From: Alphaproteobacteria bacterium
Lineage (GTDB): Bacteria; Pseudomonadota; Alphaproteobacteria; Puniceispirillales; Puniceispirillaceae
Direction of reading: 5' to 3'
Assembly: GCA_016780775.1 (NCBI GenBank)
Contig: JADHLI010000003.1
Location: 62,001 to 126,000, forward strand
Length of the DNA stretch: 64,000 nucleotides
Below the pieces are notes generated by a model, which saw nothing but the letters and a program-made list of their open reading frames with translations, ran no database searches and had not been told where the DNA came from. Of this stretch, positions 1 to 64,000 are shown piece after piece; the stretch's first letter is position 1; each line of letters opens with the position of its first letter. The translations under genes and the position numbers were made by a program.

Positions 1-1771
1 AAACAGGCACGGTAATAAAGGCGATGGCAATCCACTCCATGAAGGTACCCAAGACGACCAGAATAGCCATCATCACAAACACGATACCAAGAGCTGGCAG
101 GCCAAGATTGGCGAATAAGGAGCGCAAGAAGTCGCCGCCGCCAATCAAATTATAGATACCAACAAAGGAAACCGCACCCAGAATAAGCCAGACAATTGTG
201 CCAACCGTAGACATGGTTCCAGCAAGCGCCACTTGCAGCAAATTCCAGCTAAAGGAGTTTCGAACAAAGGCAACAATAATGGCACCAACCACGCCAACAG
301 AGGCAGCTTCGGTAACGGTTGCTACCCCGCCATAGATCGAACCCATCACACAGAAAATAAGGAAAATGCTGAGGCCAACCGCGCTCATTTTCTCGCGTGA
401 TAGCTTCATCTCCGTGCCGCGAGCCTCACCAAACTCTTCGGCTGTTGGCGCCATCTTATGGTTCAGATTACATCTGACCAGAACATAAATTCCATAGAAG
501 GTTGCGAGCATCAGCCCCGGCACAGCCCCTGCCATAAACAAATCGCCAATGGCTACCTGCGCTGCAAGGCCGTAAATGATCATAATAATACTTGGCGGGA
601 TAAGAGTAGCCAGAGAACCAGCCGCACAAATCAAACCGATAGACATCTTTCGATCATACCCAAGGCGTAGCATTTGCGGCAAAGCTACTAGGCCCAGCAT
701 AACAATTTCGCCGCCCATAACCCCAGACATCGCCGCTAGAATAACTGCCACGATAATTGTCTGAATAGCTACACCGCCCCGCAATTTACCGGCAAAGATA
801 GACATGGCATCAAACAAGTCTTCTGCCACACCTGCTCGTTCTAAGATGGAGGCCATCAGCACGAAAAGGGGTACCGCAATCAGTGGGTATTTTTCTAGCA
901 AACCAAAAGCGTTTGTGGATACCAGATACATCCCGCCATAGCCAAAATAGAACAACGCACTAAGGATAGACACAATCAAAGTAACGATACCAAGTGGCAT
1001 GCCCGTCATCATGAGGAGAATCATCAATCCGACGATAAGCATACTTGCAGACGCAATGCCCATCTCGCGCATATCGATCATAGATGATGGGTCAATAACC
1101 GAGCCAACACTGGCATAAAGATGGTTGATAGTGCCAAAAACTATGTTCGCATCGCCAAGGAAATGGGCGCCTGCAACAGAAATAAGCCGGAGAAAAATAA
1201 GACCGACGGCAAGGAGAACAAGGTTTTTACCAAGGGATGAGGATACATGCCGGTGCAGATTAACCATAAGCTGTATCAGATACATAATCGCGCCGATTAC
1301 CAGCATGCTTTTCAGCAATAGCGGTTGTGGTGAGTTCCAAGCAGAACCCATTTTCTCGTTCATTCGTATCGATTCGAGGGCGCGTACAATCGCATCATCT
1401 GCTAGCAACCAAAGAGCGATAATACCAACAATGTAGGCGAACATATCAAGACGCCATTTGCCCTTATCGCCTGCCATCAAATACAAAACATTAATCGCAA
1501 TATGCCGTTTATGTAGGGTGATATAGCCAGCTGATAACATCCAAGCGGTGGCACATAATACCATTACCACTTCAAATGCCCACTGGGTTGGCGCGTTAAA
1601 TACATAACGAGAAATAACTTCATAAATGGTGCAGAGTGCCGCTATCAAATAAAGTTGTGATACCGCCAAACCTGAAAATTTACTAAAATGATCGATAAGC
1701 CGAAAAGGCCCCTTTTCTGGCTCATAAACCGTATCATCTCTGCGTTTTGCTATATTTGCTAACACTGCCAT
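1..1771 (-). CDS. TRAP transporter fused small and large permease (DctQM), 3' end cut by window
   Basis: Fused membrane component of a tripartite ATP-independent periplasmic transporter, which uses an ion gradient to import an organic acid or similar solute. The reading frame is open from ATG 1771 to the window edge (590 codons, no stop reached). Residues about 1-210 form a DctQ-like four-helix unit; from about residue 215 a DctM-type permease follows, with glycine-rich motifs such as GVMGGEIVMLGLVALPQM and LATLIPPSIIMIIYG. An AGGGGGG ribosome site precedes the start. The binding protein gene runs in the opposite direction from the shared 1772-1946 spacer. DctQM fusions are a known TRAP architecture. 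The substrate cannot be read from the sequence. Confidence 0.9.
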   Translation of the reverse strand, partial: MAVLANIAKRRDDTVYEPEKGPFRLIDHFSKFSGLAVSQLYLIAALCTIYEVISRYVFNAPTQWAFEVVMVLCATAWMLSAGYITLHKRHIAINVLYLMAGDKGKWRLDMFAYIVGIIALWLLADDAIVRALESIRMNEKMGSAWNSPQPLLLKSMLVIGAIMYLIQLMVNLHRHVSSSLGKNLVLLAVGLIFLRLISVAGAHFLGDANIVFGTINHLYASVGSVIDPSSMIDMREMGIASASMLIVGLMILLMMTGMPLGIVTLIVSILSALFYFGYGGMYLVSTNAFGLLEKYPLIAVPLFVLMASILERAGVAEDLFDAMSIFAGKLRGGVAIQTIIVAVILAAMSGVMGGEIVMLGLVALPQMLRLGYDRKMSIGLICAAGSLATLIPPSIIMIIYGLAAQVAIGDLFMAGAVPGLMLATFYGIYVLVRCNLNHKMAPTAEEFGEARGTEMKLSREKMSAVGLSIFLIFCVMGSIYGGVATVTEAASVGVVGAIIVAFVRNSFSWNLLQVALAGTMSTVGTIVWLILGAVSFVGIYNLIGGGDFLRSLFANLGLPALGIVFVMMAILVVLGTFMEWIAIAFITVPV

Positions 1772-1879
1772 TTCCCCCCTTGAATGAACCTTTGCTAAAA
1801 AGTTTGATAGAAAAATAAACGCTGTTTTAAGCCAACGATAAAATAATGATCTAACCTTTTAGTTATTTTTAGGCTTGCA

Positions 1880-1909
1880 GTTTTTTAAATTCTATTCAAG
1901 CATTATAAT
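1880..1909 (+). promoter_or_regulatory. Candidate promoter for microprotein-dctP transcript
   Basis: A perfect TATAAT lies at 1904-1909 in the AT-rich spacer between the divergent TRAP genes, about 37 bases before the microprotein start. The T-rich stretch near 1881-1886 is a poor -35 match, so the call rests mostly on the -10 box. It could serve the 1947-3138 transcription unit. Confidence 0.35.
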
Positions 1910-1946
1910 TAACAACTGCTCAAAATTGGCAAGGGGGGATTTTCCC

Positions 1947-2069
1947 ATGAGTGATACCGGACGTGTAGACAGCGTGACTACCTATGGTCATAAAACGGCT
2001 ATTGCTGGTTTTCTTCTAGCAGCTGGCATCATCTGGTTTATGTTTGCCCTTGCAGATGGGTTCAGTTGA
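1947..2069 (+). CDS. 40-residue single-span membrane microprotein upstream of dctP
   Basis: Small ORF beginning MSDTGRVDSVTTYGHK, with one hydrophobic segment at about residues 18-36 (AIAGFLLAAGIIWFMFALA) and a very short tail. A strong AAGGGGGG ribosome site sits eight bases before ATG 1947, similar to the one in front of the divergent permease gene. The frame stays open upstream to 1875, but that part is AT-rich spacer and lacks a ribosome site. It lies 49 bases before dctP on the same strand, so the two are probably co-transcribed. I do not recognise a family. A TRAP accessory or leader peptide is inference from position only. Confidence 0.6.
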   Translation: MSDTGRVDSVTTYGHKTAIAGFLLAAGIIWFMFALADGFS

Positions 2070-2118
2070 GGAAAGAGATTTTTAGGATCTTTTTGATGAA
2101 AATAATGGAGGAAGAAAA

Positions 2119-3138
2119 ATGAAAAGGCTAGCAACGCTAACCATGGCCGCTGCACTTGTGACAGCTGCAGGGGTCGCAGACGCAAAGACGCTAAAGTTCC
2201 AGCAAAGCTCTAACGCTGGTGACTGGGCGCATACTTATATGAATAATGCGGCACCGCTTCTGGAAACAATGACTGGCGGCAGTCTAAAGATTGAAGCTTT
2301 GCCAACGAAGTCTGTTGTACCGCATCGTGAAACAATTGACGCCGTTGCCAATGGCATTCTGGATGGTGACTTTAACGCCATCGCATATTTCTCAGGCCGT
2401 GACCCAGCTTTCGCTATCATGGGCGATTTGATTGCTGGTTATGATACACCTGAGCAGTATCAGGATTATTGTATGCATGGCGGCGGCAAGGAAATGCTGC
2501 AAAAGATTTATGACACGCTGATGCCAAACAAGATCAAAGTTATTGGCTGTGGCCCATATGGTAAAGAAGCGTTTGTTGCAAAAGTGCCTCTATACGGCGT
2601 TGCTGACTTAAAAGGTCTGAAGCTACGCTCACCAGAAGGTTTGGCTGCTGACGTGTTCCGCCGTGCTGGTGCTTCTCCTTCATCTATTCCTTTCTCTGAG
2701 GTGTATACTTCACTGGAAAAGGGCATTGTAGAAGCAGCAGACGCCTCTGTTTACATCAACAACCATGCTTCAGGTTTCCACAAGATTGCGAAATATCCGC
2801 TTTATCCAGGTATCCATTCTATGGCCAACCTGCAGACTATTATGAACAAGCGTGTTTGGGATGGTCTGAGCGCTCAAGATCAGGCTGCGTTTGAAACATG
2901 GGCCTATGCCACATGGCAGCGTAAATTGCGTGACGCTACCCTAGAAGGTCTAGATCAGGTTGCCAAGGATAAGGCTAACCCAGATATCACTGTTATCGAT
3001 TGGTCAGTTGAAGAGCGTAAAAAGTTCCGTGAAATTGCTGTTGAAGCATGGAACGCTATGGCTGCTAAGAGCCCACTTGCACAAGAAGCATTGGATTCAA
3101 ATCTGGCATACATGAAAAAGATAGGTCTTCTCGACTAA
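2119..3138 (+). CDS. TRAP transporter substrate-binding protein (DctP family)
   Basis: Periplasmic solute-binding subunit that delivers ligand to the DctQM permease. It has 339 residues. A Sec signal peptide covers residues 1-23 (MKRLATLTMAAALVTAAGVADA), with cleavage before KTLKFQQ. The middle segment ADLKGLKLRSPEG through PFSEVYTSLEKGIVEAADAS is the conserved DctP core; its arginine normally clamps a carboxylate, so an organic acid ligand is likely. A GGAGGAAG ribosome site precedes ATG 2119. A strong terminator follows at 3166-3206, so the unit ends here. Genomic neighbours handle hydroxypyruvate and other hydroxyacids, which hints at a hydroxyacid ligand, but this is inference. Confidence 0.92.
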   Translation: MKRLATLTMAAALVTAAGVADAKTLKFQQSSNAGDWAHTYMNNAAPLLETMTGGSLKIEALPTKSVVPHRETIDAVANGILDGDFNAIAYFSGRDPAFAIMGDLIAGYDTPEQYQDYCMHGGGKEMLQKIYDTLMPNKIKVIGCGPYGKEAFVAKVPLYGVADLKGLKLRSPEGLAADVFRRAGASPSSIPFSEVYTSLEKGIVEAADASVYINNHASGFHKIAKYPLYPGIHSMANLQTIMNKRVWDGLSAQDQAAFETWAYATWQRKLRDATLEGLDQVAKDKANPDITVIDWSVEERKKFREIAVEAWNAMAAKSPLAQEALDSNLAYMKKIGLLD

Positions 3139-3165
3139 TCTCTTGCTAACATAGAAACAAAATGG

Positions 3166-3206
3166 ACAGGCAGCTTTTGTGTAACACTTAGCTGCCTGTT
3201 TTTTTG
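3166..3206 (+). terminator. Rho-independent terminator after dctP
   Basis: Ten-base perfect stem (ACAGGCAGCT at 3166-3175 with AGCTGCCTGT at 3190-3199) followed by a run of seven T. It sits 28 bases after the dctP stop. Confidence 0.9.
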
Positions 3207-3261
3207 AACATTATTCGGGTTTTGTTTTTTAATAAATTTAGAGATTTAAATGAGGTGTGCC

Positions 3262-4029
3262 ATGGTTAAATTTTCAGCAAATCTAGGTTTTCTATGGACA
3301 GATAAAACGCTGCCAGAAGCTATCAAAGCTGCTGGGGAAGCAGGGTTTGATGCGGTTGAATGCCACTGGCCTTATGAATATGAGGCTAGCCAAATAGCCG
3401 ATATTCTAGCCGAAACCGGTTTGCCTATGCTGGGGCTAAACACCCGCAAAGGCGATCTCTCGAAAGGTGAGAACGGGGTTGCGGCTTTGCCAGGGCGTGA
3501 GGGCGAGGCACGCGGCTATATTGATGAAGCGATAGCTTATGCGCATGCAACCAGCACAAGGAATGTGCATGTAATGGCTGGGCGTACGGATGGGGGCGAT
3601 GCAGCAACAAAAGTATTTTGTGATAATTTAGGCTATGCAGCAGAGGTAGCCGCAAAACATGATATTACTATCCTGATTGAGCCACTAAACCACCGCGATG
3701 CCCCGGATTATCACTTAAGAACAGTTGAGCAGGCAGTAGATTTAATTGGCCGTGTAGGCGCAAATAATATCAAGATTATGTTTGATTGTTATCACTTGCA
3801 GATTATGCAGGGCGATCTGTATATGCAGGCTAAAAATTTTATGGATCAAATAGGCCATATTCAATTTGCCTCAGTGCCAGCCCGCGCAGAGCCTGATAGG
3901 TGCGAGCTAAATTATCCGATATTGCTACCACGCTTTTATGAAGCTGGGTATCAGGGCTATATCGGCGCTGAATACAAACCAACAGGCACAACAGATGATA
4001 GCCTCGGATGGATGGCTGCTTATAGCTAA
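3262..4029 (+). CDS. hyi: Hydroxypyruvate isomerase family protein (TIM barrel)
   Basis: Predicted to interconvert hydroxypyruvate and tartronate semialdehyde, or a related keto/aldose pair. It has 255 residues from ATG 3262, the family's usual length. The ATG at 3250 is less likely because GAGGT at 3251-3255 is well placed as ribosome site for 3262. The barrel shows the Hyi pattern: MVKFSANLGFLWTD at the start, the metal/catalytic glutamate in ILIEPLNHRDAPDY, a histidine in MFDCYHLQIM, and a second glutamate in GYIGAEYKP. It ends 11 bases from the convergent EamA gene. Substrate within the xylose-isomerase-like superfamily is not certain. Confidence 0.82.
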   Translation: MVKFSANLGFLWTDKTLPEAIKAAGEAGFDAVECHWPYEYEASQIADILAETGLPMLGLNTRKGDLSKGENGVAALPGREGEARGYIDEAIAYAHATSTRNVHVMAGRTDGGDAATKVFCDNLGYAAEVAAKHDITILIEPLNHRDAPDYHLRTVEQAVDLIGRVGANNIKIMFDCYHLQIMQGDLYMQAKNFMDQIGHIQFASVPARAEPDRCELNYPILLPRFYEAGYQGYIGAEYKPTGTTDDSLGWMAAYS

Positions 4030-4040
4030 CAGCCTTTATT

Positions 4041-5018
4041 CTATTCTTTGGCGTTAAGGTTGTGTGCGTGAGGCGGCTTGGAATGCAAGCCAGTAGCGCT
4101 GGCGGGTTTTTCGTGGCTAACTTTTCGCTCACGCATAAACACATATAGACCAGAACCCACAATAATAAGGATACCTAAAAAGGTTGTCTGATTTGGTAAA
4201 TCGCTAAACACCCACCAGCCAAATAAAGTCGCTGAAATAATTTCCAAATATTGCAACGGCGCCAGCACCGCAACAGGGGCATGACGAAAAGCAACAGTGA
4301 TAAACATATGCGCGATGCTAGCAGCAATACCGACCCCTATCAGCAAACTAAGCTGATAATTATCTAGCGGGATCATATCAAGGGCGGCAATCGCCCCATC
4401 ATCCATCACTAACAAAACCGGCATAATAAGCATAAAAGCAGCAAGTGAGGTGTAAATCTGCACGGCTAGCGGGTGCGCCTTTTGGGTCATTTGGCGGGTC
4501 AGAATTAGATATAGGGCAAAACAGATGGCTGTGCCTAAGGGAAAGGCTGCAGCAATTCCAACTTCTGCATATTGTGGCTGTATGACAAGCAAAGCGCCGC
4601 AAAATCCAACCAGACAAGCGGTTATACGCCGCCAGCCTATTGTCTCACCTAGCAATATTGCCCCCAGCAGGGTCAGCACAAATGGCTCAATAAAGAAGAT
4701 AGATATGGCATCTGCAATTGGCAGATAATTCAGCGATGCAAAAAAGAAGCTGGTGGCGATAAGAATAAGCCCGCCACGCAGAATATATAAGCCAGTTTCA
4801 CGCCGATCTGGTAGGTGCAAAGCACGATAAAATAAGGCAAATGGGATCAAGATAAGCACCTGCACAGCAAAACGGGCACCGGAAATCTGGAAAACTGGAA
4901 TGCCTGCTTCACCGGCTAATTTAGCAAACACATCTATGACCGGTCCAAAGGCTGCAAACCCTAGCATCATAAAAATGCCAAAGACGGTATGGGTGGTTGA
5001 GGCAGGTGTTTTATTCAT
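4041..5018 (-). CDS. EamA/DMT family transporter (1)
   Basis: Ten-helix drug/metabolite-type inner membrane transporter of 325 residues, made of two EamA repeats (about residues 10-140 and 155-295). The hallmark end-of-repeat motif is visible: PIADAISIFFIEPFVLTLLGAILLGETIGWRR. Members usually export amino acids, nucleobases or metabolites. An upstream TTG at 5030 would add four residues; ATG 5018 is preferred, although no clear ribosome site is seen. The tail after the last helix is short and charged. It is the first of four EamA genes in the window. Substrate unknown. Confidence 0.87.
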   Translation of the reverse strand: MNKTPASTTHTVFGIFMMLGFAAFGPVIDVFAKLAGEAGIPVFQISGARFAVQVLILIPFALFYRALHLPDRRETGLYILRGGLILIATSFFFASLNYLPIADAISIFFIEPFVLTLLGAILLGETIGWRRITACLVGFCGALLVIQPQYAEVGIAAAFPLGTAICFALYLILTRQMTQKAHPLAVQIYTSLAAFMLIMPVLLVMDDGAIAALDMIPLDNYQLSLLIGVGIAASIAHMFITVAFRHAPVAVLAPLQYLEIISATLFGWWVFSDLPNQTTFLGILIIVGSGLYVFMRERKVSHEKPASATGLHSKPPHAHNLNAKE

Positions 5019-5205
5019 CGAACAGGCCAATAGTGATGTGATGGCTGAAATGCTCTATCATAAGAGCTAAGCATTATAAGTTCATATCGGAAAATCTATG
5101 CCTGTGATAGTAAGAATATGTTGCTACCAATATTGATAGCTAAGAAGATTAGGAGTAGTTTTTTGCTACTCCGCATCCCTTATAGCAATAAATAGGTGCA
5201 TTATT

Positions 5206-6465
5206 ATGTTCCGGCTTCCCGAAAATTGGCGTGAGCGCCCTGAATACCTATTGATGTTAATGGCCGCAGCCATGCCGCTATCTTTCTGGGCATGGATGGT
5301 GTTGTTGAATAATTTTACCATTGAGGTGGCCAGCTTCACAGGGCGCGAGATAGGTATTTTACAGTCTCTGCGCGAAGTGCCGGGATTTTTATCGTTTCTG
5401 GTTGTTTATGTTTTGCTGATTATTGCTGAGCAGCGTCTGGCATTATTTTCTTTGATATTGCTGGGTCTTGGGGTCGCCCTAACAGGTTATTTCCCTACGG
5501 CTATTGGGCTTTATATTACCACTGTAATTTCCTCTATTGGTTTTCATTATTATGAAGCCTGTAATCAGTCGCTTACCCTTCAATGGCTGGATAAAAAAAC
5601 AGCGCCTACCATGATGGGGCGTATTGTTGGGGTGGCGGCTTGTGCGCAATTGCTCGTGCTGGGGCTGATATTTGCCGCCTATCTTTCTAGTTTGCCTGAA
5701 ATATCGTGGCAGGCATTAGCCAGTTCAAGCGGGCTTGCTACAAGCAAAGAAAGTTATCAGATCACCTATTTGGTAACCGGGCTGGCAACAATGTTATTGG
5801 CAGTAGCTGCGTTTTTCCTGTTTCCGCATTTTAAGGAAAAAACGTTTCAAACGCGTAAAATTATTCTGCGCAAAAGATATTGGTTATATTATGCGCTGAC
5901 CTTTATTGCAGGCGCGCGCAGACAGATTTTTATCGTTTTTGCTGGCTTTTTAATGGTAGAAAAATTTGGCTATTCGGTTACCCAAATTACCGCTCTATTT
6001 TTGCTAAATGCTGCTTTTAATATCTGGTTTGCGCCGATTGTTGGCAAGTTGATAACACGGGTAGGGGAGCGTGCCGCGCTGGTTTTTGAATATCTTGGGC
6101 TTATTGGGGTATTTGTTTCTTATGCGGTGGTTGAATCTGGTATGATTGCTGCCGGGCTATATGTTCTAGACCATATGTTTTTTGCCTTTGCGATTGCGAT
6201 AAAGACCTATCTTCAGAAAATTGGTGACCCAGCTGATATGGCTAGTACTGCCAGTGTCGCCTTTACCATTAATCATATAGCGGCAGTGTTTGTGCCTGTG
6301 TTGTTTGGTGGTTTATGGCTTATCAGCCCGTCTGCTGTATTTTTTGCAGGTGCGGCGATGGCATGTATTTCTCTTATCCTGTCTTTTAATGTGCCGCGCC
6401 ATCCAGGACCTGGTGAAGAGGTGGTTATCGGTCATCGTGGTGCCGTCCCTTCAATTGCGCAATAA
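5206..6465 (+). CDS. MFS-type membrane transporter, substrate unknown
   Basis: 419-residue polytopic protein with about twelve hydrophobic segments and a central cytoplasmic break around residues 210-225 (FPHFKEKTFQTRKIILRKRYW), consistent with two six-helix halves of the major facilitator fold. The classical DRxGRR loop is not obvious, so it belongs to a divergent subgroup. It is divergent from the EamA gene across a spacer holding a small hairpin at 5152-5172. It reads in the same direction as the DksA-like gene 76 bases downstream. Function beyond solute transport cannot be read. Confidence 0.75.
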   Translation: MFRLPENWRERPEYLLMLMAAAMPLSFWAWMVLLNNFTIEVASFTGREIGILQSLREVPGFLSFLVVYVLLIIAEQRLALFSLILLGLGVALTGYFPTAIGLYITTVISSIGFHYYEACNQSLTLQWLDKKTAPTMMGRIVGVAACAQLLVLGLIFAAYLSSLPEISWQALASSSGLATSKESYQITYLVTGLATMLLAVAAFFLFPHFKEKTFQTRKIILRKRYWLYYALTFIAGARRQIFIVFAGFLMVEKFGYSVTQITALFLLNAAFNIWFAPIVGKLITRVGERAALVFEYLGLIGVFVSYAVVESGMIAAGLYVLDHMFFAFAIAIKTYLQKIGDPADMASTASVAFTINHIAAVFVPVLFGGLWLISPSAVFFAGAAMACISLILSFNVPRHPGPGEEVVIGHRGAVPSIAQ

Positions 6466-6541
6466 AATGCAAGGCCCAGAAAAAACTAAGATCAGGGCTA
6501 AAAGATTATTTAGGCTAAAAATATTTTAGAGCAGACAAAAA

Positions 6542-6868
6542 ATGGATGCACAAACAGCCCGTCAGAAATTATTGGAAGAGCAGGAAAGCCTAGCTGCCCT
6601 TCGCCAGCAATCTGAACAAGCGCGTGCGCCAGTGATGCTAGATCAACAAGCGGTAGGCCGCTTATCGCGCATGGATGCGATGCAAAAACAAAATATGGAG
6701 CTAGCCACTGAACAACGCCGCCAACAACGTATGCAAACACTCGCGGCGGCATTGCTGCGCATAGAGGCTGGTGATTTTGGCTATTGCATCCTGTGTGACG
6801 AAGAAATAGCCCCGCAAAGGTTAGCATTCGATCCAGCTGTGGCCTGCTGTATTCAGTGCCGCACCTGA
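6542..6868 (+). CDS. DksA/TraR-type C4 zinc-finger protein
   Basis: 108-residue DksA-superfamily protein, likely to act at the RNA polymerase secondary channel and modulate transcription during starvation. An amphipathic, glutamine- and arginine-rich coiled-coil occupies residues 1-75, with a short acidic tip near SRMDAMQ (residues 42-48) where DksA carries its functional aspartates. The zinc finger is complete: Cys82-x2-Cys85 and Cys103-x2-Cys106. It is shorter than E. coli DksA (151 residues) and resembles the compact DksA-like proteins of alphaproteobacteria. Whether it responds to ppGpp is not readable. Confidence 0.85.
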   Translation: MDAQTARQKLLEEQESLAALRQQSEQARAPVMLDQQAVGRLSRMDAMQKQNMELATEQRRQQRMQTLAAALLRIEAGDFGYCILCDEEIAPQRLAFDPAVACCIQCRT

Positions 6869-6912
6869 TTAGCTTCAAAAAAAAGCACCGTTAGTCTTTC
6901 ATAAATCAAAAG

Positions 6913-7842
6913 CTAATGGGCTATTTTACGTGCCCGTTCGCGCTGAAAGATATACCATGCTGAGCCGATAATAATTCCAGTTCCTAAAATAAAGCTCAAA
7001 GTGATCTGCTCATCAAAAAAGATAATGCCAATAAAAAAGGATAAAGGCACAGAGCTATAATGCACCGGTGCGAGCGCTGAGGCCGGAGCAAGTTCATGTG
7101 ACCATGCCATAAAAAATTGCTGAAAGCTGGAGCCAATACCCGCAAATAACAGCACAAACCAGACAAAGCTGTTTTCAGACGTTAGAGATGGAAATTGCGC
7201 ACTGCTAGCCAGCATAATAGATGCAAACAAGACGGTTCCGACACCATTATACCATAAGGTAGTCGATATTGCAGCTTCGGTGCGGCCAAGCCTGCGCAAG
7301 AAAACGAACATCAACGCGGCAAAAAATGGCATAGCTAGCCCAGCAGTAAGGCCAATTAAGCTGAGCGCACCAGTTTGCTCAGAGAATGGATTAATGAGGA
7401 ATAATACGCCTGAAAATCCTATAATTACAGCGATAACGCGCCGCCTGCCTACGGCCTCTTTAAGGAAGAAGGGTGCAAGCAAGGTAATAAAGATGGTCAA
7501 TAACGCGCCTAGCACGGTGGCAAGGGATATTGGCAAATAGCTAACGGCAATAAACCATGAGCTTAACCCTGCCAATCCAGCTAGAATACGCACCGCTAAT
7601 ACGCTTTTCTGGTTTACGTTAAACAGGGCAGCGCCACGCTGATACCAGCCTAGCCATAGCAATAACGGCAGGCAGAATAGGTATCGACAAAATAAAATTG
7701 TAACAAGCGAGATATCTGCGCTGATTTGTTTTACTAATGCGGCAAGTCCCATGGAAATGGCAATTTCGGCAAATAGCGCAATGGCGCCGCCTAGCAAATG
7801 GATTTGCTGCGGCTCTGGATTATCTTGTGAAGTTTTGTGCAT
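6913..7842 (-). CDS. EamA/DMT family transporter (2)
   Basis: 309-residue inner membrane transporter with ten hydrophobic segments in two EamA repeats. The first repeat ends in the typical SLATVLGALLTIFITLLAPFFLKEAVGRRR pattern; the second ends around SFFIGIIFFDEQITLSFILGTGIIIGSAWYIFQRE. It is convergent with the DksA-like gene and divergent from the bifunctional beta-oxidation gene. Its sequence differs clearly from the other three EamA proteins here, so it is not a recent duplicate. Exported substrate unknown. Confidence 0.87.
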   Translation of the reverse strand: MHKTSQDNPEPQQIHLLGGAIALFAEIAISMGLAALVKQISADISLVTILFCRYLFCLPLLLWLGWYQRGAALFNVNQKSVLAVRILAGLAGLSSWFIAVSYLPISLATVLGALLTIFITLLAPFFLKEAVGRRRVIAVIIGFSGVLFLINPFSEQTGALSLIGLTAGLAMPFFAALMFVFLRRLGRTEAAISTTLWYNGVGTVLFASIMLASSAQFPSLTSENSFVWFVLLFAGIGSSFQQFFMAWSHELAPASALAPVHYSSVPLSFFIGIIFFDEQITLSFILGTGIIIGSAWYIFQRERARKIAH

Positions 7843-7980
7843 TCATACTCGATAACGGGATTTATAGGCAAACACAACAAAACAGATTATCGTTGATGAG
7901 GGGGCAGTATTTATCTGATAAAATCCCATAGGTAAATTTGTTTAAAAAAGAGTGGTTGAGCAGAATATTAGGAGAGTTTA

Positions 7981-9894
7981 ATGGGCTATCAGCATTGGCG
8001 CTACAGCAAAGACAACGATAAGACAGCTTGGCTGGAAATAGATGTTAAGGACAGCTCTGTTAACATTCTGCGCATAGAGGTTATGCAAGAATGGGCAGAA
8101 ATTATGAAAGAGATTGCTGCTGATACCGATGTTGCCGGCCTATGCATGTTGTCTGGCAAGCCGGGAGGTTTTGTTTATGGCGCAGATATTGCCGAATTTA
8201 ACACGCTTGCTAATGAGGCAGATGTCCATAATTTGATAGCGCTTGCCGCAAGCGTTCTATCTGCTATTGAAAAGCTGGATATCCCAACAGTTTGCGGCAT
8301 TGATGGGGTTGCTGTTGGCGGTGGGTTAGAGATTGCGTTGCCATTTGACCGTATTGTTGCGGTTGGCCAGAAGCATACCAAGCTGGGCTTTCCTGAGATT
8401 AATTTAGGCATTTTCCCGGGCTATGGCGGCACCGGGCGTGCTTTGCGGCGTGTGGGTATTGAGGCCACCCTTGATATGGTGCTTTCTGGCCGCTTATTAG
8501 GGGCAGAAGAAGCGCTGTCACTGCAGCTTATAGACAGGCTAGCAGATGACGCAGATAGCTTGCGCGATATCATGCGGAACGAGTTGGCAAAGCCGAAAGC
8601 AGCTTGCCGGGTGGAGAGCGATACTAGATTTGCAGCAGCACTAGCGGTGGCAGAGGAGCGCTATTGCAGCCTAGCCATAGAGGCGGCCACGCCTGCACCG
8701 TTCAAGATTGTCCAGCACTTCAGACGCAGCGGCGGGGATTGGCAAAAGCTGGTAGAAAGCGAAAGACAGACCTTTGCACCGCTGCTTTTAGGAGAGGCAA
8801 GCTATCATTTGCGGCGCATTTTTCTGATTAAAGATGCGGTGCGAAAGACGGCCCGCGGGGACAGCCAGATTAGCCATGTACATGTTATTGGTGCAGGCAC
8901 TATGGGCGGGGATATTGCCGCTGTTGCCGCTTTAAATGGTTTTTCGGTCAGCCTTTCTGACAGGGATGCCAGCGCGGTGGAAACGGCACTAACGCGCGCT
9001 AAAACCCTGTTTGAACGCCGCTTGAAGTCGGATACCACGATTGCAGAGGCAATGTCACGCTTGGTTGCAGATATTGGTGGTGCGCATATTGGCGATGCGG
9101 ATATCATCATCGAAGCCGTGGCCGAAAGGCTGGAGGTTAAACAAGCAGTTTTCAAAGAAGTGGAGAAGTTGGCCAAGCCTGGCGCGATACTGGCGACAAA
9201 CACCTCCTCTATTATGATCGAAGATATTGCGGCTTGCCTGAACCAGCCAGAGCGGTTGATAGGCTTGCATTTTTTTAATCCGGTTCCAGTTCTGCCGCTT
9301 ATAGAAGTCATTTTTGGTGAACGCTCGGATAAGGATATTTTAGCGCGTGCGATGCGCTTTTCTGGCCAGTTGAAAAAAATGCCTGTGAAGGTGAAATCAG
9401 TTAAAGGATTTTTGGTAAACCGGGCGTTACTGCCTTATATTTTCAAGGCGATTTGTCTGATGAAAGCTGGTGAAAATGCAGATAAAATTGACCAGGCGAT
9501 GGTACGTTTTGGAATGCCGATGGGCCCCATTGAGCTTGCTGATCAGGTGGGCTTAGATGTCTGCTATGATGTGGGCAAGGTGCTGGGTATGCCTGAGGCT
9601 GCTGATAGCGAGTTAGCGGCTAAATGCAGTGATGCTATGCTCGGCCGCAAAACTGGCGCAGGCTTTTATGAGTGGGAGGGGAAAAAAGCCCTGCGCGAAA
9701 GAGCTGTTTATCCACAAGAAGAGCTAGACGCGCTAGCTGCAGACTTGCTTGCCCCAATGATAGATAAATGTCGCACGGCGGTAGAGGATGGTATTGTTGC
9801 CAGCGCTGATGATGCTGATATTGGCTGTATTCTGGGGATAGGGTTTCCGCGCTATCGTGGCGGCCCGCTAGGCTGGGCAGATTATCCGCGCTAG
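7981..9894 (+). CDS. Bifunctional enoyl-CoA hydratase / 3-hydroxyacyl-CoA dehydrogenase (FadJ/FadB type)
   Basis: Catalyses hydration of 2-enoyl-CoA and NAD-dependent oxidation of the 3-hydroxyacyl-CoA in beta-oxidation. The crotonase domain (about residues 1-200) keeps both catalytic glutamates, in AVGGGLEIAL and in FPEINLGIFPGYGG. The dehydrogenase domain starts near residue 297 with the NAD motif VIGAGTMGGD and has the HFFNPVP histidine near 430. The C-terminal 3HCDH domain ends in the typical GIGFPRYRGGPLGWAD. At 637 residues it is shorter than E. coli FadB or FadJ (about 715-730), so the linker is reduced. AGGAGAG precedes the ATG. It faces the thiolase operon convergently, which would supply the last beta-oxidation step. 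Confidence 0.92.
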   Translation: MGYQHWRYSKDNDKTAWLEIDVKDSSVNILRIEVMQEWAEIMKEIAADTDVAGLCMLSGKPGGFVYGADIAEFNTLANEADVHNLIALAASVLSAIEKLDIPTVCGIDGVAVGGGLEIALPFDRIVAVGQKHTKLGFPEINLGIFPGYGGTGRALRRVGIEATLDMVLSGRLLGAEEALSLQLIDRLADDADSLRDIMRNELAKPKAACRVESDTRFAAALAVAEERYCSLAIEAATPAPFKIVQHFRRSGGDWQKLVESERQTFAPLLLGEASYHLRRIFLIKDAVRKTARGDSQISHVHVIGAGTMGGDIAAVAALNGFSVSLSDRDASAVETALTRAKTLFERRLKSDTTIAEAMSRLVADIGGAHIGDADIIIEAVAERLEVKQAVFKEVEKLAKPGAILATNTSSIMIEDIAACLNQPERLIGLHFFNPVPVLPLIEVIFGERSDKDILARAMRFSGQLKKMPVKVKSVKGFLVNRALLPYIFKAICLMKAGENADKIDQAMVRFGMPMGPIELADQVGLDVCYDVGKVLGMPEAADSELAAKCSDAMLGRKTGAGFYEWEGKKALRERAVYPQEELDALAADLLAPMIDKCRTAVEDGIVASADDADIGCILGIGFPRYRGGPLGWADYPR

Positions 9895-9966
9895 TAAATA
9901 ATCTTCAATAATCTTTAAGAATCTCTAATAATCTTAAAAAATTGAAGGAAGGTTTTATTAGCTGAC

Positions 9967-11148
9967 CTAAATCTTGGTATCGACGATAACGGCAATGCCT
10001 TGACCGCCGCCAATACACATGGTCGCAAGCCCGTAACGTGCATCTCGGCGATGGAGTTCATATATCAGCTTGGTCAAGATAATAGCCCCTGTTGCGCCAA
10101 CCGGATGGCCAAGCGCGATAGCCCCGCCATTCGGATTGACGATATCGCTGGCAAAGCCTAGCTCTTTTGTTACGGCGCAGGCTTGAGCTGCAAAAGCTTC
10201 ATTGCTTTCCACGACATCAATATCGCTTACTCTCAAACCGGCACGGTTGAGTGCCATTTGTGAAGCGGGAACAGGGCCCATCCCCATAATGCGCGCTGGC
10301 ACGCCGCCAAACCCATAGGCAATTATTTTGGCCAATGGCGCTCTATCTCCTGACGTGGCGCTTGCCTCATCACTAAGGATAAGGGCAGCAGCTCCATCAT
10401 TAATACCGGAAGAATTACCAGCTGTTACCGCACCATCTTTTGCAAAAGCGGCACGTAAGCCAGACAAGGTTTCAAGGCTTGTATCGCCGCGTGGATGCTC
10501 GTCAGTTGTAAAAGATTTCACCTCACGGCGTGTTTTCACCTCAACGGGTACAATCTGGTCAGCAAAATAGCCCTTTTTAATGGCAGCCGCAGCGCGTTGC
10601 TGGCTAGCAAGCGCAAATTCATCCATCACCTCACGCGTAATATCATAATCAGTAGCCACATTTTCGGCGGTGATACCCATATGACCAAGCCCAAATGGAT
10701 CATGCAACGCCCCAAGCATCATATCAGTCATCTCTGCATGGCCTAGGCGCGCGCCCCAGCGCATGGCTGGCACTAGATATCCGCCTCTGCTCATCACTTC
10801 TGTCCCGCCTGCGATAGCGGTTTGCGTGTCCCCTAGCTGGATAAGTTGGGTTGCGCTAACAACTGCTTGAAGTCCGCTGCCACATAGGCGATTGACGGTC
10901 AGGGCAGGGGCGCTATCTTGCATGCCGGCTCCGATGGTAATACAGCGCGAGATATACATATCGCGCGGCTCTGTATGGATAACATTACCAAATACACCGT
11001 GCCCTATCTGGTCCGCTGGCATACCAGCGCGGGCAATAGCCTCTTTTGCTGCGATAATACCAAGGTCTATCGGCGCGCAATCTTTTAAACTGCCACCAAA
11101 GCTGCCAATAGCCGTTCGCGCCGCAGATAAAATATAAACTGAGGTCAT
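9967..11148 (-). CDS. Acetyl-CoA acetyltransferase (thiolase)
   Basis: Thiolase II type enzyme that condenses or cleaves acetoacetyl-CoA, or a related 3-ketoacyl-CoA. All catalytic residues are present: nucleophile Cys89 in NRLCGSGLQ, His348 in GHPVGATGA and Cys378 in CIGGGQG. Length is 393 residues, exactly typical. It is the last gene of the minus-strand operon dmdA, ligase, dehydrogenase, thiolase, starting 23 bases after the dehydrogenase stop. With the facing FadJ-like enzyme it completes a beta-oxidation set. It could serve polyhydroxybutyrate or ketone metabolism (PhaA/AtoB), but no phaB or phaC is nearby. Confidence 0.93.
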   Translation of the reverse strand: MTSVYILSAARTAIGSFGGSLKDCAPIDLGIIAAKEAIARAGMPADQIGHGVFGNVIHTEPRDMYISRCITIGAGMQDSAPALTVNRLCGSGLQAVVSATQLIQLGDTQTAIAGGTEVMSRGGYLVPAMRWGARLGHAEMTDMMLGALHDPFGLGHMGITAENVATDYDITREVMDEFALASQQRAAAAIKKGYFADQIVPVEVKTRREVKSFTTDEHPRGDTSLETLSGLRAAFAKDGAVTAGNSSGINDGAAALILSDEASATSGDRAPLAKIIAYGFGGVPARIMGMGPVPASQMALNRAGLRVSDIDVVESNEAFAAQACAVTKELGFASDIVNPNGGAIALGHPVGATGAIILTKLIYELHRRDARYGLATMCIGGGQGIAVIVDTKI

Positions 11149-11171
11149 GTTCGCGCTCCTCTATATATTTT

Positions 11172-12284
11172 TTAGGCTAAATCTGTCTTACTGGTATAGG
11201 CCAGTACCGCCTTTGTCATATCTTTAAGCCCCATATCCCCGCCAAATTCCATTGGCCGCAACCCGCCATCAGCAAAGCCATCTTCAACCGCCTTTTCTAT
11301 CAGGCGTGCTGCATCTACCATCTTCTGATTACCAGCTTGCCAGCCCAGCCAATCTAGCATCATCGCCCCGCTTAATATTGCGGCTAGCGGATTAGCTTTA
11401 TCCTGACCCATAATGTCAGGTGCGCTGCCATGTGCAGGCTGGAACAAACAATGATTATCGCCTATCTCCGCTGAAGCTGCCATTCCCATACCGCCAACTA
11501 GGCCACCCGCCAGATCAGACAAAATATCGCCAAAGATATTTTCCATAACCAGCACGTCCAATGCCCATGGTTTTTTAACTAGCTCTAGTGCTTGTGCATC
11601 CACATAGGCATGGCTGCTTTTGATATCAGGGAAATGTGCTGCCCGTTCATCAAATATCTTTCTGAAGAAAGCAAACGCCTGAAATACATTTGCTTTGTCC
11701 ACGCACGTTACCATATTTTTGCCGCCACTTTGCGCCCGTCTTTCTGCTAGACGAAAGGCAAAATCACATAGTCTTTCGGTAACAGAACGGGTTATACGCA
11801 AAGTTTCTCTAGCTTCATCTGCATTGGTTTTGGGGCTTCTGTCATGCACCGCAGCTGTATAGAAAAGACCCTCGGTACATTCGCGGATAATAACCATATC
11901 AATATTATTTGCCTGCTCATCCAGCAATATACGTGGCGCCCCTTTATATGCTTTTACTGGACGCACCCCTGCATAAAGCTGGAAGCGTTCACGAAGCCGC
12001 AGATGCGGCGCTATTTCTGTGCCATCCACCGCGCGAATAGCAGGCAGACCAATAGCGCCAATATACATGGCATCAGCCTTGCCAGCACGTTCCTCACCAT
12101 CCGCTTCAATGTCTTTCCCGGTATCGCGGTAATAGCCGGCACCTGCTAGAATATTTGTCTGTTGCAGGGAAAATCCGCCAATGCGTGCGCGCGCTGCCTC
12201 GACAACGGCAAAGGTGGCTTCAGTAACTTCGGTGCCGATACCGTCACCTGCAAGTATGGCAATTTCAAAATGGTCTTTTGACAT
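11172..12284 (-). CDS. Isocitrate/isopropylmalate dehydrogenase family enzyme (non-LeuB subgroup)
   Basis: NAD-dependent beta-decarboxylating dehydrogenase fold, 370 residues. Visible motifs: AILAGDGIGTEV at the start, the substrate arginines in HLRLRERFQLYAGVRPV, lysine in CVDKANVF, metal aspartates in MENIFGDILSDLAGG and the nucleotide loop HGSAPDIMGQDKANP. In the loop that normally reads RELTGGIY or RENTEGEY, this protein reads RECTEGLFY, so the position of the usual catalytic tyrosine is Phe and Tyr follows one place later. There is no leuC or leuD nearby. Its place between a ligase and a thiolase in the dmdA operon suggests a 2-hydroxy-diacid substrate in that pathway, which is inference. 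Confidence 0.8.
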   Translation of the reverse strand: MSKDHFEIAILAGDGIGTEVTEATFAVVEAARARIGGFSLQQTNILAGAGYYRDTGKDIEADGEERAGKADAMYIGAIGLPAIRAVDGTEIAPHLRLRERFQLYAGVRPVKAYKGAPRILLDEQANNIDMVIIRECTEGLFYTAAVHDRSPKTNADEARETLRITRSVTERLCDFAFRLAERRAQSGGKNMVTCVDKANVFQAFAFFRKIFDERAAHFPDIKSSHAYVDAQALELVKKPWALDVLVMENIFGDILSDLAGGLVGGMGMAASAEIGDNHCLFQPAHGSAPDIMGQDKANPLAAILSGAMMLDWLGWQAGNQKMVDAARLIEKAVEDGFADGGLRPMEFGGDMGLKDMTKAVLAYTSKTDLA

Positions 12285-12354
12285 GGATTTTCCTCATAAA
12301 TTACATATTTATAATTGGGACTTAGGCAGATTATGTGCCCCTATCAGCATGATT

Positions 12355-13995
12355 TTAAGATATTAGCTCTGCTCGAAGCATGAATTTCTGTAGCTTGCCT
12401 GTAGATGTTTTTGGAATTTCGGTGAAGCGTACTTCTTTAGGGCATTTAAATCCAGCCAGATGTTCACGCGTGAAGGCAATAACTTCTGCTGCGCTAGCCT
12501 TAATACCGTCTTTCATTTCGATGAAGGCGCAAGGGACTTCTCCCCATTTCTCATCTGGCTTGGCAACTACGGCGGCAAAGGCAACACCTGGAAAACGATA
12601 GAGCACGCTCTCAATTTCAACAGAAGATATATTCTCTCCGCCTGAGATAATAATATCTTTAAGCCGGTCTTTAATCTCCATATAGCCGTTCGGGTGGCGC
12701 ACCGCTAGATCGCCTGATTTGAATAATCCGCTCCCTAGCGCTTCTTCAGTTGCCTCTGGGTTTTTATGATAGCCCTTCATAATACAGTTGGAACGGAAAC
12801 ATACCTCGCCTAGGGTCTTACCATCTGCCGGCACACGCGCGCCCGTTTCTTGATCCAGTATTTCTATCGTTTCAGTATGGGCAAAGCGCACGCCTTGCCG
12901 CGCCTTAATTGTTGCGCGTTCGCCAAAATCTAAATCGTCCCATTCGTCATGCCACGCACAATGGGTCAGATGGCCATAAGTTTCGGTCAGACCATATACT
13001 TGGGTAACGTTAAAGCCGAGCTTTTCAATTTTCTCTAAGACCGCAGCTGGTGGCGGCGCACCTGCTGTCATCGCATTGACAGTCCAGTTAGGGCGTTGGA
13101 TAACCTCATCAGGGGCATTTACCAGCATGGATAAAACAATTGGCGCCCCGCCAAAATGAGTAACTTTATGTTCATGCAATAAAGGGTAGATAACCTCTGC
13201 GGCTATTTTGCGGCAACACACGACTGTACCTGCCAAAATTGCCATCATCCACGCATGACCCCAACCATTACAATGGAACATCGGCACCACATAAAGATAG
13301 GTGGGATGCATCTGCATATTCCAGACAGGCACAGTGCCCATTGACATCAAATAAGCGCCGCGATGATGATAAACGACCCCTTTTGGGCGTCCGCTTGTTC
13401 CGGAGGTATAATTTAGCGCCATTGCCGCCCATTCATCAGTTGGCATTTGCCATGCGTAATCTGCATCGCCGCCAGCTATAAAACGCTCATAATCTATGTC
13501 GCCAAGGCGCTGACCTGCTGCAGAATCTGCATCCTGCTCATCCACAATATCGATAACGGTTATAAATTTGTTGGGGCTTTGTTCCATCGCCTCACGCATG
13601 GTCGTGCTGAAAGCCGTGTCAGTGATCAGAATTTTGGTATCAGCATGGTCAAGGATATAAGCAATGGTGGATACATCTAAACGCGTATTTAGGGTGTTTA
13701 ATACCGCCCCCGCCATTGCGACGCCAAAATGGGCTTCAAACATCGCTGGCAGGTTTGGTGCCATCACGGTGACAACTTCCCCTTGTTTAACACCAGCCTT
13801 TACAAGTGCGCTTGCCAGCCTGACCGCGCGTTCATACACCTCTGCCCAGCTATAGCGCAATTGGCCATAAATAACCGCAGTACGTGTCGGATAGATATCA
13901 GCGACCCTAGGTAAAAATGATAATGGGGTAAGCGGCACATGATTGGCTTCGCGCCTGTCCATGAAGCCAGAATTTGTTATGTCCATCTTGCTCAT
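12355..13995 (-). CDS. AMP-dependent acyl-CoA synthetase, second gene of dmdA operon
   Basis: Activates a carboxylic acid to its CoA thioester through an acyl-adenylate. It has 546 residues from ATG 13995, chosen because GAGGG lies just upstream; a GTG at 14007 would add four residues. The ANL motifs are complete: P-loop YTSGTSGRPKGV, QVYGLTETYGH, the hinge GDLAVRHPNGYMEIKDRLKDII and the catalytic lysine in KTSTGKLQK. The protein contains MDRREANHVPLTPLSFLPR, seen in a widespread short-to-medium-chain ligase group. Directly downstream of dmdA, it is the obvious candidate for the methylmercaptopropionate-CoA ligase step, but it looks like a different ligase subgroup from the DmdB I know, so I leave the symbol empty. 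Confidence 0.9.
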   Translation of the reverse strand: MSKMDITNSGFMDRREANHVPLTPLSFLPRVADIYPTRTAVIYGQLRYSWAEVYERAVRLASALVKAGVKQGEVVTVMAPNLPAMFEAHFGVAMAGAVLNTLNTRLDVSTIAYILDHADTKILITDTAFSTTMREAMEQSPNKFITVIDIVDEQDADSAAGQRLGDIDYERFIAGGDADYAWQMPTDEWAAMALNYTSGTSGRPKGVVYHHRGAYLMSMGTVPVWNMQMHPTYLYVVPMFHCNGWGHAWMMAILAGTVVCCRKIAAEVIYPLLHEHKVTHFGGAPIVLSMLVNAPDEVIQRPNWTVNAMTAGAPPPAAVLEKIEKLGFNVTQVYGLTETYGHLTHCAWHDEWDDLDFGERATIKARQGVRFAHTETIEILDQETGARVPADGKTLGEVCFRSNCIMKGYHKNPEATEEALGSGLFKSGDLAVRHPNGYMEIKDRLKDIIISGGENISSVEIESVLYRFPGVAFAAVVAKPDEKWGEVPCAFIEMKDGIKASAAEVIAFTREHLAGFKCPKEVRFTEIPKTSTGKLQKFMLRAELIS

Positions 13996-14030
13996 TACAA
14001 CCCTCACTTACATCACTGCGCTATCTAGAG

Positions 14031-14090
14031 TCTATTTTTCTAGGTCCTATTTTTCTGGGGCCTATTTTTCTGGGGCCTATTTTTATGCAC
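14031..14090. repeat. Four tandem copies of a 15-base unit between dmdA and the ligase gene
   Basis: Units start at 14031, 14046, 14061 and 14076. The two middle units are identical (CCTATTTTTCTGGGG) and the outer two differ at a few bases. No interspersed spacers, so it is not a CRISPR. It fills the 113-base gap between the dmdA stop and the ligase start. Confidence 0.9.
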
Positions 14091-14108
14091 AATCTTGAAC
14101 CACCTTGG

Positions 14109-15227
14109 TTACGCTTTTGGCTTAAAAGGCATGCTTGTTAGGCGCGCATTGCGCATTTTCCCGTCTATTTCCACGTCAATTATCCGGCCATCCTCGACCT
14201 GTTCAGATGCTAGCATAGCAAGGCCAAGATTTAAGTCAAAATCAGGCGAAAAGACAGCAGAAGTTACAAAGCCACAATTCTGACCGCCTTGGAAGCAGGG
14301 CGCTATCTTTGTTATTGGGGCTATTTTTTCGCCCTCGATTATCAGGCCGGTTATCTGTTTTCTCAGGCCTGTCTCCCGCTGTGTCAGCAACGCTTTTTTT
14401 CCGATAAAATCATTTTCAGAATCAAGGCTGCAGAATTTATCTAATCCGCATTCAAGAGGGGTGTCTTCGCGTGACATATCATTGCCATAAGAGAGCAGTC
14501 CGCCTTCGATACGCTCGATTAAGTTTGGGCAACCTGCGCGCATATCATAGGCCCTCCCAACTTCCCAGATATCATCCCAAAGTTGCAGGCCAAGTGTACT
14601 ATCATGCAGGTAAATCTCAAATCCACCCTGCTTGCTCCATCCTGAACGTGCGATCATTAATTTATGGCCGCGCCAGTCGAAATAATCAAAGGCGAAAAAC
14701 TTTAATGCGGTTACCGCATCGCCAAAAATCTCTGCTAGCACCTTTTCAGCAAGCGGGCCTTGGATGGCAAGCGGTGATACATCAGGCTCGCTAACCTCAA
14801 CATCCATTCCATAGGCATGGGCAAGGCCAGCTGCCCATAACAACATATCTGAATCCGCGATAGAAAACCAAAAGGTGTCCTCAGCAATACATAAGGCTAT
14901 CGGGTCATTCAACATGCCGCCATCAGCTTGGCAAATAGGGGTATAATAGCCTTTGCCCGGCACTGCTTTGCTTAGGTCACGTGCGCTCATTAAAACGGCT
15001 AATTTTCTTGCATCAGGGCCCTTCAGTTGCACTTGGCGTTCAACAGATACATCCCAGATTTGCACAGCACGTTTCAAATGCGCACAATCTTCCTCTAGCG
15101 AGGTAAAACTAGCAGCCAATAGCATATGATTATAAACAGTGTAAGAGGATAGCCCTGCTGCCTCTACACGGGGGGTGAAAGGGGTTGCTCGTACCCGCCG
15201 AGAGGCAAAAACAGGAAATCCAGACAT
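14109..15227 (-). CDS. dmdA: Dimethylsulfoniopropionate demethylase DmdA
   Basis: GcvT-fold enzyme that moves a methyl group from DMSP to tetrahydrofolate, giving methylmercaptopropionate; the entry step of marine DMSP demethylation. It has 372 residues from ATG 15227, where GAGGTG sits seven bases upstream; the in-frame TTG 15239 is less likely. Long stretches match DmdA rather than glycine-cleavage GcvT as I recall them: TVYNHMLL, VQIWDVSVERQVQLKG, RDLSKA, FWFSIADSD, IARSGWSKQGGFEIY, GCPNLIERIEGGLLSYGND and SLDSENDFIGKKAL. No gcvH or gcvP is near. It heads a four-gene operon with ligase, dehydrogenase and thiolase. Distinction from DmdA-like paralogues rests on motif recall, not on an alignment. 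Confidence 0.87.
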   Translation of the reverse strand: MSGFPVFASRRVRATPFTPRVEAAGLSSYTVYNHMLLAASFTSLEEDCAHLKRAVQIWDVSVERQVQLKGPDARKLAVLMSARDLSKAVPGKGYYTPICQADGGMLNDPIALCIAEDTFWFSIADSDMLLWAAGLAHAYGMDVEVSEPDVSPLAIQGPLAEKVLAEIFGDAVTALKFFAFDYFDWRGHKLMIARSGWSKQGGFEIYLHDSTLGLQLWDDIWEVGRAYDMRAGCPNLIERIEGGLLSYGNDMSREDTPLECGLDKFCSLDSENDFIGKKALLTQRETGLRKQITGLIIEGEKIAPITKIAPCFQGGQNCGFVTSAVFSPDFDLNLGLAMLASEQVEDGRIIDVEIDGKMRNARLTSMPFKPKA

Positions 15228-15364
15228 AGCACACCTCAAAAAATAGTCTTGGTCAGATATTCTGCACCATTACTATAAAGGCTATTTTACTAGGCTAACT
15301 GCGCATACGCGCTTGCCAAATACAGCCGATTATTAACAATCTTTTCTTTGCCAGAATGTATAAG

Positions 15365-16000
15365 CTATAGCAACTGATTTATCTGGCTCAAAAATAGTGA
15401 TAATCCCAGTGCTAGCAGCAAAATAGCAAAGCTGACATCTATTTGTTTCTGGTAGCGTTCCAGCCAGCTTTGGCTAGCTCTGGTACTGGCAAGGCAAACC
15501 ATCGCAACATAAATGGCACTATCAATAAAACCAGCAAGGCTAGCCATGCCAAGATGTGTGGTAACGCTCTGCTCTGGGGTGATGAACTGGCTAAAAAGAG
15601 AGGCAAAAAAGGTCGCAATTTTAGGATTGAACAAAGCAATCGCTAGCCCATCGCGAAAACTATGACCTAGGCCGCCTCCCGGTGCTGGTGCGGCTTCTAT
15701 GTTGTTTTGTTTGCCCAAAGTGGCTTTTAGCAGTCTAAACCCTATCCAGATGAGTAATAATGCGCCTGCACTCTGAATAAGGGTGAATAGCATCTGATAA
15801 TGGCTGAGGATAAGCCCAAGAGTGGTTGCGGCAAGCAACGCATAAATAAAAACCCCAAGCCCATGCCCAATAGAGGCAGACAAGCCGGCATTGCGTCCAT
15901 AAAGACGCGTATTGCCAAGAATGACTATCAGGCTGGGGCCGGGGGAACTTGCCCCTAAAAGGCAGATAAGTGCCAGCGATGCCCAGTCCGATATACTCAT
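15365..16000 (-). CDS. LysE/RhtB family amino acid exporter
   Basis: Six-helix inner membrane exporter of 211 residues. The family signature at the first helix is clear: LALICLLGASSPGPSLIVILGNTRLYGRNAGLSASIGHGLG, followed by the NPKIATFF motif near residue 125. Such proteins export amino acids like homoserine, threonine or lysine. The ATG overlaps the carbonic anhydrase stop as ATGA, so translation is coupled to the upstream gene. Substrate unknown. Confidence 0.9.
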   Translation of the reverse strand: MSISDWASLALICLLGASSPGPSLIVILGNTRLYGRNAGLSASIGHGLGVFIYALLAATTLGLILSHYQMLFTLIQSAGALLLIWIGFRLLKATLGKQNNIEAAPAPGGGLGHSFRDGLAIALFNPKIATFFASLFSQFITPEQSVTTHLGMASLAGFIDSAIYVAMVCLASTRASQSWLERYQKQIDVSFAILLLALGLSLFLSQINQLL

Positions 16001-16674
16001 CTAGTAGGCTTACTTTCGGCTGCATCAGGAACAAGCTGGATAAAATTTCCGCTTCCCTCATCTAGGCTCCAAAGCGCGCCATTTTCCATATCAAACCACC
16101 AGCCATGAAGATGAAGCTTGCCAGCCTTTACAGCTTCTGCAATCCATGGAAAGCCGCGCAGATTAGCAACTGAATTTTTAATTGAAGCACGCTCTGCGTC
16201 ATGCTGGAAGCTATCTTGCCAATTTGCAAAATCAATATTCTGCATAGCCGGGGTTGCTACATCAATCCAGTTACCAATAAACTCGCGGCTAGGGGCGTCG
16301 GGTTTGCCGCCATTTTCCTGCAATTTGCGATGATGGCTGCATATGGCTTGAACGCCGCCGCAAAGCCCGTGGCCTAAAACAATAATATTTTCTACCATCA
16401 AATCACGCACCCCATATTCGAGGGCAGCACTAACCCCATGCAGGCCTGCGTCAGGGGCATAGGGGGGAACAAGGTTTGCTACATTGCGCACCATGAACAA
16501 ATCGCCTGGGCGCGTATTAAATAAAATGGCCGGGTCAACGCGGCTATCAGCACAGCCTACAACCATCGTTTTTGGTTTCTGCCCCTTGGATACCAAATCA
16601 CCAAATTCACTGCTCGCCTTACCAAAGAACCTGTCTCTGAAATTCTGGAAGCCATCAATAAGGGAGGTAACCAT
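15997..16674 (-). CDS. Beta-class carbonic anhydrase
   Basis: Zinc enzyme that hydrates CO2 to bicarbonate in the cytoplasm. The zinc ligands and catalytic dyad are visible: Cys41 and Asp43/Arg45 in GCADSRVDP, then His102 and Cys105 in GHGLCGGV. The length of 225 residues is typical. An AAGGAAC ribosome site precedes ATG 16674. It overlaps the LysE-type gene by four bases, forming a two-gene operon; the pairing may be only transcriptional. A spacer of about 150 bases separates it from the divergent dehydrogenase gene. Confidence 0.93.
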   Translation of the reverse strand: MVTSLIDGFQNFRDRFFGKASSEFGDLVSKGQKPKTMVVGCADSRVDPAILFNTRPGDLFMVRNVANLVPPYAPDAGLHGVSAALEYGVRDLMVENIIVLGHGLCGGVQAICSHHRKLQENGGKPDAPSREFIGNWIDVATPAMQNIDFANWQDSFQHDAERASIKNSVANLRGFPWIAEAVKAGKLHLHGWWFDMENGALWSLDEGSGNFIQLVPDAAESKPTR

Positions 16675-16827
16675 GTTGCTGTTCCTTTGCTATTTTGAAA
16701 ATTTTAATCCATTGTTTCATAAACTTGCCATAACAAAGGTATAAACGAATACCATTGCTGGCACACGATTATAGTTGTACCTATGGAAGCGGTATAAATC
16801 TAGAGGTGATGAGGAGCAAGCGGCGTG

Positions 16828-17901
16828 ATGCTAAAGAATAAATATTCGATTGCAGTGATTGCAGGGGATGGCATTGGTAAAGAAGTAATGCCAGAGGGTT
16901 TGCGTGCGCTGGAAGCCACTTGTCACAAATTCGGCATTAATTTGGAATTTACTGAATATCCTTTCTCCAGCATCGATTATTATCAGAAACATGGCCAGAT
17001 GCTGCCAGATGATTGGCAGGAAAGTCTAACTGCGCATGATGCGATTTTCTTTGGTGCGGTTGGTTGGCCAGAAATTCTACCTGATCATATTTCTTTATGG
17101 GGATCTTTGTTAAAGTTCAGGCGTGAATTTGATCAATATGTGAATCTGCGTCCTGTGCGGCTTATGCCGGGTGTGCCGTCCCCTCTGGCGGGGCGCGAGC
17201 CAGGCGATATTGATTTTTGGATTGTCCGGGAGAACACCGAAGGCGAGTACAGCTCTATTGGTGGCCGGATGTTTGAAGATACGGACCGCGAATTTGTGGT
17301 TCAGGAAACGATAATGACACGCACTGGCGTTGACCGAATTTTGAAATATGCCTTTGAGCTAGCCAGTAAAAGAGAGGCAAAGCATCTCACCTCTGCTACG
17401 AAATCAAATGGTATTTCTATATCTATGCCTTATTGGGATGAGCGGGTGGAGGAGATGGCAACATCCTACCCAGATATTTTTGTTGATAAATATCATATTG
17501 ATATTCTAACAGCGCATTTTGTATTAAACCCAGATAAATTCGATGTGGTGGTGGCATCAAACCTGTTTGGGGATATTTTGTCTGATTTAGGCCCTGCCTG
17601 TACAGGTACTATTGGTATTGCCCCATCAGGTAATATTAATCCAGATGGTGATTTCCCGTCATTATTTGAGCCTGTGCATGGTTCTGCGCCTGATATTGCT
17701 GGCATGGGCATTGCCAATCCGGTGGGTCAGGTTTGGGCAGGGGCAATGATGCTGGAACATCTAGGGCATAAGGATGCTTCGGATGCGATGGTGGAAGCGA
17801 TTTCGGATACGCTTCAAGATAGCCGTCTGCGCACCCGCGACCTGGGTGGAGAGGCTGATACGATTACCTGTGGTAAGGCCATAGCGGAGCGCTTGGCTTA
17901 G
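16828..17901 (+). CDS. D-malate / tartrate dehydrogenase (DmlA/TtuC type)
   Basis: NAD-dependent beta-decarboxylating dehydrogenase that turns D-malate into pyruvate, or acts on tartrate. It has 357 residues from ATG 16828; a GTG three bases earlier is also possible with the AGGAG site at 16812. The catalytic loop is RENTEGEYSS with the usual tyrosine, the metal site is ASNLFGDILSDLGPA, and the nucleotide loop is HGSAPDIAGMGIANPVG. The segment ISLWGSLLKFRREFDQYVNLRP marks the tartrate/D-malate subgroup rather than LeuB. It is a distant paralogue of the enzyme at 11172-12284. Confidence 0.87.
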   Translation: MLKNKYSIAVIAGDGIGKEVMPEGLRALEATCHKFGINLEFTEYPFSSIDYYQKHGQMLPDDWQESLTAHDAIFFGAVGWPEILPDHISLWGSLLKFRREFDQYVNLRPVRLMPGVPSPLAGREPGDIDFWIVRENTEGEYSSIGGRMFEDTDREFVVQETIMTRTGVDRILKYAFELASKREAKHLTSATKSNGISISMPYWDERVEEMATSYPDIFVDKYHIDILTAHFVLNPDKFDVVVASNLFGDILSDLGPACTGTIGIAPSGNINPDGDFPSLFEPVHGSAPDIAGMGIANPVGQVWAGAMMLEHLGHKDASDAMVEAISDTLQDSRLRTRDLGGEADTITCGKAIAERLA

Positions 17902-18000
17902 AACTGCTTAGAACTGGCTGCTGGTTCATGCAAAAGGGACACGGGCGCACCGCTTTATTCAAAAAGGTCAGAGGCTAGATGAAAATTGGGCTTAGATAAG

Positions 18001-19536
18001 ATGGCTGAAAAGCAGCACCCTTCTGAGTTTTCGGAAACTCAGCGCCGGAAAGTCATCATAATAGCAGCATTAGTAACTGCTATGGGTTTTATTGATGCAA
18101 CTGCATTAAATGTTGCTCTGCCCTTTATTCAATCCAGCCTTAATGCATCCGCAACCGACATCCATTGGGTATTAGAGATCTATTTGCTATTTTTAGCCGC
18201 GCTAATGATGGCAGGGGGCGCACTTGGCGATACGCTAGGGCGACGACGCCCACTGCGCTGGGGGGTGGCGTTATTTGCACTTACTTCTTTTGGTTGCGCG
18301 GTATCGCCGTCTGCCGAATGGCTAATTTTCTTTCGTGCCACACAGGGAATTTCAGCTGCCCTTATGATCCCGGCAAGTCTGGCACTGATTAATGCGGCCT
18401 TTCCGCCAGATGAGCGGGGGATAGCTATTGGGCGTTGGTCAGCAATTGTAGCCATAGCAATACCTATCGGTCCGCTGGTTGGCGGCTTAGCGGTAGATTA
18501 TCTGTCTTGGCATTTTGTGTTTTTACTTAATTTGCCGATTTCAGTGATTGTGTTGGGAATGCTGGTCAGCCTGCCGCGACCACCTTTTGAGCCTGCCAAG
18601 CCGTTGCCGCTGGATGTTTATGGCTCAATTCTTATCACAGTTTCGCTAGGGCTTATTACTTATGGCCTGCTAGAAGCCGGCAGAGAGGGCTATTTCCATC
18701 CGATAGAGCTTATCGTGCTGGTCATAGGGACGATTTTGCTAGGGGTGTTTTTCTGGGCAGAAACAAAGATCAAAACGCCGATGCTTCCGGTAACTTTAAT
18801 GAAAGATAGGCGGTTTGTGTTGGTATCAGCACAAACGCTAGTGCTGTTTGCTGGATTTCAGTCAGCTATGTATTTCCTTAGCTTTCTTTATATACAGGCC
18901 TTTGGCTATACTGCTTTGCAAGCTGGCGCTGCTTCCTTGCCCATCTCTGTCATTGTATTTTTTATCTCTGCGCGTGCTGGGCGCATGGCAACTATTTATG
19001 GCCCCCGCCTTATTCTGTTTTCTTCTGCTGCGCTTATGGCGATATCGCTATTTTGGCTAAGCTTTGCTGATGGGAATTATTTACGATCTGTGTTTCCGGG
19101 CATGATTGTAATGGGAATTGCGGTTGGGTTGTTTGCAGCCCCGCTTACCACGGTGGCGATGGCGGCGGCTGGGCCTGGGCGCGATGGGTTGGCAAGTGGG
19201 GTGAATAACGCGGTCTCGCGTATAGGCCCACTTTTAGGCATCGCCGTATTTGGCTATTGGATTGGCGGGGATTATGCCCTGAACCTGACTACGGCGCTGA
19301 GCGATACCAACTTATCTGCAGATAAACAGGCTTTTCTGATAGATAACCGGGCAATGATTGCGGCGATTACCTTGCCAGCAGATTGGCCACTAGCAGAACA
19401 GGAAAATATCATGCGCCTCATTCGCAGCCTGTTTGCTAGCTCTTTACAGGAAGTCTTGCGCATTAGTGCTTTATTTGCTGTTGGTGCCGCTATTCTAGCA
19501 CTGTTTTATCGTAAAGATGATGCTCGCTCGGAATAA
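18001..19536 (+). CDS. DHA2-family MFS multidrug efflux transporter (EmrB/QacA type)
   Basis: Fourteen-helix proton antiporter of about 511 residues that expels toxic compounds. The DHA2 features are visible: FIDATALNVALPFIQ in helix 1, GGALGDTLGRRRPLRWG as the helix 2-3 loop, and the antiporter motif C-like segment AIPIGPLVGGLAVDYLSWHFVFLLNLP in helix 5. ATG 18001 is taken as start; a TTG at 17986 would extend it by five residues. No EmrA partner or regulator is adjacent, so it may act alone. It lies 99 bases downstream of the D-malate dehydrogenase gene on the same strand. Confidence 0.9.
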   Translation: MAEKQHPSEFSETQRRKVIIIAALVTAMGFIDATALNVALPFIQSSLNASATDIHWVLEIYLLFLAALMMAGGALGDTLGRRRPLRWGVALFALTSFGCAVSPSAEWLIFFRATQGISAALMIPASLALINAAFPPDERGIAIGRWSAIVAIAIPIGPLVGGLAVDYLSWHFVFLLNLPISVIVLGMLVSLPRPPFEPAKPLPLDVYGSILITVSLGLITYGLLEAGREGYFHPIELIVLVIGTILLGVFFWAETKIKTPMLPVTLMKDRRFVLVSAQTLVLFAGFQSAMYFLSFLYIQAFGYTALQAGAASLPISVIVFFISARAGRMATIYGPRLILFSSAALMAISLFWLSFADGNYLRSVFPGMIVMGIAVGLFAAPLTTVAMAAAGPGRDGLASGVNNAVSRIGPLLGIAVFGYWIGGDYALNLTTALSDTNLSADKQAFLIDNRAMIAAITLPADWPLAEQENIMRLIRSLFASSLQEVLRISALFAVGAAILALFYRKDDARSE

Positions 19537-19578
19537 ATCAGCTACAAGGGTGCAACGCTAGATGCTTAAGGACTAAGG

Positions 19579-19989
19579 ATGACTAAAGATACAGCCCCCT
19601 TTATAATTACCCTTGATGAGGTAATGGCAAATTATGATGGTAAGCTATCTGCTTTGTTGGCAGGGCATGCAGAACTGCCAAATATCTTGATTACTTGGCA
19701 AGTGGATGTAGAGGTTAAAAATAGCGGGAGACAGGCATTTTTTGTTGCAGTTTCGGTCTGTTTTAATAGTCAGCAGGATGATGAATTGCGCGATATTGCT
19801 AGCCAGCTTTGTCCAGATAATAACACCCCTATTTTTGCCTTTGTTCCAGCATATAGCTATGGCAGCAAGGATTTCGGTATCTTTATTGCTGAGAGCCAAT
19901 TAGGCGAAATTCTGGTAAATGGGCTGGTTAATGAAGTCATTGAACAGGCCGGTATTGAGCAGGCGGTAGTAAGAGCTAGCAAGCGGTAA
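19579..19989 (+). CDS. Hypothetical 136-residue protein
   Basis: Not recognised. It starts MTKDTAPFIITLDEVM and is soluble, mildly acidic and free of signal peptide or membrane spans. It has alternating beta-like stretches (NILITWQVDVEVK, QAFFVAVSVCFN, PIFAFVPAYSYGSKDFGIFIAE) and a helical C-terminus. An AAGGA site precedes the ATG. It follows the DHA2 gene by 42 bases on the same strand and converges on the SDR gene with only three bases between stops, so it is probably real and co-transcribed with the pump. Function unknown. Confidence 0.6.
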   Translation: MTKDTAPFIITLDEVMANYDGKLSALLAGHAELPNILITWQVDVEVKNSGRQAFFVAVSVCFNSQQDDELRDIASQLCPDNNTPIFAFVPAYSYGSKDFGIFIAESQLGEILVNGLVNEVIEQAGIEQAVVRASKR

Positions 19990-19992
19990 GTC

Positions 19993-20835
19993 TTAGAGCT
20001 TCACCGCTATCTTGTCCCACAGCCGGGCAGGCAAAGCCCATTTAAACAAAGCTGCTAGTTTCGTGGCAGTTGTAATCCTGTAGCGTATTTTGGGCTGGCG
20101 CGCGATACACGCATGTAAAACGGCATCACTGACCGCACTAACTGGCAATTCAAACCTATCCTTAGGGGCATCTTCTGGCGCATTAAGGCGCGGGATAAGC
20201 TCTTCTTCATAGGTTCTTTTTAGCGGTGAGGCTTGCCACTTTATCCATTTCTGGAAATGAGGCACGCTGTTTAGTCGAATGCGCGTGCGAATTGGCCCCG
20301 GCTCTATCAGCACAATTTTAATCGGGCTATCGGCTAGCTCTAGCCGCAACGTATCTGCCCAACCTTCCAGCGCAAATTTAGTTGCATTATAGCTGCCACG
20401 AAACCGCAAAGCAGCAAAGCCCAGCACAGACGAATTGATTAGAATGCGGCCATTTGTTTCCTTGCGCATAACTTTCAGAGCGAGGCAGCTAAGCTCATGC
20501 CAGCCGAAAAAATTAGCTTCGAAATTTTCCCTTAATCCAGCAACAGGTATATCTTCTATCGCGCCGGGAAGCGCATAAGCGCCATTGTTAAATAACACGT
20601 CCAAGCCCCCACCAGTAATGTCCATAGCTTGCTGCCAGCCATATTGAATAGAACGGCTATCTGCATAATCCAGAACAAAGCTATGCAGGCCTTTTTCACG
20701 CAATAAGATACAATCTGCCTCATTCCGGCAAGTGGCCAATACTAGCCAGCCATGATGGTGAAGGCGCATCGCCGCGTCCAGTCCGATACCGCTGCTGCAT
20801 CCGGTGATTAAAATAGTTTTCTGGTTTTGTCTCAT
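19993..20835 (-). CDS. Short-chain dehydrogenase/reductase
   Basis: NAD(P)-dependent oxidoreductase of 280 residues with the classical Rossmann motif ITGCSSGIGLDAA, the NNGAYALPG segment, the catalytic serine in ILINSSVLGF and the YNATK pair. ATG 20835 is chosen because the longer frame would run into the hflX stop at 20862. The C-terminal third resembles the group often annotated as SDR family oxidoreductase with an RYRITTATKLAALFKWALPARLWDKI tail. It lies just downstream of hflX on the same strand. Substrate unknown. Confidence 0.87.
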   Translation of the reverse strand: MRQNQKTILITGCSSGIGLDAAMRLHHHGWLVLATCRNEADCILLREKGLHSFVLDYADSRSIQYGWQQAMDITGGGLDVLFNNGAYALPGAIEDIPVAGLRENFEANFFGWHELSCLALKVMRKETNGRILINSSVLGFAALRFRGSYNATKFALEGWADTLRLELADSPIKIVLIEPGPIRTRIRLNSVPHFQKWIKWQASPLKRTYEEELIPRLNAPEDAPKDRFELPVSAVSDAVLHACIARQPKIRYRITTATKLAALFKWALPARLWDKIAVKL

Positions 20836-20861
20836 AAGGGTGTTTCTGGCCTTTAAAGGGA

Positions 20862-22160
20862 TTATTTGGGCCGGGATATATCGGGAAGGAGTATATCGGG
20901 CCATTGCCGGGCAAAGCGCTGTTTATCAGCGATACTCAGGGTGACGGTAATATGATGCTGGCCATCTTCATCATAGCTGGAGGCACTAACTTGGCCATTT
21001 TCATACAGCCACGCCCCAGCAGAGGCTTGTTGCGGGGCAAGTGCTAAAGACAAGCACATATCGCCCTGATTAAAAACATCCTCAATATGCTGGCATAAGA
21101 GGTCAATCCCCATGCCTGAAACAGCTGAACATAATACGCCATCTAGGCTTTCGCGGTAAATGGCCAGCGCTTCTGCATCCAGATTGTCGCATTTATTATA
21201 GACATTCAGAACTTTGCTAGATTGTTCCATAACATCTATACCAATTTCACTCAGAACAGCGCGTACATCGCTTGCTTCTTGCTCAAAATCGGCAGCAGAA
21301 ATATCATGCACATGCAAAATAAGATCGCTTTGATTAATCTCTTCCAAAGTAGATTTAAAGGCTTCCACCAACTCAGTAGGCAGGTTGCTAATAAACCCCA
21401 CCGTATCCCCCATCAGAACGGCGCGCCCGCTTGGAAGCTCAACCCCTCTTATGGTTGGGTCAAGTGTGGCAAAAAGCATATCTTTGGATAGCACATCCGC
21501 GCCAGTTAGGCGGTTGAAAAGTGTTGATTTGCCCGCGTTGGTATAGCCAACCAGTGCAATGGTTGGGGTTTGCGAGCGCCTTCGGTTCGCGCGCTGCAGG
21601 GTGCGGGTGCGCTTCACATCGCCCAATTCTTTGCGGATTTGTTTTATCTGATCGGTCAGCATGCGCTTATCTAGCTCAAGCTGGCGCTCTCCTGGCCCGC
21701 CCAGAAAGCCGCCGCCGCCACGCTGCCGCTCTAGATGCGTCCATGAACGCACCAAACGGCTTTTCTGAAAGGTTAGGGCAGCTAGCTCTACCTGCAGGCG
21801 TCCTGCATGGCTTTGGGCGCGCGCGCCAAAAATTTCTAGAATAAGGGCTGTACGGTCGATCACCTTACAGCCTAATGCGCGTTCCAAATTGCGATGCTGT
21901 ACTGGGCTTAAGCTCGCATTGATGATAACTAAAGGATTTTCTAGAGATTCGGCTGTTGCGGCGATACGCTCAACTACCCCTGGTCCCAAAAGTGAGGCAG
22001 CACGCACCCGTGCCATCGTTATAATCTCAGTATGCACAATTTCCAGATCAATAGCCGCTGCCAGCCCGCAGGCTTCTTCAAGCCTTTCTTGCGGGGTGCG
22101 CATATCGCTGAGCGCATTGGCCTGTTTTAATTCGGGCTGGATGATAAGAGCATGGTTCAC
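20862..22160 (-). CDS. hflX: Ribosome-associated GTPase HflX
   Basis: GTPase that rescues or splits stalled 70S ribosomes, mainly under heat or antibiotic stress. It has 432 residues. The N-terminal HflX domain contains GPGVVERIA and ASLSPVQHRNLERALGCKVIDRTALILEIF; the glycine-rich linker RQRGGGGFLGGPGERQLELDKR is diagnostic. The G domain shows VGYTNAGKSTLFN (G1), DPTIR (G2), MGDTVGFI (G3) and NKCD (G4). In many proteobacteria hfq sits directly upstream; here no hfq is seen and the spacer leads to htpG instead. The pairing with divergent htpG fits a stress theme. Confidence 0.95.
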   Translation of the reverse strand: MNHALIIQPELKQANALSDMRTPQERLEEACGLAAAIDLEIVHTEIITMARVRAASLLGPGVVERIAATAESLENPLVIINASLSPVQHRNLERALGCKVIDRTALILEIFGARAQSHAGRLQVELAALTFQKSRLVRSWTHLERQRGGGGFLGGPGERQLELDKRMLTDQIKQIRKELGDVKRTRTLQRANRRRSQTPTIALVGYTNAGKSTLFNRLTGADVLSKDMLFATLDPTIRGVELPSGRAVLMGDTVGFISNLPTELVEAFKSTLEEINQSDLILHVHDISAADFEQEASDVRAVLSEIGIDVMEQSSKVLNVYNKCDNLDAEALAIYRESLDGVLCSAVSGMGIDLLCQHIEDVFNQGDMCLSLALAPQQASAGAWLYENGQVSASSYDEDGQHHITVTLSIADKQRFARQWPDILLPDISRPK

Positions 22161-22280
22161 AATAAAGCTAGATTACCGCAAAGTTCAAATATTTTAGCTC
22201 TTATAGCGGATTGTAGCAGGCATAGTAAGCCCTTGGGCGACGGCAGTGTATAAAATTGTGGCCTTCGCACTTTGTCTCCT

Positions 22281-22309
22281 CTTGAAAAAATGCATCTCTC
22301 CACCCACAT
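22281..22309 (+). promoter_or_regulatory. Candidate RpoH (heat-shock) promoter of htpG
   Basis: CTTGAA at 22281-22286 followed after 16 bases by CCCACAT at 22303-22309, close to the heat-shock sigma consensus CTTGAA and CCCCATnT. It is 48 bases before the htpG ATG, which has AGGTG at 22348. htpG is a typical RpoH target. Confidence 0.5.
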
Positions 22310-22356
22310 GCAAGTCTGACAAAATGACATGACAACCGACTATACATAGGTGAATT

Positions 22357-24255
22357 ATGGCCGCTAAACAGCATGATTTCGAAGCCGATACTGGTAAAAT
22401 CCTCGATATCGTTATCAATTCTCTTTATTCGGAAAAAGAAATTTTCCTGCGTGAGCTGATTTCAAACGCCTCAGATGCATTAGATAAGCGCCGCTATATG
22501 GCTGCAACAGACCAATCCCTACAAAGTGAAACAGGCTATGCGATAACCATTATCGCTGATGAAAAGGCCAAAACCCTGACTATTTCTGATAATGGGGTAG
22601 GTATGGATGACGCCGATATGGCATCTGCGCTGGGTACTATCGCCCGCTCTGGCTCAAAAGCGTTCCTTGAGCAAATTCAAGCAGAAACATCTAAAGACAA
22701 AAAATCAAAAGACGCTTTCTCGCTTATTGGTCAGTTCGGAGTAGGTTTTTATTCTGCCTTCATGGTCGCAGACAAGATAGATGTTATCAGCCGCAAAGCA
22801 GGCGATGAAAAGGCATGGCATTGGTCATCAGATGGCAAAAGTGGCTACAGCCTTGATAAAGGGGAGCGGGCTGAAGCCGGTACCGATATTACGCTACACC
22901 TTAAAAAAGGGGAAAAGGATTTTCTGGATGAGACGCGTATTGGCTATCTGGTGCGTAAATATTCAGACCATCTGGGCTATGCGGTAAATTGGCAGCCGCC
23001 AAAGCTCGATGCACCGCGCCAGCTTAATACAGGTTCTGCAATATGGACGCGTCCGAAAAAGGATATTTCTGAGGAAGATTACACCCAGTTTTACCGCCAA
23101 ATAGGAGCGGTATATGATGAACCCTTTATGACGCTGCATAACAGCACTGAAGGGATGTTGAATTACACCAGCTTATTGTTTGTGCCAACCTCGCGGCCGT
23201 TTGATCTGTTTAATCCAGATCGTAAATCACGTATGTCCTTATATATAAACCGCGTCTTTATTACCGATGAATGTGAGGATATTGTCCCGCCTTGGCTGCG
23301 TTTCATTCGCGGTGTAATAGACACACCAGATATGGATTTGAATGTCAGCCGCGAGATGCTGCAAAAGAACCCTTCGGTTCAGAAAATTGGTAAGGCGCTG
23401 ATAAAGCGAATTTTGGGTGAGCTTAAGAAAAAGAAAGAAAAAGACCCAGAAGCCTATGAAGCATTTTGGGATCAGTTTGGGATGGTCCTAAAAGAGGGCT
23501 TGTATGAGCATATTGAAAGCCGCGATAAGATTTTGGAAATTTGTCTGTTCCGTTCTGCACGTTCCGGCACACTTATTAGCCTAGCAGATTATGTGGCGGC
23601 GATGCCCGATACTCAGGATAAAATCTATACACTCTCAGCAGAGAATCCTGAACAGGCGGAAACCTCGCCGCATCTAGAAGGATTTCGTGCCCGCGATATT
23701 GATGTTCTGTTGATGACTGATCCAGTGGATGAGTTCTGGATGCAGGCTGTCACAGAGTTTGAAGGCAAGAGTTTTGCTTCTGCTACAAGAGGAATTTCTG
23801 ACCTAGATAAGGTTGCGCCAAAGTCTGATGGTGAAAAAGCAGAAGAAAAGCCAGACGAAGATGCCCGCAATCAGGAATTTGCTGGTCTGATCGCCAAGGT
23901 GAAAGCGACGCTTGGTGAGGATATCAAAGATGTTAGGCTATCTAAGACATTAACAGATAGCCCCGTTTGTCTGGTTGCTGATGAAGAGGGCATGGATATC
24001 CAGATGGAACGGCTGATGAAGGCGCATAACAAAGATTTTGCTGGCAGTCCGCGAATTTTAGAGATTAATCCTGATCACAAGCTGATTAAGGGCATGGCCA
24101 GCCAGATTGAAGCCAATGGCGATCCCGCACTATTAGATGATGCGGCTAAAATGCTGCTTGATCAGGCACAAATTCTAGAAGGGCGTCCACCTGCCAGCCT
24201 AACTGAGTTTGCCAAGCGGATGACAAGGTTGATGGAGCGTGGCCTGTCTGCTTAG
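22357..24255 (+). CDS. htpG: Chaperone protein HtpG (Hsp90)
   Basis: Cytosolic ATP-dependent Hsp90 chaperone of 632 residues. The N-terminal GHKL ATPase is clear: EIFLRELISNASDALDKRRY, the DNGVGMD loop and IGQFGVGFYSAFMVAD lid motif. The middle domain has NVSREMLQKNPSVQKIGKALIKRIL, and the C-terminal dimerisation region ends FAKRMTRLMERGLSA. A heat-shock promoter candidate lies at 22281-22309. Its TAG stop overlaps the stop codon of the convergent gene by two bases. It is divergent from hflX. Confidence 0.97.
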   Translation: MAAKQHDFEADTGKILDIVINSLYSEKEIFLRELISNASDALDKRRYMAATDQSLQSETGYAITIIADEKAKTLTISDNGVGMDDADMASALGTIARSGSKAFLEQIQAETSKDKKSKDAFSLIGQFGVGFYSAFMVADKIDVISRKAGDEKAWHWSSDGKSGYSLDKGERAEAGTDITLHLKKGEKDFLDETRIGYLVRKYSDHLGYAVNWQPPKLDAPRQLNTGSAIWTRPKKDISEEDYTQFYRQIGAVYDEPFMTLHNSTEGMLNYTSLLFVPTSRPFDLFNPDRKSRMSLYINRVFITDECEDIVPPWLRFIRGVIDTPDMDLNVSREMLQKNPSVQKIGKALIKRILGELKKKKEKDPEAYEAFWDQFGMVLKEGLYEHIESRDKILEICLFRSARSGTLISLADYVAAMPDTQDKIYTLSAENPEQAETSPHLEGFRARDIDVLLMTDPVDEFWMQAVTEFEGKSFASATRGISDLDKVAPKSDGEKAEEKPDEDARNQEFAGLIAKVKATLGEDIKDVRLSKTLTDSPVCLVADEEGMDIQMERLMKAHNKDFAGSPRILEINPDHKLIKGMASQIEANGDPALLDDAAKMLLDQAQILEGRPPASLTEFAKRMTRLMERGLSA

Positions 24256-25463
24256 TTTTGGGGCAAATGGCTAAATTTTAATTTGATCCTATCAATGATG
24301 CGCTCAGGGTCAAATTGCAAAGCCAGCATTTCAGTGGGGGATAGGCGCGGGGTGATGTCAGAGCGCATCTGTAAGGTGCCGCCTTGGCGCAGAAAAGCTG
24401 CAATGGGCGTGCCAATAGCTAGCGCATGACGTGGCAGCATTTCGCTCAAGCTTACTTGCATAATCATTATCGTGACATCTGTTGCCTGATCGCCTTGCAA
24501 GCGAGCAATAAGGTCAAGCAAACCCGCATCCGTAAGATCAACTGAAAAGCCGGAAATGCTCCTTAGAAAGGCAAAGATGAATGCCTCTTCAGTTTCCGGC
24601 GCTTGTGTTTCCAGATAATATTCTGATAACTGGTTCAAGGCTTGATATTCATATCGGCTTAAATCCAGTGTGAAATCTGACTTCATATCCATTAGGCTTG
24701 AGGCGGAAAGTTCTATAATACCCTGTAATTTCACCGTATCTGCCTGTTTTTCAATCTGAAAATTCATGGCGATGTCTAGGGTAAGATGGTCGCTGCCTAA
24801 CATGGCAAAAATGGCGTCGGTTTCGTTTGTAGGTCTGTCACCTGGAACTTGACTTAATACCAGACCGTCTAAGCTGAGTTTGGTGCGAGAATTGTCTGGA
24901 AGGGCGTCGAACTCGGTCGGGGTTAACAGCCCATCAAGCGTTATATTGGCAATTTCCAGCTCGATGAATTCATTTTCTGAATAGAAGTGAATATTTTTTA
25001 TTTCGGCCAGACTCCGCAACGGGCTTTCCCCGCTATGGCGCTTGCGATACGCTTCAATGCGCATATCCTGAACGGCTACCAAATGCTCGCCAGATACATG
25101 CCCAATGGTTAGGGTATCGCCAGCCTCTGTTGTATAAGAAAAATTCTTAATCAGCACATTTTCTATGGCAACAATATCCTGACCAAAGCCATCTGTTTTT
25201 AAGATCAGTTTTTCAACAAAGCCACGTTGCTGGCCGCGCTCATAGATATCAACATCACGAATATTAATATCAATAAAATTCTCATCGCTTCCATTTGCAC
25301 GATACCAGCCAGAGCTGTAGCGAATTTCAGTAGTTTCATCCAGCCAGACATATGTCTTTGCCATAGCCGGCATCGCGGTGGCCAGCCAAAAACAGCTTGC
25401 CATTAAGCTAGCTGCTATTACCAGCTTCCTAGCAGCATCCAAAATTGGCATTTGACAAAACAT
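24252..25463 (-). CDS. Secreted protein of unknown function
   Basis: Not recognised. The 403-residue product has a likely Sec signal peptide near the start (KLVIAASLMASCFWLATAMPAMA, cleavage before KTYVW), then a mature part rich in beta-like repeats with alternating charged residues. Segments such as VIAIENVLIKNFSYTTEAGDTLTIG and ELEIANITLDGLL recall nested beta-strand periplasmic proteins, but I cannot assign a family. ATG 25463 is tentative; 25451 (MPILDAARK) would also fit. It shares overlapping stop codons with htpG and sits downstream of clpB on the same strand, which suggests an envelope role near stress genes only by position. Confidence 0.7.
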   Translation of the reverse strand: MFCQMPILDAARKLVIAASLMASCFWLATAMPAMAKTYVWLDETTEIRYSSGWYRANGSDENFIDINIRDVDIYERGQQRGFVEKLILKTDGFGQDIVAIENVLIKNFSYTTEAGDTLTIGHVSGEHLVAVQDMRIEAYRKRHSGESPLRSLAEIKNIHFYSENEFIELEIANITLDGLLTPTEFDALPDNSRTKLSLDGLVLSQVPGDRPTNETDAIFAMLGSDHLTLDIAMNFQIEKQADTVKLQGIIELSASSLMDMKSDFTLDLSRYEYQALNQLSEYYLETQAPETEEAFIFAFLRSISGFSVDLTDAGLLDLIARLQGDQATDVTIMIMQVSLSEMLPRHALAIGTPIAAFLRQGGTLQMRSDITPRLSPTEMLALQFDPERIIDRIKLKFSHLPQN

Positions 25464-25602
25464 GGTAATAACAGCCTCCGATAGCCAAGGGTAGTATTCG
25501 CTCCCCAAAGCCTAACATAAGCCGAATAATCAATTGAGCAAAATGTTGTTTGGCCTAGTTGTATTTGGCGCTATTTTTTTTCTACATATAAAGGCTTGGG
25601 GT

Positions 25603-28212
25603 TTAGGCGCTTGCTGCCATTGAAGCTTGGATAATATTAAAATGCAGGCCAAGCGGAACATCTGTTTTTTCAATGATAACCTGTGCGCCATCGCCTATTT
25701 CACCTGCGAGCAGGGCTTCAGCCAGTTTGTTTTGTAGCTCATTTTGCATCACCCTCTTCAAAGGACGGGCGCCATATTGCGGGTCATAGCCCTTATCTGC
25801 TAGCCAGTCGCGCGCGTCTTTATGAAGCTGCAATTGAATATCCCGGTCTGTAAGGCGCGCTTTCAACCGGTTGAATTGAATATCAACAATTGCTCCCATA
25901 TGGTTGCGGCTCAAGCGCTGGAAAAGCAGGATAGAATCGAGCCGGTTTAGGAACTCAGGCCGAAACGCATCTTGAACCTCTTCCATAACCGCATCGCGTG
26001 CTTCATCTACTGAATGTTCATCCGGCAGTGCCAATAAGGGTGCTGAGCCCAGATTGGAGGTTAGCAAAATCATCGTGTTGCGGAAATCAACGCGTCGTCC
26101 CTGACCATCGGTCAAATGCCCATCATCTAGTACCTGCAGCAAAATATTAAAGATATCAGGATGTGCCTTTTCGATTTCATCAAATAAGATTACCTGATAG
26201 GGACGCCGACGAACCGCTTCGGTAAGCGCGCCCCCCTCATCATAGCCGACATATCCCGGAGGCGCGCCAATGAGCCGTGATACAGAATGTTTTTCCATAT
26301 ATTCAGACATATCAAGACGCAAAATAGCCTCTTCATTATCAAACAAGAAATCAGCAAGCGTTTTAGCCATTTCAGTTTTGCCAACGCCCGTTGGTCCAAG
26401 CATTAAAAAGCTGCCAAGTGGCTGATTTGGGTCATTCAGGCCAGCACGGGCGCGTCTTGTTGCATTAGATATCGCATTAATGGCCTCACTCTGGCCGATG
26501 ACACGGCGGCTGAGTACTGTTTCCATATCCAGCAATTTCTTCTCTTCACCTTCCATCATCTTTGCCACAGGTATGCCCGTCCATTGGCTGATAATTTGCG
26601 CGATATGTCTTTGTTCGACCTGCTCCTCTATTAAATCGGATCCAGAAAGCGCCGCCTTAGCCGTTTCAAGATCAGAAATCAGGTTAGGCAGAATAGAATA
26701 AGTAAGCTCGGCTGCTTTTTCTAAATCGCCCTGACGCTGAGAGACTTCCAGATTATATCGGCAATCTTCGATTTTTTGTTGAAGGGCGGCAATCTCTGCC
26801 ATCTGCCGTTTTACGGCATCCCATTTTTTTGTCAGCTCTTGTGATTCTGATGTTAGGGTTTCTAGCTGTTCTTGCAGTTTTCCTAAGCGTTTTTTACTGG
26901 CAGCACTGCCTGCTTCGCGGGTCAGGGCAGCCTGCTCAATTTTCAGCTGCATTATCTGCCTGTCGGTTGCTTCTAGCTGCGGGGGTTTGCTATCAGATTG
27001 AATGCGAATATGGCTGGTAGCTTCATCGACCACATCTATCGCCTTATCCGGCAAGAAACGCTCATTTATATAGCGGTTGGAAAGCTGGGCAGCAGCAACC
27101 AGCGCATCATCTGTGATGCGGATACCATGATGCAGCTCATACTTTTCCTTTAGACCGCGCAGGATGAAAATGGTATCTTCAACCGAAGGCTCACCGACAA
27201 AAACGGTTTGAAAACGGCGCGTTAGTGCGGCATCTGTTTCCACATATTTCCGGTACTCATCCAAGGTTGTGGCGCCAATACAATGTAATTTACCGCGCGC
27301 AAGAGCTGGCTTTAACAAATTAGAGGCATCCATCGCCCCATCTGTTTTGCCAGCACCAACTAGCTGATGCATCTCGTCAATAAAGACGATTATATTGCCT
27401 TCTGCTGCGTCAATTTCATCTAAGACGGATTTTAAGCGTTCCTCAAACTCGCCGCGATATTTAGCCCCTGCGACCAGCGCGCCCATATCTAGCGATAATA
27501 GTGATTTTCCAGACAAGGCTTCAGGAACATCACCTTGCACAATCATCTGAGCAAGGCCTTCTGCAATAGCGGTTTTCCCGACACCCGGCGCGCCAATAAG
27601 CACAGGGTTGTTTTTTGTCCGCCGAGCCAGAATTTGAATAGCACGGCGCACTTCTTCATCACGCCCTATCACTGGATCGAGCTTGCCTTGCATTGCTAAT
27701 GCGGTAAGGTCGGTAGCATATTTAGACAGGCTTTCCATCATTTCATCACTGACGTCGCTGTCGATAGTGCGCCCTTTGCGCTGCTCATCAATGACGCTTT
27801 CCAGCTGTTTTTTCTGGACGCCCGCGGTGCTAAGTAGTTTGGCAGCTGTGCTTTTGCCAGCGCAAATAGCCATCAACATAGCATCTACCGAAATAAAGCT
27901 ATCACCGCGCTGTTTAGTCCAGCTTTCTGCATCAGCAACAATACGGCCCAGCCCGGGGTCAATCTGTAAATTATCCGCACCGCTTCCGGTTACCTCAGGG
28001 AGTTTGGAAAGAGCTGTCTCTAGCTCATCATTCAGCGTATCCATAGCGGCGCCACTCCGCATCAATAGCCGGCTTGCAGCTTGCCCATCATCTTCTAGTA
28101 AAGCCGCTAGAAAATGCAGATCAGTCATGCGTTGATGGTGACGGCGCAACGCAATGGTCTGGGCAGAGCCAAACGCTTTTCTAACGGTTGCGGTAAAATG
28201 TTCTGTGTTCAT
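25603..28212 (-). CDS. clpB: ATP-dependent disaggregase ClpB
   Basis: Hsp100 hexameric disaggregase that pulls proteins out of aggregates together with DnaK. The 869 residues comprise an N-terminal Clp_N domain (1-145), AAA-1 with Walker [16 protein letters not shown] and Walker [16 protein letters not shown], a coiled-coil M domain (about 405-525, [12 protein letters not shown] onward), and AAA-2 with [15 protein letters not shown] and [14 protein letters not shown]. The M domain separates it from ClpA and ClpC. GAGGAG precedes the ATG. The 296-base spacer before the TPP enzyme gene should carry its promoter; I could not find a convincing heat-shock consensus. Confidence 0.97.
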
Positions 28213-28508
28213 CTTATACTCCTCACATCAAGAAGCTTCTGCCTTTATGTCTCTAAGCGCAATTGCTTCTGTTATTGATAATGAAGTCCTACATTAACAT
28301 TTTGCAGGGGCAAGAATGAAAACCCGCCAACATGCGGCATCTTCTTTTTGCTCTCGCCTGCAAACAAGGCTGTGATATGACCACCAACATTGCTTGCCAA
28401 TCATAAAACATGTGGGAAGTGACTTCTCTGCTTTCAAGGCTTGTCAATCATACAAGTGTGCCGATAAGCTAAAAATAGCGTTTTCAATAATTAAGGGGAG
28501 AGAAGATA

Positions 28509-30173
28509 GTGAGCCCATCATCACGTACAGGCGGAGAGCTTCTGGTAGAATGTTTATCTAATTTAGGTGTCACAACAAGTTTTGGTGTGCCGGGGGAGTC
28601 CTATTTGGCTGTTCTGGATGCGTTATATGATGCTGATATCAAATTTACCCTCTGCCGCCATGAAAGTGCAGCTGGGTTTGCAGCTGCGGCTTGGGGAAAG
28701 CTGACCGGAAGCCCCGGTATCGGGTTTGTTACTCGTGGGCCGGGCGCAACAAACGCCTCAATTGGGGTGCATACTGCGATGCAAGATAGCTCACCAATGA
28801 TATTATTTATTGGCCAAGTTGGCGTAAATGATAAGGGGCGTGAAGCTTTTCAGGAGGTGGATTATCGCGCCTTTTTTACCCCGCTTGCAAAATGGGCAAC
28901 GGAAATTGATAACCCAGATAGAATTCCAGAGATTATTAGCCGTGCATGGCATATTGCGCTTTCTGGGCGTCCAGGGCCAGTAGTGGTGGCACTGCCAGAA
29001 GATATGCTAACAACCTCAACTTATTCTGAGCCATGCCAGCGCGTAACAATTGCTGAGGCAGGGGTGGATACTGGCGTGCTGGAACAGGCTTTGGAGATGC
29101 TATCCGCAGCAGAAAACCCGCTGATAATCGCAGGTGGTGGCGGCTGGAATGCGGCCGGCAAAAAAGCGTTGCAGAGTTTTGCTGAAAGCCAGAATATAGC
29201 GGTTTCCGCTGCTTTTCGCTACCATGATGTAATTGATAATCACAGCCCTGTTTATATCGGGGATGCAGGCGTTGGGATGGCGCCGCATATTTCTGCAGCG
29301 ATGCGGGAGGCTGATGTCATTCTGGCCTTAAATATCCGTCTAGGAGAGGGAACAACACAAGCTTGGACATTGCTAGATGTTCCTTATGCAAAACAAAAAA
29401 TCATCCATGTGCATGCCTCTGATTTAGAAATTGGTAAAATATATCATCCGGCTTTATCCGTGCATGCAGGGCCTAATCAATTCGCTATGGAACTCGCAAG
29501 CCAATCGGTAAGCGATGCCAAGCTATCTGCGCGCAAGGCCTTTATAAAGAAGAATAGAGAAGCATATATCGCATCACTGCGTCCTGCTGCCCAAGATAGC
29601 CCAGTTGATATGTCCGCTATCATGGCGATATTGCAAGACAAGCTAGATGAGGATGCCATCCTAACCAACGGGGCAGGGAATTTTGCCCTCTGGCCGAATA
29701 AGGCGTTTTGTTTCGGCCCAAGGCAGCGATTATTGGCACCCCAAAGTGGGGCAATGGGCTATGGCTTGCCTGCAGCGATTGCAGCAGGGGTTGCCCATCC
29801 CGGCAGGCAGGTTGTGTGTTTTGCAGGGGATGGTGACATCCAGATGTGTATCGCTGAGCTTGGCACGGCTGTTCAGGCAGGGGCTAAGCTGCTGATTATC
29901 GTGCTGAATAACGGTTCTTATGGTACTATCCGGATGCATCAGGAACGCGACTATCCTGACCGGATTTCTGGAACTAATCTTTATAATCCTGATTTTGCGG
30001 CAGTAGCACAGGCCTATGGTATGGCAGGCTTCACGGTCGCAAAAACAGATGCTTTTGAAGCTGCTTTTGATCGCGCTGTTACCGCTGAAAATGGTGCGGT
30101 GATAGAGCTGGACATCAATGTAGATGCGATAACGCCGCGTACTACCCTGACCAAATTACGCAAAAAGGGCTAG
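28509..30173 (+). CDS. Thiamine-diphosphate enzyme, acetolactate synthase large-subunit-like
   Basis: TPP-dependent enzyme of 554 residues that probably decarboxylates a 2-oxoacid. The N-terminal PYR domain keeps the activating glutamate in LCRHESAAGFAAA; the central domain binds the cofactor nucleotide; the C-terminal PP domain has the GDGDIQMC...NN diphosphate motif. The start is GTG 28509 with GGGGAG eight bases upstream. No regulatory ilvN subunit follows, so a role in branched-chain synthesis is not assured. Retention of the glutamate argues against glyoxylate carboligase, which has valine there. Other options are oxalyl-CoA decarboxylase-like or benzoylformate decarboxylase-like activity. 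Confidence 0.85.
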   Translation: MSPSSRTGGELLVECLSNLGVTTSFGVPGESYLAVLDALYDADIKFTLCRHESAAGFAAAAWGKLTGSPGIGFVTRGPGATNASIGVHTAMQDSSPMILFIGQVGVNDKGREAFQEVDYRAFFTPLAKWATEIDNPDRIPEIISRAWHIALSGRPGPVVVALPEDMLTTSTYSEPCQRVTIAEAGVDTGVLEQALEMLSAAENPLIIAGGGGWNAAGKKALQSFAESQNIAVSAAFRYHDVIDNHSPVYIGDAGVGMAPHISAAMREADVILALNIRLGEGTTQAWTLLDVPYAKQKIIHVHASDLEIGKIYHPALSVHAGPNQFAMELASQSVSDAKLSARKAFIKKNREAYIASLRPAAQDSPVDMSAIMAILQDKLDEDAILTNGAGNFALWPNKAFCFGPRQRLLAPQSGAMGYGLPAAIAAGVAHPGRQVVCFAGDGDIQMCIAELGTAVQAGAKLLIIVLNNGSYGTIRMHQERDYPDRISGTNLYNPDFAAVAQAYGMAGFTVAKTDAFEAAFDRAVTAENGAVIELDINVDAITPRTTLTKLRKKG

Positions 30174-30198
30174 CGGCTGTTTATAATCTGGTAATCTG

Positions 30199-32388
30199 CT
30201 AGCCTGCGGCTTTGGATAAGCGGTCATTGCGATAATTATGCATACGCATTAAATTATCCGTGGCCGCGTCCAGCGTTTTAGTAGCGGCTTCGGGAATGGC
30301 GGTGCCAGGTCCAAAAATGGCAGCTACGCCAGCATCATATAGATATTGATAATCCTGTTGCGGAATAATACCTCCGCAGATGACCAGAATATCCTCAGCC
30401 CCTTTTGCCTTTAATGTTTCCACCAGTTCTGGCAACAAAGTTTTATGCCCAGCTGCGAGCGAGGAAACACCAATAATATGCGCGCCCATATCAATAGCGC
30501 TTTGGGCCGCTTCTTCGGGGGTTTGGAATAGCGTACCAACGCGCACATCCATGCCAAAATCGCCAAAGGCAGAGGAAATTACCTTTGCGCCCCTGTCATG
30601 GCCATCCTGACCAAGCTTGGCCATATATAAAATAGGGGCCTCTTTTGCCTCGTCACAAAAGCGGCTAAAGGCGTTTTCAACTGCATCAATTTCAGGCGCA
30701 CTGCCATAGGTCTGGCGATAGATATCACGTACCGTTTCCTGCTTGCCTGTATAGCGGCCAAAAACCGCCTCCAGTGCCGACGATAGCTCACCCACTGATG
30801 CCCGTGCCCGCATGGCATCAATGCTTAAGGCTAGCAAATTACCGCTATTATTTCTCGCAGCTTCCTGAAGCGCTGAAAGGCTAGCTTTTACAGCTTCATC
30901 GTCCCGACTTGCTCTAATTTCATCAAGGGATTTTGTCTGGCCGGACCGCACCGCATCATTATCGATATCAAGTACCTCAACCGCACTATCCTCATCAGGG
31001 CGATATTTATTTACCCCCACAATGACATCCTCGCCATTATCAATACGGGCTTGCCGCGCGGTTGCCATTTTTTCTATTTCGCGCTTTGGAAATCCCTCTA
31101 ATACCGCATCGGTCATGCCGCCCATATCTTGGATATCGTTTATCAGCGCATCTGCTTTATGAATTAGCTCTGCTGTAAGGTTTTCTACGTAATAAGACCC
31201 TGCAAGCGGGTCAACAGTGTCGGTGATACCGGTTTCATGTTGCAGGATAAGCTGGGTATTGCGCGCAATACGAGCCGAAAAATCAGTTGGCAGGCCAATG
31301 GCCTCATCGAACGAATTTGTATGCAAAGACTGGGTGCCACCAAGAGCGGCTGCCATCGCTTCGATAGTGGTGCGGATAACGTTATTATAGGGGTCTTGTT
31401 CGGCAAGGCTAGCACCAGATGTCTGGCAATGCGTGCGAAGCATCAGCGATTTTTGGTTTTCAGGCTGGAATAATTTTTCTATCCAACGCGCCCAAAGCGT
31501 TCGCGCTGCCCGTAATTTTGCCGCCTCCATAAAGAAATTCATACCAATACAGAAAAAGAACGATAGGCGCGGGGCAAAATCATCCACATCCAGCCCTTTT
31601 GCTTTGGCTGCTTTTACATATTCCAGACCATCGGCAAGGGTAAAAGCCAACTCCTGAACCAAATTGGCACCAGCTTCCTGCATATGATAGCCAGATATGG
31701 AAATAGAGTTGAATTTTGGCATATGCTGGGCAGTATGGGCAATAATATCCGCCACAATCCGCATCGAGGGTTCAGGTGGATAAATATAGGTATTACGCAC
31801 CATGAATTCTTTTAAGATATCGTTCTGGATTGTGCCAGACAAAGCAGCTTGCGATACCCCTTGCTCTTCACCAGCAACAATAAAGGCAGATAGCACGGGA
31901 AGAACGGCTCCATTCATGGTCATGGAAACGCTCATATCTTGCAAAGGGATACCGGCAAATAGGCGCTTCATATCCTCAACTGTGTCAATGGCCACGCCAG
32001 CCTTGCCCACATCACCGCGTACCCGTGCATGATCTGAATCATAGCCTCTGTGCGTTGCAAGATCAAAAGCAACAGACAGGCCTTTCTGGCCAGCCTTTAA
32101 GGCTTTATGGAAAAACTTATTTGTTTCTTCTGCTGTAGAGAAACCAGCATATTGGCGGATTGTCCATGGCCGAACGGTATACATGGTGGCACGCGGCCCT
32201 CTGGTAAAGGGCGCTTCTCCTGGCAAGCTGCCAAGATGTTCCAAACCTTCCAGATCTGCTTCGGTGTAAAGCGGAGCAATATCAATGCCTTCAGCAGTTT
32301 TGGTTGCAATCGTCTCTAAATCGCGTCCTTTTAGCTCTGCTGAAGCTTGTTTTGCCCATTGCAACTTTTTGTCATGCTTTTCGGTCAT
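30199..32388 (-). CDS. Methylmalonyl-CoA mutase
   Basis: Adenosylcobalamin enzyme that interconverts methylmalonyl-CoA and succinyl-CoA, feeding propionate carbon into the TCA cycle. The single 729-residue chain carries the TIM-barrel substrate domain ([23 protein letters not shown], then [23 protein letters not shown]) and a C-terminal B12-binding domain with the cobalt-ligand motif [10 protein letters not shown]. Both are intact, so it is the catalytic chain of the homodimer or heterodimer alpha type. The usual chaperone GTPase MeaB and the epimerase are not in the window. Propionyl units could arise from odd-chain or DMSP-derived acids. Confidence 0.95.
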
Positions 32389-32598
32389 GAGGCACCCTTT
32401 GGCACTCTGGTCTTTTGCTTGATGAGATTAGGATAGCAAATATGCGCACAAATTTCGAGTGTCAAGAAGGCTAGATCCTAGCAAAAGGGGTGTTTTTACA
32501 TACCATCTTTACATTTGGCTATCGCTTGCCTCATGGTCATCAAAGAGGGGGCGAATATATTTTTGTCTCTTACGTATCTTTTTTGGCGTATTATACAC

Positions 32599-33489
32599 AT
32601 GTTCCCTATCTTAGGTTTTCTCTCCAAGCTCTCTTACCGTCAGCAAGGCTTTTTGCTGATGGTAGTGGCTGCCTTTTGCTCTCCAACTTTGGATGTAATG
32701 GCAAAATATCTGTTGCAAAGCCAGCCCGTGATGCAGGTGGTTTGGGCGCGCTATACAGGCCAGTTTATCTTTATCCTGTGCTTATTTGCCCCGCGCTTAA
32801 AAACTGTTGTACGCACACAATTTCCGCGCTTGCAGTTTGTGCGGTCTGCCGCCTTGTTTGGCGCTACCTTCTTTTTCTATCTTAGTTTGCGTTATCTTGA
32901 TCAGGGGCAAGCCGCAGCTATTTTCATGGTTGCGCCCTTGCTGATTACGGTACTAGCCGTGTTGTTTTTAGCAGAAAAAATAGGCATTCGAAGAGGGGTC
33001 AGCGTCATTGGCGGATTTATTGGTGCGCTAGTTATTATCCAGCCCCATTCTGATATTTTTACCCCCGCATCCTTGCTCCCCCTAGCCGCCGCCAGCTTTT
33101 ATGCCAGCTATTCTATTTTAACGCGCAAGCTGGGTGACGCCGAAAGCCCGCACACAACCTTGTTTTTCACAGCTGGTTTCGGGGCAGTTTGTACGAGCAT
33201 TCTGCTGCCCTTTATCTGGGTTGCGCCAGCACAAGCAACAGATATTATCCTGATGGCGAGCATGTCTTTGTTTGGCGGCATCGGTCATTATGCAGTAATT
33301 TTATCCCTGCAACGTGTTGAGGCAAGTGAAACGGCACCGCTGAATTATCTAGCTGTTGTATTCGCTATGTTTTGGGGCTTCATGGTGTTTGCTGAAATTC
33401 CGTCAATGGCCACACTTGGCGGGGCGGTAATAATTATCGGCTCTGGATTATATTTATGGCGGCGGGAAAAAATAGTCAAAAAGGCCTAA
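32599..33489 (+). CDS. EamA/DMT family transporter (3)
   Basis: 296-residue transporter with ten hydrophobic segments and two EamA repeats. The first repeat ends with QGQAAAIFMVAPLLITVLAVLFLAEKIGIRRG, and the second with ETAPLNYLAVVFAMFWGFMVFAEIPSMATLGGAVIIIGSGLYLWRRE. The frame extends upstream to 32515, but ATG 32599 gives a normal N-terminus before the first helix. No strong ribosome site is seen. It is divergent from methylmalonyl-CoA mutase. Substrate unknown. Confidence 0.87.
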   Translation: MFPILGFLSKLSYRQQGFLLMVVAAFCSPTLDVMAKYLLQSQPVMQVVWARYTGQFIFILCLFAPRLKTVVRTQFPRLQFVRSAALFGATFFFYLSLRYLDQGQAAAIFMVAPLLITVLAVLFLAEKIGIRRGVSVIGGFIGALVIIQPHSDIFTPASLLPLAAASFYASYSILTRKLGDAESPHTTLFFTAGFGAVCTSILLPFIWVAPAQATDIILMASMSLFGGIGHYAVILSLQRVEASETAPLNYLAVVFAMFWGFMVFAEIPSMATLGGAVIIIGSGLYLWRREKIVKKA

Positions 33490-33623
33490 AATCAAAAAGC
33501 AGAGAAGAATAGGGGTGGTTTTTTAGCGTTTATCGCATCATATGATAAAGGGGGTTTTCAATTCCCGCCGCGCTTTGTACTTTTGAGCCAGACAAGCGCA
33601 GAACCGATTTTGAGGATATTATC

Positions 33624-34844
33624 ATGGATAGCATTGCAGAGCCACTCGCCAAGCCGAAAACCAAAGCTGTATTTGACTGGGCAGATCCGTTTGGCCTTGA
33701 GGCGCAGTTAAGCGAAGAAGAGCGGATGGTCAGAGATACCGCCAAAGCGTATGCCGATGAAAAATTGATGCCGCGGATTATCGAAGCTTTTCGGGAAGAA
33801 AAAACAGATATAGAAATTTTCCGTGAGATGGGTGCGCTTGGCCTGCTGGGTATAACAGTCGGTGAGAATTATGGCGGGGCAGGGATGAGCCATGTCTGTT
33901 ATGGTCTGGTCGCCCGTGAGGTAGAACGAATTGATTCTGGCTACCGCTCAATGCTGTCCGTGCAATCCTCGCTCGTGATGCATCCTATCGAAGCCTTTGG
34001 CAGTGAAGTGCAAAAACAGCGTTATCTGCCGAAGCTGGCGACTGGGGAACTTATTGGTTGTTTTGGGTTAACCGAAGCTGATGCGGGCTCTGATCCCGGC
34101 TCTATGCGCACAACGGCACGCAAGACCGATAAGGGCTATGTGCTGAACGGCTCGAAAATGTGGATATCTAATGCGCCTCTTGCAGATGTTTTTGTTATTT
34201 GGGCAAAGTCAGATGCACATGATGGCAAGATCAAAGGCTTTGTTCTGGAAAAGGGTATGAAGGGGCTGTCCGCTGACCCTATAAAGGGTAAGCTATCCCT
34301 GCGCGCCTCAATCACTGGCTCTATCAGTATGGATGAGGTTGAGGTTTCTGAAGACGCTCTATTGCCCCATGTGGAAGGTCTGAAAGGGCCATTTAGTTGT
34401 TTGAACAAGGCACGTTTTGGCATTAGCTGGGGCGTAATGGGCGCCGCAGAATTTTGCTGGCATGCTGCGCGCACCTATACGCTAGAGCGCAAGCAATTTA
34501 ACCGGCCACTAGCTGCAAACCAGCTTATCCAGCTAAAGCTAGCGGATATGCAGACAGAGATTGGTATCGGCCTGCAATCGGTATTACGCGTAGGCAGAAT
34601 GCTGGATGAGGGCACTTGTGCGCCGGAGCTAATATCCCTTGTAAAGCGTAATAGCTGCGGCAAGGCACTGACTATTGCCCGCACAGCACGTGATATGCAT
34701 GGCGGGAACGGCATCTCAGAAGAATATCATGTGATGCGGCACTTAATGAATCTGGAAACCGTCAACACTTATGAAGGCACACACGATGTGCATGCATTGA
34801 TATTGGGGCGGGCGCAAACAGGCTTACAGGCCTTTTCTGGCTAG
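33624..34844 (+). CDS. Acyl-CoA dehydrogenase, glutaryl-CoA dehydrogenase type
   Basis: Flavoprotein of 406 residues. It resembles GcdH, which oxidises and decarboxylates glutaryl-CoA to crotonyl-CoA in lysine and tryptophan breakdown. GcdH-like features: [20 protein letters not shown] at the start, the arginine in [16 protein letters not shown], the FAD loop [16 protein letters not shown], and the catalytic glutamate in [23 protein letters not shown] precedes the ATG. The crotonyl-CoA product could enter the FadJ-type and thiolase steps encoded at 7981-11148. Confidence 0.87.
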
Positions 34845-34898
34845 AACCGCTGGCTAACCCTTGAGGGGTAACTCTTGAAGCTAAAATCTATATCTAAC

Positions 34899-36077
34899 CT
34901 AGGCTAGAAAAAACCAGCCATAGGAAATGAGTAAGGCAGGGATAGCAGAATAAAGGGTTGCCATCACCGCAGCGCCCGGTGCTAGTGCAATCGCTGGAAA
35001 TAATGCATCTCCATCATTACTAATCGCATTACCTATTTGCGCGGATAGCGGCAGATAGCCAGAAAGATATAGGGTCGTGACTAAAATTTGCGCCCCGCAT
35101 CCGGGAATAAAGCCAATAAGCACAGCGATAAGCGGGGCAAATGCCGCCACAGAGGTAAATAAGGATTTCAGGTCAATGCCCGTGAGATGGATAGCGACTT
35201 CAAATAATAGAAAAGCAAATATAACCCAGCTGGTAACAAAATTTGTATCCGCAATCGTACGCCGAATAATCGTTTCGTTTTCAGCGCCAGCTATATCTGT
35301 CTTTTGTTTGCGTAGTTGAGGGAGCAAACGCGGCAAAGCCCACATCCCAAAACAAAGCATACCGCCAATAAAGCCTAGTAAGCTAGCAGGAGCAGGGATG
35401 TTTTCAGTAGCCAATATCGCATCCACATCTATTTGAAATGCTAGCATGAGGCCTAAAATAAGCCCGGGTGCAAAAATAAGCATCCAAACCTTATCTAGAA
35501 CTGGGTTAGAAAAATCTTCATGTTCAGGGTCGGATAAATCTGGATGGCTGGCAGGGCTCGTATTTTTAGGGCGCATAAAATCTGGCCCATGGATGGCATC
35601 AACGATATATCCGGTGATAACACCTACCCCAAACCCTAGTCCGATAATAAAAAGTCCGGTTAATGGTTCTTTGGCTAATAATAAAAAAGCAGCGTCCCCC
35701 ATTGTCGCCGTTAACGTTGCTAAAACTGAGCCAAAACTCAAGCGCCCAGATACATATTTAGTCACCACAATGATAGCGCCGCCACAGCCAGGTAATGCCC
35801 CAAGTGCAGCGGCCAACGGGACCTGCCATTTGCCTGATTCTGCTAGTGCGGTGGTCAAATCAAACTTGAACGCCCGCTCGGCCATAAAAAACAGTAACAA
35901 GGTGCCAGCAACAAAAGTAGATACTTGCAGATAGGCGTCTGCAATCGCAGCAAACATTACATCAAACAAGCTGAGGTCATATAAAAGGGCGGCACAAAAT
36001 CCCGCAACAATCGCTAGAAGCGGCAAATTCATACGCCGCTCAGTTTTTGCATCGGTGACGATATTTGCCGTTGTCAT
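34899..36077 (-). CDS. Ten-helix putative metal exporter (ArsP_2-like)
   Basis: 392-residue integral membrane protein from ATG 36077, chosen for the AAGGGA site upstream; the longer frame from 36122 is less likely. It has two homologous halves, each with a cysteine-glycine motif at a membrane edge: GALPGCGGAIIVVTKYVSGRLSFG and GFIPGCGAQILVTTLYLSGYLPLS. An acidic, histidine-containing loop (SHPDLSDPEHEDF) lies between them. This matches what I know of the putative 10TM heavy-metal exporter family, some of which are annotated as manganese transporters. A palindrome at 36163-36176 lies upstream and may be a metal-responsive operator. Metal specificity is unknown. Confidence 0.7.
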   Translation of the reverse strand: MTTANIVTDAKTERRMNLPLLAIVAGFCAALLYDLSLFDVMFAAIADAYLQVSTFVAGTLLLFFMAERAFKFDLTTALAESGKWQVPLAAALGALPGCGGAIIVVTKYVSGRLSFGSVLATLTATMGDAAFLLLAKEPLTGLFIIGLGFGVGVITGYIVDAIHGPDFMRPKNTSPASHPDLSDPEHEDFSNPVLDKVWMLIFAPGLILGLMLAFQIDVDAILATENIPAPASLLGFIGGMLCFGMWALPRLLPQLRKQKTDIAGAENETIIRRTIADTNFVTSWVIFAFLLFEVAIHLTGIDLKSLFTSVAAFAPLIAVLIGFIPGCGAQILVTTLYLSGYLPLSAQIGNAISNDGDALFPAIALAPGAAVMATLYSAIPALLISYGWFFLA

Positions 36078-36162
36078 GCAGTTTCCCTTGGATAAATAAT
36101 TGTGCTTTAACAGAAATGCCATTTTGGCGTCTGTGCTTTAGCCAAAACAGTGCCACCTTTAG

Positions 36163-36176
36163 AAGTTTGCAAACTT
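36163..36176. promoter_or_regulatory. Perfect 14-base palindrome, candidate operator
   Basis: AAGTTTGCAAACTT reads the same on both strands. It lies in the 258-base spacer between the divergent metal-exporter-like gene (start 36077) and fpr (start 36336), where a dimeric regulator could act on either or both. A Fur/Mur-type site is a guess based on the neighbouring exporter. Confidence 0.4.
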
Positions 36177-36263
36177 ATCACAATAATTAATAGGCTTATG
36201 AAGTTAGTCAAGGCTAATTTGGAGAAAAATTTGTTTCAATACCTGTAAAATGTAGGCTTTTGA

Positions 36264-36292
36264 TTGACATTTTGGAGTAGGTTTCACATGTA
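36264..36292 (+). promoter_or_regulatory. Candidate promoter of fpr
   Basis: A perfect TTGACA at 36264-36269 is followed after 17 bases by CATGTA at 36287-36292, a weak -10. It is about 44 bases before the fpr ATG. Confidence 0.4.
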
Positions 36293-36335
36293 AGGGTCAT
36301 TAGAGGTGGCCGCTCATGGCCACGGAGGTACAAAT

Positions 36336-37151
36336 ATGTCCCAAACAGCTGAAAACATGTCGTTCCCGATTGTCGATGGAACAATGCCAGATGCGGTGCG
36401 TGTTCTAGAGGTTAGACATTGGACAGATAGACTGTTTTCCTTTGAGGTAGAACGCCCCCAAAGTTTCCGCTTTCGCTCTGGCGAATTTGTTATGATAGGT
36501 CTTTTGAATGAAGCTGGCCGTCCGTTGTTGCGCGCCTATTCTATTGCTTCCCCATTTTGGGAAGAAAGTTTGAGCTTTTATTCGATAAAGGTGCAGGATG
36601 GTCCGCTTACTTCGCGTTTGCAGCATATTCGGAGCGGCGATTACATTTTGATGAAGACCAAACCTACCGGCACGCTGGTGCTGGATGCGTTATTGCCAGG
36701 CAAGCGCTGTTATCTGGTTTCCACAGGTACTGGGGTTGCGCCTTTTGCCTCTCTTCTTTGTGACCCAGAGTTATATGAGCGTTTTGATCAAGTGATTTTA
36801 ACCCATACCTGTCGTGAGATAGCCGAGTTAGGCTTTAGTATGGAGCTAGTTGCGCGCACCAAAGGTGACCCGCTTATTAGTGAAATAGCTGCAGAAAAGC
36901 TGGTTTATTTTCCTACAACCACGCGTGAAAGCTATCCGCATATGGGACGCATTACCAATCTGATGGAAAGTGGGGCGTTGTTTGATAGCCTCAGCCTGCC
37001 GCATTTATCATTGGGCGAGGATAGGGTAATGATTTGTGGCTCGATGAATATGAACCAAGATATGAAACAACTTTGCTTGGATGCAGGGCTACAGGAGGGG
37101 GCAAATTCTGCGCCTGGTCATTTTGTTCTTGAAAAAGCGTTTGTCGGCTAG
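36336..37151 (+). CDS. fpr: Ferredoxin/flavodoxin-NADP+ reductase
   Basis: FAD enzyme of 271 residues that passes electrons between NADPH and ferredoxin or flavodoxin. The FAD motif is RAYSIASPFWEESL, the NADP site is STGTGVAPFASLL, and the C-terminus is EKAFVG, typical of the bacterial subclass that ends in a short aromatic tail. The start at ATG 36336 is set by GGAGGT at 36324; the GTG frame from 36306 is probably leader. A flavodoxin-like protein is encoded at 42568-43026. It converges on the HAD phosphatase gene with no gap. Confidence 0.92.
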   Translation: MSQTAENMSFPIVDGTMPDAVRVLEVRHWTDRLFSFEVERPQSFRFRSGEFVMIGLLNEAGRPLLRAYSIASPFWEESLSFYSIKVQDGPLTSRLQHIRSGDYILMKTKPTGTLVLDALLPGKRCYLVSTGTGVAPFASLLCDPELYERFDQVILTHTCREIAELGFSMELVARTKGDPLISEIAAEKLVYFPTTTRESYPHMGRITNLMESGALFDSLSLPHLSLGEDRVMICGSMNMNQDMKQLCLDAGLQEGANSAPGHFVLEKAFVG

Positions 37152-37892
37152 CTAACGAATAGAGCGAATAACATTTGGCAGGCCGGTTAAATCTGGCAGT
37201 AAATGATCAATGCCTTCTAGGGCTTTTGGCGTATCTGGGTAAATCGAAGAAATGCCGATAAATGCGCCTGTTCCAGCCTGTTCTGCTGCATGTCTATCTG
37301 CAAAAGTATCGCCAACCATTGCCACTTCGCGTGGCTCGCATGACAGTGCATCACAGATGGCCAGCAACCCCTTTGGCTCTGGCTTTGAGCCAAAACCGCT
37401 ATCAAATCCTACCACCATCTCAAGGAAGTCTGTAACGCCGATATCAGCACAGCCTCGGGTCGCAGATTCTACGCTATCATTGGTCAGAACGGCCATTTTA
37501 TACCCGTCAGTATGAAGGTGCGAAAGCGGGGTGATAACATCGCCATTGGCCACTGAGCCAACTCCGGCTAATGTCTCATCGCGCGCATCCAAAAATACAT
37601 CGCGTAGTTTTTCTCTAATATTCTGGTCATGATGTAGCTGGTCAGCTAATTGCGGAACAGCTTCGGCAATGGCGCTAAACTGGGTAGCCATAGACCCTGC
37701 CGCAAAAAGTCCGTCAGCATCAATGCGGCGGGATTTTTCATCAATGCCGATAATGTCCTGAAATGTCTCTGCTGAATGCCTTCCGTCTGTCAGGCCAGCG
37801 ATAAAATGTGTCATGGCGATAGCGCTATTTAGCCATGTTGCCTCTAAATCCAGCAGAACGCCGTCCTTGTCAAAAATGACTGCCTTAATCAT
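37152..37892 (-). CDS. HAD-superfamily phosphatase (Gph-like)
   Basis: Haloacid-dehalogenase phosphatase of 246 residues. All four motifs are visible: the nucleophile motif FDKDGVLLD at the start, LTND near the middle, a lysine in FGSKPEPKGL, and GDTFADRHAA. The cap is of the helical C1 type. This pattern fits phosphoglycolate phosphatase-like enzymes, and a phosphoglycolate role would suit the glycolate oxidase genes in the same window, but broad substrate range is usual in the family. Its stop abuts that of fpr on the opposite strand. Confidence 0.85.
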   Translation of the reverse strand: MIKAVIFDKDGVLLDLEATWLNSAIAMTHFIAGLTDGRHSAETFQDIIGIDEKSRRIDADGLFAAGSMATQFSAIAEAVPQLADQLHHDQNIREKLRDVFLDARDETLAGVGSVANGDVITPLSHLHTDGYKMAVLTNDSVESATRGCADIGVTDFLEMVVGFDSGFGSKPEPKGLLAICDALSCEPREVAMVGDTFADRHAAEQAGTGAFIGISSIYPDTPKALEGIDHLLPDLTGLPNVIRSIR

Positions 37893-38069
37893 CTGCTAAA
37901 AACCTTCTTAAAATTGACTGCGCACGCATGTTGAAGATATGTATCTCAACATTAAAGTTATGCAATAGACAAATGCGCGATTTCTTATCATAAAGCAAGA
38001 CGTTGCCATTTAAATGCGCGCCTAAACGAAAATATGTCCCAGTGTTATCGGACCCTAGCTAAGGATAAA

Positions 38070-39014
38070 ATGATGAAAATTGCACTTCTTGATGATTGGC
38101 AGGAAAATGCCCATGAATTCGCTGATTGGGCGCGCGTGCGCGAAGGCCATCAGCTAGATATTTATCATGACACTATCGAGGGGGATCTGCTTATCCAGCG
38201 CTTGCAAGATTATGATGTGCTATGTTTGATGCGGGAGCGCACGCTGTTCTCAGCCGAGGTAATAAACGCCCTGCCAAATCTGAAAGCGATTATAACCAGC
38301 GGTATGCGCAATGCTGCGATTGACTTGGACGCCTGCAAGGCACGCGAAATTATCGTTAGTGGAACTGCCTCGCCCGGCCATGCAACCGCTGAGCTTGCTA
38401 TGACGTTAATCGGGACAATGGCCCGCCAGATCATTCCATCTGCTAATTCAATGACACAAGGTGGCTGGCAAATAGGCACGGGCCGGGATTTGCGTGGGGC
38501 AACACTAGGGATCTTGGGTCTTGGCCGCTTAGGTGGACAGGTAGCAGCATTAGGCAAAGCTTTTGGCATGGAGGTGCAAGCTTGGTCACAAAACCTGACC
38601 CCTGAGCGCGCCGCCGAACAGGGGGTCACCTACAAAGATAAAGAAGCGTTTTTTGCCACTTCTGATTTTATCTCTATCCATCTGAAGCTTTCTTCACGCG
38701 TTACTGGCCTTGTAGGGGCAGAAGAGCTGGCATGGATGAAGCCTGATGCGTGTATCGTGAATACGTCACGCGCGCCCATTATTGATGAAACTGCGCTTAT
38801 TCAGGCGCTAAATACAGGCAAGCTAGGGGGGGCGGCCCTAGATGTATATCACCATGAGCCTCTCCCAAAAGACGATGCGCTCCGCACAACGCCAAACCTT
38901 ATTTTAACCCCGCATATTGGCTATGTAACGCAGGAGACAATGCGTGTCTTCTATGCTGAGACGCTGGAAAGCCTAGAGGCCTATTTAACTGGCGTGCCAA
39001 TCCGCTTGCTTTAG
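38070..39014 (+). CDS. D-2-hydroxyacid dehydrogenase family protein
   Basis: NAD(P)-dependent 2-hydroxyacid dehydrogenase of 314 residues that reduces 2-oxoacids such as glyoxylate, hydroxypyruvate or phosphonopyruvate-like compounds, or works in reverse. The nucleotide motif is TLGILGLGRLGGQVA, the catalytic arginine lies in IVNTSRAPIID, the glutamate in YHHEPLPKDD and the histidine in LTPHIGYVT. The start is set at 38070 (ATGATG), with AAGGA at 38061; the upstream ATG 38034 lacks a ribosome site. It overlaps the convergent DUF3179 gene by four bases at the stops. Confidence 0.88.
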   Translation: MMKIALLDDWQENAHEFADWARVREGHQLDIYHDTIEGDLLIQRLQDYDVLCLMRERTLFSAEVINALPNLKAIITSGMRNAAIDLDACKAREIIVSGTASPGHATAELAMTLIGTMARQIIPSANSMTQGGWQIGTGRDLRGATLGILGLGRLGGQVAALGKAFGMEVQAWSQNLTPERAAEQGVTYKDKEAFFATSDFISIHLKLSSRVTGLVGAEELAWMKPDACIVNTSRAPIIDETALIQALNTGKLGGAALDVYHHEPLPKDDALRTTPNLILTPHIGYVTQETMRVFYAETLESLEAYLTGVPIRLL

Positions 39015-40060
39015 CGGATAATGGCGGCATCGGGGTTAAAGGCATGCCAGACAAAGGCAAAGCTAATCTTATAGGGGATGAGCTCTTTGCTGCCTTTTTC
39101 GTCTATTTGACTTACCGTTACCACGCCTAAATCATGCCCATCGGCAATTTTGCGGCTATCAAGGGCGCTTGCTCTGCCTGGCGCCCATTCCAGCAATACA
39201 TCCCCCGATTTGATCTGTTTTTCTTTTTGCAAGCTATCTAATGCCCAAGCGCGGTCATCAGCAATAACCACATATTCTAGCGGTTTAATGCCCTGCGGCA
39301 CCTCCCCATCAAACAGGAACGGAAAATTACTGGTATCATAACCAATATAGGGGTTAGCTCCATAAGGGCGTAAAAAGCCCTTTGGCGTTGCCATGATAAG
39401 GCTATCGCCGCCCCGCATGCGCACATCGCCAACAGATTCAAGCCGCGCTGGTAAAGCTGTTAACACCTCGCCTGCAAGCATGCCAAAAAGACCAGTGCCA
39501 TCATATTGCTGAAACCAGCTTTCTGTCTGGCGGTCATACATAACAAGGTCAGAGCGACGTAAATTACCGGTTGTGCCAAATTCCAAAACCTTGTCATTCA
39601 ACCGCCTATCAAAGACAATAGAAGCATTGCATAACGGGCAATAGGTGACAGCTACCGGCACGCCGCCCACCTCATCATTGACAATTTCGTGCCAGATCAG
39701 AATTTGCAGCGGATAGGTGCGGGTATCGCCGTTAAAGCTAACAGTGATAACCGGTTCTTCATCTGCTAGTGCAGAGCTGCTTACAGGCTGAAATTCAGGC
39801 ATTTCAATAGAGCGAATGCCATCTTTTCCAGGCCCACCAGAGCGTACCTCCGCTATTGGGGCTGTACATTGGTTGAAATCTGTATGCGGCCAAGCCCTAG
39901 CAATCGATATGGGTACCTGCCCGCATGCCTCTGGTGAGAGAAGCGGAGCCATATTTGCAGCCTGAGCTGTTACCTGAGCTGTTACCTGAGCTGTTAAATG
40001 TGGAGATAAAACAAAAACCGTAAAGAAACTCAGCACCAAACCAGTCAAAAAATTGCGCAT
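39011..40060 (-). CDS. DUF3179 domain-containing exported protein
   Basis: 349-residue protein with an N-terminal signal peptide (FLTGLVLSFFTVFVLSPHLTA) and a DUF3179 domain. The recognisable core includes SFNGDTRTYPLQILIWHEIVND, the cysteine motif TYCPLCNASIVFDR, and SWFQQYDGTGLFG. The biochemical role of DUF3179 is not established; the paired cysteines suggest metal or redox chemistry. Just after the signal peptide the coding DNA carries three copies of a 12-base unit (39962-39997), translated as repeated TAQV. GAGGAT precedes the ATG. Its stop overlaps that of the convergent dehydrogenase. Confidence 0.85.
   Translation of the reverse strand: MRNFLTGLVLSFFTVFVLSPHLTAQVTAQVTAQAANMAPLLSPEACGQVPISIARAWPHTDFNQCTAPIAEVRSGGPGKDGIRSIEMPEFQPVSSSALADEEPVITVSFNGDTRTYPLQILIWHEIVNDEVGGVPVAVTYCPLCNASIVFDRRLNDKVLEFGTTGNLRRSDLVMYDRQTESWFQQYDGTGLFGMLAGEVLTALPARLESVGDVRMRGGDSLIMATPKGFLRPYGANPYIGYDTSNFPFLFDGEVPQGIKPLEYVVIADDRAWALDSLQKEKQIKSGDVLLEWAPGRASALDSRKIADGHDLGVVTVSQIDEKGSKELIPYKISFAFVWHAFNPDAAIIR
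39962..39997. repeat. Three tandem 12-base units inside the DUF3179 gene
   Basis: CTGAGCTGTTAC at 39962 and 39974, and CTGAGCTGTTAA at 39986. The array keeps the reading frame and lengthens the segment right after the signal peptide. Confidence 0.88.
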
Positions 40061-40257
40061 GACCGTTATCCTCTGGTTGTGATATCAGCACTTCAATGAA
40101 GTCCTGTTGTGATGTTAGTTAAAAACCAAATCAGGGCGAAATTATGGTCAACATCAGCTGCATCTAATATAATGGTGCGGAAAAGGCGCTTTTTCGTCTG
40201 GCAAAAGGATTTTCTATAGGCAGAGTGATAATTTGGTTTATATTTGATATTGTCCCG

Positions 40258-40297
40258 TTACCTATCTAATTTTTTTACCCATTACCTATCTAATTTT
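40258..40297. repeat. 24-base-period direct repeat upstream of cytochrome c gene
   Basis: TTACCTATCTAATTTT occurs at 40258-40273 and again at 40282-40297. The second copy ends 20 bases before the cytochrome c ATG. The rest of the 257-base spacer (40061-40317) shows nothing I can name. Confidence 0.8.
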
Positions 40298-40317
40298 ATA
40301 ACAGTGAGAGAGATTCT

Positions 40318-40695
40318 ATGTATTTTCTAAAAATTGCCTTGAGCGCGACCATTGCTCTATTTTTAGCCTCTAATGTAGTTCAGGCTGGTGACGTAAAAAA
40401 AGGCGAAAAAGTCTTTAAAAGATGCAAGGCATGTCATCTGGTTGATAAAGAAAAGCATAAGACAGGCCCACATCTGGTCAATTTGTTTGGCCGCGAAGCT
40501 GGCTCGCTAGAAGATTATAAAAAATATTCAAACGCTATCAAGGCTAGCGGCATTGTCTGGAACGAAGAAAGCCTTGATGGGTTTCTTACCAAGCCAAAAG
40601 CCTATCTGAAAGGCACAAAAATGGCCTATGCAGGTCTCAAAAAAGAGGCAGATAGAGCGAATGTTATCGCCTATCTTAAAACCTTCTCACAATAA
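40318..40695 (+). CDS. Class I c-type cytochrome, periplasmic
   Basis: Mono-haem electron carrier of 125 residues. A signal peptide spans residues 1-23 (FLKIALSATIALFLASNVVQA). Haem attaches at Cys36-Lys-Ala-Cys39-His40, and the distal ligand is probably Met102 in LKGTKMAYAGL. The GPHLVNLFGREAGS segment is typical of cytochrome c2/c-552 types. GAGAGAG precedes the ATG. It lies 90 bases before the FMN 2-hydroxyacid oxidase gene on the same strand, so it could accept electrons from that enzyme; that link is inference. Confidence 0.92.
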   Translation: MYFLKIALSATIALFLASNVVQAGDVKKGEKVFKRCKACHLVDKEKHKTGPHLVNLFGREAGSLEDYKKYSNAIKASGIVWNEESLDGFLTKPKAYLKGTKMAYAGLKKEADRANVIAYLKTFSQ

Positions 40696-40785
40696 GCTTC
40701 TTTAGGCTGGTTTTTTAACTAAAATCTAGGCAAGCTTTTGCATCAGACCTTTTTGTGCATGTTTTTTAAGGGGGGATAAAGTTCG

Positions 40786-41937
40786 ATGGATATGATGCAG
40801 AAATATCCGCGTATCAGCGATATGGTTGTGCCTGCTGAGAGGCGATTACCTAAATTTGTACATGCATATTTGGCGGCTGGTACTGGCATTGGTCAGGCAA
40901 TGTCTAGAAATGAGCAAGCCTTGTCTGAGGTCGAGTTGATGCCGCGTTTTTTTCGTGGGCGTGTTGCCCCAGATACCAGCCTTGAGCTATTTGGCCAACA
41001 CTATGCCGCGCCCTTTGGTATCGCACCGGTAGGCTTGCAATCGCTGATTTGGCCGAATGGTGAAGCTTTGCTGGCAAAGGCAGCCTCTGCGCATCAAATT
41101 CCTTATACCCTTAGCACAGTTGCTGGGGCTGATCTGGAAACGATTGGGCCTATCGCCGGTGATATGGGATGGTATCAGCTTTATGCGCCTAGTGATAAAG
41201 CGGTGATGCGCGACCTGCTCAAACGAGCAAAAGCTTCTGGCTTTAAAACCTTAGTGGTAACTGTGGATGTTCCCGGCCCAAGCCGGCGTGAGGAAATGCG
41301 CCTTGCTGGCGCGCCTATTGGCTCACGAAATCCGATGTCGTTAACCCCCCGCGTTTTCTGGCAATGTATGACCCATCCTAGCTGGTCGCTAGCGGCGCTT
41401 GCAAATGGTGGCAAGTTCAGCTTCAAAAATTTAGTGCGCTACAATAAAGAAGGGGACGGCGATGATATCACAACGTTTATTGGCCGCCAGCTAAACGGCT
41501 CACTCACCTGGGATTATCTGGCAGAGATAAGAGCCGAATGGGATGGCCCGTTGGTGGTCAAAGGGATTTTACATCTTGAAGATGCTCGCCAAGCCTTAAA
41601 GGCTGGGGCGGATGCGCTGGTTATCTCTAATCATGGGGGCAGGCAGCTAGATGCGGCGCCGCCTTCTATCACTATCCTGCCGCAGATCCGGCAAGCTTTA
41701 GGTGGGGACATAAAGCTGTTTTTTGATAGCGGGGTGCGCTCTGGGCTTGATATTGCGCGCGCGCTAGCTAGTGGTGCAGATTTTGTCCTGTTAGGACGTG
41801 CTTTTATGTTTGGTCTCGCTTGTCTTGGTGCGCAAGGCGGCCAGCATGTTGGTGACATCCTAAAAGATGAGCTGCAAAACACGATGGTTCAGCTAGGTGT
41901 CACCACGCTGGAAGAGCTTAAATCAACCCGCAAATAA
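40786..41937 (+). CDS. FMN-dependent alpha-hydroxyacid oxidase/dehydrogenase (LldD type)
   Basis: TIM-barrel flavoenzyme of 383 residues that oxidises an L-2-hydroxyacid such as lactate, glycolate or mandelate. The family hallmarks are PFGIAPVGLQSL, WYQLYAPSDKAVM, LVVTVDVPGPSRREEM, the active-site ISNHGGRQLD with its catalytic histidine and arginine, and the phosphate loop FDSGVRSGLDIARALASGADFVLLGR. Start ATG 40786 has a GGGGGATAAAG upstream. The preceding gene is a periplasmic cytochrome c, a plausible but unproved electron partner. Substrate not readable. Confidence 0.9.
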   Translation: MDMMQKYPRISDMVVPAERRLPKFVHAYLAAGTGIGQAMSRNEQALSEVELMPRFFRGRVAPDTSLELFGQHYAAPFGIAPVGLQSLIWPNGEALLAKAASAHQIPYTLSTVAGADLETIGPIAGDMGWYQLYAPSDKAVMRDLLKRAKASGFKTLVVTVDVPGPSRREEMRLAGAPIGSRNPMSLTPRVFWQCMTHPSWSLAALANGGKFSFKNLVRYNKEGDGDDITTFIGRQLNGSLTWDYLAEIRAEWDGPLVVKGILHLEDARQALKAGADALVISNHGGRQLDAAPPSITILPQIRQALGGDIKLFFDSGVRSGLDIARALASGADFVLLGRAFMFGLACLGAQGGQHVGDILKDELQNTMVQLGVTTLEELKSTRK

Positions 41938-41969
41938 GGTTTTTTTGCACCTTTCTTGCGTGGTCAATT

Positions 41970-42548
41970 TTAGCTGGGGTGGTTTGCGTTTATATCTTCG
42001 CTCAGTGCTTCTTCAGGGGCTAATCTGCCACGCAAGGTCAGCGGTAATTGTGCGAGCATAAAAACCCCTGTCAAAGGGGCGGCGAAAAACACCTTGAACC
42101 ACACCCAGCCATCATCATCTAAAAGACGCCACGCCCCTTCATTTGCGATCGCCAAAAAGGCAAAGAAAAGTCCCCAACGCAGTGATAATAGCCGCCAAGT
42201 GCTATGGGTAAGTTGGAATTGGGCGCCAAAAAAAATTTTCATCATGGCCTTTCCGCGTAGCCATCCTCCCAGTAAAATCAAACAAAACATGCCATTAAAC
42301 AGGCTTGGCTGAATTTTGATAAACAGACTATCCCCAAACAGTAATGCAGCAATCGTAAAGACAGCTGAAACTAAAACCGAGAACAATGCAAAAGCTGCCC
42401 ATCGGTGCTCGACTATGCGGTTATAAAGGATGATGACGGCGGCACAAACCACCGCCGCTATCGCACCAACAAAAATATCGGCTACCGAATTTCCAATAAA
42501 CAGGGCGGCTAGCGGGGCAATTTCTGCCGCCATCGAAATCAGTCTCAT
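41970..42548 (-). CDS. Septation protein A homologue (YciB/IspZ type)
   Basis: Inner membrane protein of 192 residues with about five hydrophobic segments. It matches the YciB family, which affects cell envelope and division in E. coli: PSLFNGMFCLILLGGWLRGKAMMKIFFG, then FQLTHSTWRLLSLRWGLFFAFLAIANEGAW, and a WFKVFFAAPLTGVFMLAQLP helix near the end. It follows the flavodoxin-like gene by 19 bases on the same strand. The exact biochemical role of the family is not established. Confidence 0.85.
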   Translation of the reverse strand: MRLISMAAEIAPLAALFIGNSVADIFVGAIAAVVCAAVIILYNRIVEHRWAAFALFSVLVSAVFTIAALLFGDSLFIKIQPSLFNGMFCLILLGGWLRGKAMMKIFFGAQFQLTHSTWRLLSLRWGLFFAFLAIANEGAWRLLDDDGWVWFKVFFAAPLTGVFMLAQLPLTLRGRLAPEEALSEDINANHPS

Positions 42549-42567
42549 ATCCGCAAGCCTCTAAGTT

Positions 42568-43026
42568 TCAAAAAATTCCAGCTTCTAGACCAGCGGCGAA
42601 ACCGCCCCCTAGCTCTGCGACCTGTTCTTCAAAATCGGTAATATAGTCCCCTTTTAGAATAAGGGGAGGGCGCACCATACGCCATCGCAGCGCATGTGCA
42701 AACCGGCCAAGTGTGTTTGCGGTTGCCGTTCCATCGAGGCCTGCGCGGATATAAAATGCAACCGGCAGACCATCTGTGTGATACAGCCAGTCATTATAAC
42801 ATCTGTCAAACATATCCTTGGTCAGGCCTGCCATATAGCCGATATTCTCAGTTGTGGCGATAACCAGCCCATCGCAGGTTAGCCCATCATCTGAGGTGAT
42901 TTCTAAGGGCGGTTTATGATAGATTTCAACTGTTTCGCTATATGCATGCATTTTGGCAAGGCAGTGCTGGCTAAGCTTTCTTGTATTATCAGAAGGGGTG
43001 TGTGAGGCAAAAAGTAACTTTTTCAT
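42568..43026 (-). CDS. Flavodoxin-like / FMN-binding family protein
   Basis: 152-residue protein with a flavodoxin-like fold. The N-terminal LLFASHTPSDNTRKLSQH fits the FMN phosphate-binding loop, and CDGLVIATTENIGYMAGLTKDMFDRC resembles the second flavin contact, as in NADPH-dependent FMN reductase and WrbA-like proteins. It forms an apparent two-gene unit with the yciB homologue and is divergent from the pterin dehydratase. It might exchange electrons with the ferredoxin/flavodoxin reductase at 36336. Specific function unknown. Confidence 0.75.
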   Translation of the reverse strand: MKKLLFASHTPSDNTRKLSQHCLAKMHAYSETVEIYHKPPLEITSDDGLTCDGLVIATTENIGYMAGLTKDMFDRCYNDWLYHTDGLPVAFYIRAGLDGTATANTLGRFAHALRWRMVRPPLILKGDYITDFEEQVAELGGGFAAGLEAGIF

Positions 43027-43255
43027 AACTGTACCTTGCGTAGTTTCCCCCGTTCCTTACTTCTATGCCTTTATAACCTATACGCCTTATACCTATACGC
43101 CTGATATATGTATCTTTACCCCGTTGGTCACCTGCATTGCAAGCCCTTGCTGAAAAGCGTAGCATAGAGCTTCTCAAATGTCTTGTTTTGATATCCGCAC
43201 GAACAAATGGCGGAAACCTGCAAGAAAAAACATCAGGTAGTGAGGTCCTTATACG

Positions 43256-43567
43256 ATGGCGCGATTAGATACAGCAGCGGTTAATACCCTTGTCGCAGAG
43301 CTAGCTAGCTGGAAGTTAGCAGAAGATGGTAAATCAATAGAGACTGCCTTAAAGTTCAGGAATTTTCCATCTGCTATGGGCTTTATGATGCAAATTGCTA
43401 TTGCGGCGGAAAAACAAAAGCATCACCCTGAATGGTCAAATGTGTATAATCAGGTGAAGATAGTGCTAACCACCCATGATGTTGGGGGCCTATCCGAAAA
43501 AGATGGGTTGCTAGCTAAAACCATTGACAAAATCGCCCAAGAGACAGGCGCAACCCTTCTTCCATGA
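43256..43567 (+). CDS. Pterin-4a-carbinolamine dehydratase
   Basis: Small enzyme of 103 residues (PhhB/DCoH family) that dehydrates 4a-hydroxytetrahydropterin so the cofactor can be recycled. The active-site histidine pair is in the hallmark [21 protein letters not shown]. Length is typical. GAGG lies about ten bases before the ATG. Its TGA overlaps the ATG of the next gene (ATGA), so the exporter gene is translationally coupled. No phenylalanine hydroxylase is in the window. Confidence 0.93.
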
Positions 43568-44334
43568 ATGTGCTGAGTGATCCTGCTACCTTATGGATGA
43601 TAGCTGGCGTTTATGTACTAGCTGGCTTTATTAAAGGGATAATCGGTATTGGCCTGCCAACAACAGCTCTAGCTCTGCTTACCATCATTGTAACGCCGCT
43701 AGAAGCGATGGCGATTAATATTCTGCCAATGATGGTCACCAATCTTTATCAGTTTTATCGCGCTGATAGCTATCGCCAGCTGGTACGTGATTATTGGCGA
43801 TTTGCATCTGTGATGGTGGTTTTTTTGCTAATTGCCTCTTTCTATGCTGCCGGGTTAGGCAATGATATTATTCGCATGCTAATTGCTATTTCAGTGTTAA
43901 TCTTTGCATTGAATAATCTGTTTGGTATGCAGTGGCGACTGAACCCACAATATGATGGCAGATGGCAAGCTTTGATGGGCGGCTTATCGGGAATATTGGG
44001 TGGACTTACCTCTATTTGGGGCGTGCCGATGACCATTTATTTGGTGATGAAACAGCTTAAGCCCAAACAATTTGTTGATGCGACTGGCTTTTTGATACTT
44101 GTGGGCTGTTTTCCCCTCACCGCTGGTTATTTTCAGACTGGCATCTTAAAGCAAGAGGCGTTTTTGCCTGCATGTGCTGGGGTAGCGGGCGCGTTTGCTG
44201 GGTTTTATTTTGGGGCAAGCGCACGCCATAGGATAGCGCCAGCCTTGTTTCACAAGCTGGTGTTAGTGATGTTTCTTGTGATGGGTCTGAAGATGGGATA
44301 CGATACTCTCTTAGCGTATAATTTACTGTCCTGA
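43564..44334 (+). CDS. TauE/SafE family sulfite/anion exporter
   Basis: 256-residue membrane protein of the TSUP family with about eight hydrophobic segments. The paired repeats show [40 protein letters not shown] early on and [37 protein letters not shown] midway. Members export sulfite, sulfoacetate or other organosulfur-derived anions, so a link to sulfur metabolism such as the DMSP route is possible but unproved. It overlaps the pterin dehydratase gene by four bases. Its last codons and stop flow directly into the 15-base tandem array that starts at about 44315. Confidence 0.88.
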
Positions 44335-44464
44335 GATTTGTTGTCTTATAAATCACTGGCCTGAGATTTACTGTCCTGAGATTTACTGTCCTGAGATTTA
44401 CTGTCCTGAGATTTACTGTCCTGAGATTTACTGCCCTATAATTCATTGGCCTGAACCGCTCTTA
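44315..44464. repeat. Tandem array of a 15-base unit, about nine copies, between tauE-like and eamA genes
   Basis: Five near-identical units of CCTGAGATTTACTGT run from 44360 to 44434 (the last ends in C). They are flanked by decayed units at 44315, 44330, 44345, 44435 and 44450. The array begins inside the last codons of the exporter gene, includes its stop, and reaches the start of the next gene. The pairs 44330-44359 and 44420-44449 also resemble each other as 30-base units. There are no spacers between units, which rules out CRISPR. Confidence 0.92.
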
Positions 44465-44485
44465 TGTCTTTTTTTTGTCTGGATA

Positions 44486-45388
44486 TTGCTTCTGCTTCTC
44501 TCCTTTATCTGGGGGGCTTCTTTCTATTTCATCGAGGTAGGGTTGGCATTTTTAAGCCCAGCTTGGCTAGTGTGCTTACGCCTGAGCGTTGCTGCTATTG
44601 TCCTTTTTGGCTATCTTGTTTTGCGGGGTATATTTCTGCCGCGGACGCTTCAATTTTGGGGCGCATCGCTGGTGATGGGTGTTATCAATAATCTTGCGCC
44701 TTTTTTTCTGATAGCTTGGGGACAGCTTTTTGTAACTGGCGGAATGGCCTCTATCATTAATGCTAATACGGCCTTTTTTGGTGTGGTGGTGTCGGCTATA
44801 TTTCTCCGCCCTGAGCCGCTGAAGCTACACCGCGTTATTGGCGTCATTTTAGGTGTTTTGGGGGTGGCAGCCGCGATAGGTTTTGATGCACTGGAGGGGG
44901 CATCGCCATCTATTATCGGCTCGTTAGCGATATTGCTAGCAACCCTTTCTTATGCGCTAGCAGGGGTGTGGGGCAAGTTAAAGCTGGCAAGTTGGCCAGC
45001 GATAGAAGTAGCCTGCGGGATGTTGATCTGTTCTGCCATCTTATCTATTCCAGCTGGGTTTATTGTTTCTGGTGCGCCGTCCCTAACCTTGTTCCAGCCT
45101 GCCTATTTACCTCAATTATTAATGCTTGCTATCGGTATAGGGGTGCTGGGCACAGCCCTTGCTTACCCGTTATATTTTCAAATATTAACTTATGCAGGTG
45201 CATCTAACTTACTGCTGGTAACCATCATTGTACCTGTATTTGCGGTGGCACTGGATGCAGCTATTCTTGGCCAATGGGTAGGGATAAACCAGCTAGCAGG
45301 ATTTGTACTGGTGGTTGTGGGTCTTGCGATTATGGATGGGCGGCTATGGCCTGTGATTATGAACTGGACTAAAGGCCAAAATAGCTAA
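44486..45388 (+). CDS. EamA/DMT family transporter (4), start disrupted by a T-run
   Basis: Ten-helix transporter of about 300 residues with two EamA repeats (NANTAFFGVVVSAIFLRPEPLKLHR; LLVTIIVPVFAVALDAAILGQWVG). In this frame the only start codon is TTG 44486, and it falls inside the first helix: the upstream codons also encode hydrophobic residues (LLCLFFVWIL). ATG 44464 is one base out of frame. Removing one T from the eight-T run at 44469-44476 would give MSFFVWILLLLLSFIWG, a normal EamA start. So this is a frameshifted gene, a sequence error, a slippage switch or a TTG start. It converges on azlD, overlapping by 20 bases. Confidence 0.78.
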   Translation: MLLLLSFIWGASFYFIEVGLAFLSPAWLVCLRLSVAAIVLFGYLVLRGIFLPRTLQFWGASLVMGVINNLAPFFLIAWGQLFVTGGMASIINANTAFFGVVVSAIFLRPEPLKLHRVIGVILGVLGVAAAIGFDALEGASPSIIGSLAILLATLSYALAGVWGKLKLASWPAIEVACGMLICSAILSIPAGFIVSGAPSLTLFQPAYLPQLLMLAIGIGVLGTALAYPLYFQILTYAGASNLLLVTIIVPVFAVALDAAILGQWVGINQLAGFVLVVVGLAIMDGRLWPVIMNWTKGQNS

Positions 45389-45686
45389 ATCCCCACAGAC
45401 AGATAAACCCGCCAATAAGCGTAATGATAACTGATCTGGTTAACAGGGCAACTAGGATGGCAAGAATGGCGGCTGGCAGTCGAACATTATCAGTCAGCGT
45501 AATTCCACTATCTGGCATGATAAAGACAGAATGCACAATAATCGGCGTTAATACCGCTATCGGAACAAAATACATTGCGCGTTCAAACCATCCGGGCATT
45601 TGGGCTGGTAGCCAGCCTGTTAGGGGCAGAAAGCGGGTGAGATAAGTGAACAAACCGCATAGGCATATCAGAAAAAATAAGCTCAT
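45369..45686 (-). CDS. azlD: AzlD-family branched-chain amino acid export subunit
   Basis: 105-residue membrane protein with four hydrophobic segments. The family pattern is visible in GLFTYLTRFLPL near the start, FERAMYFVPIAVLTPIIVHSVF, and LPAAILAILVALLTRSVIITLIGG. AzlD works with AzlC to expel branched-chain amino acids. Its ATG overlaps the azlC stop as ATGA, so the two are translationally coupled. Its 3' end overlaps the convergent EamA gene by 20 bases. Confidence 0.9.
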   Translation of the reverse strand: MSLFFLICLCGLFTYLTRFLPLTGWLPAQMPGWFERAMYFVPIAVLTPIIVHSVFIMPDSGITLTDNVRLPAAILAILVALLTRSVIITLIGGFICLWGFSYFGL

Positions 45687-46393
45687 TTATTGTCTTCCTG
45701 TAGCGGTGTTTTATCAAAATAGCTGACTACCCAGCCAGATAGAATACCGACAAAGGCTGCGCAAATAAGCCATAAATTCCAAGCCATATCATGCAACAAT
45801 AATGCAGTTGCCCCAGCGCTGATGGCCGCGATAATTTCAGCCCGTTTTTTAATTACCGGCGCTAGAACCGCAATAAAGGATAGGGGTACGGCAAAGCCAA
45901 GTTGCAAGCTTTCAGGCACTGCTGTGCCAAGATAGGCGCCACTAATCGTAGAAATTTGCCAAACAATAAAGAGCAGTAATCCAGTTCCAAGCAGGTGATA
46001 ATGCATGAAAGGTGAGGCAGGCATGCCCCTGAATCGCGCAATAGACATCGCATAGGCTTCATCTGTTAGAAGATAGGCCAACAAGATACGCCAGCGAAGC
46101 GGCAGGCTACGCAAATATCCGCCAATGGATAATCCATATAAAAGGTGGCGCAGATTTATGGTGCTAACAGTGGCAAGAATAACCCCGGCGGGTGTTGTAC
46201 TGGCTAGCAATTGGGTAAATACAATCTGGCTCGCCCCGCCAAAGAGAATGACTGATAACAAACAGGTTTCCAGTACACTCATCCCACTTTCAACACCCAA
46301 AATGCCATAGACCAGCCCAAAGGGGAAAATGCCAATTTGCAACGGCAATTCATCTAGCACGCCGCGTTTAAATTCATCAAAGGCTGAGGTCAT
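45683..46393 (-). CDS. azlC: AzlC-family branched-chain amino acid permease subunit
   Basis: 236-residue inner membrane protein of the AzlC/YgaZ family that forms the export channel for leucine, isoleucine and valine with AzlD. The conserved segments are LPLQIGIFPFGLVYGILGVESGMSVLE, FGGASQIVFTQLL and INLRHLLYGLSIGGYLRSLP, then LTDEAYAMSIARFRG. GGAG precedes ATG 46393. It is divergent from pgk. Confidence 0.92.
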   Translation of the reverse strand: MTSAFDEFKRGVLDELPLQIGIFPFGLVYGILGVESGMSVLETCLLSVILFGGASQIVFTQLLASTTPAGVILATVSTINLRHLLYGLSIGGYLRSLPLRWRILLAYLLTDEAYAMSIARFRGMPASPFMHYHLLGTGLLLFIVWQISTISGAYLGTAVPESLQLGFAVPLSFIAVLAPVIKKRAEIIAAISAGATALLLHDMAWNLWLICAAFVGILSGWVVSYFDKTPLQEDNK

Positions 46394-46501
46394 GAAAGCT
46401 CCGGATATTGAGCAAGATACTGGTCAAAATAATAGGCCTTTGCTATGAAATCAATATGTCATAGAACAGGCGATAAACGTCATAAACGAAAAGATAAGCA
46501 G

Positions 46502-47686
46502 ATGATACAGCCAATTGAAGAGATGCGCGCCGAAGACCTTGATGGCCAGACGATTTTGATGCGTGTTGACTTTAACTGCCCTCTTGCTCATGGCAAGGTC
46601 AGCGATGCCACCCGAATAGACCGCATTATGCCCGGCATCCAGTTGCTTTTGGAAAAAGGGGCGGCAATTATTCTGCTTAGCCATCTAGGTCGGCCAAAAG
46701 GCAAGATAGTGCCAGAGATGAGCTTGGCTCCGATTTGTTCTTATATTGAGGAAAACTATCAGCTTTCTGTGCCACTTATCACCCAATTGGATAGGCTGGA
46801 AAGCCCCGCAGCAGGCACGCTGGTAATGGCAGAAAATCTTCGCTTCTCGCCAGAAGAAGAAGCTAATGATGAGCGCTTTGCTGCAAAATTGGCAAGCGCA
46901 GGGGACATATATGTAAATGATGCGTTTTCTTGTGCGCACCGGGCGCATGCATCCACTCACGCGCTAGCCGCTCTATTGCCAGCCTATGCTGGGCCTGCGT
47001 TGATGCGTGAAGTTCGCGCCCTAAAGACAGCCCTAGAAACACCCAAACGTCCAGTAGTGGCGGTGGTTGGCGGGGCAAAAATTTCCACTAAGCTGGATGT
47101 CTTAACACATCTTATTAGCCGCGTTGACCATTTGATATTAGGGGGCGGCATGGCAAATACTTTCCTAGCAGCAAAGGGCTATGATATGGCCCTCTCGCTA
47201 ATGGAAGCTGATTTGGTGGATACAGCCAAAGAAATTCTGAGCCGTGCCGACGCCCAAAGTTGCACTATTCATCTGCCAGCTGATGGGCAGGCAGCGCGTG
47301 AGTTTAAAGAAGATGCACCATCACGTACTATCCTGAATGAAGCGCTGGCAGAAGATGAGATGATGCTGGATATTGGGCCTAAGGCTATCGCTGATTATAG
47401 CGATGTGATTGCTGGTGCAAAATGCGTGCTATGGAACGGACCTATGGGCGCGTTTGAAATCCCGCCATTTGATATGGGTACATCGGCATTAGCCAATATT
47501 GTGGCGCGTGCTACAGCCTCTGGAGAGCTTGTTTCTATTGCGGGTGGGGGTGATACGGTAGCGGCGCTAAACCATGCGGGTTGCGCAGATGCGTTTAGTT
47601 ATGTATCGCTAGCAGGTGGCGCCTTTCTGGAATGGATTGAGGGGCGCGAGCTGCCGGGCATTGCTATTTTGGATAGGGATACCTAA
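46502..47686 (+). CDS. pgk: Phosphoglycerate kinase
   Basis: Glycolytic/gluconeogenic kinase that transfers phosphate between 1,3-bisphosphoglycerate and ADP. It has 394 residues from ATG 46502, the normal length; a frame from 46445 would add an unusual basic extension. The signature ILMRVDFNCPL, the basic patch HLGRPKG, VVGGAKISTKLDVL and the nucleotide loop WNGPMGAFEIPPFDMGT are intact, as is the final SIAGGGDTVAALN. No gapA or fba is adjacent, so glycolysis genes are not clustered here. Confidence 0.97.
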   Translation: MIQPIEEMRAEDLDGQTILMRVDFNCPLAHGKVSDATRIDRIMPGIQLLLEKGAAIILLSHLGRPKGKIVPEMSLAPICSYIEENYQLSVPLITQLDRLESPAAGTLVMAENLRFSPEEEANDERFAAKLASAGDIYVNDAFSCAHRAHASTHALAALLPAYAGPALMREVRALKTALETPKRPVVAVVGGAKISTKLDVLTHLISRVDHLILGGGMANTFLAAKGYDMALSLMEADLVDTAKEILSRADAQSCTIHLPADGQAAREFKEDAPSRTILNEALAEDEMMLDIGPKAIADYSDVIAGAKCVLWNGPMGAFEIPPFDMGTSALANIVARATASGELVSIAGGGDTVAALNHAGCADAFSYVSLAGGAFLEWIEGRELPGIAILDRDT

Positions 47687-47832
47687 TTCTAAAGAGGGGT
47701 CGCGGTTATTTCTCTAAGCCCTAAGGTTTTATGGAAAGCGTTTCAGGGGTGTTCGCGAAACTCTTTGGAACATCGTTAAATCCTCATTAGAGCCTCATTA
47801 GAACCCCTTTTTTTTGAAGGTGCCGATATAAA

Positions 47833-48465
47833 ATGTTTTTTACTAACCCGTTTAAATCACGCCTGCCAGATGCGAGCGAAGCACTGGCTGGACGGAACAC
47901 GCCAATATTAAACCCAGGAGCACATGCCGTACATGGCCGACCTATCGGGGCGCCATTTCCAGAGGAAGTGCAGCTCGTGCAGCTAGGTTTGGGATGTTTC
48001 TGGGGGGCAGAGCGGCTGTTTTGGACACAAGAAGGTGTTTATAGCACAGCGGTGGGCTATGCAGGCGGGAAAACGCCAAACCCGACCTATGAGGAAGTTT
48101 GTTCTGGTCAAACTGGCCATAGTGAGGTGGTTTTGGTCGCCTTTCAGCCCGCCCTTCTTTCGCTCGAAGCTCTTTTGGCCAGATTTTGGGAAGGGCATGA
48201 TCCTACACAAGGCAATCGTCAGGGCAATGATATCGGCACGCAATATCGTTCTGTTATTTATACAGAGGATGCAGATATGCTAGAGATTGCCCGCGCGAGT
48301 GCCAAACATTATGGCCAGAAGCTATCGGCAAGCGGTTTTGGCAAGGTAACCACAGAGATAAAGTCTGGACAGCCCTTTTATTATGCTGAAGATTATCATC
48401 AGCAATATCTGCATAAGGTGCCAAACGGCTATTGCGGATTGTCGGGATGTAATGTCCGATACTAG
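47833..48465 (+). CDS. msrA: Peptide methionine-S-sulfoxide reductase MsrA
   Basis: Repairs S-methionine sulfoxide in proteins. It has 210 residues, with the catalytic Cys55 in LGCFWGAE, then YAGGKTPNPTYEEVCSGQTGHSEVV and GTQYRSVIY, as in the family. A resolving-cysteine tail (YCGLSGCNVRY) is present. The N-terminal extension of about 45 residues (FTNPFKSRLPDASEALAGR) is normal for the longer MsrA subgroup. It is followed by rpmJ on the same strand after 123 bases. Oxidative-stress repair fits the sunlit marine setting inferred for this genome. Confidence 0.95.
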   Translation: MFFTNPFKSRLPDASEALAGRNTPILNPGAHAVHGRPIGAPFPEEVQLVQLGLGCFWGAERLFWTQEGVYSTAVGYAGGKTPNPTYEEVCSGQTGHSEVVLVAFQPALLSLEALLARFWEGHDPTQGNRQGNDIGTQYRSVIYTEDADMLEIARASAKHYGQKLSASGFGKVTTEIKSGQPFYYAEDYHQQYLHKVPNGYCGLSGCNVRY

Positions 48466-48588
48466 ACAGGTAGGGGAGGCAGGTTGCCTATTCAGCTCAA
48501 ACTAAAAGCTTGATCTTTCGCGCGTCTATGTATATCCTTCGCCCACTATTTACAGATTTTACAGCCCTTTCGGCTTTGGATGATTAAA

Positions 48589-48714
48589 ATGAAAGTTGCA
48601 AGTTCACTTAAAACGCTTAAATCACGCGATCGTAACTGTCAGGTGGTGCGTCGTCGCGGCCGTCTTTATGTAATCAACAAAAAGAACCCGCGTATGAAAG
48701 CTCGCCAAGGCTAA
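48589..48714 (+). CDS. rpmJ: 50S ribosomal protein L36 (zinc-free type)
   Basis: 41-residue basic ribosomal protein beginning [20 protein letters not shown] and ending [17 protein letters not shown]. Only one cysteine remains, so it lacks the four-ligand zinc site of the other L36 class; this C-minus form is common in alphaproteobacteria. A GGATGA lies just upstream. It stands alone, outside the spc operon, and is followed by a clear terminator at 48759-48790. A translated protein of this size is easily missed by length filters. Confidence 0.93.
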
Positions 48715-48758
48715 ATTTTGCGCCAATCTCCTTTGAACGGGATGGAAGCGAAAGATAC

Positions 48759-48790
48759 CAAACCGCATGATAGTGTTCATGCGGTTTTTT
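48759..48790 (+). terminator. Rho-independent terminator after rpmJ
   Basis: Eleven-base perfect stem (AAACCGCATGA at 48760-48770 with TCATGCGGTTT at 48777-48787), loop of six bases and T-rich tail. Confidence 0.9.
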
Positions 48791-48806
48791 ATTTGCCGGA
48801 AAAGAA

Positions 48807-48854
48807 GCGCTAGACAAAAGACGCGCTGGACAAAAGTAGCGCTGGACATTGATA
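48807..48854. repeat. Three tandem 16-base units upstream of glcD
   Basis: Units begin at 48807, 48823 and 48839, sharing GCGCTRGACA at their starts. The second and third differ mainly in their ends. The array lies between the rpmJ terminator and the glcD start. Confidence 0.8.
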
Positions 48855-48906
48855 GCAAAAAGTCGATATCACATAAGGTGTTCTCTTAGATTTGCGAGAT
48901 AAAATT

Positions 48907-50394
48907 ATGCTGTTGCCAGAACCTGAACAAAATATCCTAGATAGGCGCGATGAAATTGTTGGTGCGCTGAAATCGCTGTTGCCAAAGGGGTGTGTTATTG
49001 ATGATCGCACGACCATGAAGGCCTTTGATAGCGACGGGTTATCCGCCTATCGGAATTTACCACTTGTAGTCGTTTTGCCAGAAACAACCCAGCAAGTGTC
49101 AGATGTAATGAAATGGTGTCGCGATAATGGGGTGAAAATTGTTCCGCGTGGGGCCGGAACTAGTCTGTCGGGCGGTGCATTACCCCTATCAGATGGGGTG
49201 TTGCTTGGATTGGGTAAGTTTAACCAAATCACTGAAATTGACTATGAAAACCGCACAGTAACGGCGCAACCGGGGGTGACAAATCTGGCCATTACCACCG
49301 CAGTTCAGGATAATGGTTTTTATTATGCCCCAGACCCATCTAGCCAGATAGCTTGTTCTATTGGCGGGAATATTGCCGAAAATTCAGGCGGTGTACATTG
49401 CCTGAAATATGGTCTTACAACCAATAACGTTCTAGGCATTGAAATGGTCACCATGGATGGTGAGGTTGTGCGTATTGGCGGCAAGCATCTAGATGCGCCG
49501 GGCTTTGATATTTTAGGTGTTATGACGGGCTCTGAAGGACTGCTTGGGGTGGTAACAGAAGTTACCGTGCGCATTTTGCGCAAACCAGCTACCCAACGCG
49601 CCATGCTGGTAGGGTTTGACAATGTCCAAGAAGCCGGGCAGGCGGTTAGTACTGTAATTGCCGCAGGCATTATCCCAGCAGGCATGGAAATGATGGATAA
49701 TCCTGCGATTAATGCGGCTGAAGATTTTGTGAATGCTGGCTATCCAAGAGAGGCCGCTGCCCTGCTCATCGTTGAACTAGATGGCCCAGAAGTCGAAGTA
49801 GATTACCTGCTAGATAGGGTGGCAACCTTAATGAAGGGGGCAGGGGCGAGCAGTATTCGAATTAGCCAGTCCGAAGAAGAACGCAATCAGTTTTGGGCAG
49901 GGCGCAAATCAGCCTTCCCAGCGGTCGGGCGTATATCACCAGATTATCTCTGCATGGATGGCACAATACCGCGCAAAGCTTTGCCAGAAATGTTAACCAG
50001 AATGTCGGCTATGAGCCAGAAATATGGCTTGAGGGTGGCAAATGTATTTCATGCTGGTGATGGCAATCTGCACCCGCTTATCCTGTTTGATGCGAATGCA
50101 GAAGGTGAATTGGAACGTGCTGAGGAATTTGGGGCGGAGATTTTACGTAATTGTGTAGCATTAGGCGGGGTGTTAACAGGCGAGCATGGGGTCGGCGTTG
50201 AAAAGCGCGACTTGATGGGAGAAATGTTTACCGAAGATGATCTGAAACAACAGCAGCGCCTGAAATGTGCGTTTGACCCTGACCATCTTTTGAACCCTGG
50301 CAAGGTGTTTCCTGTGTTGCATCGCTGTGCTGAGCTAGGGCGTTTGCATGTCCATCATGGGCAATTGCCGCACCCCGATATTCCGCGCTTCTAG
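48907..50394 (+). CDS. glcD: Glycolate oxidase subunit GlcD (FAD-linked)
   Basis: FAD-binding catalytic subunit of the three-part glycolate oxidase, which turns glycolate into glyoxylate at the inner membrane. It has 495 residues from ATG 48907; a TTG 15 bases earlier is possible. The PCMH-type FAD domain shows IVPRGAGTSLSGGALP, PDPSSQIACSIGGNIAENSGGVHCLKYG and GSEGLLGVVTEVTVRI. The C-terminal FAD-oxidase domain has VFHAGDGNLHPLILFD and GGVLTGEHGVGVEKR. glcE and glcF follow closely, so the full complex is encoded. Confidence 0.95.
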   Translation: MLLPEPEQNILDRRDEIVGALKSLLPKGCVIDDRTTMKAFDSDGLSAYRNLPLVVVLPETTQQVSDVMKWCRDNGVKIVPRGAGTSLSGGALPLSDGVLLGLGKFNQITEIDYENRTVTAQPGVTNLAITTAVQDNGFYYAPDPSSQIACSIGGNIAENSGGVHCLKYGLTTNNVLGIEMVTMDGEVVRIGGKHLDAPGFDILGVMTGSEGLLGVVTEVTVRILRKPATQRAMLVGFDNVQEAGQAVSTVIAAGIIPAGMEMMDNPAINAAEDFVNAGYPREAAALLIVELDGPEVEVDYLLDRVATLMKGAGASSIRISQSEEERNQFWAGRKSAFPAVGRISPDYLCMDGTIPRKALPEMLTRMSAMSQKYGLRVANVFHAGDGNLHPLILFDANAEGELERAEEFGAEILRNCVALGGVLTGEHGVGVEKRDLMGEMFTEDDLKQQQRLKCAFDPDHLLNPGKVFPVLHRCAELGRLHVHHGQLPHPDIPRF

Positions 50395-50460
50395 CAAGTA
50401 AATTTAGAGTTATAGGCGCTTTTTCGATCAAAGCTGCCATAGAGGAGTTAAGCAGGTAAT

Positions 50461-51654
50461 ATGGCACGCTATACGCCAGAGAATTGCACAGATATTGAAG
50501 ATATTGTCCGTGATGCACTGCAGAATGAAACGCCATTGCATATCACTGGCTATGGAACAAAGACAAGTCTTGGCGGGCGTGTTTGTGCGCGTGACGAGCT
50601 TAGCTTATCTGCCCATAGCGGTATAACTGACTATCAGCCAGAAGAGCTGGTGCTGGTGGCACGTTCTGGAACGCCTTTACTCGAAATTGAAGAAACTCTG
50701 GATAAAAATGGCCAGATGCTGGCCTTTGAGCCGCTCCATTTAAATAGGTTTTATGACCAGCCGCATCCCGGCTCACTTGGCGGGATTATCGCTTGTAATT
50801 TATCAGGTTCACGCCGCATATCAGCTGGAGCTGCACGGGATTATTTGCTTGGGTTTGATGCCATTTCAGGGCGTGCAGGCTATTTCCGCTCTGGCAGCAA
50901 AGTGATGAAAAATGTTACCGGATATGATCTCTCTAAGCTGATGTGTGGATCTTTTGGCATGCTGGCGGTGATGTCAGAGATAACTTTAAAAGTTCTGCCG
51001 CGCCCTGAATTTATGACTAGCCTATCTGTGACATGTGCTCGTCTGACAGATGCGCAGTCTGCTCTGTCTGCTGGTTTTGGTTCTGCAACTGAGCCATCTG
51101 GCGGTGCGATTATAAAATCTGGCGGCGGATTTAAAGCAGTCTTGCGCCTAGAGGGAGTAAAAATCTCAGTTAAAGACAGGATAGCTTCTTTATCAGCGTT
51201 GCTTGAAAAGACCGGTACGCTAGCCGTGATGTCAGCAGAGGAAAGTTTGGATTTCTGGCAGATGATGCGCGATATCTCGTGCCTTCAAAAGGGTGCAGAA
51301 CAGGTCTGGAAGCTGTCTGTTACCCCGTCATATGCGCCGCAAATTATCGCCGAATTAGAAGCAGGGCACGAGGTGGATTATGCGCTGGATTGGGCCGGCG
51401 GACTTATCTGGCTTGGTGGTAGGGGTGCAGAGCTTGGTGAGGCTGTTCGTAATGCTCTAGCACGCCATGATGGCGGCCATGCGACTTTAATGCGCGCACC
51501 AGAGGCTATTCACGCCTCCCAACCAGTTTTTCAGCCCTTAGATGCTGCCCTTGGCGGGTTGCAAAGCCGGATTAAAACTGCTTTTGATCCGATGTATATT
51601 CTAAACCCGCAAAAAATCGAACTTGCAGGAGCTGCTGATGCAAACGCACTTTGA
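50461..51654 (+). CDS. glcE: Glycolate oxidase subunit GlcE
   Basis: Second FAD-binding subunit of glycolate oxidase, 397 residues. The FAD domain has HITGYGTKTSLGG at the start and the QPHPGSLGGIIACNLSGSRRISAGAARDYLLG segment. The C-terminal part is much less conserved than in GlcD, as expected. The start follows glcD by 66 bases. Its 3' end overlaps the glcF start by 17 bases, consistent with one transcript and coupled translation. Confidence 0.93.
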   Translation: MARYTPENCTDIEDIVRDALQNETPLHITGYGTKTSLGGRVCARDELSLSAHSGITDYQPEELVLVARSGTPLLEIEETLDKNGQMLAFEPLHLNRFYDQPHPGSLGGIIACNLSGSRRISAGAARDYLLGFDAISGRAGYFRSGSKVMKNVTGYDLSKLMCGSFGMLAVMSEITLKVLPRPEFMTSLSVTCARLTDAQSALSAGFGSATEPSGGAIIKSGGGFKAVLRLEGVKISVKDRIASLSALLEKTGTLAVMSAEESLDFWQMMRDISCLQKGAEQVWKLSVTPSYAPQIIAELEAGHEVDYALDWAGGLIWLGGRGAELGEAVRNALARHDGGHATLMRAPEAIHASQPVFQPLDAALGGLQSRIKTAFDPMYILNPQKIELAGAADANAL

Positions 51655-52948
51655 TAAGACGGCCTTGCAGCGCCCTGAAATTCAGATGGCAGATGACATT
51701 TTGCGCAAATGTGTACATTGCGGCTTTTGCACCGCAACCTGCCCGACATTTGTGCTAACTGGTGATGAACGCGATAGCCCGCGTGGCCGTATTTGGATGA
51801 TGCGCGATGCGCTTGGTGGCGGTGATACGGGCGATGAGATGGATTTGCGGGATGTTGGCTATCACTTGGATAGATGCCTTGGCTGTATGTCTTGTATGAC
51901 AACCTGCCCTTCTGGTGTGGATTATCTGCATCTGGTTGATATTGGCAGAGCTGAGGTTGAAAAAAACACCACGCGTTCATTCGGGGATAGGCTTATTCGC
52001 AAATTGCTAGCGAGGTTAGTACCGCGTGCCCATTTTTTCAATCTTGCGTTAAAGCTTGCAAAGAATGCGCGTCCTTTTGCACCCTTGCTGCCGCGCCGTT
52101 TGGCGGCGATGATCGGGGCGGCGCCAGCGAAGATAGGGCGGATAGATGAAGTTGGCAAAAAAGATAAGATTTTTGTGCCTGAAAAACCTGTCCGTAAACG
52201 GGTGATTTTACTCCAAGGTTGCGCCCAACGGGCCATTGCCCCTGAAATTAATGCGGCTACATTGCGCCTGCTATCGCGGTTGGGGGTAGAGGTTGTTGTG
52301 CGTCAGCTTGCTAACTGTTGTGGCGGCCTTGCCCATCATATTAATGAAAGCGATAATGCGCATAGCCATATGCGTGCTACTGCCCGTGCTTGGAAAACAG
52401 ATATTGATAAGGGCGGCCTAGACGCGATTATTGTGAACACCTCAGGCTGTGGGACTACGCTAAAGGATTATGGCCAGTTACTATCTTCTGATGCTGAGCT
52501 TTGTGAAACCGGGGCAAAAATTGCTTCTCTTGCTATGGATATCACTGAATTTCTAGCCGCGCATACTGACCTTGCCCCCTTGCCAGATAAAGGCTTGTCT
52601 GTTGCTTATCATGCAGCTTGTTCTCTCCAGCATGGGCAAAAGGTGACAACTAGCCCTAAAATATTGCTAAGCCAAGCCGGATTTGAGGTGCGCCAAATTG
52701 CAGAAGCACATTTATGCTGCGGTTCCGCTGGGGTCTATAATATCCTTCAGCCAGAAATGGCAAGCCAGCTTCAGAACCGCAAAATTGGCAACATCAACAA
52801 GGCACAAGCAGATATTGTTGCAGCTGGCAATTTAGGCTGTATCAACCAGATAGCAGGGGCTGATGCGCCTGTTTGCCATACGATAGAATTGCTGGATTGG
52901 GCTTATGGTGGGCCGGTACCAGCAGGCTTGGAGGAGACGCTTAAATAA
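51638..52948 (+). CDS. glcF: Glycolate oxidase iron-sulfur subunit GlcF
   Basis: Electron-transfer subunit of glycolate oxidase, 436 residues from ATG 51638 with AGGAG seven bases upstream, inside the end of glcE. It carries two 4Fe-4S ferredoxin-type clusters (KCVHCGFCTATCPT near residue 25 and RCLGCMSCMTTCPSGV near residue 80), followed by two CCG/heterodisulfide-reductase-type domains (NCCGGLAHHI; HAACSLQHGQ and LCCGSAGVYN). It passes electrons towards quinone. It converges on the fumarase gene with an 11-base gap. Confidence 0.95.
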   Translation: MQTHFDKTALQRPEIQMADDILRKCVHCGFCTATCPTFVLTGDERDSPRGRIWMMRDALGGGDTGDEMDLRDVGYHLDRCLGCMSCMTTCPSGVDYLHLVDIGRAEVEKNTTRSFGDRLIRKLLARLVPRAHFFNLALKLAKNARPFAPLLPRRLAAMIGAAPAKIGRIDEVGKKDKIFVPEKPVRKRVILLQGCAQRAIAPEINAATLRLLSRLGVEVVVRQLANCCGGLAHHINESDNAHSHMRATARAWKTDIDKGGLDAIIVNTSGCGTTLKDYGQLLSSDAELCETGAKIASLAMDITEFLAAHTDLAPLPDKGLSVAYHAACSLQHGQKVTTSPKILLSQAGFEVRQIAEAHLCCGSAGVYNILQPEMASQLQNRKIGNINKAQADIVAAGNLGCINQIAGADAPVCHTIELLDWAYGGPVPAGLEETLK

Positions 52949-52959
52949 AGCGAAAGCTA

Positions 52960-54567
52960 CTAAGATAAATCAAAGAAATCGTTCCCTTTATCATCTGTGA
53001 TGATGAAGGCTGGGAAATCTTCCACTTCAATGCGCCAAACCGCTTCCATACCAAATTCCGGAAATTCGAGAACTTCAACCTTTTTGATAGATTCAAGTGC
53101 CAGTTTAGCCGCGACACCGCCAATAGAACCAAGATAAAAGCCACCATGTTTTTTACAGGCCTGTTTGACCATGGCTGAACGGTTGCCTTTCGCTAGCATT
53201 ACCATAGAGCCGCCAGCTTCCTGAAAGCGGTCAACATAGCTATCCATGCGACCAGCAGTGGTTGGGCCAAATGAGCCAGACGCCATGCCGTCAGGGGTTT
53301 TTGCAGGGCCAGCATAATAAACCGGATGGTTTTTAATATAATCTGGTAGGCTGCCTGTTTCCCCAAGCTGTTCTAACAATTTGGCGTGGGCAATGTCTCT
53401 TGCTACCACCATCGGACCTGTTAGCTTAACCCGCGTTTTAACTGGATATTGGGTTAAGGTCGCTAGAATATCTTTCATTGGCTGGTTCAGGTCGATAGCC
53501 ACCGCATCATCTTCTACCTCATCTGATATTTCTGGCAGATATTTTGCCGGCTCTGTTTCAAGCTGTTCCAGAAACAGGCCATCTGCGGTAATTTTAGCGC
53601 GGATTTGCCGGTCAGCAGAACAGGAAACACCAATACCTATAGGACAGCTAGCCCCATGACGCGGCAGACGGATGACCCGCACATCATGGCAGTAATATTT
53701 ACCGCCAAACTGCGCACCTATCCCCAGCTCTCTCGTCATATCCAGAATTATTTTTTCCCATTCCAGATCGCGCCAACCATGCCCAGACATCGACCCTTTT
53801 GTTGGCAGCGTATCTAAATCGCGTACAGATGCTTTTTTTACCACTTTCAAATTATGTTCAGCAGAAGTGCCGCCAATGACCACCGCAAGGTGATAAGGCG
53901 GGCACGCAGCTGTCCCTAGCGAGACTATCGCTTCTTTTAAAAATGCTTGCAAACTATCTGGGTTCAAAACAGCCTTAGTTTTCTGATGTAAAAAGGTTTT
54001 ATTGGCTGAACCGCCGCCCTTTTGAATAAAGGTGAATTTATATTCATCCCCTGCATTGGCCGCGATATCAATTTGCGCTGGCAGATTATTAGCGGTGTTT
54101 TTTTCTTCAAACATGCTAAGCGGGGCAAGTTGCGAGAAGCGCAGATTATAAGACTGATAGGTATTATAGATGCCGCGCGACAGCGCTTCTTCATCGCTGC
54201 CCCCCGTTAGCACACATTCGCCGCGGCTCGCATTCACCAGTGCGGTGCCGGTATCTTGGCACATAGGCAGAACGCGGTCAGCCGAAATTACCGCATTTTT
54301 TATCATCTCTAGTGCAACAAAGCGGTCATTATTTGTTGCTTCTGGGTCGTCCAGAATAGCTTTTAGCTGAGCCAGATGAGAAGGGCGCAGTAGATGCGAT
54401 ACATCTGCCATTGCTTCTTGTGCTAGCAAAGTCAGCCCTTCGGGGGCAATTTTAATAAATTGGCGACCATCTATCTCTAGCCTTGTTACATGCTCGCTCG
54501 AAATATGGCGATAGGGCGTATCATCAGGGCTAGTGGGTAAAAGGGGGCTATAATCGAAATCCGCCAT
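52960..54567 (-). CDS. Class I fumarate hydratase (iron-sulfur)
   Basis: Oxygen-sensitive 4Fe-4S enzyme that interconverts fumarate and malate; 535 residues in a single chain, like FumA/FumB. The alpha-like N-terminal part has [13 protein letters not shown], then [14 protein letters not shown] and [15 protein letters not shown]; the third cluster cysteine is in [12 protein letters not shown]. The C-terminal beta part has [16 protein letters not shown] and [16 protein letters not shown]. It directly faces the glycolate oxidase operon. It is suited to handling dicarboxylates from glyoxylate-derived malate. Confidence 0.95.
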
Positions 54568-54652
54568 CTTATATTTCCTCTAATTTCAGGCAGTTAATTT
54601 TGGATAAGGGAGACGTTTTAAAAGCAAAAAAAAACAAAGCCACTATAAGTGG

Positions 54653-55237
54653 TTATTTTTTGGGCGCTGGATCTTTACGGAACCTATCAAGCGAGACAAT
54701 TTCTGCGCCATCTCCGGCTGGCACAACTTCTTGGATAACAGGTTTATTTTCGCCTTTTTCTTGTGCCTCTTTTGATTTTGTATTCTTTGCAACATCACTT
54801 TCTAGCTGGGAAATATCCGATATCTCAGTTAATGGCGAGGCTGTATCCTGTTGCAGGGCCTCTAGCGCATCTGGTGCACTGAATTGCAGGCCAAACCCAA
54901 CTGAGGGGTCATTGAAGTGCGTAACAGCAGAAAAAGGTACATTCAGATTATGATGTACACCAGAAAAAGACAGCGTTACTGAAAAATGTGATTCGCTAAC
55001 ATGCAAATCCCAAAACTGATGCTGAAGGACAATAGTCATTTCTTGCGGGTTGGCCGCTTTTAGCGTTTCTGACATCTGAACGCCATCTGCTGTTGTCTGG
55101 AAGCTGATATAGAAATGGCTGTCTCCTGGCAGGCCTTCATGTTCCACAAGTGCTAGCGAGCCTCTGACAACGGTGCGCAAAGCGTCCTCTACAAGCAGCT
55201 CATAATCTATTGCTGCTTTTTGTTCTGTGTCATCCAT
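54653..55237 (-). CDS. sspB: SspB-family ClpXP adaptor for ssrA-tagged proteins
   Basis: Adaptor that delivers tmRNA-tagged polypeptides to ClpXP. It has 194 residues. The substrate-binding domain covers residues 1-120, with GLPGDSHFYISFQTT, EMTIVLQHQFWDLHV and the VPFSAVTHFNDPSVGFGLQF ending typical of alphaproteobacterial SspB. A long charged linker follows, and the conserved C-terminal EIVSLDRFRKDP resembles the ClpX-docking motif. It lies just downstream of ssrA on the same strand, about 80 bases away, so tag and reader are neighbours. Confidence 0.92.
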   Translation of the reverse strand: MDDTEQKAAIDYELLVEDALRTVVRGSLALVEHEGLPGDSHFYISFQTTADGVQMSETLKAANPQEMTIVLQHQFWDLHVSESHFSVTLSFSGVHHNLNVPFSAVTHFNDPSVGFGLQFSAPDALEALQQDTASPLTEISDISQLESDVAKNTKSKEAQEKGENKPVIQEVVPAGDGAEIVSLDRFRKDPAPKK

Positions 55238-55317
55238 GCCGCCACACCTTTTTTGCCTTCACCTGCATTGCCCTCCCCACTTGCATAGCTGCATTTAAAA
55301 AAACCAGCTTTAGTGGC

Positions 55318-55660
55318 AATTTAGTGGGGCCGCTTCTGTTGCCAGGTGCAGCCCCGAACCCCGCCTGCTCGAGCTCAAGCGAACAGGACTTTAAAAGTGG
55401 TCATGTTACCGCATTAAGCAGCAACAGCAACCGGAGCAGTGTTGTCATTTGCAACTACTACATGGCCCGATAACGGCGGGTACCATACCGAACGAAGATA
55501 AGGCCTTTACCACATGCGTCGATCCTATTTCGCCCCCAAAAACCCATCCTATCCGAAACTGTTTTATATCTGGCCAGAATGGTGAGCTTGTATTGGTGGA
55601 GGCGCCGGGTACCGCCCCCGGGTCCGCCCTGCTTATTTCGCAATATGTTTATCGTCATAG
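55318..55660 (-). ncRNA. ssrA: Two-piece (circularly permuted) tmRNA
   Basis: Read on the minus strand, the gene runs acceptor piece (about 55660-55594), a 56-base intervening segment (55593-55538), then coding piece (55537 to about 55320). The acceptor ends in CGCCUCC, A and an encoded CCA; the coding piece starts GGGGGCG, which pairs over seven positions with a G3-U70 wobble, the alanine identity pair. The tag frame at 55452-55414 encodes ANDNTAPVAVAA then UAA, an alphaproteobacterial-type tag. CGCAUGUG in the coding piece can pair with CAUAUUGCG in the acceptor. A strong hairpin closes the coding piece (55326-55355). Exact 5' and 3' ends are approximate. Confidence 0.93.
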
Positions 55661-55682
55661 TCAGCCAAAGCTGACACCTTAC

Positions 55683-55711
55683 ATTATAGACGGAATGCGG
55701 AATTTTTGAAA
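55683..55711 (-). promoter_or_regulatory. Candidate promoter of ssrA
   Basis: Perfect TATAAT on the minus strand (55688-55683) with a weak -35 (TTTCAA, 55711-55706) at 17-base spacing. It would start transcription a little upstream of the acceptor piece. Confidence 0.5.
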
Positions 55712-55812
55712 GTTTTTTACATCATCGCTAGCCACCATCTGGCATCGCCGCAATTGTTTTGCTAATGTCGGCTGAGGCAAATCCTTTAAAACAGATGAGA
55801 GATCTTCATAAA

Positions 55813-56610
55813 ATGCGCCAGTATCTAGACCTTCTTGAATATGTACTGGAAAAGGGCGATGAGCGCGGCGACAGAACTGGCACAGGCACAAAATCTGTTT
55901 TTGGCTGGCAAATGCGCTTTGATCTGCAAGAAGGGTTTCCAGCTCTTACCACTAAAAAGCTGCATCTTCGTTCTATTATCCATGAATTATTATGGTTTAT
56001 TCAGGGCGATACCAATATCAAATATCTGCGTGAGAATGGCGTTAGTATCTGGGATGAATGGGCTGATGAGCAGGGTGATTTAGGTCCTGTTTATGGCCAG
56101 CAATGGCGCCGCTGGAAAACGCCAGAAGAAGGGCGCGTTATCGACCAGCTAGCAGATGTAATAAAAGCTATCCGCAATAACCCCGAATCGCGGCGTTTGA
56201 TAGTTTCTGCGTGGAACCCTTCTGATATCCCAAATATGGCTTTGCCGCCCTGTCATTGCTTGTTCCAGTTCTATGTCAGTAACGGAAAATTATCCTGCCA
56301 GCTTTATCAGCGCTCTGCAGATATCTTCCTTGGCGTGCCGTTTAATATCGCCTCGTACGCGCTGTTAACGCATATGATGGCGCATGTATCCGGCTTGGAA
56401 GTTGGCGATTTTGTGCATTCATTAGGTGATGCGCATCTGTATTTGAACCATGTGGATCAAGCCCGACTGCAACTTGGGCGCAAACCCGGCCCATTGCCGC
56501 AGCTGGAATTAATCAACCCGCCAGACACGCTAACTGAGTTTCGCTTTGAGCATATTAAGCTAAATGGCTATGAAGCAGCGCCTTCTATTTCTGCGCCGAT
56601 TGCGGTGTAG
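55813..56610 (+). CDS. thyA: Thymidylate synthase ThyA
   Basis: Makes dTMP from dUMP using methylene-tetrahydrofolate. Counted from ATG 55813 ([15 protein letters not shown]) it has 265 residues, the normal length; longer frames from 55759, 55765 or 55795 lack good ribosome sites. Key motifs: [19 protein letters not shown], the catalytic cysteine in [12 protein letters not shown], and the dUMP site [20 protein letters not shown]. It is followed by folA with nine bases between, so methylene-THF use and dihydrofolate recycling are co-expressed. It is divergent from ssrA. Confidence 0.96.
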
Positions 56611-56619
56611 GTGAAGAAG

Positions 56620-57180
56620 ATGGCAATTGCTGAGGATAAAAAATTGGAAATGGTTTGTGTGGTCGCGATGGCGCGCAACCGCGTTATTGGCGATGGCACT
56701 GGCCTTATCTGGCATCTGCCTGGTGATTTGAAGCGGGTGAAGGCACTAACCATGGGCAGTCCACTAATTATGGGGCGCCGAACTTGGGATTCGATAGGGC
56801 GCGCCTTGCCGGGTCGTTTAAGCATAGTATTAACCCGCAATGCGCATTGGTCAGCACCAGAAGCTGTGGCGGTTTCAAACATGGAGGCGGCCATTTCGGC
56901 AGGAGCAGATTGGCTGCAAGCACAAGGACAGGGCGAGCACCGAATTATTCTATTTGGTGGCGGCGAGATTTATGCTGCTGGTCTCGATTATTGTAATGTG
57001 ATCGAAGCTACCATTATTGATGCGGAGCCAGAATCAGGGGTATGTTTTCCTGCATTTGATGAAAATGCATGGCAAGATACGCGTCTTGAAAGCTTGGCTA
57101 GCGGGGAAGGGCACCCTGCCTTTCACTACCACCAGCTTGTGCGTAAAATCCCCCCGGCAGATTTAATTTCCAATAGCTAA
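56620..57180 (+). CDS. folA: Dihydrofolate reductase
   Basis: NADPH-dependent reductase that regenerates tetrahydrofolate. It has 186 residues from ATG 56620, with AGGTG upstream; a GTG at 56611 is possible. Key motifs: VVAMARNRVIGDGTGLIWHLPGDL, the nucleotide site GRRTWDSIGRALPGRLSIVLTRN and the later ILFGGGEIYAAGL. It forms an operon with thyA. It is slightly longer than the usual 160-170 residues because of extra N-terminal residues. Confidence 0.95.
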   Translation: MAIAEDKKLEMVCVVAMARNRVIGDGTGLIWHLPGDLKRVKALTMGSPLIMGRRTWDSIGRALPGRLSIVLTRNAHWSAPEAVAVSNMEAAISAGADWLQAQGQGEHRIILFGGGEIYAAGLDYCNVIEATIIDAEPESGVCFPAFDENAWQDTRLESLASGEGHPAFHYHQLVRKIPPADLISNS

Positions 57181-57198
57181 TCTACCAAACGAAAAACA

Positions 57199-58338
57199 TC
57201 ATTCCATGATGAATTTAGGCGCTTCGCGCTTACTTCTAGCCAGTTGCGCTAGAATTTTATCGGCGATGGCATGGTAGATTTTTGCATGCGCGCTATCTGG
57301 CTGGCTAGCTACAATTGGGGTGCCTGCATCAGAAGTTTCCCGAATTTCCATATGCAAAGGTATAGCCCCTAAAAAGGGTAGATTAAGCCTTGCTGCTTCG
57401 GTTTCCGCCCCGCCTGTGCCAAAAATATCAGCGCGCTCACCGCAAGATGGGCATAGAAAATAGCTCATATTCTCAACAATGCCAAGAACAGGAACGTCAA
57501 CGCGCTTGAACATATTTAGCCCTTTGCGTGCATCTATCAGTGCCAAATCTTGTGGGGTAGACACAATTACTGCCCCTGCTAGCTCTGCACGTTGCGACAA
57601 GGTAAGCTGGGTATCACCCGTGCCAGGCGGCATATCCACTACCAGAACATCTAAATCTGTCCATGCAACATCACGCAGCATTTGCTGTACCGCCGACATC
57701 ACCATAGGCCCACGCCAGATTGTCGGGCTTTCCTCTTCTACAAGAAAGCCGATAGACATCGCTTGCAGACCCCATGCATCTAGCGGTACCAGCTTATTTC
57801 CTTCAGTCTCTGGCTTTTTATTCATGCCCAGCAAACGAGGCAGGGAAGGGCCATAAATATCCGCGTCCAAAATGCCTACCTTCTGGCCAGTTGCAGCAAG
57901 TGCAAGAGCCAAATTAATGGCTGTGGTGGATTTACCTACACCGCCCTTACCAGAGGCCACTGCGATAACATGTTTAGCTGGCCGGATAACATCGCTCTGC
58001 TGGCCAGCAGCTGGATTGGCCAATGAATTTGTGGGTGAATTTGTGGGTGCATTTGTGGGTGCGCCAGATGGGGATTGGCTAGCGGGTCTATGGGCTGTCA
58101 TTAAAACAGTTACTGAAAGCACCCCTTCTGCCGCTTCAACAGCTTTTTTTGCGTCTGTTTTTAATGTTTCTGCCTGCTCGGCAAATTCTGGGGCAATTTC
58201 TATGGTAAAGCCAACATTTCCGTTCTTTATGACAATGCCAGACACGGCGCCAGAAGCGCTGAGAGAGGCTTTCTGGTCTGGATGGGCAACATTTTCTAGC
58301 GCTTGCAGAATTTTTTGTTCTGTTATTTCGGTTGGCAT
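57199..58338 (-). CDS. mrp: Mrp/ApbC family iron-sulfur cluster carrier ATPase
   Basis: P-loop ATPase that carries Fe-S clusters to apoproteins. It has 379 residues from ATG 58338; the longer frame upstream is only the complement of the hflK repeat. An N-terminal MIP18/FeS_assembly-like domain (1-95, EITEQKILQALENVAHPD) is followed by a proline-, threonine- and asparagine-rich linker. Next come the deviant Walker A ASGKGGVGKST, the VVDMPPGTGDTQLTLSQ switch and the bridging-cluster CPSC motif. The linker is encoded by three 12-base repeats at 58025-58060. It is divergent from hflK. Confidence 0.93.
   Translation of the reverse strand: MPTEITEQKILQALENVAHPDQKASLSASGAVSGIVIKNGNVGFTIEIAPEFAEQAETLKTDAKKAVEAAEGVLSVTVLMTAHRPASQSPSGAPTNAPTNSPTNSLANPAAGQQSDVIRPAKHVIAVASGKGGVGKSTTAINLALALAATGQKVGILDADIYGPSLPRLLGMNKKPETEGNKLVPLDAWGLQAMSIGFLVEEESPTIWRGPMVMSAVQQMLRDVAWTDLDVLVVDMPPGTGDTQLTLSQRAELAGAVIVSTPQDLALIDARKGLNMFKRVDVPVLGIVENMSYFLCPSCGERADIFGTGGAETEAARLNLPFLGAIPLHMEIRETSDAGTPIVASQPDSAHAKIYHAIADKILAQLARSKREAPKFIME
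58025..58060. repeat. Three tandem 12-base units in the mrp linker
   Basis: GAATTTGTGGGT at 58025 and 58037 and GCATTTGTGGGT at 58049. On the coding strand they encode a repeated Pro-Thr-Asn linker between the two domains of Mrp. Confidence 0.85.
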
Positions 58339-58500
58339 TCTTGAATTTTCCCCTAATCGTTCAAATATAAAACAGGTGCGGTTCTGGTTATCAGTTAGCT
58401 TATGACTTAAGCTTGCCTTTTCAGTTTGGCAAGTCACAACAAGCTCGCTATACCCTGTATCTGAAATACAAATGGCAATCGATAAGGGAGCAACATTATC

Positions 58501-59646
58501 ATGCCCTGGAATAATCAAGGCGGCAATCAAGGCGGCAATCAAGGCGGTCCCTGGGGTGGCGGCGGCAATCAAGGCGGCAATCAAGGCGGTCCTTGGGGCG
58601 GTGGTGGCCCTTCTCGCCAGCCTAATCGGCCTAACCCACCTGATTTTGAAAAAATGTTTAAAGATTTCCGAAATAACTTCGGTGGCGGGGTCTCCGGGGG
58701 TGGTAAGCCCTCGCGCCTATTATGGCTAATCCTTGTCGTTATTCTGGGTCTTTGGGTGGCAACTGGTTTCTACCGTGTCAATCCTCAAGAACAAGGCGTG
58801 GTGTTGCGTTTTGGCGAATGGGTAAAAACCACCCCGCCGGGCCTGCATTATCACTTGCCCTATCCAATTGAAAATGTGCTAACTCCGGACGTTACCCGCG
58901 ATAATCGGCTAGAGATTGGCTTTCGTGATGTAGGGGGACGTAGTGTATCACGCCGTGATATCGTTGATGAAAGCCAGATGATCACTGGTGATGAGAATAT
59001 CGTCGATATCGATTTCGTAGTATTTTGGCGTATCGCGGATGCTGGCCAATATTTGTTTAATCTGGCAGAGCCTGATGAAACGATTAAAGTTGCTGCAGAA
59101 GCGGTAATGCGTGAGATTATTGGCCAAACCCGTATTCAAACTGCTTTGACCGAAGGACGTCAAACTATTCAGGTATCGGTGCGGCAAAAGCTGCAAGAGC
59201 TGTTAGATGAATACAAAGCCGGTGTTCGGGTGCGTGAGGTGCAATTGCTAGCAGTTGACCCGCCATCAGACGTTATTGATGCCTTTAATGATGTGCAGCG
59301 TGCGCGTCAGGATAGAGACCGTCTAAAGAACGAAGCAGAAGCGTTCCGTAATGATGTGGTGCCCCGCGCCAGAGGTGAGGCAGCACGGCTTGTTGCCGAA
59401 GCCGAAGCCTACCGTGAGGAAGTGGTAAGCCGCGCAGAAGGTGATGCGTCTCGTTTTGACCAAGTTTATTCAGCCTATGAGGTAGATAAAGATGTAACGC
59501 GTGAGCGGATATATATCGAAACTATCGAAGAAGTGTTCGGCAATATCGAGAAAATTATTATCGATGAAGATGGCAAGTCTGTGGTGCCATACCTGCCGCT
59601 AAAGGAACTTGGCCGTAACAGCAATTCAAACCAAGGGAGTAACTAA
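58501..59646 (+). CDS. hflK: Membrane protease regulator HflK
   Basis: SPFH/band 7 protein of 381 residues. It forms a large membrane cage with HflC around FtsH. The first 60 residues are a glycine/asparagine-rich tail made of GGNQ repeats. A single membrane helix follows near residues 74-92 (LLWLILVVILGLWVATGFY). Then come the band 7 domain (YRVNPQEQGVVLRFGEWVKTTPPGLHYHLPYP) and a coiled coil rich in alanine, glutamate and arginine (RLVAEAEAYREEVVSRAEGDA). GGGAG precedes the ATG. hflC follows after three bases. Confidence 0.95.
   Translation: MPWNNQGGNQGGNQGGPWGGGGNQGGNQGGPWGGGGPSRQPNRPNPPDFEKMFKDFRNNFGGGVSGGGKPSRLLWLILVVILGLWVATGFYRVNPQEQGVVLRFGEWVKTTPPGLHYHLPYPIENVLTPDVTRDNRLEIGFRDVGGRSVSRRDIVDESQMITGDENIVDIDFVVFWRIADAGQYLFNLAEPDETIKVAAEAVMREIIGQTRIQTALTEGRQTIQVSVRQKLQELLDEYKAGVRVREVQLLAVDPPSDVIDAFNDVQRARQDRDRLKNEAEAFRNDVVPRARGEAARLVAEAEAYREEVVSRAEGDASRFDQVYSAYEVDKDVTRERIYIETIEEVFGNIEKIIIDEDGKSVVPYLPLKELGRNSNSNQGSN
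58513..58602. repeat. 12-base repeat block in the hflK N-terminal tail
   Basis: AATCAAGGCGGC-type units occur at 58513, 58525 and 58537, then again at 58567 and 58579, each block followed by a CCYTGGGG segment. The block encodes the GGNQ/PWGGGG tail of HflK and keeps the frame. Confidence 0.88.
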
Positions 59647-59649
59647 GCG

Positions 59650-60519
59650 ATGAAAGCGACACGTAACGTTACCTTAGTGATTCTGGCTGTTCTGCTGTTT
59701 GGCGCTTATTCAGCCGCTTTTATGGTAAACCAGACACAGCAAGCACTTGTGCTGCAATTTGGTGAGCCAAAACGGACTATCCAAGACCCGGGTTTGAAGT
59801 TTAAGCTGCCCTTTATCCAAGAGGCTGTTTATTACGAACGCCGGGTGCTGTCATTGATTCCGCAAGATGCTGAAGAGGTGATTTTGGCCGACCAGAAGCG
59901 TCTTCAGGTTGATGCTTATGCACGATATCGTATTGAAGACCCGCTTCTGTTCTTTCAGACAGTTCGTAATGAGATTGGTGCCCGCGCCCGTCTAGAATCG
60001 ATCATCGATTCTTCTGTTCGCCGGGTTTTAGGCCGCGAGACCTTAGCCTCTATCCTTACTGGAGAGCGTGAAAGCATCAACGGGTCTATCCGTGATGAGG
60101 TGAACCAGTCTGTTGCTTCACTCGGGATTGAGATTATCGATGTGCGTTTGCGCCGGGCTGATTATCCTGAAGCGACCAGTCAGAACATCTTTAACCGGAT
60201 GAAATCTGAGCGTGAGCGGGAAGCCAAAGAATTCCGCGCAACAGGTGAAGAAGAAGCGCAGAAGATCAGAGCGGATGCAGAAAAAACCAGAACCGTGATT
60301 GTGGCTGAAGCTAAAAGACAAGCTCAGGAAGTTCGCGGTGAGGGAGATTCAAACGCTATCCGGATTTATGCAGAAAGCTTTGGGCGCGACCCCGAATTCT
60401 TCTCGTTCTATCGTTCTATGGAAGCTTACCGCAAAGCGATTGGTGAGTCTGGAACCTCCATGGTGTTATCGCCTAATTCTTCCTTCTTCCGCTATTTCAA
60501 GGATAAGGACGGAAATTAA
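59650..60519 (+). CDS. hflC: Membrane protease regulator HflC
   Basis: Partner of HflK in the FtsH-modulating membrane complex, 289 residues. An N-terminal helix (VTLVILAVLLFGAYSAAFM) is followed by the band 7 domain (VLQFGEPKRTIQDPGLKFKLPFIQEAVYYERRVLSL) and an alanine/glutamate-rich coiled coil (REREAKEFRATGEEEAQKIRADAEKTRTVIVAEA). The C-terminus SFFRYFKDKDGN is typical. It directly follows hflK. Two strong hairpins lie between it and the protease gene. Confidence 0.95.
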   Translation: MKATRNVTLVILAVLLFGAYSAAFMVNQTQQALVLQFGEPKRTIQDPGLKFKLPFIQEAVYYERRVLSLIPQDAEEVILADQKRLQVDAYARYRIEDPLLFFQTVRNEIGARARLESIIDSSVRRVLGRETLASILTGERESINGSIRDEVNQSVASLGIEIIDVRLRRADYPEATSQNIFNRMKSEREREAKEFRATGEEEAQKIRADAEKTRTVIVAEAKRQAQEVRGEGDSNAIRIYAESFGRDPEFFSFYRSMEAYRKAIGESGTSMVLSPNSSFFRYFKDKDGN

Positions 60520-60551
60520 GATAGACACCTTGCCTGTGGGCAATAAAAACT

Positions 60552-60586
60552 GCCTCAATCTGGCCTGATTTGCGCCGGATTGAGGC
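60552..60586 (+). terminator. Strong hairpin downstream of hflC
   Basis: A 13-base stem (60552-60564 with 60574-60586, one G-T pair) and nine-base loop, 33 bases after the hflC stop. The tail CTTTCT is only moderately T-rich, so it may attenuate rather than fully end transcription before the protease gene. Confidence 0.6.
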
Positions 60587-60615
60587 CTTTCTGAGCCTCT
60601 AGTTTTTGAATATGG

Positions 60616-60661
60616 AAAAGGCACCTCTGATAGGTCTCTCTGTTACAGGCGTGTGCCTTTT
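60616..60661 (+). terminator. Second hairpin between hflC and the protease gene
   Basis: AAAAGGCAC at 60616-60624 pairs with GTGCCTTTT at 60653-60661, leaving a T-rich 3' arm and a large loop of 28 bases. It could act as terminator in either direction or as a regulatory hairpin upstream of the protease gene. Confidence 0.45.
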
Positions 60662-60717
60662 CCTGATTTAAGGGCCTTTTTTAAGGGCTAAACAAACAAA
60701 GAGACAGGACTATCCTG

Positions 60718-62226
60718 ATGGAAAAAATGATTTCTTATGAACATCACATTACGCGTAACCGTGCAGTTGTTAAGACACGCGCATTAGATAATAGGAAACC
60801 TTTTTGGTTTGTGGCGATGTTTGGCTTTGCTGTGCTTTGCTTGTTTGTGCTGGCAAGCCCAGTACGCGCAGCAGACAGACCAGATAGCTTTGCTGATTTA
60901 GCCGAAAGGTTATCACCAGCCGTGGTGAATATTTCCACCTCCACAGTTATAAAAGATGATAATGGGCCTTCGCTCCCACGCTTTCCAGAAGGCTCACCTT
61001 TTGAAGATTTCTTCAAAGAATTTGAAGATAGAGGTCAATCTCGGCGCGCTCAATCCTTGGGTTCAGGCTTTATTATTGATGCGTCGGGTATTGTGGTGAC
61101 CAATAATCATGTTATCGAAAATGCTGACAAGATCTCAGTAATACTAGCCAATGATGAAGTGTTTGAAGCTGAATTAATTGGGCGGGATCAAAAAACAGAT
61201 ATTGCGGTTTTGAAAATTGACCCCGGTAACAGCACGCTTACTGCCGTATCTTTCGGCGATTCAGATAAATTGAGAGTTGGTGATTGGGTGATGGCTATCG
61301 GTAATCCCTTTGGTTTAGGGGGAACTGTTACTGCGGGTATTGTATCTGCACGAGGCCGTGACATCGGCTCTGGGCCTTATGATGATTTTATCCAGACAGA
61401 TGCGTCTATTAATCGTGGTAATTCTGGGGGTCCGCTTTTTAATCTGGATGGCGAGGTTATTGGTATTAACACCGCTATTTTCTCGCAGACAGGTGGTTCT
61501 GTAGGTATAGGTTTTGCGATTTCGGCTAATCTGGCAACACAAGTTGTACAGCAGCTTCAGGATTTTGGTCGCACGCGCCGCGGTTGGCTAGGGGTGTTTA
61601 TTCAGGAAGTTACCGATGACATCGCAGAAAGCCTTGGCCTTGAGAGTGCGAACGGCGCGCTGGTTGCCTCTGTGACCGAAGATGGTCCTGCTGACCAGGC
61701 CGGATTGCAAGCGGGTGATGTTATCTTGAAGTTTGATGGCAAGAATGTTGAAAAGAGCCGTGATTTGCCGCGTATCGTTGCGGAAACAGCTGTGGAAAAG
61801 ACAGTTGAAGTAGAGCTGGTACGTAATGGCAAGAAGCTGGTCAGAACGGTCACGCTAGGTGAGCTTGAACAGGCTGAAAATGGTGGCTTGCTAACTAGCA
61901 AGACTGAACCGGGAAGCCCAGAGACACTAGAAGATATCGGTCTGGCAGTTGCCCCGCTAGATGAAGCGGTGGCAGAACAGTTTGATCTGGAAGCAGATGA
62001 AAACACCGTAGTCGTGGTCGATGTTGCAGAAACTGGTCCTGCTGGCCAGCGCGGTATTCAGCCCGGCGATATTATCCGCCGTATTAATCAGGCAGCGGTG
62101 ACTTCTGTAAAGCAGCTAGCAGATAAAATTCGTGAGGCGAAACAAAGTGGCCGTCGCGGTGTTTTGATGCTGGTTGAAAGCGGTGGTCAAACCCGTTTTG
62201 TACAGGTCAGCTTTGAGAGTGAATAA
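60718..62226 (+). CDS. DegP/Do-family periplasmic serine protease
   Basis: Envelope quality-control protease-chaperone of 502 residues. A long N-terminal region with a hydrophobic segment (FWFVAMFGFAVLCLFVLASPVRA) acts as signal or anchor. The trypsin-like domain has the full triad: His131 in VTNNHVIEN, Asp161 in KTDIAVLK and Ser236 in NRGNSGGPLF. Two PDZ domains follow (about 290-380, GWLGVFIQEV; and 405-495, GLAVAPLDEAV). It lies downstream of hflKC on the same strand, separated by two hairpins; in many alphaproteobacteria hflKC and a DegP gene are neighbours. Confidence 0.94.
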   Translation: MEKMISYEHHITRNRAVVKTRALDNRKPFWFVAMFGFAVLCLFVLASPVRAADRPDSFADLAERLSPAVVNISTSTVIKDDNGPSLPRFPEGSPFEDFFKEFEDRGQSRRAQSLGSGFIIDASGIVVTNNHVIENADKISVILANDEVFEAELIGRDQKTDIAVLKIDPGNSTLTAVSFGDSDKLRVGDWVMAIGNPFGLGGTVTAGIVSARGRDIGSGPYDDFIQTDASINRGNSGGPLFNLDGEVIGINTAIFSQTGGSVGIGFAISANLATQVVQQLQDFGRTRRGWLGVFIQEVTDDIAESLGLESANGALVASVTEDGPADQAGLQAGDVILKFDGKNVEKSRDLPRIVAETAVEKTVEVELVRNGKKLVRTVTLGELEQAENGGLLTSKTEPGSPETLEDIGLAVAPLDEAVAEQFDLEADENTVVVVDVAETGPAGQRGIQPGDIIRRINQAAVTSVKQLADKIREAKQSGRRGVLMLVESGGQTRFVQVSFESE

Positions 62227-62253
62227 AGACTGAAGCTAAAAAATATCATTAAG

Positions 62254-62283
62254 AACAGCTGGCCGTGTGCCAGCTGTTTTTTT
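62254..62283 (+). terminator. Terminator between the protease gene and serB
   Basis: Ten-base perfect stem (AACAGCTGGC at 62254-62263 with GCCAGCTGTT at 62269-62278) with seven T at 62277-62283. It overlaps the serB stop codon region by two bases. Confidence 0.88.
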
Positions 62284-63163
62284 AATGGCTGAAATTATCG
62301 TAGCTATAGCCTTGTAAGTATAACAGCGCTGTTAAATCGCTATAGGATATTTGTATCTCTATCGCTTCGCGTAATGCAGGCTTACCTTCAAAAGCAACAC
62401 CCATGCCGGCTGCCTGTAGCATCATCATATCATTAGCACCATCACCTACACATAAACTTGAGAAGGGCTCTATTTGCATCAATTTGGTATAATGGTTCAG
62501 GAAGTCATATTTAGCCTGTTTGCCCAAGATAGGCGGTTCTGCATATCCAGCAAGCTGGCCGTCTTCTATGGCAAGTTGGTTGGCGTGATGGCCTGTAAAT
62601 CCAAGCTTTTCTGCAATCACAGAAGTTAAGAATGTAAAACCGCCTGAAATGAGATAGCAGGCGGCACCGTTTGCACGCATCGTTTTAACTAACACCCTTG
62701 CACCGGGGGTGATTTGCGTATTTTCTGCAACCGTGTCTAGCAGGCTGGCAGGCTGGCCTTTCAAAAGGGTGAGGCGCGCAGCTAGCGCGTCTTCAAAATC
62801 AAGCTCTCCAGCCATGGCCCGCGCGGTAATTTGGCTTATTTCCTCACCAATACCGGCTAGCGCAGCTAACTCGTCCAAAGACTCGCCGCGAATAATGGTT
62901 GCGTCCATATCTGCTATCAGCAGTTTTTTTGGCTTTGCTTCTGGGTCTATCTGATTGACATCTATCTGATGCTGGCCAGCTTGTTCGCGTAAATAAGCAA
63001 AATCAAATGGGGCGCTGATGGCCGAACGTACAGCGATACAGCTGCAGGCATCATCAGACAGTATCTGGCTTTGTTCTAGGTTATATTGCTGGCACAAAGA
63101 TGTGATAGCGGCATGTTTTTCAGGGCTGGGCGGACTAGCGGTAAACAGGATACAGGCTTGCAT
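62282..63163 (-). CDS. serB: Phosphoserine phosphatase
   Basis: HAD phosphatase that releases serine from phosphoserine, the last step of serine synthesis. It has 293 residues, with an N-terminal domain of about 80 residues and the catalytic domain starting at the nucleophile motif ADMDATIIRGESLDELA. Further motifs are LISGGFTFLTSVIAEKLGF and GDGANDMMMLQAAGMGVAFEGKPALREA, all intact. Its stop is beside the terminator at 62254-62283. It is divergent from miaA with a 30-base spacer. Confidence 0.95.
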   Translation of the reverse strand: MQACILFTASPPSPEKHAAITSLCQQYNLEQSQILSDDACSCIAVRSAISAPFDFAYLREQAGQHQIDVNQIDPEAKPKKLLIADMDATIIRGESLDELAALAGIGEEISQITARAMAGELDFEDALAARLTLLKGQPASLLDTVAENTQITPGARVLVKTMRANGAACYLISGGFTFLTSVIAEKLGFTGHHANQLAIEDGQLAGYAEPPILGKQAKYDFLNHYTKLMQIEPFSSLCVGDGANDMMMLQAAGMGVAFEGKPALREAIEIQISYSDLTALLYLQGYSYDNFSH

Positions 63164-63193
63164 TTAGATCTCTAATCGCTTAAGGGGCTGGAC

Positions 63194-64000
63194 ATGGAAC
63201 GCTTTATTAAACAACGCGACTATATCATCATTGCTGGTCCAACGGCAGGGGGTAAATCTGCCTATGCGCTGGCGCTAGCTGAAGCCCTAGACGGTGTCAT
63301 TATAAATGCAGATTCCATGCAAGTATATTCAGATCTCTGCGTGCTTACTGCAAGGCCATCCCCAGCAGATGAAGCAAGGGTAGAACATCGCCTCTATGGT
63401 GAAATTGATGGGGCGTTGCGGTTTTCAGCTGGTATGTGGCTGGAGGCAGCACGCACGCATATTCAGGCGGTCAGAGAAAAAGGGAAATGGCCCATATTAG
63501 TAGGGGGAACTGGATTTTATTTGCGCGCCGCAGAACAAGGCCTGTCAGCTATTCCAGATGTGCCTGATGCGGTTCGTCAGCGCGTTGTTGCTGAGCATAG
63601 GGATAAGGGCGGGAAGGCAATGCTGGCGCAGTTGTCTGCGTTTGATCCAGAAATTGCCAGTCGGCTAGAAGCAGGGGATAGCCAGCGCCTGATCCGGGCT
63701 GTGGAGGTCTATCGCCATACCGGCATCAGCTTAAGTGCTTTCCAGAAACAACCACCATCTGGGGGATTAGAGGGAAAGGCGCTGAAAATAACGCATCTTC
63801 CTGCGCGTGAGGTAATTTATCAGCGCATTGAAACCCGGCTTGATGAGATGATGGCAACAACTGCGCAAGAAGAGGTTCGCCATCTTCTTGCCCGTGATCT
63901 GGCTGATGACTTGCCTGTGATGAAAGCGCTGGGTGTTAGGCCTTTGCGTGATCATTTTGAAGGAAAACAGAGCCTTGAAGAGGCAATCTATCTCGCTAAA
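63194..64000 (+). CDS. miaA: tRNA dimethylallyltransferase MiaA, 3' end cut by window
   Basis: Transfers an isopentenyl group to A37 of tRNAs that read UNN codons. 269 codons are present and the frame is open to the window edge, so about 40-60 residues are missing. The P-loop GPTAGGKSAYALALA, NADSMQVYSDL, the RVEHRLYGEID segment, LVGGTGFYLRA, and QRLIRAVEVYRHTG are typical. AGGGG lies seven bases upstream of ATG 63194. The gene is divergent from serB. Confidence 0.96.
   Translation, partial: MERFIKQRDYIIIAGPTAGGKSAYALALAEALDGVIINADSMQVYSDLCVLTARPSPADEARVEHRLYGEIDGALRFSAGMWLEAARTHIQAVREKGKWPILVGGTGFYLRAAEQGLSAIPDVPDAVRQRVVAEHRDKGGKAMLAQLSAFDPEIASRLEAGDSQRLIRAVEVYRHTGISLSAFQKQPPSGGLEGKALKITHLPAREVIYQRIETRLDEMMATTAQEEVRHLLARDLADDLPVMKALGVRPLRDHFEGKQSLEEAIYLAK

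Follow-up and report, generated by a model that had tools for sequence, protein, structure and literature searches.

A conserved dmdA-ligase unit as the probable first half of a split DMSP demethylation pathway

Known demethylation systems and the locus

DMSP demethylation sets the share of algal sulfur that passes to methanethiol and biomass rather than to DMS. SAR11 and most SAR116 bacteria demethylate DMSP without DmdD, and the last step there is unsettled. The dmd operon of P. ubique has been drawn as dmdA-mhpC-fadD-mmgC, with the hydrolase left without an assignment (PMC3160333), and Ruegeria pomeroyi has the DmdABCD set (PMC5395565). Surveys of SAR116, as far as the parts available to us extend, report dmdA, low-identity dmdB and dmdC, a mostly missing dmdD, and the presence of acuH and methanethiol oxidase (PMC8547437, PMC12262181); one of them, from 2025, already proposes dmdABC with acuH and methanethiol oxidase (PMC12262181). 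In those same parts, which give presence and absence, we found neither a split arrangement nor a metY-hydrolase-FadN linkage.

We analysed a 64,000-nucleotide stretch of DNA (hereafter the window) from a near-complete genome of 2.2 Mb. A preliminary description had reported a minus-strand run of dmdA, a ligase, an IPMDH-like gene and a thiolase, converging on a FadJ-like gene, and all five are present where it had placed them. The features of the locus are as follows.

7981-9894, + strand: FadJ-like enoyl-CoA hydratase/3-hydroxyacyl-CoA dehydrogenase (PF00378+PF02737+PF00725), convergent with the thiolase gene
9967-11148, - strand: beta-ketothiolase of the BktB subfamily (PRK09051)
11172-12284, - strand: IPMDH-like beta-decarboxylating dehydrogenase, not LeuB (PF00180, tree, neighbours)
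12355-14007, - strand: acyl-CoA ligase of PRK08162 type with a predicted DmdB role (PRK08162 score, dmdA adjacency)
14032-14084, no strand: 15-bp tandem repeat in the dmdA-ligase gap, 3.5 copies with 94% matches
14109-15227, - strand: dmdA, DMSP demethylase (PRK12486, PDB match 3tfh, DmdA clade)
15365-16000, - strand: LysE-type exporter upstream of dmdA (PF01810), also near dmdA in g1 and g6
15997-16674, - strand: beta-carbonic anhydrase family gene upstream of dmdA (PF00484)

The gaps between the dmdA, ligase, IPMDH-like and thiolase genes are 101, 70 and 23 bp, and the FadJ-like gene lies 72 bp from the thiolase. An alternative TTG start for dmdA is possible 12 bases upstream. A search of Rfam gave no riboswitch match near dmdA in the window, nor by metY in the loci searched, and scans for promoters and terminators stayed near shuffled expectation.

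This genome shares with the SAR11 dmd operon not only dmdA but also a ligase of PRK08162 type, at about 55% identity, together with a dehydrogenase carrying PF12806 and an alpha/beta hydrolase of the same family. In SAR11 these form one operon, whereas here dmdA and the ligase stand on a different contig from dmdC, metY, the hydrolase and the FadN-like gene; the next genes after the ligase here are the IPMDH-like and thiolase genes. The predicted sequence of reactions is that of R. pomeroyi, but with a ligase of PRK08162 rather than PRK07008 type and with AcuH-like and FadN-like hydratases in place of dmdD. The DMSP gene content matches that given in the available parts of the SAR116 surveys. 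We conclude, with a probability of roughly 0.7, that dmdA and the ligase provide the first half of ordinary DMSP demethylation and that the second half lies elsewhere in the same genome. The locus is real yet less exotic than first proposed, a true dmdA with a ligase of the SAR11 type.

DmdA, the ligase and their conservation

The window DmdA scores 500.9 bits against the NCBIfam model PRK12486, above its curated cut-off of 410, and its best PDB match is the P. ubique DmdA 3tfh (359 bits). Phylogeny, which the preliminary description had proposed as a check, places it within the characterised clade and not among GcvT-like paralogues: in a tree of 57 proteins, P. ubique 3TFH and the roseobacter homologues share with it a fork of 34 rows that has 91/95 support. 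This fork excludes GcvT, the paralogue encoded on contig C36 of the same genome (374 bits, below the cut-off of 410) and the divergent DmdA-like proteins of family f4. For the DMSP-contacting residues, the protein keeps GWSKQGG..EIY as in P. ubique, a motif that does not discriminate because the roseobacter homologues carry GYSKQGG. By sequence the gene is a bona fide dmdA, and we predict the corresponding enzyme activity. Apparent in-frame stops in other DmdA-like genes proved to be the normal C-terminal stop in the six loci checked.

The ligase exceeds the PRK08162 cut-off (835 bits against 677) but not that of PRK07008, the curated model for 3-(methylthio)propionyl-CoA ligases (303 against 822), so its substrate stays a prediction. 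The SAR11 operon ligase is also of PRK08162 type (865 bits), and ligases of this type adjoin dmdA in the window's own genus, g10, Pelagibius (as dmdA-ligase-acuI), a Rhodospirillales MAG and SAR11. The SAR11 order is dmdC-ligase-hydrolase-dmdA in 42 loci and ligase-hydrolase-dmdA in one more, 43 in total; in one of the SAR11 loci (L033) it reads leuCDB-dmdC-ligase-hydrolase-dmdA, with gene ends overlapping or nearly so. These SAR11 and Pelagibius contexts support a DmdB role, and from gene context we infer that the PRK08162-type enzyme acts as a methylmercaptopropionate-CoA ligase.

The gene order is not due to chance, as dmdA-ligase-IPMDH-thiolase is kept in four genus mates (DmdA identity 64-91%). 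In these genomes the run faces FadJ wherever the contig extends far enough, and a SAR116 relative (L011) has the entire locus in common with the window, on which basis we assign the genome to the SAR116 order. g6 lacks the ligase and keeps dmdA-IPMDH-thiolase; in G123 (two contigs) ligase-IPMDH-FadJ is kept and dmdA and thiolase are not in place; and G122 has dmdA-ligase without IPMDH. From these patterns we regard dmdA-ligase and IPMDH/thiolase/FadJ as separable units. The dmdA gene and the ligase form a real conserved unit.

Since G123 pairs the ligase with the IPMDH-like gene where dmdA is lacking, another ligase substrate is possible. As a rival explanation, the operon could be mainly for some other carboxylic acid, handled by the ligase, thiolase and FadJ, with dmdA a passenger that came in together with the carbonic anhydrase and LysE genes. 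In G123 a tartrate dehydrogenase gene also stands directly next to ligase-IPMDH-FadJ (the window has one at 16825 that passes the TTC equivalog cut-off of 470.4 with 570), and dmdA and carbonic anhydrase occur together in several genera, the latter gene lying near dmdA in g1, g6, g10 and f120. Against this, the same ligase subfamily accompanies dmdA in SAR11, Pelagibius and g10, where the IPMDH-like gene is not adjacent, and the thiolase is likewise not adjacent in the SAR11 and Pelagibius dmdA-ligase loci, g10 being the exception. We consider this explanation unlikely.

The C23 block and candidates for the remaining steps

The preliminary description had noted that no dmdC or dmdD adjoins dmdA. 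This is so at the locus, but for dmdC it fails genome-wide, as a homologue lies on contig C23. It is the single PF12806 dehydrogenase in the genome (54.6 against a cut-off of 30.3), and its best PDB match, 6ijc, which we take to be a DmdC structure, covers its full length (454 bits over residues 2-579). After it come metY (PRK08134, 657 against a cut-off of 636), an alpha/beta hydrolase and a FadN-like gene, in that order. It tells against our reading that PF12806 dehydrogenases, like FadN-like enzymes, are of types used broadly in beta-oxidation.

Linkage of this block to dmdA or the ligase recurs elsewhere. In g10/G122, dmdC..metY-hydrolase-fadN lies beside ligase-dmdA; a C23-type block adjoins dmdA or the ligase in g8, G107 and G109, and in G355 and G251 of another family; and in family f120 dmdA adjoins metY-hydrolase-fadN. 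A divergent DmdA-like gene heads metY-hydrolase-fadN-ligase in six f4 loci, and two further families have dmdC-ligase-metY-hydrolase and fadN-ligase-metY-hydrolase, without dmdA in view. Counts of such arrangements within one clade are not independent, and because order and strand differ the arrangements do not represent one inherited block. Because candidates for the later steps lie on C23 and C35, and in other genera a C23-type block stands beside dmdA or the ligase, we read the window as holding half of a split pathway. The linkage names a small gene set, namely PRK08162 ligase, DmdC, FadN-like enzyme, alpha/beta hydrolase and MetY, whose recurrent co-occurrence may be new, as may the split arrangement itself. 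Judging the pathway by dmdA-adjacent genes alone gives rise to false gaps.

A single protein of the genome, encoded by the hydrolase gene on C23, matches the hydrolase of the SAR11 operon (34% identity, E 2e-45), and the Ser-Asp-His triad is invariant in the SAR11 and metY-linked proteins; that the dmd operons of SAR11 and the metY pairs of alphaproteobacteria have one hydrolase family in common may also be a new observation. Adjacency of metY and the hydrolase was seen in 26/26 loci examined class-wide, many without dmd genes in view, which suggests that the hydrolase belongs to MetY-linked metabolism generally, with DMSP as one setting. The AlphaFold model of the SAR11 protein (mean pLDDT 73.7, with a weak cap region) has matches of about the same quality among esterases, haloperoxidases and C-C hydrolases, and so offers no clue to substrate. 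The genome's only match to the MetX model is a fragment within the C23 hydrolase (32.5 bits), although this search is a weak test, as none of 14 control genomes passed the cut-off either. The hydrolase could cleave a CoA ester, or have a MetX-like or homoserine-related role; it could also perform part of the step for which DmdD is missing.

We identified no dmdD in the genome. Candidates for the hydratase are an AcuH-like crotonase on contig C35, the ECH domain of the FadN-like protein and the window's FadJ-like gene. The first of these matches 5xzd (RdAcuH) with 292.5 bits, and AcuH can serve as a DmdD isoenzyme (PMC5651017). Two SBP56-family methanethiol oxidase homologues are also present, and the gene content thus fits the dmdABC, acuH and methanethiol oxidase proposal.

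In the split pathway, DmdA would, by its family, demethylate DMSP to methylmercaptopropionate with tetrahydrofolate as the methyl acceptor, and the ligase, judging by its context, would convert this product to methylmercaptopropionyl-CoA. The DmdC-type dehydrogenase from C23 would yield methylthioacryloyl-CoA, and hydration by the AcuH-like crotonase or the FadN-like ECH domain would free methanethiol, with the alpha/beta hydrolase perhaps cleaving the CoA ester. MetY would then turn methanethiol into methionine, and the two methanethiol oxidases could oxidise the remainder. Any co-expression of the two halves is likewise a prediction. A more specific idea, which we hold tentatively and think rather unlikely, is that in DmdD-less SAR11 and SAR116 the hydrolase and a separate hydratase (e.g. 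the FadN-like ECH domain) replace the two-in-one DmdD: the hydratase would add water to methylthioacryloyl-CoA, the hydrolase would cleave the CoA ester and the adjoining MetY would capture the freed methanethiol.

The IPMDH-like gene, thiolase and FadJ-like gene

The preliminary description had suggested a variant fate for methylmercaptopropionate. With dmdC, metY, the hydrolase and the FadN-like gene on C23, and this block adjoining dmdA or the ligase elsewhere, such a fate is not needed. In such a variant the local IPMDH-like, thiolase and FadJ-like enzymes would degrade activated methylmercaptopropionate instead of dmdC and a DmdD-type hydratase. The order kept in four genus mates, the retention of dmdA-IPMDH-thiolase in g6 even without the ligase, and the ECH domain in the FadJ-like protein all speak for it. 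However, the same genome has dmdC and metY, the clade of the IPMDH-like protein is tied to acid-sugar kinases, and ligase-IPMDH-FadJ occurs without dmdA in G123. Moreover, we know of no C4 thioether acid chemistry that needs an oxidative decarboxylation of the 3-isopropylmalate type. We regard this variant as very improbable.

The IPMDH-like protein has only PF00180 membership and lies under every equivalog cut-off, ICDH included. We rejected LeuB (240.5 against a cut-off of 353.2) and the tartrate dehydrogenase TTC (239.6 against 470.4) as identities for it, the tree also being against both; a stronger PF00180 gene on contig C41 is the likely LeuB of the genome. The IPMDH-family gene by the SAR11 dmd operon is not the same gene, as it closes a leuC-leuD-leuB run.

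In the tree, the IPMDH-like protein sits in a supported clade with proteins encoded beside DUF1537 acid-sugar kinases. Such a kinase gene stands next to its relatives in 13/13 f3 loci and in 3/4 of the closest relatives in the class, these three having a class II aldolase gene too; other clade members stand alone (e.g. L104). These relatives resemble the described DUF1537 (OtnK) acid-sugar clusters (cited in PMC10580937) in lying beside OtnK- and OtnC-like genes, whereas the window gene is separated from the kinase, the genome's own DUF1537 and aldolase genes being on C23. Its place in the dmdA run is kept in g1 and g6 only. Since its relatives go with acid-sugar genes and not with DMSP genes, its proposed part in a variant fate is not upheld and a DMSP role is doubtful; it is probably an acid-sugar or malate-type oxidative decarboxylase co-located at the locus.

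The IPMDH-like, thiolase and FadJ-like genes are conserved neighbours that probably serve acid-sugar and beta-oxidation functions and are not steps of the split pathway. The thiolase exceeds the cut-off of the BktB subfamily model PRK09051 (601 against 565) and lies below that of the equivalog NF042999 (564 against 725); it is conserved in g1 and g6, and near dmdC in g10. The FadJ-like protein resembles FadJ in its domain make-up and falls under the FadJ equivalog cut-offs (TIGR02440, 370 against 968; PRK11154, 442 against 869). Together the thiolase and FadJ-like pair looks like a beta-oxidation function.

Intergenic repeat and genes upstream of dmdA

Between dmdA and the ligase gene lies a near-perfect 15-bp tandem repeat of 3.5 copies (window 14032-14084), which is capable of folding into a hairpin and could affect transcription through the dmdA operon. 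On the other side of dmdA, the following upstream features are found:

15365-16674, genes for a LysE exporter and a carbonic anhydrase
16825-17901, a second dehydrogenase of the beta-decarboxylating type, which scores 570 and so exceeds the cut-off of 470 for tartrate dehydrogenase

Several genera, as well as another family (loci L313 and L314), also have the carbonic anhydrase gene close to dmdA, and the 16825-17901 dehydrogenase shows 82-85% conservation among relatives.

DmdA paralogue and divergent DmdA-like proteins

The window's genome carries a DmdA paralogue on another contig, C36 (L168:6523-7683); it is ~60% identical to genes that HIMB59-like genomes carry 6-7 kb from dmdA. At six loci of family f4 (L256, L271, L272, L273, L278 and L279), a metY-hydrolase-fadN-ligase run is headed by a divergent DmdA-like gene, whose product is placed outside the DmdA clade (the L256 protein scores 383.7, below the cut-off of 410) and is possibly a different demethylase.

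RNA elements and a further repeat

The window encodes a permuted tmRNA of the alphaproteobacterial type (55323-55715) and, flanked by two membrane-protein genes, contains an imperfect 15/45-bp tandem repeat (44317-44454). In a relative, Rfam matched a pyrrolysine insertion element (PYLIS_3, mttB) at L277:14910-15009.
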